In this document: piece by piece, positions 1-35,231 of the stretch
Layout: every line of letters begins with the position of its first letter
Numbering within the stretch: position 1 is the stretch's first letter
Origin: Salinisphaera hydrothermalis C41B8
Lineage (GTDB): Bacteria > Pseudomonadota > Gammaproteobacteria > Nevskiales > Salinisphaeraceae
Assembly (NCBI RefSeq): GCF_000732535.1
Contig: NZ_APNK01000038.1
Span: 1-35,231 of the forward strand
DNA: 35,231 bases
Direction of reading: 5' to 3'
Translations under genes and position numbers: made by a program
Notes under the pieces: generated by a model
What the model was told of the DNA's origin: nothing
Seen by the model: only the letters and a program-made list of their open reading frames with translations
Databases searched by the model: none

Positions 1-223
1 CATTCCAGCCGGATACGCCGCCTAATTCAAACTCCCGCGTACACCACTTTCGAGCATATCTCGGGTTGATCGGCGTATCGCTTGATGTGGGGCAACCTGT
101 CGGCCCCGCGCCTGAACGGGCATCGGTCGCAAGGCACGCCGGCGATTCCAGCGCATGAGCGCAAGAGCGTTCAGACCCCGAGTCGTCATGTCGCCATGAC
201 AGTGCCACGGCGCGAAACGTCGA

Positions 224-261
224 TAAAAGAAAGCCGTCGCGTCGATGCCCGACGCGACGGC
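224..261 (-). terminator. Rho-independent terminator of the SH3 lipoprotein gene
   Basis: A perfect 11-bp stem (arms 233-243 and 251-261, sequence GCCGTCGCGTC and its complement) encloses a 7-nt loop. Read on the minus strand it is followed by a T-rich tract (complement of 225-232). It lies 66 bp after the stop of the minus-strand gene ending at 327, so it probably ends the xseA-lipoprotein transcript. I see no gene in the rest of 1-326. Confidence 0.85.
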
Positions 262-326
262 CATGGACGGCAAACACGAAAAGTGTCCGAACGCTCTCGT
301 GCCGCCGCCGTCTTTCCCGCGGCCGA

Positions 327-1487
327 TCAGCCGGAGTGCTTGAGCAGGAAGTTGGCCACCCAGCCTTTGCGGCCGTCGTCGAACTTCACATAACGCCAGC
401 CTTTATCCTGCTTGAGGATCGAGACCGAGTCGCCTTGCTTGGCTTGCATGAGCACCTTGGAGTGCGTGCTCGGGCGGCTACGGATATTGACCACGTTGCC
501 CGCGATCTCGGCCTTCGGATTGCTCGGCTCCGACTTAGAAGCGGCCTTGTTGTCCGCCGTTTCACTGGTCTGGGTGCTGCCGCTCGCCGACGCGTTGGCG
601 GCGGTGGTACCGCTGGCAGCTGCCGAGGTTCCGGTCGATGTCGAGACACTGGCGGTGGCCGATGTCTTCGAGCCGTTCTTGGCCGTCTGCTCGCTACTGC
701 TGGCCGATGCCTTGGAGCACTGGCCGAACAGGTTCGCGAACCAACTGCAGTGCTGGCTTTGCGTCGACGCCGAGCTGCTCGCGCCGCCGCCAGAGTACTC
801 CGACGCGGTCTGCGTGTTGTACGGCTCGGTATGACCGTCGGCGAACACCAGATGCGGATGCATCTTCTGCGGCTCGACCTTGAGCGGGCCTTCGGCGATC
901 TGCGTGCCCTTGGAATCGGGCAGGGACGTCGGCTTCTTGCCGTCGATGGTGAATTGCCACACCTCGACCTGTAGCGTGTCGCCCTTACGCTTCCAACCGA
1001 CCACCAGGCCGTCGTTGTTGTAGGTGTAGTAGAGACGGCGAATCTGCATCCAGATCATCGCATCGTCGATATTTTCGAAGTTGCGATAGCCTTCCTCGTA
1101 GCGAAGCTTGGAAATACCGTGGGCCGGTTTCCAGACCTTCGGCGTACCGTCGAAATAGAGCCCCTTGCTCGATTCGCCGGCGAACCGTTTCTCGCGCGGC
1201 TTGGTGATCACGCCGCGGCGCATGCCATCCCAGTCGAATACACGGCGCAGCCCGGGGCCGGCCTCGATCTTGATATGGCCTTCGGCGGTATCGGCGACCA
1301 CCTGCGTGCCCGGTTGGAGCACAGCCTTGTTGGTACTCGGCACGTCGCCGGCGGCCTTGGGAATCGGCGGCGGATTGGGTGTGACCAGCTTCGGGCCGGT
1401 CGCGCAGCCGGTTGCGGCCAGTGCGCCGACCAGCGCGGTTGCGGCGAATGTCAGGCGCAGGAAAGCATGATGCGGCTTACTCGTCAT
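327..1487 (-). CDS. SH3-domain (SH3b) lipoprotein of unknown function
   Basis: The 386-residue product starts at the ATG at 1487, because this gives a signal peptide (hydrophobic residues about 9-25) ending in a lipobox-like ATGC with Cys28 as the predicted lipidated residue; a longer reading to 1637 has no such N-terminus. Residues about 50-230 form a domain I do not recognise, rich in aromatic residues. A Ser/Ala/Thr-rich low-complexity linker follows (about 235-320). The last 58 residues are a bacterial SH3 domain (SH3_3 type) with NIRSRPS, GWRYVKF and GWV motifs, usually a peptidoglycan or cell-wall contact module. The gene lies 58 bp downstream of xseA on the same strand and is probably co-transcribed, with a terminator at 224-261. 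The inferred role is an envelope-anchored, wall-sensing or wall-binding lipoprotein; no enzyme activity is evident. Confidence 0.85.
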   Translation of the reverse strand: MTSKPHHAFLRLTFAATALVGALAATGCATGPKLVTPNPPPIPKAAGDVPSTNKAVLQPGTQVVADTAEGHIKIEAGPGLRRVFDWDGMRRGVITKPREKRFAGESSKGLYFDGTPKVWKPAHGISKLRYEEGYRNFENIDDAMIWMQIRRLYYTYNNDGLVVGWKRKGDTLQVEVWQFTIDGKKPTSLPDSKGTQIAEGPLKVEPQKMHPHLVFADGHTEPYNTQTASEYSGGGASSSASTQSQHCSWFANLFGQCSKASASSSEQTAKNGSKTSATASVSTSTGTSAAASGTTAANASASGSTQTSETADNKAASKSEPSNPKAEIAGNVVNIRSRPSTHSKVLMQAKQGDSVSILKQDKGWRYVKFDDGRKGWVANFLLKHSG

Positions 1488-1545
1488 AACGATGTCGGGA
1501 CCCCTTGGGTATGTGCGTGCGGTGACCGGTACCAATGCACCGGTC

Positions 1546-2925
1546 TTAATCGCGGTTGTTGTATTCCTCTGGACCGGCCCGCCCATGGCGGGCGCGAACC
1601 TCGCAATCCAATTGCCCCCGTGCCAGATCGATCGCAACGGTTTCGCCCACGGTCACGGTCGAAGCGTCGCGCAGGACGTTGCCCTGCGCGTCACGAGCTA
1701 TAGCATAACCGCGTTCGAGCGTCTGTAGGGGGCTTACGCTATGTAGCGCGCGCACCGCCGAGCCCAGCTGGCGGCGGGCCGCGTCCACGCGCTGAACTGC
1801 CGCCCGATCAAGACGTTGCGACAACCCGGCGATCGTGCCCTCGGCCTGCGCCACGCGCCGGGCCGGGCTCGCGCGGAACAGACGATCTTCGACTAATTGC
1901 AGATGCCGTCGTCGTGCGCTCATTTGTGTCTGCGCGATGCGCTGGAGCCGTAGTTCGGCCTCGTCAAGCCGTTGCGCCGCCGTTTCCAGTCGCCGGCGCG
2001 GGCGCTGACGCGCCAGCCGCTGCTCCAGGCCGGCAAGGCGGGTACGGGCTTCCGCCAGCCGCGCCGCCATGCGTTGTTCGAGTCGCGTGGTGATCTGCGG
2101 TAGCCGGGCGGCGTGAGTAGCCATGTCGGGGCACACCAGCTCGGCCGCTGCCGAGGGCGTGGCCGCGCGCACGTCGGCGGCCAGATCGGCGATCGTCACG
2201 TCCACCTCGTGGCCGACGCCCGACACCACCGGAATGCGGCTGGCCACGATCGCCCGCGCCACGGCTTCGTCGTTGAACGCCCAGAGATCCTCCAGCGAGC
2301 CACCGCCGCGTACTAGCAGAATCACGTCGCAATCCGCGCGTTCGCTGGCGCGCGTCAGAGCCGCTGCAATCGCCGGCGGCGCGGCGTCGCCCTGGACCGG
2401 CACCGGATAAATGCGCAGTGCCCCGAGCGGGTAGCGCCGTGCGACCACCGACAGCACGTCGCGAATTGCCGCCCCGGTGGCGGACGTGATCACGCCGATA
2501 CGGGCGGGCCGCGCGGGCAGGGTACGCTTGCGCTCGGCGGCGAACAGCCCCTCGGCGTCGAGGCGGGCCCGCAGCTCCTCGAACGCACGCTGCAACGCCC
2601 CCGCGCCGGCATCCTCGGCGTGTTCGATGATGAGCTGATAATCGCCGCGCGCCGTATACAGGCTCACCCGCGCCCGCACGCGAATCTGCACACCGTTGTC
2701 GAGCGCAACGCGCAACAGCCGCGCCTTGTTGCGAAACAGGGCGCAGCGGACCTGGGCCTCGCCGTCCTTGAGCGAGAAATACACATGCCCCGAGCGCGGG
2801 CGGGCGAGGTTGGAGATCTCGCCCTCGACCCACAAAAGCCCGAAACTCTGCTCGAGCAGGTCGCGCGCCGCGCGGTTGAGTTCGCTGACAGTAAAAACGA
2901 TGGGGCCGTTATCGGCTGCGGTCAT
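1546..2925 (-). CDS. xseA: Exodeoxyribonuclease VII large subunit
   Basis: The 459-residue product matches XseA along its length. It has an N-terminal OB-fold (FTVSELNRAARDLLE, WVEGEISNLARPRSGHVYFSLKD), then the catalytic core with RIGVITSATGAAIRDVLSVV, GGGSLEDLWAFNDE and GVGHEVDVTIADLAAD. A long Arg/Ala/Gln-rich coiled-coil segment (about 310-400) precedes a C-terminal segment ending around LQTLERGYAIAR and a beta-rich tail. With XseB it forms the exonuclease that degrades single-stranded DNA to oligonucleotides in repair. The start at 2925 is chosen because the OB-fold begins directly after it; the reading extends to 3084 but would overlap the guaB promoter region and adds residues not found in the family. 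It is divergent from guaB, as in E. coli and relatives. XseB is not in this window. Confidence 0.97.
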   Translation of the reverse strand: MTAADNGPIVFTVSELNRAARDLLEQSFGLLWVEGEISNLARPRSGHVYFSLKDGEAQVRCALFRNKARLLRVALDNGVQIRVRARVSLYTARGDYQLIIEHAEDAGAGALQRAFEELRARLDAEGLFAAERKRTLPARPARIGVITSATGAAIRDVLSVVARRYPLGALRIYPVPVQGDAAPPAIAAALTRASERADCDVILLVRGGGSLEDLWAFNDEAVARAIVASRIPVVSGVGHEVDVTIADLAADVRAATPSAAAELVCPDMATHAARLPQITTRLEQRMAARLAEARTRLAGLEQRLARQRPRRRLETAAQRLDEAELRLQRIAQTQMSARRRHLQLVEDRLFRASPARRVAQAEGTIAGLSQRLDRAAVQRVDAARRQLGSAVRALHSVSPLQTLERGYAIARDAQGNVLRDASTVTVGETVAIDLARGQLDCEVRARHGRAGPEEYNNRD

Positions 2926-3025
2926 GAGCGGTTTGGCCTGTCTGAATGCGCGGTACGCCGGGATGAATGCGAAGGGCGGATAGGCGCCGCGACAATCGCC
3001 TAGTGAACCAAGGCGCGCGAGCTTG

Positions 3026-3031
3026 TATAAT
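3026..3031 (+). promoter_or_regulatory. Probable guaB -10 element
   Basis: A perfect TATAAT lies at 3026-3031 in the 172-bp region between divergent xseA and guaB, 67 bp before the guaB ATG. The -35 position (about 3003-3008, GTGAAC) matches TTGACA poorly. This is the most likely guaB promoter, but I cannot see a PurR-like operator with confidence. Confidence 0.55.
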
Positions 3032-3097
3032 CCGCGGTCTTTGCGGCGGCCACAACGCGCATCCGGCGCAAACGGGCCGCTCACCGCTGGCGAGCCT

Positions 3098-4570
3098 ATG
3101 ACCCTGAGAATCAGTGAGCAAGCGCTGACGTTCGACGACGTCCTGCTGCAACCCGCGTACTCCGACGTGCTACCGCGTCAGGTCGACCTGTCGACCCGCC
3201 TCACGCGTGGCATCACCCTCAACATTCCGCTGGTGTCCGCGGCCATGGATACGGTCACCGAGGCCGGCCTGGCGATCGCGCTGGCGCAAGAGGGCGGTAT
3301 CGGCATCATTCACAAGTCGATGTCGGCCGAAAAGCAGGCGCAGCACGTGCGCACGGTCAAGAAATACGAATCCGGCGTCATCTCCGACCCGATCACGGTC
3401 GGCCCGGACGCCACGATTCGCGAAGTGCTGGATCTCACCCGGGCGCAGGGTATCTCCGGTGTGCCGGTGGTCGACAACGGCGCGCCGGTCGGCATCGTCA
3501 CCAGTCGCGACCTGCGTTTCGAAACCCGCTTCGACGCGCCCGTCACCTCGGTGATGACGCCGCGCGAAAAGCTGGTCACCGTGCACGAAGGCGCCAGCCG
3601 CGACGAAATCCTCGGTCTGTTCCATACCCACCGCATCGAGAAGGTGCTGGTGGTCAACGGCGATTTCGCCCTCCGCGGCATGATCACCGTCAAGGACATC
3701 CAGAAGTCCACCGACTTCCCCAATGCCTGCAAGGACGCCGCCGGCTCCCTGCGCGTCGGCGCCGCCGTTGGCCCGGGCCCGGACGCCTTCGAGCGCGTGC
3801 AGGCGCTGGTCAACGCTGGCGTGGACGTGGTCGTGGTGGACACGGCGCACGGCCATTCGTCGGGCGTGCTCAGCACGATCAAGGAACTCAAGCAGCGCTT
3901 CCCCGAGCTACAGCTTATTGGCGGCAACGTCGGCACGGCCGAAGGCGCCCGTGCGCTGGTCGATGCCGGGGCGGATGCGGTCAAGGTCGGCATCGGGCCG
4001 GGCTCGATCTGCACCACGCGTATCGTCGCTGGCATCGGTGTGCCGCAGATTTCGGCCGTGGCCAACGTGGTGGCCGAGCTGTCGGGCACCGACGTGCCGG
4101 TGATCGCCGATGGCGGCATCCGCTTCTCGGGCGATCTGGCCAAGGCGCTGGTCGCCGGCGCGCACGCCACCATGATCGGCGGCATGTTCGCCGGTACCGA
4201 AGAAGCGCCGGGCGAGATCGAGCTCTACCAGGGCCGTTCGTTCAAGGCCTATCGCGGCATGGGCTCGCTGGGCGCGATGAGTGGCAGCCAGGGCAGTGCG
4301 GATCGCTACTTCCAGGACCCGTCCGAGGAAATCCAGAAGTTGGTGCCGGAAGGCATCGAAGGCCGCGTGCCGTACAAGGGCCCGCTCGGCGGTATCGTGC
4401 ACCAGCTCATTGGCGGCCTGCGCGCGGCGATGGGCTATACCGGCTGCCACAACATCACGGAAATGCGAACCAAGCCGACGTTCGTGCAAATCACCTCCGC
4501 CGGCATGAAGGAATCGCACGTCCATGACGTGAACATCACCAAGGAAGCGCCGAACTACCGCGTCGACTAA
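3098..4570 (+). CDS. guaB: IMP dehydrogenase
   Basis: The 490-residue product catalyses NAD-dependent oxidation of IMP to XMP, the first step committed to GMP synthesis. The N-terminus ([11 protein letters not shown]) begins the TIM barrel. Two CBS domains are inserted at about residues 95-205, followed by [17 protein letters not shown], the catalytic loop GPGSICTTR with Cys305 (the same number as in E. coli), the IADGGIR phosphate-binding strand, and the flap around [10 protein letters not shown]. Length and motif order are standard for the bacterial enzyme. The ATG at 3098 is chosen because it aligns with the family start; codons upstream are not conserved in character. guaA follows on the same strand but is separated by a terminator and a repeat element. 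Confidence 0.98.
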
Positions 4571-4595
4571 AGCGTGCTCGGCGTTGTTTGAATGC

Positions 4596-4632
4596 GAAAA
4601 GCGCAGGTCTGGTTGGTCTGCGCTTTTCTTGT
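4596..4632 (+). terminator. Terminator downstream of guaB
   Basis: An 11-bp perfect stem (4596-4606 GAAAAGCGCAG paired with 4618-4628) has an 11-nt loop and is followed by TTGTTT. It lies 26 bp after the guaB stop. Its strength suggests that guaB is mostly transcribed separately from guaA. Confidence 0.85.
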
Positions 4633-4654
4633 TTGGGAGAAGCGTTCTTTGTTT

Positions 4655-5051
4655 ATCCGCAGATTGCGCAGATGACAGAGATTTTAAGACCGAAAAAAAT
4701 TGACCAATTGAATGAGGGCGTAGAGGACATAGCGGCCGGTGATAGCCGCAATATCAGATCGTTGCGTAGGTCGGATTAGGTGCTTGCACCGTAATCCGAC
4801 AGCCGGGCGAAGGCATTGTTTTCACGATTGCCAGACGGAATAAAGGCTTGTCTACACCCTCAACGAGCCCTCAATGCCAGCAGCGCCCCGATTTCACAAC
4901 GCCGCGAAAGCCCAACCGCCATCTGCGTGCTCTGCGTCGATCGGCGGACAACGTCTTGAAGAATCGAGCACCCAACCAGACAGCGCCCGAACACCATCAA
5001 CGGCACAACGCCCAACCGCCAGAATCTGCCGCATCTGCGAAATCTGCGGAT
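4655..5051. mobile_element. MITE-like inverted-repeat element between guaB and guaA
   Basis: The 20-bp left end ATCCGCAGATTGCGCAGATG (4655-4674) and the right end (5032-5051) are inverted copies that differ at one position (G/T). The 357-bp interior has no coding sequence and is richer in A/T than the flanking genes. It carries an internal REP-like hairpin and weaker partial copies of the CTGCG repeat theme near 4920-4945. No target duplication is obvious. I have seen similar CCGCAGATT-type repeats scattered in proteobacterial genomes, but I assign no family. It could be a small non-autonomous transposable element or a paired intergenic repeat. Confidence 0.6.
4770..4800. repeat. REP-like palindromic hairpin
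   Basis: GTCGGATTA (4770-4778) pairs with TAATCCGAC (4792-4800). An inner GGTGC/GCACC stem (4779-4783 / 4786-4790) has a 2-nt loop, giving a near-continuous imperfect hairpin. The GTAGGTCGGATTA...TAATCCGACA pattern resembles widespread short intergenic palindromes of gammaproteobacteria. It sits inside the inverted-repeat element at 4655-5051. Confidence 0.65.
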
Positions 5052-5090
5052 AGCCGGCCTTAAAGAACCACCACCGAGCTTGGAACGAAG

Positions 5091-6668
<1,578 letters not shown>

Positions 6669-6695
6669 GGCGGTCGGATCGTCTATAAGCGAAGG

Positions 6696-6726
6696 GCCGC
6701 TTCGGTATCGAGGCGGCTTTTCTTTT
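6696..6726 (+). terminator. Terminator downstream of guaA
   Basis: The stem GCCGCTTCG (6696-6704) pairs with CGAGGCGGC (6709-6717) with one G-U pair and a GTAT loop, followed by TTTTCTTTT. It lies 27 bp after the guaA stop and marks the end of the core block. Confidence 0.9.
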
Positions 6727-6797
6727 GGCCTGCGGGAATACTAAACCCCGCGCAAATGCGCTAAGCACCGCGAGGTCTCGCAGCAATCCGGTACATG

Positions 6798-6827
6798 CCG
6801 TACAGTTTCATTAAACAAGCGGTACGG
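6798..6827. promoter_or_regulatory. Candidate antitoxin operator
   Basis: Inverted arms CCGTAC (6798-6803) and GTACGG (6822-6827) are separated by 18 bp, and a further GTAC lies at 6791. They lie just upstream of the antitoxin start at 6836. Type II toxin-antitoxin operons are usually autoregulated through such palindromes; binding here is inferred. Confidence 0.4.
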
Positions 6828-6835
6828 AAATTGCG

Positions 6836-7081
6836 ATGGCTATAGAAACATCCAAGCTCACGATTCGATTGCCGGTCGAGGACGTGAACTTCGTCAAACG
6901 GTATGCGAAAGCCAATGGCCTAAGCGTGACCGAAGTCATCGATCGCTATTTGCGGCGTATGCGCCTACTGGATAATGAAGCCCCACCGGCCGCTCTTGAT
7001 GAGATCACGGGTCTGCTACCGGCGGATATGGATGCCGAGGCCGAGATGCGTGAGCGTCAATCCACCAAGCACGGCCAGTGA
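6836..7081 (+). CDS. Ribbon-helix-helix type antitoxin (DUF6364/VapB-like)
   Basis: The 81-residue product has an N-terminal segment KLTIRLPVEDVNFVKRYAKA then GLSVTEVIDRYL, the strand-helix-helix pattern of RHH/Arc-type DNA-binding antitoxins and close in style to the DUF6364 family. The acidic C-terminal half (residues about 48-75) is the expected toxin-neutralising tail. It overlaps the PIN toxin gene by 4 bp (GTGA), a sign of translational coupling. It probably represses its own promoter through the GTAC palindromes upstream. The assignment as antitoxin rests on fold pattern plus partnership; the exact family is less certain. Confidence 0.85.
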   Translation: MAIETSKLTIRLPVEDVNFVKRYAKANGLSVTEVIDRYLRRMRLLDNEAPPAALDEITGLLPADMDAEAEMRERQSTKHGQ

Positions 7082-7485
7082 TCCTCATCGATCTGAACGT
7101 CGTGCTCGACGTGGTCCAGAAAAGAGAACCGCACTACGGCGCATCGGCGGCCGTGATGGGCCGAGTGACGGATGGCGGCGTTGCCGCGTGCCTGCCGGCT
7201 CACGCCTTCACGACGCTTCATTCTCTGGTGTCGCGACACCAGACAGAGAGGACCGCTGACCGGGTCGTCGATTGGCTGCTCCGCTATTTTGAGGTCGCCG
7301 GTACCACGCATCGCGAGTTGAGAAGAGCAAGAGCGTTGAGTTGGCCGGATTTCGAAGACGCGGTCGTCGCAGCTGCGGCCGAATCTCATTCGTGTACGCA
7401 TATCGTGACGCGCAACGTCCGAGATTTTCGCGACTCTCCGGTGCTGGCTTTGGCGCCGGAAGAGTTTCTTTCTGATAGTCGCTGA
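7078..7485 (+). CDS. PIN-domain ribonuclease toxin (PIN_3 / VapC-like)
   Basis: The 135-residue product starts at GTG 7078, overlapping the antitoxin stop. The N-terminus MILIDLNVVLDVVQKREPHY carries the first PIN acidic residues (Asp5, Asp11). The central SWPDFEDAVV supplies Asp91 and Asp94, and IVTRNVRDF (residues 109-117) is the last conserved PIN strand with Asp116. The acidic residue that often follows the second strand is replaced in the AHAFTTLH stretch, as in some members of the PIN_3 group. PIN toxins cleave RNA, commonly tRNA or rRNA, in the cytoplasm and are neutralised by the cognate antitoxin. Target RNA cannot be predicted. It lies directly upstream of the restriction-modification gene, and pairs of this kind often stabilise accessory islands. 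Confidence 0.88.
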   Translation: MILIDLNVVLDVVQKREPHYGASAAVMGRVTDGGVAACLPAHAFTTLHSLVSRHQTERTADRVVDWLLRYFEVAGTTHRELRRARALSWPDFEDAVVAAAAESHSCTHIVTRNVRDFRDSPVLALAPEEFLSDSR

Positions 7486-7519
7486 TACTACGTGGTGCCA
7501 CGGGTTTCATGAAATTGTG

Positions 7520-7628
7520 GTTTGCCCCTGAAGGTTCCCCTCGCGCACGACCGACTGGTTGCAAAGGCGCGAGGCTAGCCGGTTTCCCTCGGCCGGCGTA
7601 GGTAGGATAGTTTGCCCCGATCAGGTTC
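7520..7628. repeat. Imperfect direct repeat upstream of the restriction-modification gene
   Basis: GTTTGCCCCTGAAGGTTC (7520-7537) and GTTTGCCCCGATCAGGTTC (7610-7628) are imperfect copies with starts 90 bp apart. The second copy ends 23 bp before the GTG start at 7652. They may be operators or a duplicated promoter part. I see no other feature in 7486-7651 apart from short palindromes (CGTGGTGCCACG, TTTCATGAAA). Confidence 0.35.
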
Positions 7629-7651
7629 ATGCCAATGAATGAGAGGACGGC

Positions 7652-10432
7652 GTGCCGCTATCCTGGAACGACATTCGCGCAAACGCCACGAGCTTTGCCC
7701 ACGATTGGGCCGATGCCGCCAACGAACGCGCCGATGCGCAAACCTTCTGGAACGAGTTCTTCGAGGTGTTCGGCATCAAGCGGCGCCAGGTGGCAACCTT
7801 CGAAAAGCATGTCCAGAAATTCGGCGACGCCAGCGCCCACGGGAATGGGTTTATCGACTGCTTTTGGCCCGGCACGCTGATCGCCGAACATAAATCGCGT
7901 GGCAAGGATCTCGACTCGGCGTTCATCCAGGCCGTGGACTACACCGCCTATCTCAAGCCGCGCGACCTGCCGCAGTACATCGTTGTTTCCGACTTCGCGC
8001 GCATCCGACTGCACGACCTCGTTAACGACGAGGAACACGAATTCGCTTTGGCCGAACTGCCGCGCCAGATCAAACGCTTCGGCTTCATCGCCGGCTACAA
8101 GCCGCAGGTGCTGCGCGCGGAAGACCCCGTCAACGTCGATGCCGCTGAGCGCATGGGAAAGCTGCACGACGCGCTCAAGGCCTCCGGCTATACCGGCCAC
8201 AAGCTGGAGATGCTGCTTGTGCGCCTGCTGTTCTGCCTGTTCGCCGAAGACACCGGCATCTTTCAGCCCGCGCAGGCGTTCCGGCTGTGGCTAGAGGAGC
8301 GTACCGCCGAAGACGGTAGTGATCTTGGCTCCAAGATCGCGCATGTGTTCCAGATACTCGACACGCCGCACCAACAGCGCCAGAAGAGCCTCGACGAACA
8401 GCTGGCGGCGTTTCCCTACGTCAACGGCGACCTATTCACGGAAACGCTGCCGATCCCGGCTTTTGATCGCGATATGCGCGACGCGCTACTCGACGCCTGT
8501 GGATTGGATTGGAGCCAGATTAGCCCAGCGGTGTTTGGCGCAATGTTCCAGTCGATTATGGACAGTGAGGCGCGGCGCAATCTAGGCGCACACTACACCA
8601 GCGAACAGAACATCGAAAAGCTCATCAAGCCATTGTTCCTTGACGAATTGCGCGCCGAGTTCGAGCGCGTCAAGCACAATCGCAACCGGCTGTTCGAGTT
8701 TCACAAAAAGCTGCGCACGCTGACCTTTCTCGACCCCGCCTGCGGCTGCGGCAATTTCCTCGTCGTCACTTATCGCGCGCTGCGCGAACTGGAACTGGAC
8801 GTACTGCGCGCCGCGTCCACCGGCTCCGGCCAGCTATCGCTGGACGTACACGGCTTCATTAACATCGACGTGGACCAGTTCTTCGGCATCGAGATCGAGG
8901 AATTCCCGGCGCGCATTGCCGAGGTCGCGCTCTGGCTTACCGACCACCAGATGAACGTCAAGGTCGGCGAGGAATTCGGCATGTACTTCGCGCGTATCCC
9001 GCTACGCGCCACGCCGCATATTCATAACGCCAATGCGCTGCGGCTGGATTGGGAGGACGTGGTTCCGAAGGAGCGGTTGAGTTACATCCTTGGGAATCCA
9101 CCGTTTGGTGGGAAGCGCTATCAATCGAAGTTCCAGAAAGCGGATCTTCAAAGTGTGACCGGGCATATCAAAGGGAGCGGAACGCTCGATTTCGTGACCG
9201 GTTGGTTCGTGAAAGCCAGCGAGCTTTTGGCCCGTGAACCCGATCGAGCAGCAGGTCGTCCACCAATCCGATGTGCATTCGTATCTACGAACTCAATTGC
9301 GCAGGGCGAGCAGGTCAGTCTGCTATGGCCCGAGATGCTACGGCGTGGCGTGAAGATCCAGTTCGCGCACCGTACATTCCGGTGGAGTAACGAAGCACGT
9401 GGCAAAGCTGCGGTGCATTGCATCATCGTTGGCTTTGGCCTGGACGACACGTCTCAGAAGATCCTGTTCGAATACGACGATATAAACGGACTTCCACAAG
9501 GCAAGCCGGTCAAGAACATCAATCCCTACCTTGTAGATGCGCCGGATGTTGTTATTGCCAGCCGCCGCCAGCCGATCTGTAATGTGCCGCACGTCTCTTT
9601 CGGAAGCATGCCGAACGATGGCGGTAATCTCATTCTGAGTGATGTAGAAAAGGCGGAGCTGCTTATCTGCGAACCTAGCGCCGAAAGCTGGGTTCAGCGC
9701 TATCTAGGCAGTGAGGAGTTTCTGCATGACATCAAACGATGGTGTCTCTGGTTAGAAGACTTGCCACCGGCGCGGCTGAAGGAGTTACCGAGGGTCCGGG
9801 AGCGCGTACAGGCGGTTCGAAATAAACGTTTGGAAAGTAGCCGCCTAGCAACTCAAAGGTTGGCCGACGTGCCGACGCTATTCGGGGAAAACCGGCAACC
9901 GGAAGGCCCTTACCTTGCTATCCCGAAGACGTCCTCGGAGCGCAGGCCATACCTGCCGATCGCGTTCCGGGATTCAGAGATAGCAAGTACAGAGCTGTTC
10001 ACTATCCCAGACGCGAAAATTTTTCATTTCGGCATCATTACTTCGATGATGCATGCTGCTTGGATGCGCTATACCTGCGGTCGCCTGAAAAGCGATTTCC
10101 GGTATTCCGCCGGCCTTGTCTACAACAACTTCCCGTGGCCTCAGGATCTCTCGCATAATCAGTGCGAAGCGGTCGAAGCCGCCGCGACGGTCGTGCTCGA
10201 CGCCCGCGCGCAGTTCCCAGACGCCACGCTCGCCGATCTCTACGATCCGCTCACCATGCCGCCCGCGCTGCTCAAGGCGCATCGCAAACTCGATCGCGCC
10301 GTGGACGCGGCTTACGCGCGCAAAAAGTTCTCCGGCGACGCCGACCGGGTCGCGTTTCTGTTCGAGGAATACGCCAAACTCACGCAGCTACCGGAAAAAA
10401 GGCCGGCAGCCAAACAGCGCCGGCGCGGGTAG
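7652..10432 (+). CDS. MmeI-like Type IIL fused restriction endonuclease / DNA methyltransferase
   Basis: The 926-residue product is a single-chain restriction-modification enzyme close in plan and length to MmeI (919 residues). Residues 69-81 carry the endonuclease signature D-x9-E-x-K (Asp69, Glu79, Lys81). A helical connector (about 155-320) leads into a gamma-class adenine methyltransferase, with motif I LDPACGCGNFL (360-370) and motif IV NPPF (482-485). A target-recognition region follows, and the C-terminus holds RLKSDFRYSAGLVYNNFPWP (811-830), typical of the family, plus a helical tail. It should methylate one strand of a short asymmetric site and cut about two helical turns away. GTG start is supported by GAGAGG at 7641-7646. 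Codon use changes between about 9055 and 10130, suggesting an exchanged recognition region. The recognition sequence cannot be read by eye. No separate methyltransferase or specificity subunit is present, as expected. Confidence 0.92.
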   Translation: MPLSWNDIRANATSFAHDWADAANERADAQTFWNEFFEVFGIKRRQVATFEKHVQKFGDASAHGNGFIDCFWPGTLIAEHKSRGKDLDSAFIQAVDYTAYLKPRDLPQYIVVSDFARIRLHDLVNDEEHEFALAELPRQIKRFGFIAGYKPQVLRAEDPVNVDAAERMGKLHDALKASGYTGHKLEMLLVRLLFCLFAEDTGIFQPAQAFRLWLEERTAEDGSDLGSKIAHVFQILDTPHQQRQKSLDEQLAAFPYVNGDLFTETLPIPAFDRDMRDALLDACGLDWSQISPAVFGAMFQSIMDSEARRNLGAHYTSEQNIEKLIKPLFLDELRAEFERVKHNRNRLFEFHKKLRTLTFLDPACGCGNFLVVTYRALRELELDVLRAASTGSGQLSLDVHGFINIDVDQFFGIEIEEFPARIAEVALWLTDHQMNVKVGEEFGMYFARIPLRATPHIHNANALRLDWEDVVPKERLSYILGNPPFGGKRYQSKFQKADLQSVTGHIKGSGTLDFVTGWFVKASELLAREPDRAAGRPPIRCAFVSTNSIAQGEQVSLLWPEMLRRGVKIQFAHRTFRWSNEARGKAAVHCIIVGFGLDDTSQKILFEYDDINGLPQGKPVKNINPYLVDAPDVVIASRRQPICNVPHVSFGSMPNDGGNLILSDVEKAELLICEPSAESWVQRYLGSEEFLHDIKRWCLWLEDLPPARLKELPRVRERVQAVRNKRLESSRLATQRLADVPTLFGENRQPEGPYLAIPKTSSERRPYLPIAFRDSEIASTELFTIPDAKIFHFGIITSMMHAAWMRYTCGRLKSDFRYSAGLVYNNFPWPQDLSHNQCEAVEAAATVVLDARAQFPDATLADLYDPLTMPPALLKAHRKLDRAVDAAYARKKFSGDADRVAFLFEEYAKLTQLPEKRPAAKQRRRG

Positions 10433-10533
10433 TCCGACAAACTCACGAGGCTGTGAGTCACGCGTAAGAGCTTCGAATAATCGTATTAGGGGCGCGAGGA
10501 TAGCGGCCGCTAAGCTGGACCGGTTCCGAGCTA

Positions 10534-10700
10534 CTAGTGTCCTGTCTCGCAAGTAACCTTGCACTGCGCGCGGTGGCCGACGCGTCTGCCCGCGTTGCGA
10601 AAACCAGCCGTATGGGCCGATACGACTGGGTCTCGCGCCTTGCCAGCCAGGCCGACCGCTCACGCTCGTTTGATAAGAAGCTTACGAGACAGGACACTAG
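10534..10700. mobile_element. 159-bp MITE with CTAG target duplications
   Basis: CTAG at 10534-10537 and 10697-10700 flanks a 159-bp element (10538-10696) whose ends are inverted repeats: TGTCCTGTCTCG followed by C/T then AAG (15 of 16 positions match). The interior has short readings in several frames but nothing I recognise as coding. It is probably a deletion derivative of a transposon that inserts at CTAG, a preference shared with the IS481-type element at the end of this window, though the terminal repeats of the two differ. The right CTAG supplies the stop codon of the gene ending at 10697; the reconstructed empty site would give the same stop, so the gene was not truncated. I see nothing in 10433-10533. 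Confidence 0.8.
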
Positions 10701-11815
10701 TTGCGGGTTGTGTAGGAAAATCCGCCGATTGTATCTTTCGAAGTCACCGTAATTGGCTGCGCCTCAATATGCGAACGAATCGAGACCTGTTGTGAGAAGG
10801 CGGAAATTCGGCCTGCTACGCTCCACACGTACTCGAGCCCATCCACGCCGTACCCTTCTTGTCGAGCCATCATTAGGTATGACTGCTGGAGCTCGTCGAA
10901 GGATTTGTGATCGGCGGCACTTGACCGAGCTTGCTTCACGCTAATTGGATCACCGGGAATGGGGCACCGGATCGCGGGGATTCTTCGGTCGCCATTGAAC
11001 GGGGCCAAATACGATTGCGCGAACAGGCGAGCCTCTGCGTGCTCTAACGGGGCGGAATGCACGACGATATTTCGATAGGCGTTAAGAACCGCGAGCCACC
11101 CGTTGGTGTTTTCATCAGTCGCCTCCCATAGTTCACTAGCTATCCCGCCCTCGTTCTTATGCGGGCCTAGCACTTTGTACCGGAACTGTCCCATATCTTT
11201 AAACCTGCCAAAATCACCAGATTCTTTTGGCAGTATAAATTTCGCAATAAAATCCGCTAGATAGTCTCGAAGTATGCATGCATCTATTAAGAACGAGTGA
11301 AGCGCCAAATACATCTGCGCTGTAAACCCATCTTCGAACTTACCCCCGTCTGTGAAGGAACCAGAAGCTAGCTTACCGACCAGCTGGTTATGGTATGCCT
11401 GAGATACCTCAAAGAGCCGCCAAGATAGGGTTCGCAACTGGTAGCGGATTCGTCTCGACAAGTCCCACTCAAGCGCCAACTTTCTCTGATGAGCCACGTG
11501 CGCGATTTCGGCCCACTTTTGCGCACTGTCGTCGCAGCACCACGTAGAGGTAAACCGGCGAAGATAGGGTTTCCACTCGGGCGGCTCTTCGCCCGTAGCC
11601 TGCATTTGGTGTGAATAAAACTCGACGCCGACAGGTTCTAGCCCGGCCCAGTGCGCGTCGTGAAACAACTTCGCGTATGTATCGGTCTCAAAGCTCGCCT
11701 GCTCGCCTACTAAGGGCTTAGGGTGGACCACCGCTCGGGGGCCGAGTTCGTTAACAAGACGCCCGCCACCGAGCAGATGAACGACTCGCATAGCCGGCCA
11801 GTTCGTATTCGGCAC
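10697..11815 (-). CDS. HEPN-motif protein, putative defence or toxin-type gene
   Basis: The 372-residue protein does not belong to a family I can name with certainty. Residues 140-260 are helical, with LHSFLIDACILRDYLADFI and then AYRNIVVHS, where Arg248 and His253 form the R-x4-H motif of HEPN ribonucleases. The N-terminal 130 residues are Trp-rich (WPAM, HWAGLE, PPEWKPY, STWCCDD) with no recognised motif. GTG start at 11815 is supported by AGGAAG a few bases upstream. Base composition is visibly lower in GC than the core genes, suggesting transfer. It lies convergent with the MmeI-like gene, with only the MITE between, and belongs to the same accessory island. HEPN proteins often act as abortive-infection RNases, but some are inactive, and a structural non-RNase HEPN protein is also possible. 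Confidence 0.7.
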   Translation of the reverse strand: MPNTNWPAMRVVHLLGGGRLVNELGPRAVVHPKPLVGEQASFETDTYAKLFHDAHWAGLEPVGVEFYSHQMQATGEEPPEWKPYLRRFTSTWCCDDSAQKWAEIAHVAHQRKLALEWDLSRRIRYQLRTLSWRLFEVSQAYHNQLVGKLASGSFTDGGKFEDGFTAQMYLALHSFLIDACILRDYLADFIAKFILPKESGDFGRFKDMGQFRYKVLGPHKNEGGIASELWEATDENTNGWLAVLNAYRNIVVHSAPLEHAEARLFAQSYLAPFNGDRRIPAIRCPIPGDPISVKQARSSAADHKSFDELQQSYLMMARQEGYGVDGLEYVWSVAGRISAFSQQVSIRSHIEAQPITVTSKDTIGGFSYTTRN

Positions 11816-11878
11816 TAAACTTCCTGCAGTTCTCGATCATGTATAGCCCCGATACTGCCAACGAAACGGTCCGCAGTA

Positions 11879-11905
11879 ATAGGGGACAGACCATAGGGGA
11901 CAGAC
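11879..11905. repeat. Tandem GGGGACAGAC repeat
   Basis: ATAGGGGACAGAC occurs at 11879-11891 and again at 11893-11905, a 14-bp period. A related GGGACAGACCACGG lies at 12070-12083. Such GGGGACAGACC tracts are common near transposon scars; here they border the IS3-type remnant. Confidence 0.5.
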
Positions 11906-11936
11906 TGAGCTGGTCCAGTTCCCACGGAGAGATTAA

Positions 11937-12060
11937 TCAAGCCACAGTTTGATGGCTTTTCTCTACATCTAACGGTGTTCGATAGCCAAGCGTTTGATGG
12001 ATCCGCTGACGGTTATAGAACACTTCGATGTAATCGAAGATGGCGGTCCGAGCTGCGTCC
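11937..12060 (-). pseudogene. 3' remnant of an IS3-family transposase (OrfB)
   Basis: Read on the minus strand, this stretch encodes ARTAIFDYIEVFYNRQRIHQ followed by TLGYRTPLDVEKSHQTVA and a stop. This is the conserved C-terminal end of IS3-family integrase-type transposases (FYNRxRxHxxLGYxxP). A TAG interrupts the frame at 12060-12062, and upstream sequence no longer matches, so only the last 40 or so codons survive. The bases at 11911-11930 (TGGTCCAGTTCCCAC) may be the former IS end. The stretch 12063-12251 shows nothing else I can assign. Confidence 0.8.
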
Positions 12061-12251
12061 TATTCGTTCGGGACAGACCACGGTTTCTGTTCGACGCAAA
12101 ACGCCCGAACGTTCACATTCGTGGTGTGTCCCTGATTCCGCCCGAATATTGTCAGCGGATGATGATCACTTCCACGTAGATGCTATCTGCGGCATCCACC
12201 CGAATACGAGCTCCGGTGATTACGCGCACGATGGGGCCGATGCCTGCCATG

Positions 12252-12866
12252 CTAGGGCTGTGATCGGTTCTGGCTCTCCATCGCCCGTCGTGCAACGATG
12301 CCTGCAACCGCGTCCCGAGCGATCAGAAGCAGGGCTTCCAGCGACGCGCCGTCCCGGGCCTGCACGGACATTCCTTGCTGCACAGCAAAGAGGAATGCGG
12401 CGAGACGCGCAGCCTCCTGCGGCGCCACCCACCGCTCGAGACCGAGGGCGATCCCCTTCTCCAGCCTCTTTCGCCGTGCAGCCAACTCCTGACAGAGATA
12501 CTCGTGTTCGGTGCCGGCCTCGATCAGGCCGGTCGAAATCATGCAGCCCGATTCTTCCGCCGTAACCGCGCGTGCCGCAGCTTCAAGCAATCCCGTAATC
12601 GCTTCCTCGAGGGTCGCGGTATCCCTCATGCCGTCTAGCGCGCCCGGAAGTTCCGCATAACGATCGAGGGCCTCGCGATAGAGGCCGGCCTTGCTGCCGA
12701 AGGCTGCGTAGAGACTGGGCGGCGCGATGCCGATCGCCTTCGTCAGGTTGGCGACGGAGACGCCCTCGTAGCCGTGACGTCGGAACAGACGCATGGCCGT
12801 CTCGACCGCTTCCGCGCGATCGAAACTGCGTGGCCTGGAGGATCGGCGTTTCGGCTGCTTATCCAT
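12252..12866 (-). CDS. TetR-family transcriptional repressor
   Basis: The 204-residue product begins at ATG 12866. The N-terminal domain has RAEAVETAMRLFRRHGYEGV then SVANLTKAIGIAPPSLYAAFGSKAGLYREAL, the classic TetR helix-turn-helix with SLYAAFGSK as recognition helix and turn. The C-terminal ligand domain includes GCMISTGLIEAG, RRKRLEKGIALGLERW and LFAVQQGMSVQARDGAS, resembling the COG1309 subgroup that controls small-molecule responses. It is divergent from the alpha/beta hydrolase gene at 12944, with a 77-bp shared intergenic region holding a palindromic operator. It most likely represses both itself and the hydrolase until an unknown ligand binds. Confidence 0.93.
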   Translation of the reverse strand: MDKQPKRRSSRPRSFDRAEAVETAMRLFRRHGYEGVSVANLTKAIGIAPPSLYAAFGSKAGLYREALDRYAELPGALDGMRDTATLEEAITGLLEAAARAVTAEESGCMISTGLIEAGTEHEYLCQELAARRKRLEKGIALGLERWVAPQEAARLAAFLFAVQQGMSVQARDGASLEALLLIARDAVAGIVARRAMESQNRSQP

Positions 12867-12928
12867 AGTGATCACTAAAAACAGCTTGACACCGCTTGTC
12901 AATAGAGCAAAGTGTATCGATCACTACA
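12866..12928. promoter_or_regulatory. Overlapping divergent promoters with TetR operator
   Basis: TTGACA (12886-12891) and its inverted copy TGTCAA (12897-12902) give face-to-face -35 boxes for the two divergent genes. A perfect 12-bp palindrome TAGTGATCACTA (12866-12877) lies at the leftward -10 position. The rightward -10 region (12912-12928) has the partly matching AGTGTATCGATCACTACA. Shared GATCACTA sequences at both -10 positions suggest one repressor switches both directions. Binding by the adjacent TetR protein is inferred. Confidence 0.65.
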
Positions 12929-12943
12929 GATAAGGATGATTGT

Positions 12944-13891
12944 ATGTCCCGCCTTCCTTTTCCCTCCGTTGACGGCTTCGGCTCCGTCCATGGAGTCCCC
13001 AGCTTGCCGCAGGGCTTCACCGAGGTCTTCGAAAGCTACAGGGTGCCCACTGGAGAGATCGACCTCCACGCCGTCATCGGTGGCGAAGGGCCACCGTTGC
13101 TGCTGCTCGGTGGATGGCCGCAGAACTGGTACATCTGGCGAGACGTGATGTTGCCGCTGTCCAGGCAGTTCACGCTGGTCGTGCCCGATCCGCGCGGTCT
13201 CGGTATCTCGGACAAGCCCGAAGGCGGCTATGATACGGGTACGATGGGGCGCGACCTATTTGGCCTTATGACGGCCCTCGGTCACGATCGCTTTGCGATG
13301 GTGGGCCATGACTGCGGCATGTGGACCGGATACGCGATGGCCGCTGATCATCCCGAACGGATCGCACGCATCGCCCTTGGTGAGGCGATCGTACCAGGGC
13401 TTGCGGTATCACCGCCGCTGATCGCTGACGAGCGGATGCTCAACGATTTCCTTTGGCACAACAATTTCTGCAGGGTACGGGGAATCAACGAGAAACTGGT
13501 GGCCGGTCGTGAGGAGATCTTCTTCGACTATCAATTTACCAAGATCCCGGTACCCAACCCCATCCCCGCTGACATCCGCGCCTTCTACATCGATCTGATC
13601 AAGCGCGATCGCGGCACCTTGCGAGCGAGCTTCGAATATTACCGCGCGATCGACGACGACATTCCGGCCAATCGCGAGCGGATGAAGACCCGCCTCGCGA
13701 TGCCTGTCCTCGGCTTTGCCGGCGAACTGGCCTGTGCCGGCGCGGTCGAAGATCAACTGCGCGAGGTGGCGAGCGACCTCTCCTGTCATGTTCTCCCAAG
13801 TTGTGGGCACTTCGTGCCGGAGGAGACCCCGGACGCGCTGCTCGCGCTCCTGGTGTCGTTCCTCGAACCTTACCGGACGGACTCTGCGTAG
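12944..13891 (+). CDS. Alpha/beta hydrolase, epoxide hydrolase / dehalogenase-like
   Basis: The 315-residue product has the core of the epoxide hydrolase / haloalkane dehalogenase group: LLLLGGWPQNWYIWR replaces the usual HGFP oxyanion segment, VPDPRGLGISDKP follows strand 4, and the nucleophile elbow is GHDCG with Asp123. The catalytic His is probably His289 in CGHFVPEE. An Asp nucleophile favours epoxide or halide chemistry over ester hydrolysis. No signal peptide is visible; it is probably cytoplasmic. AAGGAT lies just upstream of the ATG at 12944. It is divergently paired with the TetR regulator and probably induced by its substrate or a related compound. The substrate is unknown. Confidence 0.88.
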   Translation: MSRLPFPSVDGFGSVHGVPSLPQGFTEVFESYRVPTGEIDLHAVIGGEGPPLLLLGGWPQNWYIWRDVMLPLSRQFTLVVPDPRGLGISDKPEGGYDTGTMGRDLFGLMTALGHDRFAMVGHDCGMWTGYAMAADHPERIARIALGEAIVPGLAVSPPLIADERMLNDFLWHNNFCRVRGINEKLVAGREEIFFDYQFTKIPVPNPIPADIRAFYIDLIKRDRGTLRASFEYYRAIDDDIPANRERMKTRLAMPVLGFAGELACAGAVEDQLREVASDLSCHVLPSCGHFVPEETPDALLALLVSFLEPYRTDSA

Positions 13892-14464
13892 GTGGCAATG
13901 GGTGGCGGCACCTTCCGCCGGCCCAACGTCGCCGTATCCGTAGCCACACCTGACCTGCTGAAGACGGCATCGCGTGCCTCTTACAAGAGGATTTCAGGAG
14001 CGGGCAAACTGCACGAGCCCTGATCACGACCCGGGACCACAAGGAAAATCGCGGCGTAATGGGGTAGCCCCAATGCTGTTCACGTAGTGAGATCAGTTAT
14101 CAAGTAACCAGCACACGACTGAGACCGCGTGGCGGGTAAGGCATCGACGTTGGGCGGACCGATTCGGATTGCGGATTGCCTGAGTCTCGGGCTGCTCGTC
14201 TATCGCAATAGGGAGCAGACCAGAATGGCGCTAAATAGGCTTGACTTAGCGCCACTCTGGATCGACCAAGGTTTTCAAATAACGCGCGCGAACGTTAAAA
14301 AGCTTGCTTTATCCTGGATTTCGTAGGCTCGGCGGTTACGCAGTGGGTGTGAGCAGCGCCGGGTTGGCATTTTCTCGGCGGGACTGGCGTACGGAATGTT
14401 TAGAGCCCGAGCCGGCCGGAGCGTATCCGCACGCTCCGGCCGAGCACAGCTTTACGGCGCGTTT
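13892..14464. other. Intergenic region without recognised gene
   Basis: This 573-bp stretch holds one strong hairpin (14220-14260, listed separately) and no coding reading I trust. A 65-codon reading at 14129-14326 overlaps the hairpin and lacks a good ribosome binding site. GGCCGGAGCGTATCCGCACGCTCCGGCC near 14411-14438 forms another hairpin (arms GGCCGGAGCGT / ACGCTCCGGCC) 26 bp after the stop of the minus-strand gene at 14465, and may serve as its terminator although it lacks a clear T-run. Confidence 0.6.
14220..14260. repeat. Long hairpin of unknown function
   Basis: Arms 14220-14234 (CCAGAATGGCGCTAA) and 14246-14260 (TTAGCGCCACTCTGG) match at 14 of 15 positions around an 11-nt loop. No T-run follows, so it is not a classical terminator. 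It could be an IS end scar, an RNA element or a REP-type repeat. Confidence 0.7.
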
Positions 14465-15163
14465 TTACCGGTTCGCGTTTTGAAGCCAATCGCGGAGCGC
14501 TTCGCCGACTTTCGTGGCCGATTGGGGGTTCTGCCCGGTGACTAGGCGGCCGTCGACCGTGACCTTTTCTTTCCAGTCGTCGGCTGCCTCGTGGTGCGCG
14601 CCGCGCTCGCTTAGGCGGCTGGCCAATAGGAAAGGCACCACGTTCTCGAGGCCGACGGCGTGTTCCTCCGAGTCGGTGAAGGCGCTGAGTTTCTTGTCGG
14701 ATACCAGGTAGCTGCCATCGCTGAGTTTGACGTTAACGAGCGCTGCCGGGCCGTGGCACACGGCACCCACGGCACCGCCGTTTTCGTAAATGGCGCGGGT
14801 CGCGCGCTGGATGGCGTCGCTATCGGGGAAGTCCCACATCGCGCCGTGGCCGCCGGCGAAAAAGATTGCGGAATAATCCGTGGGATTCACGTCCGCCAGT
14901 TTCTGCGTGCTGCGGATTGCGGCGCGAAAGGTATGGTTGTTCCAGTAGCGGGCATTGGTTTCGTCATCGAGATCGAATCCGTCGACCGGCGGCTCGCCGC
15001 CCTCGATGGAGGCGAAAGCCACCGGAATATCCGCCGCTTCCAGTACCGCGAGGGGGTGGGTCAGTTCGCCGAGGAAAAAGCCGGTCGGATCGCCGGTATC
15101 GCCCTTGGTGCCATGACTGGTCAGCACCATCAGTACCGGTTTCAGCGTCGAACTCTCGGCCAT
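14465..15163 (-). CDS. DJ-1/PfpI (Hsp31-type) class I glutamine amidotransferase-like protein
   Basis: The 232-residue product has the DJ-1/PfpI fold and the probable catalytic group Glu33 (GELTHP), Cys136 and His137 (GAVCHGPAAL), plus GGHGAMWDFPD at 104-114. This pattern is that of the Hsp31 / glutathione-independent glyoxalase III branch, which removes methylglyoxal or repairs glycated groups. ATG 15163 is preferred because AGGAGA sits just upstream of it and the conserved fold begins soon after. It stands alone between two gene-free stretches on the minus strand. Its presence among oxidoreductases fits an electrophile-detoxifying role, but the enzymatic activity is inferred from family features only. 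Confidence 0.9.
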   Translation of the reverse strand: MAESSTLKPVLMVLTSHGTKGDTGDPTGFFLGELTHPLAVLEAADIPVAFASIEGGEPPVDGFDLDDETNARYWNNHTFRAAIRSTQKLADVNPTDYSAIFFAGGHGAMWDFPDSDAIQRATRAIYENGGAVGAVCHGPAALVNVKLSDGSYLVSDKKLSAFTDSEEHAVGLENVVPFLLASRLSERGAHHEAADDWKEKVTVDGRLVTGQNPQSATKVGEALRDWLQNANR

Positions 15164-15495
15164 TGCAATCTCCTGTATGTTTGACCGCCGCATCGGATTT
15201 GCGGCGACGTCACATGTGTACGTGTTTTGTTGTGGCGGTGATCAGGGCGGATTCAAGTCGGCCCCGCATGCCGCGGCGGTCGTTTGGGATCGTCGATACC
15301 GGCGGACCGCTCAGCGGAAGCCGTGTTCGATGCCGAGGCTTAATAGGGAACCGAGCACGGTTCTGTGCACGTGATTCCGCGACAGGTCTTGTGTGCCGCG
15401 CTGCCTCTGGCCTCGGGTTGAAGCGCGACAACAGCCCATAGGCGTGCGTCGCGCCACGAACTCCCATTGAGGACAGCGCTCTCGGGAGCGCGCCG
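15164..15495. other. Intergenic region, nothing recognised
   Basis: The stretch separates the Hsp31-like gene from the sulfotransferase gene, both on the minus strand. It should carry the promoter of the Hsp31-like gene near 15180-15240 and the end of the sulfotransferase transcript. I see no convincing hairpin with T-run, repeat or coding region. Confidence 0.5.
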
Positions 15496-16431
15496 TCAGG
15501 CTTGTGTCACGGGTTCGGGCTCGTCTTCGCCGGTGGCCAGCCAGTGCGCGCAGGCTTCGCCCAGCTCGGCAATGGCCTGTTGCTCGTACTCGCGGTTATC
15601 GGCCTCGGTCAGCACGTCGTGCCATCGGCCGTTGGTGCCTTTATGGATGAAGGTCTGTGCGCCGCCGTCCCAGAAGACACCGCCCAGCGGCGCCACGCGC
15701 GGGGCGTGCGTCTTCATCCATTCGAAGCTGCAGTGTTCGAGGATGGTGGGCCACTGCGACTCTTCGACGGCGATATCCAGAAAGTGCGCGATCCGGCGAA
15801 GCTGGCCGGGCAGGTCACGTTTGAGGGCGTTGTAGTGCACAAGCAACACGTTCGGCTGGTCGCGGATGTGCCACCAGGTGCGCACGTTGTCCCAGAACGA
15901 CCAGAACGGGGCGCCGTCTTCGGCGAGCCAGGTATGAAAATAGCGCCGGATGTCGGGGTCGGCCGGCGGCACGGGCGGGCCGACGCGCCCCGGTGTGTCG
16001 TTGATCGCGGCGAACCACTCCTCGTTGGCGTTGATATGGTGGTTGTGCAGGCTCCAGACCACGTCACGGCCGTCGCGGGCGCAGTACAGATATTTCGCCT
16101 TCGGGCTCACGACGAGGGCATCCACCGGCAGGTGCGTCTTGAGAAAACGGCGGTGGGTCTGGGCGTCCAGGGCGGCGAGCTTCGTCGCTTTTTCCGGAAT
16201 GCGCAGGTCGAGCCAGGGCGACAGCTCGTTGACGTTGACGTCGGGGGCGCCGTCGAACACGAGCTGGCCCACGATCTGCTGCATCCAGGTGGTGCCGGAC
16301 TTGCCGTAGCTGGCAATGACGATATCGCCGTCGCGAAAGACGAAATCGTTCCAGATCGTCGAGTCGATGTGGTGGTTGTGAAGTTCGCGAACCTTACGAA
16401 CCGGCGTACCGGTGCGCTCTATGACGGACAT
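15496..16431 (-). CDS. PAPS-dependent sulfotransferase
   Basis: The 311-residue product is a Sulfotransfer_1 family protein. It has the 5'-phosphosulfate loop YGKSGTTWMQQIVGQL (Lys44 to Trp49), the catalytic His in KTHLPVD (His100), and the 3'-phosphate-binding segment YCARDGRDVVWSLHNH (Arg119). A conserved C-terminal GxxGxW-type region is present as HKGTNGRWHDVLTE. These enzymes transfer sulfate from PAPS to hydroxyl or amine groups of small molecules or lipids. ATG 16431 places the conserved N-terminus close to the start; an extension to 16497 has no support. No PAPS synthesis gene is nearby. The acceptor is unknown; marine bacteria use such enzymes on sterol-like, lipid or phenolic acceptors. 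Confidence 0.92.
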   Translation of the reverse strand: MSVIERTGTPVRKVRELHNHHIDSTIWNDFVFRDGDIVIASYGKSGTTWMQQIVGQLVFDGAPDVNVNELSPWLDLRIPEKATKLAALDAQTHRRFLKTHLPVDALVVSPKAKYLYCARDGRDVVWSLHNHHINANEEWFAAINDTPGRVGPPVPPADPDIRRYFHTWLAEDGAPFWSFWDNVRTWWHIRDQPNVLLVHYNALKRDLPGQLRRIAHFLDIAVEESQWPTILEHCSFEWMKTHAPRVAPLGGVFWDGGAQTFIHKGTNGRWHDVLTEADNREYEQQAIAELGEACAHWLATGEDEPEPVTQA

Positions 16432-16901
16432 CGGATCGATACCTCGCCAGACCTGCGACCACGCCCTTGTTATAGCGCCGCCCAAGACCCCGCACAAGCC
16501 GGGCCCGGCCTGCGGTATCCAAACATCTAGGGCGTGTCGAGGCAGACGCGAGCGGCAAGCTTCGAGCCGCTAAATCGGGCCTGGCGGCCGGGCGAAAGAG
16601 CCAGCGGCTTCAGGTGCTTGAAGCATTGCAGGTGCCGGTGCCGATGTTCCTGTTTGGAATAGATACGGGCTCTTAGCCACGCCGCGGCCACGCGCGTTGC
16701 TTTCGCATGCGCCGCGTGATCGGGCCATCAGAACGTGCGCAGATGTCTTTCAAGAGCGCTTGACAACTGCCGATATAGCGATGTGTCGCGATCCTCGCTA
16801 AGTCGATCTCGCCATGCTCCGCGCCTCGGCGCCGAGCCGCGTTAAGGAGGAAGATCCGTTCATTCGGCCAGGGCAATTCAATATCAATAAAGGAGCCTGC
16901 C
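16432..16901. other. Intergenic region upstream of the chemoreceptor gene
   Basis: This 470-bp region separates divergent sulfotransferase and chemoreceptor genes and must hold both promoters. AAGGAG at 16890-16895 is the chemoreceptor ribosome binding site. A small hairpin GCTTCA / TGAAGC lies near 16609-16626. I see no gene. Confidence 0.5.
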
Positions 16902-18581
16902 GTGTTCAATGTTAGGAAGAGTGTCAAAGCGAAGCTGGGTTTGGGTTTTGGTCTGACGTTTGTGCTGGTCGCGGTACTGAGCGCGGTATCGATGTGGTCG
17001 ATACAGAACTTGAGCTCGAGTCTCGACAACATCTACGCGAAAAATTTCCAGGGCGTGAGTGCGATTTCGGGTGCCATCGATCAGCTCAAGCAGCTCGATC
17101 AGGACCATAAGGCACAGCTTCGGTCGGTGGCGGCGAACAGCGTCGAACAGCTCGCCCATGAGATGACGGGCATTCATCGCCAGCTGGGACAAGCCTGGAA
17201 CGCGTACTACCCGAAGCTCGTGAGCTCCCCGGCCGAAGCCAAGATCGCGAAGAACGCGAATACGGAATACAACACCGCCGACGCGCAGATGAAAAAATTC
17301 GTGTCGATGGCCAATAGCGACAACGCCATCGGCGCGTCGGTGCTGTATTCGAGCAAGCTCGGCAAAACGCTCGACGGTTTGCAGAAAGATCTCCATCAAT
17401 TGCGGACAAGTCAGATGGGCACGGCTGCGCTGATCTACCGCAAGGCGCACGGATCCGCGATGAAGGCGTGGTATTTGAGTATTGGCGCGACCGTCTTTGT
17501 ATTGGCGGCGGTGTTGCTGACGGCGGTTTTACTTGGCCGAATGATCCTGCGTCCGCTCAGTGCTGCGCGTGGATTCGTCTTTTCAATCGCCCAGGGCTAT
17601 CTCGGAACGCAGACGCACAATCCTTATCGGGACGAATTCGGCGCCATGATCGATGGCATCGAAGCCATGCGCGTGCGGCTGCGCGAAGTGGTCGAAGACG
17701 TGCATACCAGTGCGGATTCGGTGACTGTGGGGGCCGGCGAGATCGCGGCCGGCAACGATGAGTTGAGTAACCGCACGCAGGAGCAGGCCGCCAGCCTGGA
17801 AGAAACAGCGGCTTCCATGGAGCAGATGACTTCCACGGTCAAACAGAACGCCGACAACGCGGCCCAGGCCGATCGACTGGCCCGGGACGTAAGCCGTCAG
17901 GCCGGGGAAGGCAGCGAAGTCGCCGCGCACGCGGTGCAATCGATGCAGAACATCGAAGCGTCCAGCCGCAAGATCAGCGACATCGTCGGTTTGATCGACG
18001 AGATCGCTTTTCAGACCAATCTGCTGGCGCTCAACGCGTCGGTCGAGGCCGCGCGGGCGGGCGAACAGGGGCGGGGGTTTTCCGTGGTGGCCGCCGAGGT
18101 CCGTACGCTGGCCAGTCGTAGTGCTCAAGCCGCAAAGGACATTAAAGCGCTGGTCGAGGACAGCACGCAGAAAGTGACGGGCGGCGCCGAACAAGTCGAG
18201 CGTTCGCGAAAAGCGCTCGACGAAATCGCGGACAGCGTTCAGAGAGTGAGCAGCATCGTGGCCGAGATTGCCGCAGCGAGCCAGGAACAATCCAGCGGCA
18301 TAGAGCAAGTCAATCTGGCGATCTCACAGATGGATGGCGTGACCCAGCAGAATGCCTCGCTGGTCGAACAGTCGGCGGCCGCCAGCCGTTCGCTTGAGGA
18401 ACAGGCCCAGTCGCTCAAGACCCGTGTGGCTTTCTTCAAGCTGGAGGCTGCCGATGCGCTCGACGACACGGTCGAGGGGCAAGCAGCGACCGAGCACGCC
18501 GCTCGGGCGTCGATGATGCCATCGACATCGCGTCCGGTCGGACCGACGGACGAAACGCCCGAGCCTTCGGCTGCATCCTAG
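16902..18581 (+). CDS. Methyl-accepting chemotaxis protein
   Basis: The 559-residue transmembrane chemoreceptor starts at GTG 16902, with AAGGAG six bases upstream. TM1 spans about residues 11-33 and TM2 about 188-212. The periplasmic part between them (about 34-186) is all-helical and fits a four-helix bundle (4HB_MCP) sensor. A HAMP segment follows ([14 protein letters not shown] onward). The long signalling coiled coil contains the conserved hairpin from about residue 367 ([20 protein letters not shown], then [18 protein letters not shown]), which contacts CheA and CheW. Methylation-type Glu/Gln pairs are visible ([20 protein letters not shown]). The C-terminus (EPSAAS) lacks the NWETF CheR-binding pentapeptide. 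It is an orphan receptor, with no che genes in the window. The ligand is unknown. Confidence 0.96.
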
Positions 18582-18745
18582 ATGCCGGGCTGACTTCTGG
18601 CTTGATGAGGTGGGCGGCGGCCTTGCTGAAGAGGCTGAGGCAGATCTTTCGATTTCACCCGAACCTGGCAGGCCGAGTGGAAGCATGCGATTTCGTGGGT
18701 GATGTCGGCGTCATCCGTACGACCGCATTTGTTTGGGAGGTTCGG

Positions 18746-18775
18746 TTGAAGGGGACTCGTTTGAAGGGGACTCGT
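18746..18775. repeat. Tandem 15-bp repeat
   Basis: TTGAAGGGGACTCGT occurs twice with no gap (18746-18760 and 18761-18775). It lies in non-coding sequence and its function is unknown. Confidence 0.9.
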
Positions 18776-18963
18776 TATGGGTCTTTTGGCGGCCACGATT
18801 TTCAGAAGACGACGCTTGGACGACGTTGCTCAAGGTGAACACGAACCGCTCGGCGCATTTCTGACACAGATATACGGAATGTTTCGGTTAACGAACGTCA
18901 TACGAAGTCCTGACTCGTGACGGTCGTTTTGTGATGGCAGCCTTGTCTGCGGTTCAACAGGAG

Positions 18964-19010
18964 CAGACCACGCCTACGAGCTTGGGGCACGTAGAGCGTG
19001 GTCTGTTTTT
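18964..19010 (+). terminator. Strong Rho-independent terminator
   Basis: CAGACCACGC (18964-18973) pairs with GCGTGGTCTG (18996-19005), an inner CTACG/CGTAG stem extends it with one bulged A, and TTTTT follows (19006-19010). Orientation is plus strand, so it does not serve the minus-strand gene ending at 19029. Confidence 0.9.
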
Positions 19011-19028
19011 GCTGTAGGTCGGCCGGGT

Positions 19029-19895
19029 TCAGGCTGCGGCGAGCGCGTTCACGGCCTCGCGATAGCTATGCAGCGGGCGGCCCAGCAGGGCGGTAAGCCG
19101 GGTGACATCGCCTGGTTTCGGAATCATGCCGTGACTGACGTAGCGCTCGGCCATGAGCCGCATCTCGTACGCCATCCACCTCGGCATGAAGCGGCCCATG
19201 TTCTGTTCGAACCCGCTCGGATCATCACCGCCGTAGACGATGGGGCGGCCGAGGACGTCGGACCAGATCGCGGCGATATTTTCGCCGGTGAGCGTATCCG
19301 GGCCGACGAGGTTAATCGTCTCCATGGGTAGGTTGCCCGGCGCTGTGTCGCGTCGGATCAGCTCGATGGCAGCGACTTCGGCGACGTCGCGAGCATCGAC
19401 CATGCCGATACCCTGGCTGCCGATCGGGATCGGATAGACACCGTGCTGTACGACGACGTCTTTCACCATCGCGTCGTTGTCGATGAAATAGGCCGGGCGC
19501 AGGATCGTCGCGCCGAACCCCAGCTTTTCCAGCATTCGCTCGGCGCCGTATTTAACGGCGAAGTGAGGCACGTCGACCGCGTCGTCGGCCTCGAATACCG
19601 ACAGGTAGACGACGCGTTCGATGCCGGCTTCGCGGGCAAGGTTGAGGGTGATGATCGCTTGCGTGAATTCGTCGCCGCTCACGGCGTTGAGCAGGAAGAG
19701 CGTACGGACGCCGGCGAAGGCCTTACGCACGCTATCGATATCAAGCAAGTCGCCCTGGGCCACGTCGACGCTCGCCGGGAAATTCGCTTTGGCGGGATCG
19801 CGGGTGAGGACGCGCACATCGGCGTTGCGGTTGATGAGTTGTTCGACAACATGACGGCCGACACGGCCGGTGGCTCCGGTTACGAGAATGGTCAT
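19029..19895 (-). CDS. NmrA-like NAD(P)-binding protein / putative NAD(P)H:quinone-type reductase
   Basis: The 288-residue atypical short-chain reductase has an N-terminal Rossmann loop TGATGRVGRHVVEQL (from residue 6), VLTRDPAKA after the second strand and DLLDIDSVRKAFAGV. A conserved Lys lies in the HFAVKYGAERMLEKLG segment, and the C-terminal half is of the NmrA/QOR2 type (ILRPAYFIDN, GMVDARDVAEVAA). There is no YxxxK catalytic pair, as usual in this family. AGGAGAG lies upstream of ATG 19895. Members act as redox sensors or reduce quinones and similar electrophiles. It is divergent from the LysR gene at 20013, which is its likely regulator. Confidence 0.9.
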   Translation of the reverse strand: MTILVTGATGRVGRHVVEQLINRNADVRVLTRDPAKANFPASVDVAQGDLLDIDSVRKAFAGVRTLFLLNAVSGDEFTQAIITLNLAREAGIERVVYLSVFEADDAVDVPHFAVKYGAERMLEKLGFGATILRPAYFIDNDAMVKDVVVQHGVYPIPIGSQGIGMVDARDVAEVAAIELIRRDTAPGNLPMETINLVGPDTLTGENIAAIWSDVLGRPIVYGGDDPSGFEQNMGRFMPRWMAYEMRLMAERYVSHGMIPKPGDVTRLTALLGRPLHSYREAVNALAAA

Positions 19896-19935
19896 TTGAG
19901 TCTCTCCTGGGTGGTGTTTATCGACGAGCTCAAAT

Positions 19936-19998
19936 TAGGTGATTCACTTATCCGCGAATAGACGCTATATCTAGACGCACTGTTCCATGGACGGAACA
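19936..19998. promoter_or_regulatory. Candidate LysR-type operators between divergent genes
   Basis: Two inverted repeats lie in the 117-bp intergenic region. TAGGTGATTCACTTA (19936-19950) has 7-bp arms with one mismatch. TGTTCC-ATGGAC-GGAACA (19981-19998) has perfect 6-bp arms and ends 14 bp before the LysR start. LysR regulators typically bind T-N11-A dyads here; assignment is inferred. Confidence 0.5.
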
Positions 19999-20012
19999 CT
20001 TTCGGAGCGGTT

Positions 20013-20900
20013 ATGGATTTGCTCGCGCTGGCTGATTTCACGCTCGTCGCGCGTCACGGAGGTTTTGGACGAGCCTCGCGTGCGGCCCACCGACCCAAGG
20101 CGACGCTGTCGCGACGAGTGGCTGGCCTGGAGGCGTCGCTTAACCTCCGGTTGTTCGAGCGGGGAACCCGGGATCTCAAGCTGACCGAGGAAGGCAGGGC
20201 GCTGTACGAACGAGCCGGCCATCTGCTGACCGAGCTCGAGGAAACGACGGCCGCGATCGCCTCCGGCGGTACGCAGGTTCGCGGGCGGATGCGGCTCAGC
20301 GTGCCGTTGCTCTTCTCACAGATCGCGATGGGGCGGCTCGCGGCCGAGTTCGCGCTGCGTCATCCTGATGTCAGACTGGAAGTGACCACCGAAGATCGCA
20401 TCGTCGACATGATCGAGGAAGGGTTCGACCTCGCGATACGTGTGAATCCCGATCCGGACGAGATGCTGGTCGGACGATCTTTCCTACGCGATCGGCTCGT
20501 GATTGTGGCCAGTCCGACGCAGGCGCGTGTAGACGGCGCGCCGGTGCCGGCCGTGGTGCGCAACAACGCACAGGAAAAGCGCTGGTCCATTGTCAGCGCC
20601 CAGAGCGAGGCGAGCATGGAGATTGCGCCGGTGCTGCGGTTGTCGTCGATGATCATGATCCGTGACGCCGTCCGGGCAGGCGCTGGCGCTGCGCGTCTGC
20701 CGATTTCCCTCGTGGACCAGGACATTGCCGACGGCCGTCTTGCACACTGGGCCGACGTGCCGGGGTCGGACGTTGCGTTGTGGGCGCTCTATCCGACGCG
20801 GCGTCTTCTCAACGCGCGCGTCTCGGCTTTTATGGATTTCCTGAAGGAAACCTTCCCGACGGGCACACCCGAAGAGCTTGGGGCTTTTCTGGATCGATGA
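20013..20900 (+). CDS. LysR-family transcriptional regulator
   Basis: The 295-residue product has an N-terminal winged helix-turn-helix (LLALADFTLVARHGGFGRAS, then HRPKATLSRRVAGLEASLNLRLFERGTRDLKLTEEG). A periplasmic-binding-protein-like effector domain follows (RMRLSVPLLFSQIAMGRLAAEF, DLAIRVNPDPDEMLVGR). It is of the subgroup that often regulates a neighbouring reductase gene. ATG 20013 gives the canonical MDLLALADF start. It is divergent from the NmrA-like reductase. The effector is not predictable, but quinones or related redox compounds are plausible. Confidence 0.94.
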   Translation: MDLLALADFTLVARHGGFGRASRAAHRPKATLSRRVAGLEASLNLRLFERGTRDLKLTEEGRALYERAGHLLTELEETTAAIASGGTQVRGRMRLSVPLLFSQIAMGRLAAEFALRHPDVRLEVTTEDRIVDMIEEGFDLAIRVNPDPDEMLVGRSFLRDRLVIVASPTQARVDGAPVPAVVRNNAQEKRWSIVSAQSEASMEIAPVLRLSSMIMIRDAVRAGAGAARLPISLVDQDIADGRLAHWADVPGSDVALWALYPTRRLLNARVSAFMDFLKETFPTGTPEELGAFLDR

Positions 20901-20924
20901 AAATTCAAGAGAAATAGCGGCAGG

Positions 20925-21104
20925 TTGGACTGGCCCGATATCCGAGGCTGTCTGATCGGGTCCATCGGTTACGACGAACCAGTGACTGAACATCGGATTC
21001 AACGCGTCCTCGACTGCCGGCACTTCGACAGCCGACCGTCTGACGAGGTCGCAGGAGGTTATGGAACGTCTCCATGTATTCGAAGACCGCAATCAGAGTA
21101 GCCT
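20925..21104 (-). pseudogene. Degenerate IS3-family transposase remnant
   Basis: The minus strand reads ATLIAVFEYMETFHN near 21057-21104 and SLGYRASP near 20930-20955. These are the two halves of the IS3 OrfB C-terminal signature (AIFEYIExFYN ... LGYxSP), but they lie too far apart and in a frame without continuity. I read this as a scar of a second IS3-type element, badly eroded. The rest of 20901-21270 shows nothing I can assign. Confidence 0.45.
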
Positions 21105-21270
21105 GTCATGATACGAACGGCTGGCGATCCCTTGATTCGAACTTGAGCGTCGCGACGACGCTTTCTGCCAAGCTGCAACCCGGAACTCTAAAACGCCGGC
21201 GTCAATCCTAGATCGTTTCTGCTCCCGGCGGTCGGAAGATCGGGGTGACGATCGATGCTATACGGCGGCT

Positions 21271-21801
21271 TTATTGGGTCCAACCTCTTGCGGCTGCCCG
21301 CGCAAGATTGGAACGTATGACGAGCCTGTGGAATGGCGCGATGATCATCAGGTAGGCCTTGCCCAGGCGGTTATGGCAGTGAACCACGGTGGTGGCGATG
21401 AGCTCGGCCTCGGCGCGCCCGGGGACGGGCCGTATCAGAACCGAGCCTCGGAAGTCGAGATGCCGGTCGTCCTCGCCGATGATGACTTCGTTCTCCGATA
21501 CGGCGAGAACTCGGAAAAAGTCGATATGGTCGGCATCGTCAGCCTCCGCGTCGCCGCGCAGACGTCGGGATGTTTTGATGTTGAGTCCGGCAACAAGAAT
21601 GTCGCGAAGCGATATGAGCCCTTTAAACCAAACGGGCGGATGCCCGAGCACGCATCGCGCCAAATGGAGGATACCCTGCGCCGCGGCGTGCTCCGGGATG
21701 CGGATAGCGAAGGCGTCGGCGAGATCGGCGTCCACGAGCCAATCGGCAACGAGACTCTCTCGAGGGCATGGTACTTCCCGGGTGTGTCCGATCTTCCGCA
21801 T
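21271..21801 (-). CDS. DUF2867 family protein
   Basis: The 176-residue product resembles DUF2867 proteins: [18 protein letters not shown] near the start, [18 protein letters not shown] in the middle, then [20 protein letters not shown] and [31 protein letters not shown]. The family is often fused to, or placed near, NmrA/SDR-type reductases and may bind a hydrophobic ligand; its function is not established. I choose ATG 21801, which leaves the conserved core complete; a TTG at 21828 would add nine residues. It is not clearly in an operon: the next gene upstream on its strand is far away. Confidence 0.78.
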
Positions 21802-22040
21802 CCCGCTCTCGATAGCTGTAAGGCGCAATCTTCGATGAATAATGACACGAACGGCTGTCTGAGCTGATTCCGAGTTTTCAGCGGCTCAACGGCGCGACGG
21901 CCTTTCGGAATCCTGCGAAGATGTCGACGCCATTGACCGATGCGGCCCGTGCGCGATGATCTCCGTCCGCCGGCGCCACTCGTGAGGCCGGGCGTGGCAT
22001 GCTGGCGGCCTTAATTCGAGCCCAGCCTGGCATTCGCCTC

Positions 22041-22517
22041 ATGACCACGGTCGCGATTTTCGTCGACACTCAGAACGTTTACTACACCGCGCGCGACGCC
22101 TACGGCAAACAATTCGACTATCGCCGGTTTTGGGCGCAGGCCACGGCGGGACGCGAGGTGCTGACCGCCCGCTGCTATGCCACCGACCGGGGTGACGCCA
22201 AACAGCGTGGCTTTCAGAACACGCTGCGCACCATCGGCTTCGAGGTGAAGCTGAAGCCGTTCATCCAGCGCGCGGACGGTTCCGCGAAGGGCGATTGGGA
22301 CGTCGGCATCACGCTCGATGCCATCGAGTACGCGGCCCTGGCGGACGTGGTAGTGCTGGCCTCCGGCGACGGCGACTTCGATTTGCTGGCCCGCAAGATT
22401 CGCGAGGTGCACGGCAAACGTGTCGAGGTCTATGGCGTGCCCAAGCTGACCGCGTACGCGCTCATCAACGCCGCCAGCGAGTTCATTCCCATCGAGGGCG
22501 AGCTGCTACTGGGTTGA
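22041..22517 (+). CDS. NYN-domain (LabA/DUF88-like) putative ribonuclease
   Basis: The 158-residue product belongs to the NYN/PIN-like nuclease superfamily. The N-terminal strand VAIFVDTQNVYYTAR carries the first acidic residue (Asp9) and a conserved Asn. Middle strands include GDWDVGITLDAIEYA and VVVLASGDGDFDLLARKIRE, which hold the remaining acidic cluster. VEVYGVPKLTAYALINAASEFIPIEG closes the domain. Such proteins are predicted metal-dependent RNases acting on RNA in the cytoplasm. I choose ATG 22041 because the first strand follows immediately; a longer reading to 21999 adds a non-conserved leader. It has no clear operon partner. Confidence 0.9.
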   Translation: MTTVAIFVDTQNVYYTARDAYGKQFDYRRFWAQATAGREVLTARCYATDRGDAKQRGFQNTLRTIGFEVKLKPFIQRADGSAKGDWDVGITLDAIEYAALADVVVLASGDGDFDLLARKIREVHGKRVEVYGVPKLTAYALINAASEFIPIEGELLLG

Positions 22518-22731
22518 GGGCGCGTTGTGGATTGCCTCGCGCTGACCATGAGACCGATGACCTGAGCCCGTGTCGATTTCGGCTCGGGCCGGGCGACGAC
22601 ACTCGCGCGCCTTGGAACCCGGTATGAGCCTGGTCGCGTTGTTCGCGCCACGGATCGGCCCAACCGGCGTTTCGACGCGATCATCTTCCTATCGCCGGTC
22701 TATCGTCCAGGTGTTGTGACCTCCCGCAAGC

Positions 22732-23499
22732 TCAGGTGCTGCCGTGGCGTCGCCCGTGTGCCGAGCGGCCGGCCCCCAGTCGGGGGCAGATCATCGGGAC
22801 TCGACGCTGATAATCGCGATACGCCTCGCCGTGCGCGGCCACGAGATCGGGCTCTTCCAGAAAGTGGATCGCCAGCAGCATGTACGCCGTGCTGATCACG
22901 GCGAACAGGAGATGTCCGACGGTCATGGTCGGCGTGGCCCAGAAGGCAATGATGAAGCCCAGCATCAGCGGATGGCGAACCAGGCGATAGTAGAAATGCT
23001 CCTGGAATGCGACGGGCTTATACGGTTTTCCGTGCGCGGAGAGCCATACCTGGCGCAGGCCGAAGAGATCGAAATGGTTGATCGCAAACGTGCTGGTGAG
23101 CACGATGAGCCACCCGAGCGCAGCTATCGCATACAGCAGTGCGACCACGACGGGCGATTGCAGCGACCAGATGACGCCCGGCAGGGGTTTCCATTGCCAG
23201 AACAGCAACAAAAGTACGAGGCTCGACAGCAACACGTAGGTGCTGCGCTCCAGCGGCGCGGACAGGTAGCGGCACAGCCAGTGCTTGAACCCGGATCGCG
23301 CCATGCCACTGTGTTGAATCGCGAACAGCCCGAGCAACGCGATATCCACCGCCAGCGCTGTTATGGCCGGCACGGCCGGGCCCCGGTCGATGGTTCGCGG
23401 CACGCCGAAATCGGCGAAGAAGGCTATGGCATACAAGAACGTCAGTAAAAACAGCAGATAGCAAAATCCGCCATAAGCTATGGTGATTCCGCGTTGCAT
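22732..23499 (-). CDS. mddA: Methanethiol S-methyltransferase (MddA-like)
   Basis: The 255-residue integral membrane protein of the isoprenylcysteine methyltransferase / NnrU superfamily has about six hydrophobic segments. Several stretches match MddA well: LLGLFAIQHSGMAR, ERSTYVLLSSLVLLLLFWQW, STFAINHFDLFGLRQVW, YYRLVRHPLMLGFIIAFWAT and PTMTVGHLLFAV, ending EEPDLVAAHGEAYRDYQRRVP. MddA methylates methanethiol with S-adenosylmethionine to give dimethyl sulfide, disposing of a toxic thiol. GGAGGTG lies upstream of ATG 23499. It is divergent from an AraC-type regulator 115 bp away. I am confident about the subfamily; the activity itself depends on close homology I could not align. Confidence 0.85.
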   Translation of the reverse strand: MQRGITIAYGGFCYLLFLLTFLYAIAFFADFGVPRTIDRGPAVPAITALAVDIALLGLFAIQHSGMARSGFKHWLCRYLSAPLERSTYVLLSSLVLLLLFWQWKPLPGVIWSLQSPVVVALLYAIAALGWLIVLTSTFAINHFDLFGLRQVWLSAHGKPYKPVAFQEHFYYRLVRHPLMLGFIIAFWATPTMTVGHLLFAVISTAYMLLAIHFLEEPDLVAAHGEAYRDYQRRVPMICPRLGAGRSAHGRRHGST

Positions 23500-23614
23500 G
23501 ACGCACCTCCGAATCGGGTCAGGCTAAGACCCAGCATCGCGCTGCGGCGGCGTCTCGGAAATGACCTATACTCCTGAACGTATGCTCGAAACACCGGAGC
23601 GCTGACGGAGTGTT

Positions 23615-24622
23615 GTGGTGCTCGACATTCTTTCCGATGTGCTCGATCGCGTGCATCTCACCGGGGCGCTGATTTTTCGTATTGATCTCGCCGGGCCTTG
23701 GTGTATCGAGGCCAACCCGACGTTTGCAACGCTCGCCGGGGTGTTGCCGAGCGGCACGAATCAGATCATCGCATTTCATGCCGTGGTCGCCGGCGACTGC
23801 TGGTTTCGGGGCCGGAAAGACGCTTGGTTTGTTGCCGGGCCGGGCGAGGTGGTCGTGTTTCCGCACGGCGGCCGGCACCGGATGGGCGACAAGCCGACCC
23901 GGACCGCGGTGCGCTTTGAAAGCATTCTGGAAACACGCCGGCTGAGCGATTTGCGGCATGAGCGGTTCAGCACGGGAAACCAGCCGGAAATAACGTTGCT
24001 GTGCGGCTTTCTCGGTTGCGACCGGCGTGCCTTTGAACCGTTGTTCGCCTCGCTGCCCATGCATTTCTGCGTACGCCTGGATACGGTGCCCGGATCGTTA
24101 CTGGATCACGTTGCTGACGAAATCGTGGATGACGCCCCGGGCGCCGGCAGCGTCCGTTTGCGGCTTACGGAATTGTTATTCATACAGGCGCTACGCCAGT
24201 ACGTCCGAGCGCTGCCCGATGATGCCGACGGCTGGTTGGCCGGCGTGCGCGACCCGATGGTTGGACGTGCGTTGCATGCGTTGCACCGGGCGCCGGAATA
24301 CGATTGGTCGGTGACGGCGCTCGCCGAGGTCGCGGCCAGTTCCCGTTCGCGCCTGGCCGCGCGCTTCCGGGCAGTTCTTGGTCAAGCACCGATGCATTAT
24401 CTGGCCCGCTTGCGGATGCAGAAGGCGGCCCGGTTGTTACAGCGGCGCACTTGTAATATCAGCCGTATCGCCGAGGAGGTGGGTTACGATTCCCCGGCTG
24501 CCTTTCAGCGCGCCTTCAAGCGCTATTACGGGATTTCGCCGGGCGCGTGGCGCCTGAATGGTGAATTGTCCAGCTTGGCCAAGCCGCCGTCCGCAAAACC
24601 CGAACGCCGCAACGCCCGATAG
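23615..24622 (+). CDS. AraC-family regulator with N-terminal cupin (Cupin_6)
   Basis: The 335-residue product has an N-terminal cupin-like sensory domain (LDILSDVLDRVHLTGALIFR, GDCWFRGRKDA, PGEVVVFPHGGRHRM) of the Cupin_6 type. A C-terminal double helix-turn-helix follows (WSVTALAEVAASSRSRLAAR, RLLQRRTCNISRIAEEVGYD, SPAAFQRAFKRYYGISPGAWR). GTG 23615 gives the family-typical start about four bases after GGAG. It lies divergent from mddA and is the best candidate for its regulator. Confidence 0.93.
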   Translation: MVLDILSDVLDRVHLTGALIFRIDLAGPWCIEANPTFATLAGVLPSGTNQIIAFHAVVAGDCWFRGRKDAWFVAGPGEVVVFPHGGRHRMGDKPTRTAVRFESILETRRLSDLRHERFSTGNQPEITLLCGFLGCDRRAFEPLFASLPMHFCVRLDTVPGSLLDHVADEIVDDAPGAGSVRLRLTELLFIQALRQYVRALPDDADGWLAGVRDPMVGRALHALHRAPEYDWSVTALAEVAASSRSRLAARFRAVLGQAPMHYLARLRMQKAARLLQRRTCNISRIAEEVGYDSPAAFQRAFKRYYGISPGAWRLNGELSSLAKPPSAKPERRNAR

Positions 24623-24908
24623 TACGGGCGCCGCAGTCCTCGCCGTCTTATTGGAATAGGCTCTAAAGAGAGTAGGCGATCAACTGCGTTCGTGGCCTTG
24701 GCCACGAGGTGTTTGTCTCGTGATATCCCGGCGCGAGGCTCGGCCTCGCGGATGGCCCAAATCACGGCTGAGGCGCCGCGCTGATGCGGCAAGTCACGGC
24801 CCAGAACGTGGGGCGGCGCACGAAGTGCACGGGTGGGCCCGCGCCCAGCGGTTGGTGTGTTGCCGGTGGCCCGTGCGCCATTGCATAGGTGGCCGGAACG
24901 CGAGCCGA
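24623..24908. other. Intergenic region with two small hairpins
   Basis: This separates the convergent AraC and SDR genes. It contains CGTGGCC-TT-GGCCACG (24691-24706) and CGCGAGGC-TCG-GCCTCGCG (24732-24750), both perfect but without T-runs. They may stop transcription from both sides. I see no gene. Confidence 0.5.
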
Positions 24909-25664
24909 TCAAGGAACCGACCAACCGGCGTCCCGCGCCCATTCGAGCGCATCGGCGCCCGCGGGGATACGCATCGGTGCCGCCGGATCGGTCGCCGCAC
25001 GCCATACCGCTTCGGCAACGTCCGTGGCGTGCGTGACAGGGCCGGATTCGTCGGTGATTCGGGCGATAGTCTGCTGAACCAGGTCCGCGTAGGCGGCGTC
25101 GTCGAGTCCTTGGCGATGGGCGTTGTCCCCAAAGCGAGTTTCCGGCGAGCGACCGGGCAGCACGATGTGTACGGCGATGCCGAACGGCGCCAGTTCGATG
25201 GCCATGCAGGCTGTGAATGCGTTTACGGCAGCCTTGCTGGCCGTATACATCGAAAGGAGCGGCAGCGCCTTGAGCGTGACCGTGGATGTGACATTGATCA
25301 CGGTGCCGGCGCCGCGTGATCGAAATTGTGGCAATACGGCCTGGGTCATGGCCATGGTGCCGAGGGTGTTGGTTTCGAATAGTGCGCGTGCCAGGGCCGG
25401 CTCGGTCAATTCGAACGGCGCGGCTGCGCCAACGCCGGCATTGTTGACCAGCACATCGATGGGGCCGGCGGCCTCGACGGCCGCGGCCACGCTCTGCGGG
25501 TCGGTCACGTCGAGCGCAAGCAGGCGCAACCGATCGGATGTCGGCAAAACCTCGGGGCGCGGCGTGCGCATGGTGGCGACGACCTGCCAATCGCGATCGA
25601 GGAAATAACGCGCGATTTCAAGGCCGAAGCCGGACGAGCAACCGGTGATCAGAACCGTTTTCAT
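24909..25664 (-). CDS. Short-chain dehydrogenase/reductase
   Basis: The 251-residue classical SDR has the cofactor loop TGCSSGFG (7-14), NNAG (74-77), and catalytic Ser127, Tyr140 and Lys144 (YTASK). ATMRTP after the second strand suggests NADP preference. The C-terminal substrate region (about 180-245) is divergent, so the substrate is not predictable. CAGGAG lies upstream of ATG 25664. It is divergent from the AraC-family gene at 25764, which probably controls it. It is a paralogue of the SDR gene at 27577 in organisation. Confidence 0.93.
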   Translation of the reverse strand: MKTVLITGCSSGFGLEIARYFLDRDWQVVATMRTPRPEVLPTSDRLRLLALDVTDPQSVAAAVEAAGPIDVLVNNAGVGAAAPFELTEPALARALFETNTLGTMAMTQAVLPQFRSRGAGTVINVTSTVTLKALPLLSMYTASKAAVNAFTACMAIELAPFGIAVHIVLPGRSPETRFGDNAHRQGLDDAAYADLVQQTIARITDESGPVTHATDVAEAVWRAATDPAAPMRIPAGADALEWARDAGWSVP

Positions 25665-25763
25665 GACAACTCCTGCATAAAACCGATGAGTCACTCACGA
25701 TAGGCTGGGCGGTCCGGACTCGATACAATCGATGATCCAGATATCTTTGGCGAGAGTCCGGAA

Positions 25764-26672
25764 TTGATCGACCCGTTGGCTGACGTTGTTTCGCTGTTGC
25801 AGCCCAGCATGCGGTTTTCCAAGCAGGTCATCGGCGCGGGGCCCTGGCGCGTCCATCGCAGCGATCCCGGCGATCTGTTCTATTGCGTCGTGCTGGAAGG
25901 CGAGTGCTTGTCTTCGCCGGGCGGCGGGGCGCCGATTCACCTGATGGCAGGCGATTTTCTGTTGGCACCCTCGGCGCGAGATATCGTGGCCTCGAGCCGA
26001 CCGGCGCCGCCACTTGAGGTACAAAACTGGCCCGTTCCCTTGGGTGAGGGGGTGTTCCGGCTCGGCGAGGCCGACGCCGTGCCGAACGTGCGCATGCTGA
26101 TTGGCCATTGTCATTTCGAATCGTCCGATGCGGCGTTGCTGGTTTCGTTATTGCCACAGCGCATTCACGTGCGTGGCCAGGAGCGGCTCGCAATGCTTGT
26201 GACGCTGGTCGGTGAAGAATCGCGGGCCGATCGACCGGCGCGGGACATGGTCTTGGCCCGGTTGCTCGAGGTGCTGATGATCGAGGCGTTGCGTGCCAGT
26301 GGCACCGCGTCGGCGTCGCCGGGTCTGGTGCGAGGGCTCGCCGATCCGCGCCTGGCCAACGCGATACGGGGCATGCATGGCGCTCCGGATCGCGCCTGGA
26401 CGGTGGCCGACCTGGCGAGCCAGGCGGCGCTGTCGCGGTCGGCATTCTTTGAGCGGTTTCGCCGAACCGTGGGGCTGGCCCCAATGGCGTATCTGTTGGC
26501 CTGGCGTATGGCGCTGGCCAAACGGATGCTCCGAAACGGAACCAGCCGCGTCGCCGATATTGCGGAACGCGTGGGGTACAGCTCGGCGAGCACATTCAGC
26601 GCGGCGTTTACCCGGCGTATCGGCATGACGCCAACGCAGTACGCCCAAGGCGACCGATCGGTCTTGCCCTGA
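25764..26672 (+). CDS. AraC-family regulator with N-terminal cupin
   Basis: The 302-residue product opens with DPLADVVSLLQPSMRFSKQV and GDLFYCVVLEGECLSS, the Cupin_6 pattern. It ends with an AraC DNA-binding domain (WTVADLASQAALSRSAFFER, RMLRNGTSRVADIAERVGYS, SASTFSAAFTRRIGMTPTQY). The start is a TTG at 25764; I accept it because conserved cupin residues begin at once and the next ATG would cut the domain. Palindrome GTCCGGAC lies in the shared upstream region. It is divergent from the SDR at 24909. A flavodoxin-like gene follows 209 bp downstream on the same strand. Confidence 0.92.
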   Translation: MIDPLADVVSLLQPSMRFSKQVIGAGPWRVHRSDPGDLFYCVVLEGECLSSPGGGAPIHLMAGDFLLAPSARDIVASSRPAPPLEVQNWPVPLGEGVFRLGEADAVPNVRMLIGHCHFESSDAALLVSLLPQRIHVRGQERLAMLVTLVGEESRADRPARDMVLARLLEVLMIEALRASGTASASPGLVRGLADPRLANAIRGMHGAPDRAWTVADLASQAALSRSAFFERFRRTVGLAPMAYLLAWRMALAKRMLRNGTSRVADIAERVGYSSASTFSAAFTRRIGMTPTQYAQGDRSVLP

Positions 26673-26881
26673 GTTGAGGCGGCAGGCGCGGGCCCGATGT
26701 TTTCACGCGTCCGGCATGTAGCGGCTTCCGTGGTCTCGCGCCCGTTGCGACGCGATGCCAGCGGGCGGCCGCCTTTGGTTTCCGGTTCACAATTGCGCTT
26801 GATCAATATTCACGCGCGTCGACGCGCTAGGGTCTGTCCACCGGTGGCGTTGATGACTACGCATAACCCTGGAGACGCGTG

Positions 26882-27373
26882 ATGAATACACTCATCGTTT
26901 ACTACTCGCTCACAGGCACCACGCAAACGGTCGCGACGGCCCTGGGCCGAAAACTCGAAGCGGATGTCGAAGCGTTGCACTGCGACCGGTATACGCCCGA
27001 TTGGCGCGGCATGCTCCGCGCGGGATACGACAGTTGGCGTCACCATCTGCCGGCGCTTGCGCGCGTCAGGCACGATCCGTCGAACTATGCGCTGGTGATC
27101 GTTGGCGGCCCCATCTGGACCTTTCATCCCTGCACACCGGTTCGTGCCTATCTGCAGCAGGAGCGGACCCGGCTACCCCAGGCGGCATTCTTTCTGACGC
27201 ACGGCGGTTCGGCCGGCGAGCGCTGCCTGCGTGAGATGGAAACACTCTCGCGACACGCGCCCGTGGCGACGATGGTGCTGCGGGAGGCCGACGTGAAAGG
27301 GGATCGATACGGCGCGGCCGTGACTTCTTTCGCCGATTCGCTGCGGCGCGCCGAATCCAAAGTCGCCGCCTGA
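26882..27373 (+). CDS. Flavodoxin-like protein
   Basis: The 163-residue product has the FMN phosphate loop near the N-terminus (LIVYYSLTGTTQTVA), a second loop VIVGGPIWTFHPCTPVRAYL typical of flavodoxin-fold proteins, and FFLTHGGSAGERCLREME near the isoalloxazine site. It probably binds FMN and transfers electrons or reduces quinones in the cytoplasm. The GTG at 26879 and ATG at 26882 are both possible starts; ATG is preferred, with GGAG at 26870-26873. It may be co-transcribed with the AraC gene upstream, but a 200-bp gap makes that uncertain. Confidence 0.88.
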   Translation: MNTLIVYYSLTGTTQTVATALGRKLEADVEALHCDRYTPDWRGMLRAGYDSWRHHLPALARVRHDPSNYALVIVGGPIWTFHPCTPVRAYLQQERTRLPQAAFFLTHGGSAGERCLREMETLSRHAPVATMVLREADVKGDRYGAAVTSFADSLRRAESKVAA

Positions 27374-27545
27374 ACGACGCGGTGGCCCGAGTGTCGGCGG
27401 GTCGTGGAGCGCGACATCCCCGTCATCGGTTCGAAAATAGAGCAGCGGTGGCGGCCAAATTGCGGCCGATATCGTATGGCGGGATTGAGCCCGTTCGATG
27501 AATGGCGTGACGGACACGCCCGGCGTGAATCCACCCGAAAGCCGG

Positions 27546-27569
27546 TGCGGGGCGCTGAAGCGCCCCGCA
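27546..27569. terminator. Convergent hairpin between flavodoxin and SDR genes
   Basis: TGCGGGGCGCT (27546-27556) and AGCGCCCCGCA (27559-27569) form an extended GC-rich stem with almost no loop. It lies 7 bp after the minus-strand SDR stop. No T-run is present on either side, so it may be a weak or bidirectional terminator. Confidence 0.5.
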
Positions 27570-27576
27570 TCCCGGT

Positions 27577-28410
27577 TCATCCGTCGGTGGAGACGGCGAC
27601 GGCTTCCCAGGCTTTGATCTCGCGCGACATTTCCGCGAGACGATCACGCACCAGCTTGAGGGCATCGCTGCCGAGCAGCAGATGTGCGGGCGGCGTATCG
27701 TTTTCGATGATGTCGAGCATGACTCGGGCGGCCTTCGACGGGTCGCCCAGTTGATGGCCGCTCTTGTCTTTGCGCGCCTGGCGCACCGGATCGAACAGGG
27801 CGTCGTAATCGGCAATATGCCGTGGCGAGCGCTGCATCGATCGGCCGGCCCAATCGGTTCGGAACGAGCCCGGCGCAACAGCCGTGACATGGATATTGAA
27901 CGGCGCCAGTTCCTTGCCGAGGGCGTCGGAAATGCCTTCAAGCGCGAACTTGCTGCCGCAGTAGTAGGCGATGCCCGGCATGGTGATATAACCGCCCATC
28001 GAGGTGATGTTGATGATATGACCGCGGCGACGTGCCCGGAATGCGGGTAGCACGGCCTGGATCATTTCGACCGCGCCGAAGACGTTGACCTCGAATTGCC
28101 GCCGCATCTCGTCGGTCGGCGATTCCTCAAGAATGCCTTCATGGCCGTATCCGGCATTGTTGACCAGCACATCGATCGGACCGAGTTCGCGGCTCGTCTG
28201 CGCGACGACCTCGGCGATGGCGGCGCTGTCGGTCAGGTCGAGCCGGCGGGCGTGGGCACGGCCGGACGCGTGTCGTTCGAATGCGCGGGCGTCGGTTTCG
28301 CGGCGTACGGTGCCGATCACACGATGCCCGGCGGCCAGCGCCGTGGCGGCCAACGCCTGGCCGAAGCCGCTGCTGACGCCGGTAATCAGGATGGTTTTAT
28401 GGTCGCTCAT
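27577..28410 (-). CDS. Short-chain dehydrogenase/reductase
   Basis: The 277-residue classical SDR has TGVSSGFGQ (10-18), NNAGYGHEG (84-92), catalytic Ser137, and Tyr150 with Lys154 (YCGSK). It has RR after strand 2 (GTVRRET), a sign of NADP preference. ATG 28410 is preceded by GAGAGC. It is divergent from the AraC-family gene at 28592 and resembles the SDR/AraC pair at 24909/25764, which suggests similar electrophile or aldehyde substrates. The exact reaction is unknown. Confidence 0.93.
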   Translation of the reverse strand: MSDHKTILITGVSSGFGQALAATALAAGHRVIGTVRRETDARAFERHASGRAHARRLDLTDSAAIAEVVAQTSRELGPIDVLVNNAGYGHEGILEESPTDEMRRQFEVNVFGAVEMIQAVLPAFRARRRGHIINITSMGGYITMPGIAYYCGSKFALEGISDALGKELAPFNIHVTAVAPGSFRTDWAGRSMQRSPRHIADYDALFDPVRQARKDKSGHQLGDPSKAARVMLDIIENDTPPAHLLLGSDALKLVRDRLAEMSREIKAWEAVAVSTDG

Positions 28411-28464
28411 GACAAACGCTCTCTGTGGATGTGGCAAGGCCCGAAGCGGGGTGGCCTTATGCTA

Positions 28465-28484
28465 GAAAGCGGGCGCGTGCTTTC
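28465..28484. promoter_or_regulatory. Candidate operator between SDR and AraC genes
   Basis: GAAAGC (28465-28470) and GCTTTC (28479-28484) are perfect inverted arms with an 8-bp spacer in the 181-bp divergent region. TATGCT just upstream (28459-28464) could be a -10 box. Assignment as regulator site is inferred. Confidence 0.35.
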
Positions 28485-28591
28485 GAACGGCCGATCGTAT
28501 GGTTGGCTTGCCTATTGCTATGGCGCGACAGAGCGAGCGTGCAGGCATCGTCTACACTCGATGTCCGCCGTCGCGTTACCGAGAGTCGCCG

Positions 28592-29542
28592 ATGCGTTCA
28601 ACGACAGCCCCGCCCAGTGATCAGCAGCAGCGCATGGTCGAATTGCTTGATCGCATGTCGCCGTTGGAGGGCTATAACCTGACGGCGTTGCCCGACGTGC
28701 GGTTTTTACGTTCGAACCGCGCGTTGCGCCACGTGCCGGTGCTGTACGACCCGGGTATCGTTATCGTCTGCCAGGGCCGAAAACGCGGGTACTGGGGCGA
28801 TCGAAGCTATGTCTACGATGCGCAGCATTATCTGGCGGTGTCGATTCCCGTGCCGTTCACGATGGAAACCGATGCCAGCCCGCAAGAGCCATTACTGGCG
28901 ATTTATCTGCATCTCGACATACCGCTCGCGGCAGAATTGCTCATGGATATCGAGACGCAGCGCATGGATGCGCCGGCCCGCCCCTGCGGCATGATCGCGT
29001 CCCCGATGGCACCCGCGATGGCGGCGACGGTCGCACGGTTTCTTGAAATCATGGCCGTATCCGAGGACCAGCCGGTGCTGGGCCGCGCGATGGTGCGCGA
29101 GATTTATTATCGGGTACTGCAAGGCCCGCAGGGCGCCGGGCTACGGGCGGCACTCGGCGCGCACACGCCGTTCGGCCGTATCCGCCGTGCGATCCAGCGG
29201 ATTCACAGCGACTATGCGCGCCCGATCACGGTCGAGCAGCTGGCGCGTGATGCCTGCATGAGCATCCCGACATTTCACGCACAGTTTAAATCCGCGACCG
29301 AAACCTCGCCCATGCAGTACGTGAAGACCGTGCGGCTGCATCAGGCCCGGCTGCTGATGTTTCGTGAAGATATGACCGCCGCCTCGGCGGCGGCCGCGGT
29401 CGGCTATGAAAGTCCGTCCCAGTTCAGTCGCGAATTCAAGCGTCTGTTCGACCGCACCCCAACTGCGGAAGTGGCCTGGATGCGTTCATCTTTCGCGTTG
29501 CCGGCGAAGCCGTCTCCTTCGATTTATGTCGCCTCGCACTGA
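28592..29542 (+). CDS. AraC-family regulator (AraC_N domain)
   Basis: The 316-residue product has an N-terminal AraC_N domain (VLYDPGIVIVCQGRKRGYWG, then DAQHYLAVSIPVPF and EPLLAIYLHLDIPLAAELL). A C-terminal helix-turn-helix pair follows (PITVEQLARDACMSIPTFHA and MTAASAAAAVGYESPSQFSR, then EFKRLFDRTP). ATG 28592 follows GAGAG by six bases; a reading from 28499 is a long uncoded-looking leader. It belongs to the type often found divergent from an alcohol or aldehyde reductase, as here with the SDR at 27577. Confidence 0.94.
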   Translation: MRSTTAPPSDQQQRMVELLDRMSPLEGYNLTALPDVRFLRSNRALRHVPVLYDPGIVIVCQGRKRGYWGDRSYVYDAQHYLAVSIPVPFTMETDASPQEPLLAIYLHLDIPLAAELLMDIETQRMDAPARPCGMIASPMAPAMAATVARFLEIMAVSEDQPVLGRAMVREIYYRVLQGPQGAGLRAALGAHTPFGRIRRAIQRIHSDYARPITVEQLARDACMSIPTFHAQFKSATETSPMQYVKTVRLHQARLLMFREDMTAASAAAAVGYESPSQFSREFKRLFDRTPTAEVAWMRSSFALPAKPSPSIYVASH

Positions 29543-29722
29543 ACGAGGTAGGGCTTGAGGAGCCGTCGCCGCCGGTGTGTACGGCGCGCCCGACATGCTT
29601 CGGTAATGTGGCGTCGGGATTTTTACGCTACATGGGCAGCGCGCCCGTATGTCGGGAAAAGCTCGCCCCGTTCGGAGCGAGCCTGGTGGTTTCTTGCGAT
29701 TCCGACCGGAGGCCGCGGCGTT

Positions 29723-30469
29723 TTAACGCATACCACCGGCGGCGTAGAGATTTTCGCCCGTCAGCCAATACGAATCGTCGGAGGCCAGAAACGCCACGAT
29801 CGACGCGATATCCTGCGGCTCACCGATGCGCCCTAGCGGGGTTCGCTTGACCGTGTCGGCCGCCATATCGGAGCCGATGATGCCGGCGGTCTGCGTGCCT
29901 TCGGTTTCTACCATGCCGGGGCTGACGGCATTGACGCGGATCCGGCGCGGGCCCAGTTCCTGGGCAAGCACGCCGGTGATGGCTTCCACCGCGCCCTTAG
30001 TGCCGCTGTAGACCGCGCTGTTCGGCGGCACGATGCGGGTCGCCAGGGAACTGACGTTGACGATGCTGCCGCCGTCGCTCATGTGCTTCGCCGCGGCCTG
30101 GGTGACCCATAGAAGTCCGAGTACGTTGATATCGAACTGGCGGCGGTAGTGCGCTTCGCTGATATCGTCGAGGGCACTGAATTCGTAGACTCCGGAGTTA
30201 TTGACGAGAATGTCGAGCCGGCCGAAATGCTCGATGGCGGCTTCGGTCAGTCGCCGGGCATCGTCGGCTCGCGACACGTCTCCGCCGACGGCCACGGCCT
30301 GGCCACCGGCCTGGCTGATCTCGGCAACCACGGCCTCGGCGCCGGCCTGACTGGATGCATAGTTCACGACGACCGATGCGCCGTCAGCCGCCAGTTGACG
30401 CGCGATGGCGGCGCCGATGCCTTTCGATGCGCCCGTAACGAGGGCGACTTTATCTGCAAGCTTGCTCAT
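29723..30469 (-). CDS. FabG-like short-chain dehydrogenase/reductase
   Basis: The 248-residue SDR has cofactor loop TGASKGIG (12-19), NNSG (90-93), Ser140 or Ser141, and Tyr154 with Lys158 (YSGTK). Its C-terminus is PLGRIGEPQDIASIVAFLAS, then the dimer end LTGENLYAAGGMR, as in 3-oxoacyl-ACP-reductase-like and glucose-dehydrogenase-like SDRs. AAGGAC lies upstream of ATG 30469. It is divergent from an ArsR-family gene 89 bp away. The substrate is unknown; fatty acid synthesis is unlikely because no fab genes are adjacent. Confidence 0.94.
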   Translation of the reverse strand: MSKLADKVALVTGASKGIGAAIARQLAADGASVVVNYASSQAGAEAVVAEISQAGGQAVAVGGDVSRADDARRLTEAAIEHFGRLDILVNNSGVYEFSALDDISEAHYRRQFDINVLGLLWVTQAAAKHMSDGGSIVNVSSLATRIVPPNSAVYSGTKGAVEAITGVLAQELGPRRIRVNAVSPGMVETEGTQTAGIIGSDMAADTVKRTPLGRIGEPQDIASIVAFLASDDSYWLTGENLYAAGGMR

Positions 30470-30558
30470 GTCTGGGGTCCTTATGGATCGGGGTAAATCC
30501 CGTAGTGCAGTAAATGCGAACTAATGAACCAATAAACAAGGGCTGGTAAACTGCTTAT

Positions 30559-30909
30559 ATGCGCCCGTTGACCCATCCCTCGACCGACGACGTGAGCTTG
30601 GAAGCCATCCTGCATGCGTTGTCGGATCCAGTGCGGATGGCCATCTATGCAGAACTCGAGCACGCCGACGGTCCGCAAAGCTGCACGCGTTTTGCTACAG
30701 CCCTTGAGCGAGGGATTCCCAAATCCACGCTCTCACAACATTTCCGTGTACTTCGGGAAGCCGGGCTCGTGCACAGTGAGCGCCAGGGTGTGGAAATGCG
30801 TAATACGTCGCGCCGTGCCGATATCGATCGGCGTTTTCCCGGCTTGCTCGATGCCATCATGAGCGCGTATCGCCAACAGATGGGCGAACGCTCGACGCCG
30901 GCTAGCTGA
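30559..30909 (+). CDS. ArsR-family (winged-helix) repressor
   Basis: The 116-residue product has the ArsR fold: LEAILHALSDPVRMAIYAEL (helix 1-2), GIPKSTLSQHFRVLREAGLV (recognition helix), HSERQGVEMRNTSRRADIDR (wing). It has no CxC metal site, so it is probably a non-metal ArsR member that senses a redox or small-molecule signal. The ribosome binding site is weak. It is divergent from the FabG-like SDR and probably regulates it. Confidence 0.93.
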   Translation: MRPLTHPSTDDVSLEAILHALSDPVRMAIYAELEHADGPQSCTRFATALERGIPKSTLSQHFRVLREAGLVHSERQGVEMRNTSRRADIDRRFPGLLDAIMSAYRQQMGERSTPAS

Positions 30910-31514
30910 TTCGGCGCGCCCGGCGACGATAGCGTTGATCGGGCGACGTACACCTGGGCCATATGACGTCGTATCCATCTGCTGTCGCGGCCGCTATCGG
31001 CGGGTCGTACGAAGCCCCTTCGAGCATCGGCGGTCTGTTCCCGCGACAGCCAATCTCTCATGCCGAGCTCGTCCCCTGTTTTACAAAATAAAGCAGGCGA
31101 AACGCCGGGAGGGTGCGATGAGGCCCTGACGCTCGATTGCGGCTCCTGGGTACCGTCGTGTTTCCCTTTCGATACACCGCTTTCTTTAGAACCCCTCGTT
31201 CGCCGCCGTGTGAGCGGCGAGGTTTAGCCCGCATAACGCCGCGGTTTTTGAGCCGGTCGCATGATGATGTGTCACCGGGCTCATGGGCAGGGCATGGAAT
31301 GTTCGACAAAGGCTTTCACGCCATGTTTCAGAGCCGATACAAGACCTGGATAACACGCGGCAAGAAAAAATAAATGAAGAACAACGGCATGAAATCGATG
31401 CCCCGGATTGAATGCCGTCTCCTGTGTCATCTGCTTTACAGGCGCCTGATTTCCCTGCGCGATGCAGGGATTAAAAAATCGTTATTTTTTCGTGTGTTGC
31501 GTTTTGGTCCCAAA
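30910..31514. other. Long gene-free region upstream of the fibre operon
   Basis: The region has no convincing coding sequence; a 60-codon reading at 31374-31556 ends inside the promoter and I reject it. A CCTGT-N12-ACAGG dyad (31421-31442) lies 73-94 bp upstream of the sigma-54 site and could be an enhancer-binding site. A hairpin CCCTGC / GCAGGG at 31453-31469 is followed by ATTAAAAAATCGTTATTTTTT, an AT-rich block reaching 31490. Confidence 0.45.
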
Positions 31515-31529
31515 TGGCACGCCGATTGC
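31515..31529 (+). promoter_or_regulatory. Sigma-54 (RpoN) -24/-12 promoter
   Basis: TGGCACGCCGATTGC (31515-31529) matches the -24/-12 consensus TGGCACG-N4-TTGC exactly, with C instead of A/T at the next position. Transcription would start near 31540, leaving a 5' leader of about 55 nt before the ATG at 31597. Sigma-54 promoters need an enhancer-binding activator; the activator gene is not in the window. The match by eye is strong, but a genome-wide scan would be needed to exclude chance. Confidence 0.75.
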
Positions 31530-31596
31530 CATTTTATAGAGTGCGAGCGCACATAGGGTGGGCTCCGCTTCACCAAATACGATGGGGGTCTCATCG

Positions 31597-32544
31597 ATGA
31601 ACAGGACAACTTTGACAGCAGCCGTGGCGTTGGCGATGAGCTTGACCGCGCCGGCATGGGCTAACCCGACCAATACCAACAGTAAGGGCGGGAACCAGAA
31701 TGCGACGGCCACCGCGACGCAGGACAGTAACGCCGGTCCGACGGCCAATGAAAATTCAACCGCAAGTTGGGTTGATAACCACAATGCGTCGTCCAACCCG
31801 GTTACGACCACGACGACGCGTACCAACAGCTACAGTAATTCGCACAACTCCGACTCGTTCAACCGGTCGGCGGATGCCACAACCAACCTCAACGGGACGG
31901 TGACCGGCAATAGCAGTAGTGCGGGCAACATTGGCGGCACCGCGGACCGAGGCGCTGCCGGCGGTGCGGGCGGTGACGGCGGCACGGCCAATACAACCAC
32001 GACCAGCGGTATGGCCAATGCGGGCCAGGGCGCGATGGGTGGCGATGGCGGCATCGGCCGCGGTAACGGTTCGAGCGGTTCGAGTGCCGGCGCCAGTGGC
32101 GCTTATGGCAGTGCGGCCTCGAGCGGCGGCTCTAGCAGCGGTGGCGGCGGCTCCGCCAGCGGCTCGAATAGCGGCTCCGGCACCGGTGGCGCAGGCGGCG
32201 CGACGGGCGCGACCACAGCGTCTGCCAACGGCGGCGCGGGTGGCAGCAATGCCACCGGTTCGGCGACCGCGACCGGCAACGGTGGCGGCGGTGGCGCCGG
32301 CGGTATGGGTGGCGCTGCGACCAGCGGCTATGCGCTGGCGACTGTGACCACCGGCAATGGCGCCATGGGCGGCGCGGGCGGCAGCTCGTTCGGTGGAGCG
32401 GCGGGGACATTCAATGCCTCCAACACCATCGACGGCGGCAGCCTGGCCAATTCGGCGGGTGTCACGACCGTGAGCCAGAACACGGGCGCAGGGTCGCTGA
32501 TCCAGCAGGGGGTGACGGTGCAGGCCAACCTCAACCTGCAATAG
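31597..32544 (+). CDS. Exported Asn/Thr- and Gly/Ala/Ser-rich protein, putative fibre subunit
   Basis: The 315-residue product has a Sec signal peptide (residues 1-22, ending LTAPAWA). The mature protein has three parts: an Asn/Thr/Ser-rich segment (about 23-110, with TTTTTRTN and NSYSNSHNSDS), a Gly/Ala/Ser low-complexity segment with many GGxGG blocks (about 113-265), and a C-terminal module holding TVSQNTGAGSLIQQGV and ANLNLQ at its very end. ATG 31597 follows GGGGG at 31583-31587. No cysteine is present. I do not recognise the protein family; the Gln/Asn-ladder module shared with the two small proteins of the operon suggests it polymerises extracellularly, like curli or Fap subunits. PE-PGRS proteins are similar only in composition. 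It is first in the sigma-54 operon. Confidence 0.85.
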   Translation: MNRTTLTAAVALAMSLTAPAWANPTNTNSKGGNQNATATATQDSNAGPTANENSTASWVDNHNASSNPVTTTTTRTNSYSNSHNSDSFNRSADATTNLNGTVTGNSSSAGNIGGTADRGAAGGAGGDGGTANTTTTSGMANAGQGAMGGDGGIGRGNGSSGSSAGASGAYGSAASSGGSSSGGGGSASGSNSGSGTGGAGGATGATTASANGGAGGSNATGSATATGNGGGGGAGGMGGAATSGYALATVTTGNGAMGGAGGSSFGGAAGTFNASNTIDGGSLANSAGVTTVSQNTGAGSLIQQGVTVQANLNLQ

Positions 32545-32565
32545 GAAACTTCGGCATCGCCGAGG

Positions 32566-32591
32566 GGCGCGGACGGGTTTCCGTCCGCGCC
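32566..32591 (+). promoter_or_regulatory. Intra-operon hairpin (attenuator or mRNA stabiliser)
   Basis: A perfect 11-bp stem GGCGCGGACGG (32566-32576) pairs with 32581-32591 around the tetraloop GTTT. It lies 22 bp after the stop of the first gene and 40 bp before the second. Only AAACTTT follows, so read-through is likely. Such hairpins between a major subunit and its minor partners raise subunit mRNA levels. Confidence 0.75.
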
Positions 32592-32630
32592 AAACTTTCC
32601 ACGTCGCGGGTTTATAGAGGCGTGATAACC

Positions 32631-32987
32631 ATGAACACAACAAAACGATGTTTGATCGCCGCGGCGGCCGCTCTCGTCGGTGTTTCGTCGATCGCCGGGG
32701 CCGCGCCGGCGCCGTCCGAGCGTTCGTCGACCATTGGCAACGGGCTGGGTGCCCCCGTGTCGGCGCAGACCCTGAGCGCCTATCGAGGGGGGCATGTCTT
32801 TCAGCTCAGTGAGGCGAATCTCTCCGCGCAGCTGTCGGACAACCAGGCCAGCAACAACATAACCGGAAGCAACGTGGTCGGTACGCAGGCGTTTTCGGGC
32901 TCCAGCGGGATTCCCACGGTGATCCAGAATTCCGGCAATAATGTGATCATTCAAAATGCGACCATTCTCAACCTGCAAATGCAGTAA
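32631..32987 (+). CDS. Small exported protein with double-glycine-like segment and QN-ladder C-terminus
   Basis: The 118-residue product has a Sec signal peptide (KRCLIAAAAALVGVSSIAGA, cleaved after about residue 24). Then comes PVSAQTLSAYRGG (42-54), resembling a double-glycine leader. The last 23 residues hold TVIQNSGNNVIIQN followed by ATILNLQMQ, matching the C-termini of the first and fourth operon products. ATG 32631 is chosen over GTG 32622; AGAGG lies at 32615-32619. Its last 32 bp overlap the start of the peptidase gene in another frame. Family unknown; possible nucleator or minor fibre subunit, processed after Gly54. Processing is inference. Confidence 0.8.
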   Translation: MNTTKRCLIAAAAALVGVSSIAGAAPAPSERSSTIGNGLGAPVSAQTLSAYRGGHVFQLSEANLSAQLSDNQASNNITGSNVVGTQAFSGSSGIPTVIQNSGNNVIIQNATILNLQMQ

Positions 32988-33681
32988 AGCCGCGCTGCGG
33001 CGGCTGGCTTTGCTCGCGATGGTGCCGCTGGGGCTGGCCGCACCGGGGGCGATCGCGGGTACGGTCTGGTTGTCTGAAATCGCCACGGGCGTGGGCAATG
33101 TCCCGGTGCGCAGCATGCAGGCGTTGCGGTTCGCACGAACCGTTCATCAGCAGTTCGATTACAGCTGTGGTTCGGCCGCTGTCGCGACATTGTTGAGCTA
33201 TCAGTACGGCGATCCCATCAGCGAACAAGCGGTGTTCAGCGCCATGTGGCAAAACGGCGATCAAACCAAGATCCGCCGCGAAGGATTTTCGCTGCTGGAT
33301 ATGAAGCGCTACCTCGACGCGCACGGTTTTCAGGCCAATGGCTACGATGCGCCGCTGAGCAAACTGGCCGAGGTCGGTGTGCCGGCGATCGTGCTGGTGT
33401 CCGAGCACGGTTATAACCACTTCGTGGTCGTCAAGGGGTTGAGCGGGGGGCGGGCCCTGGTCGGGGATCCGTCAATAGGCGCCCGGACGCTGCCGATCGA
33501 GCGTTTCCGCAAGACGATGCGCAGCCCGATTCTGTTCGTCGTCACCAATCATCGGCAGGAGGCCGTTTTCAACGGCCGCGCCGACTGGTCTAACCAACCC
33601 CTGGCCCCCTTGGGGCAAGCGCTGGATATATCGAATCTGGCGTTGACGCGAGTACTCACCCCGGGGGCCATTCAATTTTAG
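32956..33681 (+). CDS. Exported C39-like cysteine peptidase (FapD-like)
   Basis: The 241-residue product has a basic then hydrophobic N-terminus (KAALRRLALLAMVPLGLAAP), a probable Sec signal. The peptidase core has QQFDYSCGSAAVATLLSYQY with nucleophile Cys71 and oxyanion Gln66, then GFSLLDMKRYLDAHG, the catalytic His155 in HGYNHFVVVKGL, and Asp171 in VGDPSIG. This is the C39 family in its stand-alone periplasmic form, the type to which FapD of the Pseudomonas functional-amyloid operon belongs. C39 enzymes cleave after Gly-Gly. ATG 32956 lies inside the end of the previous gene, so translation is probably coupled; an inner ATG at 33019 would lose the basic n-region. It lies between the two genes whose products carry the GG-type segment. 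Confidence 0.88.
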   Translation: MRPFSTCKCSKAALRRLALLAMVPLGLAAPGAIAGTVWLSEIATGVGNVPVRSMQALRFARTVHQQFDYSCGSAAVATLLSYQYGDPISEQAVFSAMWQNGDQTKIRREGFSLLDMKRYLDAHGFQANGYDAPLSKLAEVGVPAIVLVSEHGYNHFVVVKGLSGGRALVGDPSIGARTLPIERFRKTMRSPILFVVTNHRQEAVFNGRADWSNQPLAPLGQALDISNLALTRVLTPGAIQF

Positions 33682-33692
33682 GAGCGTCGATC

Positions 33693-34175
33693 ATGCGTGC
33701 TGCTTCGGGATGGTTCGTGCTGGTTATCGCGCTGCTGGCCTCGGCGACGGCGACGGCGGCCGATATGGGCGACCGCGCCGGTTTTACCGGGCTGACGCCG
33801 GTCAGTGATGCCCGGCTGGCGGCTTTGCGCGGCGGTTTTACGTTGTCCCAAGGCGGCGTCACGGTTGATGTGGCGATGGGCATTCAGCAGCTGACCTATA
33901 TTAACGGTCAGCTGGTCGCGTCGTCGGTGATCGATACCCAGACGCTGCCGACGCAGCTCCTGCGCGTGATTCAAAACGGCCCCGGCAATACGTTCGATCC
34001 GAACAGCTTGCATCTGCTGCCCGGCAGCATTGGCACGGTGATTCAGAACACGCTGGATCAGCAGACCATTCGCAACCTGAACGTATTGAACGTCACGGTG
34101 ACGAGCCAGGCGCTGGCACAAGCCTTGTCCATTCAGTCGGCCGTTCGCGACGCACTCACCGGCCTGGGCCGTTGA
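33693..34175 (+). CDS. Small exported protein with LRGGF segment and repeated VIQN motif
   Basis: The 160-residue product has a Sec signal (WFVLVIALLASATATA). PVSDARLAALRGGF (36-49) aligns position by position with PVSAQTLSAYRGGH of the second operon protein. After it come GGVTVDVAMGIQQLTYINGQ, then two VIQN motifs: RVIQNGPGNT (91-100) and TVIQNTLDQQ (115-124), followed by TIRNLNVLNVTV. AGGAG at the end of the previous gene (33680-33684) precedes ATG 33693. I recall hypothetical proteins of this kind in other proteobacteria but no established function. It is last in the visible operon; the IS481-type element begins 11-12 bp after its stop and may have cut off downstream partners. Confidence 0.8.
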   Translation: MRAASGWFVLVIALLASATATAADMGDRAGFTGLTPVSDARLAALRGGFTLSQGGVTVDVAMGIQQLTYINGQLVASSVIDTQTLPTQLLRVIQNGPGNTFDPNSLHLLPGSIGTVIQNTLDQQTIRNLNVLNVTVTSQALAQALSIQSAVRDALTGLGR

Positions 34176-34186
34176 GCGCGTCGCGC

Positions 34187-35231
34187 CCTAGGTGTGTAAA
34201 CCCACCACATTGTTCACGTTGAGCCGCAGTCGGCTGATCGGTGGTTGATGGTTCAGGCTGGCATGGGGTCGATGCCAGTTGTAGTCATGCAGCCAGTACG
34301 GCAGATAGTCAGCGCGCTCATCGGCGTTTTGATAGACATGGGCATACGCCCATTCGTGTAGCGCCGTCTGAATCCAGCGCTCGGCCTTGCCGTTGGTCCG
34401 CGGCCGGTACGGCCGCGTGCGCTTGTGTTGAAGCCCGAGTCGACGACAGGCGGTGGCAAAGCGCCGGGATTGATAGCACGCCCCATTGTCGGTGAGTACG
34501 GCCTTGAACTGGACGCCCAAGCGGCGGTAGTAACGCAGCGCGGCGATCAGCGCTCGAACCGCACTGGCGCCGGTCTCATCCGGCCAGATGGTGGCATGGG
34601 CCACCCGGCTGTGATCGTCGATGGCCATATGGAGGTAGTCCCAACCGGCTCCCCGCGACTTGCCGCGCCGGTCGCCGGTCACGCGATGACCGGGACGCGC
34701 AAAACGATTCACTTTCTTGATATCCAGGTGCAACAGGTCGCCGGGGGCGTCGTGTTCGTAGCGTCGGACGGGCGGCGAGGGTTCCAGCGCCGACAATCGA
34801 TTCAGGCCGGCCCGCTGGAGCACGCGCGCGACCGTCGCGCGCGGCACGCCGGTCTGACGCGTGATCGCCGAATAAATACGCCGCTGGCGACGGAGACGGC
34901 GGATGCGCGCTTGCTGCGCGGCTGAGGTCCGATGCGGGCATCGGTGCGGCCGGCAGCTTCGATCCGACAATCCAGTCCAGCCTTCGTTGCGATAGCGCGC
35001 CAGCCACTTGTAGACCGTGCGGGGACTGACCGCCATGGCCTGGGCGACATCGACCGGTCTGAGCCCTTGTTCGATCACACGACGGACCAGCACCTGTCGA
35101 CTGTGAACGGTGAGTCGCGCATTCTTGTGTGTGTTCATCCGGGTCGCTCCTTACGTCTGACGGATTTCAGCACCCATCAGCTTCAAGGCTTGCGGCTCGG
35201 ATGAACAATCTACTGAGAGGTCACACCTAGG
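34187..35231. mobile_element. IS481-family insertion sequence with CCTAGG target duplication
   Basis: CCTAGG occurs at 34187-34192 and 35226-35231 with TGTG immediately inside each end (34193 onward and the complement of 35225 inward), so the ends read CCTAGGTGTG in inverted orientation. The element proper is about 1033 bp (34193-35225), the usual IS481-family length, and IS481 itself is known to target NCTAGN. Beyond TGTG the terminal repeats are weakly matched; ATTGTTCA appears in both ends. One intact transposase gene is carried. The right end coincides with the end of the window, so the downstream flank cannot be seen. Confidence 0.88.
34188..35138 (-). CDS. IS481-family DDE transposase
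   Basis: The 316-residue transposase has an N-terminal helix-turn-helix (RRVIEQGLRPVDVAQAMAVS, PRTVYKWLARYRNEG) and a retroviral-integrase-like core with Asp139 (LLHLDIKKV), Asp217 (LTDNGACY) and Glu253 (NGKAERWIQT). The C-terminal signature is YNWHRPHASLNHQPP. The frame is intact, so the element may be active. ATG 35138 is preceded by AGGAGCG. The stop codon TAG lies inside the duplicated target site (34188-34190), so the gene depends on the CTAG target for its stop. Confidence 0.96.
   Translation of the reverse strand: MNTHKNARLTVHSRQVLVRRVIEQGLRPVDVAQAMAVSPRTVYKWLARYRNEGWTGLSDRSCRPHRCPHRTSAAQQARIRRLRRQRRIYSAITRQTGVPRATVARVLQRAGLNRLSALEPSPPVRRYEHDAPGDLLHLDIKKVNRFARPGHRVTGDRRGKSRGAGWDYLHMAIDDHSRVAHATIWPDETGASAVRALIAALRYYRRLGVQFKAVLTDNGACYQSRRFATACRRLGLQHKRTRPYRPRTNGKAERWIQTALHEWAYAHVYQNADERADYLPYWLHDYNWHRPHASLNHQPPISRLRLNVNNVVGLHT

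Follow-up and report, generated by a model that had tools for sequence, protein, structure and literature searches.

A widespread relative of the Fap export system of Pseudomonas, apparently not yet described, with its probable front part in Salinisphaera hydrothermalis C41B8

The 35,231-nucleotide stretch of S. hydrothermalis C41B8 analysed here (NZ_APNK01000038.1; the whole stretch is called the window) carries toward its end four plus-strand genes, termed g1 to g4, which raise the question of whether they represent a divergent fap operon, a separate system related to it, or a different kind of secretion. A preliminary description made from the sequence had placed four genes for exported proteins behind a sigma-54 promoter; the genes were confirmed at 31597-34175 (Table 1), the Sec-type signal sequences of the window proteins being judged by eye.

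Table 1. Features of the operon and its surroundings in the window
Feature	Position	Strand	Remark
Sigma-54 (-24/-12) promoter-like site, TGGCAC-N5-TTGC	31515..31529	+	Sequence match; over-represented before g1 in relatives
g1, exported protein of 315 aa, rich in Asn/Thr and then in Gly/Ala/Ser, with a single conserved C-terminal Q/N repeat	31597..32544	+	
11-bp perfect hairpin, g1-g2 gap	32566..32591	+	
g2, small protein of 118 aa, exported, with LSAYRGG (leader-like, residues 48-54) and a single C-terminal Q/N repeat	32631..32987	+	
g3, exported C39 cysteine peptidase, FapD-related	32956..33681	+	
g4, exported protein of 160 aa, with LAALRGGF (residues 42-49) and VIQNTLDQQTI near the C-terminus	33693..34175	+	
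IS481-type transposase	34188..35138	-	PF13011, E 1.6e-20

The promoter-like site was perfect, and no second perfect -24/-12 match occurred in the window on either of its strands. When the region starting 450 bp ahead of the g1 frame and ending 60 bp inside it was scanned, the best site was perfect in 14 of 51 loci (window included) and had at most one mismatch in 27, compared with 0.1% and 1.9% of the control windows from the same loci (n = 1929); the other 24 loci had at least two mismatches or no site. This count leaves out L035, L071, L072, L073 and L082, where g1 is partial or could not be assigned, and L051, where the upstream sequence is short. Genes for sigma-54-type activators were present in 28 of 60 loci. 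Perfect sigma-54 sites also occurred in 2 of 11 Fap stretches, whatever their position.

The product of g3 was, as had been proposed, a FapD-like C39 peptidase (PF03412, E 3e-19) with the full C39 set of catalytic Cys, His and Asp plus the Gln before the Cys; Q65, C71, H155 and D171, which we take to fill these roles, were invariant in all 48 aligned rows. Like FapD it is a C39 peptidase with a signal sequence, and it was homologous to FapD (E 4.2e-37), at 127.6 bits against a model cut-off of 330. These genes could simply be a divergent fap operon without FapA and without any separate branch (g1 = FapC, g2 = FapB, g3 = FapD, g4 = FapE, g5, described below, = FapF): the gene order is that of Fap, and nine FapD proteins from Fap loci likewise scored under the cut-off (203-284 of 330 bits). 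However, besides the low score of the window g3, the peptidase scores were separated by a gap (15 genomes with at least 267 bits, all other matches with at most 180), and a tree split the peptidases of this branch from FapD with moderate SH-aLRT supports of 91 and 93, both under 95, in a quick search over 48 selected rows, of which 32 came from this branch, 15 from Fap and one from Fil. Furthermore, genome G096 carries both systems.

The conservation of the gene set was assessed over 60 loci, after L006, L008 and L009 had been dropped as the same records as L055, L078 and L082. A pattern from the C-terminal region of g4 served to find the 58 named loci, and g4 served again to confirm them; the count of g4 (60 loci) is therefore a selected one, and those of g2 (57), g3 (59) and g5 (56) are not; g1 was present in 55 of the 57 loci having g2, with L071 and L073, where it could not be assigned, left out of the g1 counts. 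Five of the 60 loci (four for g5) had built the profiles. The genes, whose co-conservation had been set beforehand as a test of the proposal, were thus kept together. The fifth gene, g5, which in relatives lies beyond the part seen in the window, encodes a FapF-type outer-membrane pore with a coiled coil, as in Fap. It matched the crystallised FapF structures at E 3.6e-46 to 1.6e-44, and three g5 proteins matched the FapF model at E 2.4e-41 to 4.9e-46, with 142-157 bits against a cut-off of 700, a distance that again speaks against a plain fap operon. The FapF-type pore and the co-conserved set therefore point to a Fap-type secretion system. The preliminary description had recognised no FapA, FapB, FapC or FapF homologue; the pore of the relatives, together with the FapE module of g4 and the FapB-like repeat spacing of g1 and g2 described below, brings the system nearer to Fap than was thought. 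No FapA-named match was obtained among the four window proteins (NCBIfam, a library possibly without a FapA model). The absence of a recognised FapA is a difference from fapABCDEF, and according to the accessible part of PMC3792158 6 of the 16 Fap genera lack FapA.

The putative pilus system Fil also has a C39 peptidase, FilB, to which g3 scored 121 bits, and a related pore, FilC, to which three relatives' pores scored 42.6-58.1 bits. These scores, however, lie far under the membership cut-offs of 475 (FilB) and 630 (FilC), no further Fil model was matched, and the sole FilB-type row in the tree (L120) fell outside both peptidase groups on a long branch.

The genome of the window itself yielded no pore gene with a single relative's pore as query, with a four-row profile (E up to 1) or in a profile search run with positive controls, and its presence in this assembly was rejected; the profile of the controlled search found the pore in six of six operon-bearing genomes at E <1e-160, four of which had supplied profile rows and two of which (G254 and G359) had not. 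Partial pore matches in three relatives, G010, G014 and G015 (E 5e-5 to 8e-3), were weak and not accepted as pores, a weak match in L150 (E 0.067) was rejected, and L033 and L061 showed no pore in the 2.3 and 2.9 kb after g4. The transposase gene of the window begins 12 bp after g4, and the IS reaches the contig end, where relatives often carry the pore gene; the IS matches at 17 places in the genome, of which four, the window's own included, are complete or nearly complete in length. The missing pore may reflect an assembly gap. With no pore found and an IS directly after g4, the operon copy in this genome may therefore be cryptic or broken.

As for the putative substrates of the peptidase, [LM]xxxRGG[FYM] was present in all 59 complete g4 rows (the truncated g4 of L077 being left out), and in g2 the Lxxx was followed by RGG in 33 of 57 rows and by SGG in 14, giving Lxxx[RS]GG in 47; the other 10 are without the GG. 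FapE of 15/15 Fap loci carried RG[RK][YF] at the same place after a leader-like stretch, a count that is not blind because these FapEs were chosen partly by the motif itself: the FapE model recognised FapE in three genomes, and the 15 counted were taken by their position following FapD and by the motif. FapE has RG[RK] in the place of the RGG of g4 and of many g2 proteins. A loose LSDEDY-type stretch, seen in a few FapA proteins, was not counted. In the profile comparison, g4 matched the N-terminal module of FapE at 87% over 38 columns, which supports g4 as a probable counterpart of FapE with this module in common, as a divergent fap operon would also have it. The same holds for the single-profile matches of g2 to FapB (E 5.5e-4, 6.5e-4 and 0.015), which, with 29% in the profile comparison, weakly suggest that g2 may be FapB. 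No Pfam or NCBIfam family was found for g1, g2 or g4 with matches sought at E up to 1; for g4, no NCBIfam model matched within that limit, and DUF6647 (Pfam, E 0.11) was rejected.

In the structure predictions, built from 52 of 60 g4 rows and 45 of 57 g2 rows, a short helix ended right before the motif in both proteins (39-45 before 46-48 in g4; 45-51 before 52-54 in g2). The g4 model contained strands (mean pLDDT 71.5), in line with the beta-rich module that had been expected, and the g2 fold was unreliable (pLDDT 55.5), so this is a weak test of that expectation; a search of the PDB with the g4 model found no similar fold (best E 0.34). LxxxRGG resembles the double-glycine leaders, and GG is the usual cutting site of C39 enzymes, according to the accessible part of PMC5557850. 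The motif would accordingly predict the cutting site of the C39 peptidase, and g2 and g4 are its proposed substrates. The same likeness would suit a peptide maturation system, in which the peptidase would cut the precursors g2 and g4 at GG and the C-terminal parts so freed would serve as signals or bacteriocins and not as fibre parts. The signal sequences on both peptidase and substrates, the FapF-type pore, the large G/A/N-rich partner, the Q/N repeats and the lack of an ABC transporter among the five conserved genes make this very improbable. Peptidase-containing ABC transporters (AMS/PCAT, ComA) share the C39 domain and, as given in the accessible part of PMC5557850, substrate leaders ending in GG, but g3 is a protein of its own and carries a signal sequence.

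Three low-complexity exported proteins with a common Gln/Asn motif had originally been described. Low complexity fits g1, not g2 or g4, and in the profile comparison the motif linked g1 with g2 (96%) and g2 with g4 (97%, partly via the leader motif), but not g1 with g4 (4.7%). Both g1 and g2 end in a single repeat with the spacing found in FapB, whose register within the last 60 aa was present in 54 of 55 g1 (shuffled mean 4.8) and 55 of 57 g2 proteins (shuffled mean 1.8), the shuffles here and for the hairpins preserving composition only. This relaxed register, picked after the data had been seen, also occurred in FapB (11/11, whole proteins) and not in FapC (0/7). The strict Fap repeat GX4NX3GX6N, present in FapB (11/11) and FapC (7/7), was not found in g1, g2 or g4 of the window; in relatives it occurred in 9 of 55 g1, in none of these within the C-terminal 60 aa, and in 5 of 57 g2. 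Q/N repeats are shared with Fap, but g1 is mostly of low complexity with the C-terminal repeat in place of Fap repeats. Curli has Q/N repeats of a similar kind (accessible parts of PMC5557850 and PMC5135000), but no curlin match was found in Pfam for g1, g2 or g4 (E up to 1), and the pore of the relatives is FapF-like.

A hairpin stem of at least 8 bp lay within 110 nt 3' of g1 in 36 of 55 loci (shuffled, 25/1100), and after g2, g3 and g4 in 10/57, 0/59 and 9/60, respectively. In Fap loci such a stem followed FapC (6/10) and not FapB (0/11), so that the hairpin after the large subunit gene is common to both systems and favours a plain fap operon. The profile comparison of g1 with FapC gave, in contrast, 0.1%; the two are equated by place and hairpin only. 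With the separate peptidase group and the low g5 scores, we consider a merely divergent fap operon rather unlikely. A pore exporting a soluble or matrix-bound G/A/N-rich g1, with no amyloid, would suit the single C-terminal repeat and long low-complexity stretches of the window g1, and is disfavoured by the FapB-like spacing of the C-terminal repeat and by the four repeats of this type in g1 of L007. This non-fibre secretion appears unlikely to us, if slightly less so than the plain fap operon, and its probability overlaps with that of the explanation we prefer because the secretion steps are common to both.

The window probably contains the first genes of an operon of five, which would encode a secretion and fibre system of the Fap type that forms a branch next to Fap, and the comparison supports the original suggestion of a system related to, and distinct from, Fap. 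In the proposed mechanism, sigma-54 and an activator would switch on the operon from the promoter seen in the sequence, and all products would cross the inner membrane via Sec. Periplasmic g3 would then cut g2 and g4 after LxxxRGG, as suggested by the conserved sequence, the predicted short helix before the motif and the intact catalytic residues. The FapF-like barrel g5 with its coiled coil would, by homology, export the trimmed g2 and g4 together with the large g1. Outside the cell, g1, the proposed major subunit, would build a matrix or fibre via its C-terminal Q/N repeat, with g2 as the proposed nucleator and g4 as a FapE-like initiator. Both cleavage and fibre formation we infer from sequence features. 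A bolder proposal, to which we give slightly less than an even chance, is that of a C39/FapF-type fibre-export lineage that would be the third after Fap and Fil. Here two different proteins exported by Sec would each have LxxxRGG as a second double-glycine leader, acting in the periplasm and removed by the C39 peptidase to license export; RG[RK] before Tyr/Phe in FapE would be its degenerate form and the FapD site, and the rule would apply superfamily-wide.

The gene set appears to be a widespread relative of the Pseudomonas Fap export system, and extends export of the Fap type to Nitrospira and to many environmental members of the Beta- and Gammaproteobacteria. The branch was not described in the accessible passages of the Fap/FapD/FilB literature (PMC5557850, PMC6173800, PMC3684753, PMC6173795, PMC10853474, PMC12392863, PMC3792158, PMC5135000); it may share members with the fapD-fapF pairs in Fig. 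S1 of PMC6173800 and with the Rhodanobacter systems that PMC3792158 names. It would probably be missed by surveys for which Fap repeats (PMC12392863) or a set of four Fap homologues (PMC6173800) are required. In the accessible parts of PMC5557850 and PMC6173800, the substrate of FapD is described as unknown, FapE is suggested, and Fap proteins are said to be without canonical C39 sites; FapF is another named candidate target (PMC5557850 and PMC5135000, likewise in part). In this branch the putative FapE counterpart carries a canonical-looking site that is invariant, and another protein carries a similar site, which makes the question of the FapD cutting site directly testable.

As summarized in the table below, genes for an exported Gly/Ala/Asn-rich protein (g1), a small exported protein (g2), a C39 peptidase (g3), and a second small exported protein (g4) follow a sigma-54 site near the end of contig C38 (35,231 bases), which is the entire window within a genome of 4.28 Mb in 91 contigs. 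The transposase gene starts 12 bases past g4, and its IS element extends to the contig end; the element matches the genome at 17 sites, of which 4, counting the window's own, are complete or nearly so, and this repetition is thus probably the reason why the contig stops there.

Coordinates of the operon and of other features in the window
Feature	Position	Strand	Remarks
MmeI-type combined restriction-modification enzyme	7652-10432	+	926 aa; PF20473, E 1.5e-89
Sigma-54 site TGGCACGCCGATTGC	31515-31529		sole perfect one within the window
g1	31597-32544		after the sigma-54 site
11 bp stem	32566-32591		downstream of g1
g2	32631-32987		after g1
g3	32956-33681		C39 peptidase
g4	33693-34175		last of the four genes
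IS481-type transposase gene	34188-35138	opposite to g4	PF13011, E 1.6e-20

The survey set comprised 60 loci (58 scanned from named genomes, L007, and the window), of which 5 had served for building the profiles (4 for g5, the FapF-type outer-membrane pore of the relatives). Since the loci were located via g4 (60/60), g4 was selected and the co-occurrence of the other genes was not: g3 was found in 59/60, g2 in 57/60, the pore in 56/60, and g1 bearing the C-terminal motif in 55/57 loci with g2. The absences of g2 and g3 fell to L031, L077, and L080, where g4 begins at most 531 bases from the contig start, while the pore-less loci were L060, L033, and L061, with 150 bases, 2.3 kb, and 2.9 kb of sequence after g4, and the window. 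In 31 loci the pore gene was on the same strand, no more than 400 bp downstream; in 2 it lay farther downstream, in 16 it was convergent on the downstream side, and in 7 it was divergent on the upstream side. In one relative, an extra small coiled-coil protein is encoded between g4 and the pore (L009, 7172-7585, minus strand).

The g5 proteins matched the FapF crystal structures with E values of 3.6e-46 to 1.6e-44, and the three tested against the 420-position FapF model covered positions 120-420, 19-420, and 17-418. The pore profile recovered g5 in all six operon-bearing genomes (E < 1e-160), four of which contributed its rows, leaving G254 (6.5e-161) and G359 (2.5e-184) as independent cases, and it also detected the Fap pore of G096 (4.7e-52). 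In the window's genome it gave no match at E up to 0.01 or up to 1, and the 3.3-3.5 kb beside the IS at five contig ends carrying the IS right end, possible continuations past the element, yielded only one weak pore match (E 0.067). The pore here has either been lost around the IS insertion or fallen within an assembly gap.

The g3 peptidase matched FapD (E 4.2e-37, 127.6 bits; cut-off 330) and FilB of the putative Fil pilus system (E 5.8e-35, 121 bits; cut-off 475), and its Q65, C71, H155, and D171 were invariant in 48/48 rows. A scan of 369 genomes from the class gave peptidase matches in 45 (E up to 1e-20), with 15 genomes, the window's own included, scoring at least 267 bits and all other matches at most 180. 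In a 48-row tree from a quick search, the 32 rows selected from this branch and the 15 Fap rows were each separated from the rest by a single split (SH-aLRT 91 and 93); the window's g3 grouped with an Alcaligenaceae bacterium (support 89). Pseudoxanthomonas daejeonensis (G096 = L055) carries this operon plus a Fap operon elsewhere in its genome, and thus the two are separate systems. G254, where a pair of C39 peptidases and a pair of FapF-type pores occur (on contigs C1 and C35), perhaps has two systems as well.

A g4 search of 194 related genomes matched 5, including the window's own, and none of 13 others of the genus, and the peptidase profile found no match in the family's 16 other genomes. 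The distribution of the operon is therefore patchy, and it was probably acquired. Its hosts include Dyella, Rhodanobacter, Pseudoxanthomonas, Lysobacter, Variovorax, Rhodoferax, Thauera, Azoarcus, Aromatoleum, Dechloromonas, Thiobacillus, Nitrosomonas, and Nitrospira. The Nitrospira records (L042 and L056), from another phylum, were placed inside the tree of proteobacterial rows, where horizontal transfer is likely.

A relaxed repeat, G-x5-[QN]-x2-G-x5/6-[NQ], in a register picked once the sequences had been seen, closes g1 and g2, occurring in the last 60 residues of 54/55 g1 (shuffled mean 4.8) and 55/57 g2 (shuffled mean 1.8); its spacing was found in 11/11 FapB and 0/7 FapC. The low-complexity part of the window's g1 held one more, chance-like match. 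The strict Fap repeat (PMC3792158) was absent from the window's g1, g2, and g4, and occurred in 9/55 g1 (none within the C-terminal 60 residues), 5/57 g2, 11/11 FapB, and 7/7 FapC. This branch thus has a relaxed Fap-like repeat, usually single and C-terminal. The g1 of L007 (7593-8504) has a lower Gly content, four relaxed Q/N repeats of the GISQVQQNNGSNSTMQQ type with about 70 residues between them, and a weak match to FapB (E 0.081), and is closer to a classical amyloid subunit.

C39 peptidases bind double-glycine leaders through the helix preceding GG. The motif [LM]xxxRGG[FYM] was present in 59/59 complete g4 rows (8 invariant columns, including the start Met, in a 52-row alignment), and in g2 (n = 57) Lxxx was followed by RGG in 33, SGG in 14, RGR in 5, and a variant seen once in each of the other 5. 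The predicted structures of both placed a short helix immediately before the motif, at a mean pLDDT of 71.5 for g4 and 55.5 for g2 (80 over residues 41-50). In 15/15 Fap loci, the gene after FapD, in the FapE place, had a stretch like LSDEELxxLRGRY ending in RG[RK][YF], and profile comparison aligned the g4 and FapE N-terminal modules (87%, 38 columns). According to PMC5557850 and PMC6173800, Fap secretion requires FapD Cys38, no peptides were recovered from the first ~70 residues of FapE, FapE is suggested as the FapD substrate with FapF as another candidate, and a canonical C39 site is said to be absent from Fap proteins. We infer that in this branch the peptidase acts on g2 and g4, and that FapE would be cut at the place matching the g4 motif. 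Three Fap loci (L154, 2864-3199; L156, 5749-6168; L160, 4530-4868) encode a small exported protein with a leader-like stretch, e.g., IADEELSSMRGT, and a VILWDE stretch common to all three; this protein may be an additional substrate of FapD.

The sigma-54 site upstream of g1 was perfect in 14/51 loci and within one mismatch in 27/51, compared with 0.1% and 1.9% of 1929 control windows; a sigma-54-type activator gene lay on the fetched stretch in 28/60 loci, the window not among them. A stem of at least 8 bp occurred within 110 nt past g1 in 36/55 loci (shuffled, 25/1100), and after g2, g3, and g4 in 10/57, 0/59, and 9/60. The same kind of stem followed FapC in 6/10 and FapB in 0/11 Fap loci, suggesting that g1, like FapC, is required in excess.

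The preliminary description had proposed that these genes encode a fibre or matrix system distinct from Fap but related to it, and this core idea is supported by the synteny and the adjacent pore of the relatives, with the fibre being putative. The system is best regarded as a C39/FapF-type variant and not as a strict Fap member, since the FapB/FapC repeat, when looked for, did not hold; rival readings overlap with this explanation, sharing parts of it. By analogy, the putative system would operate in the Fap manner.
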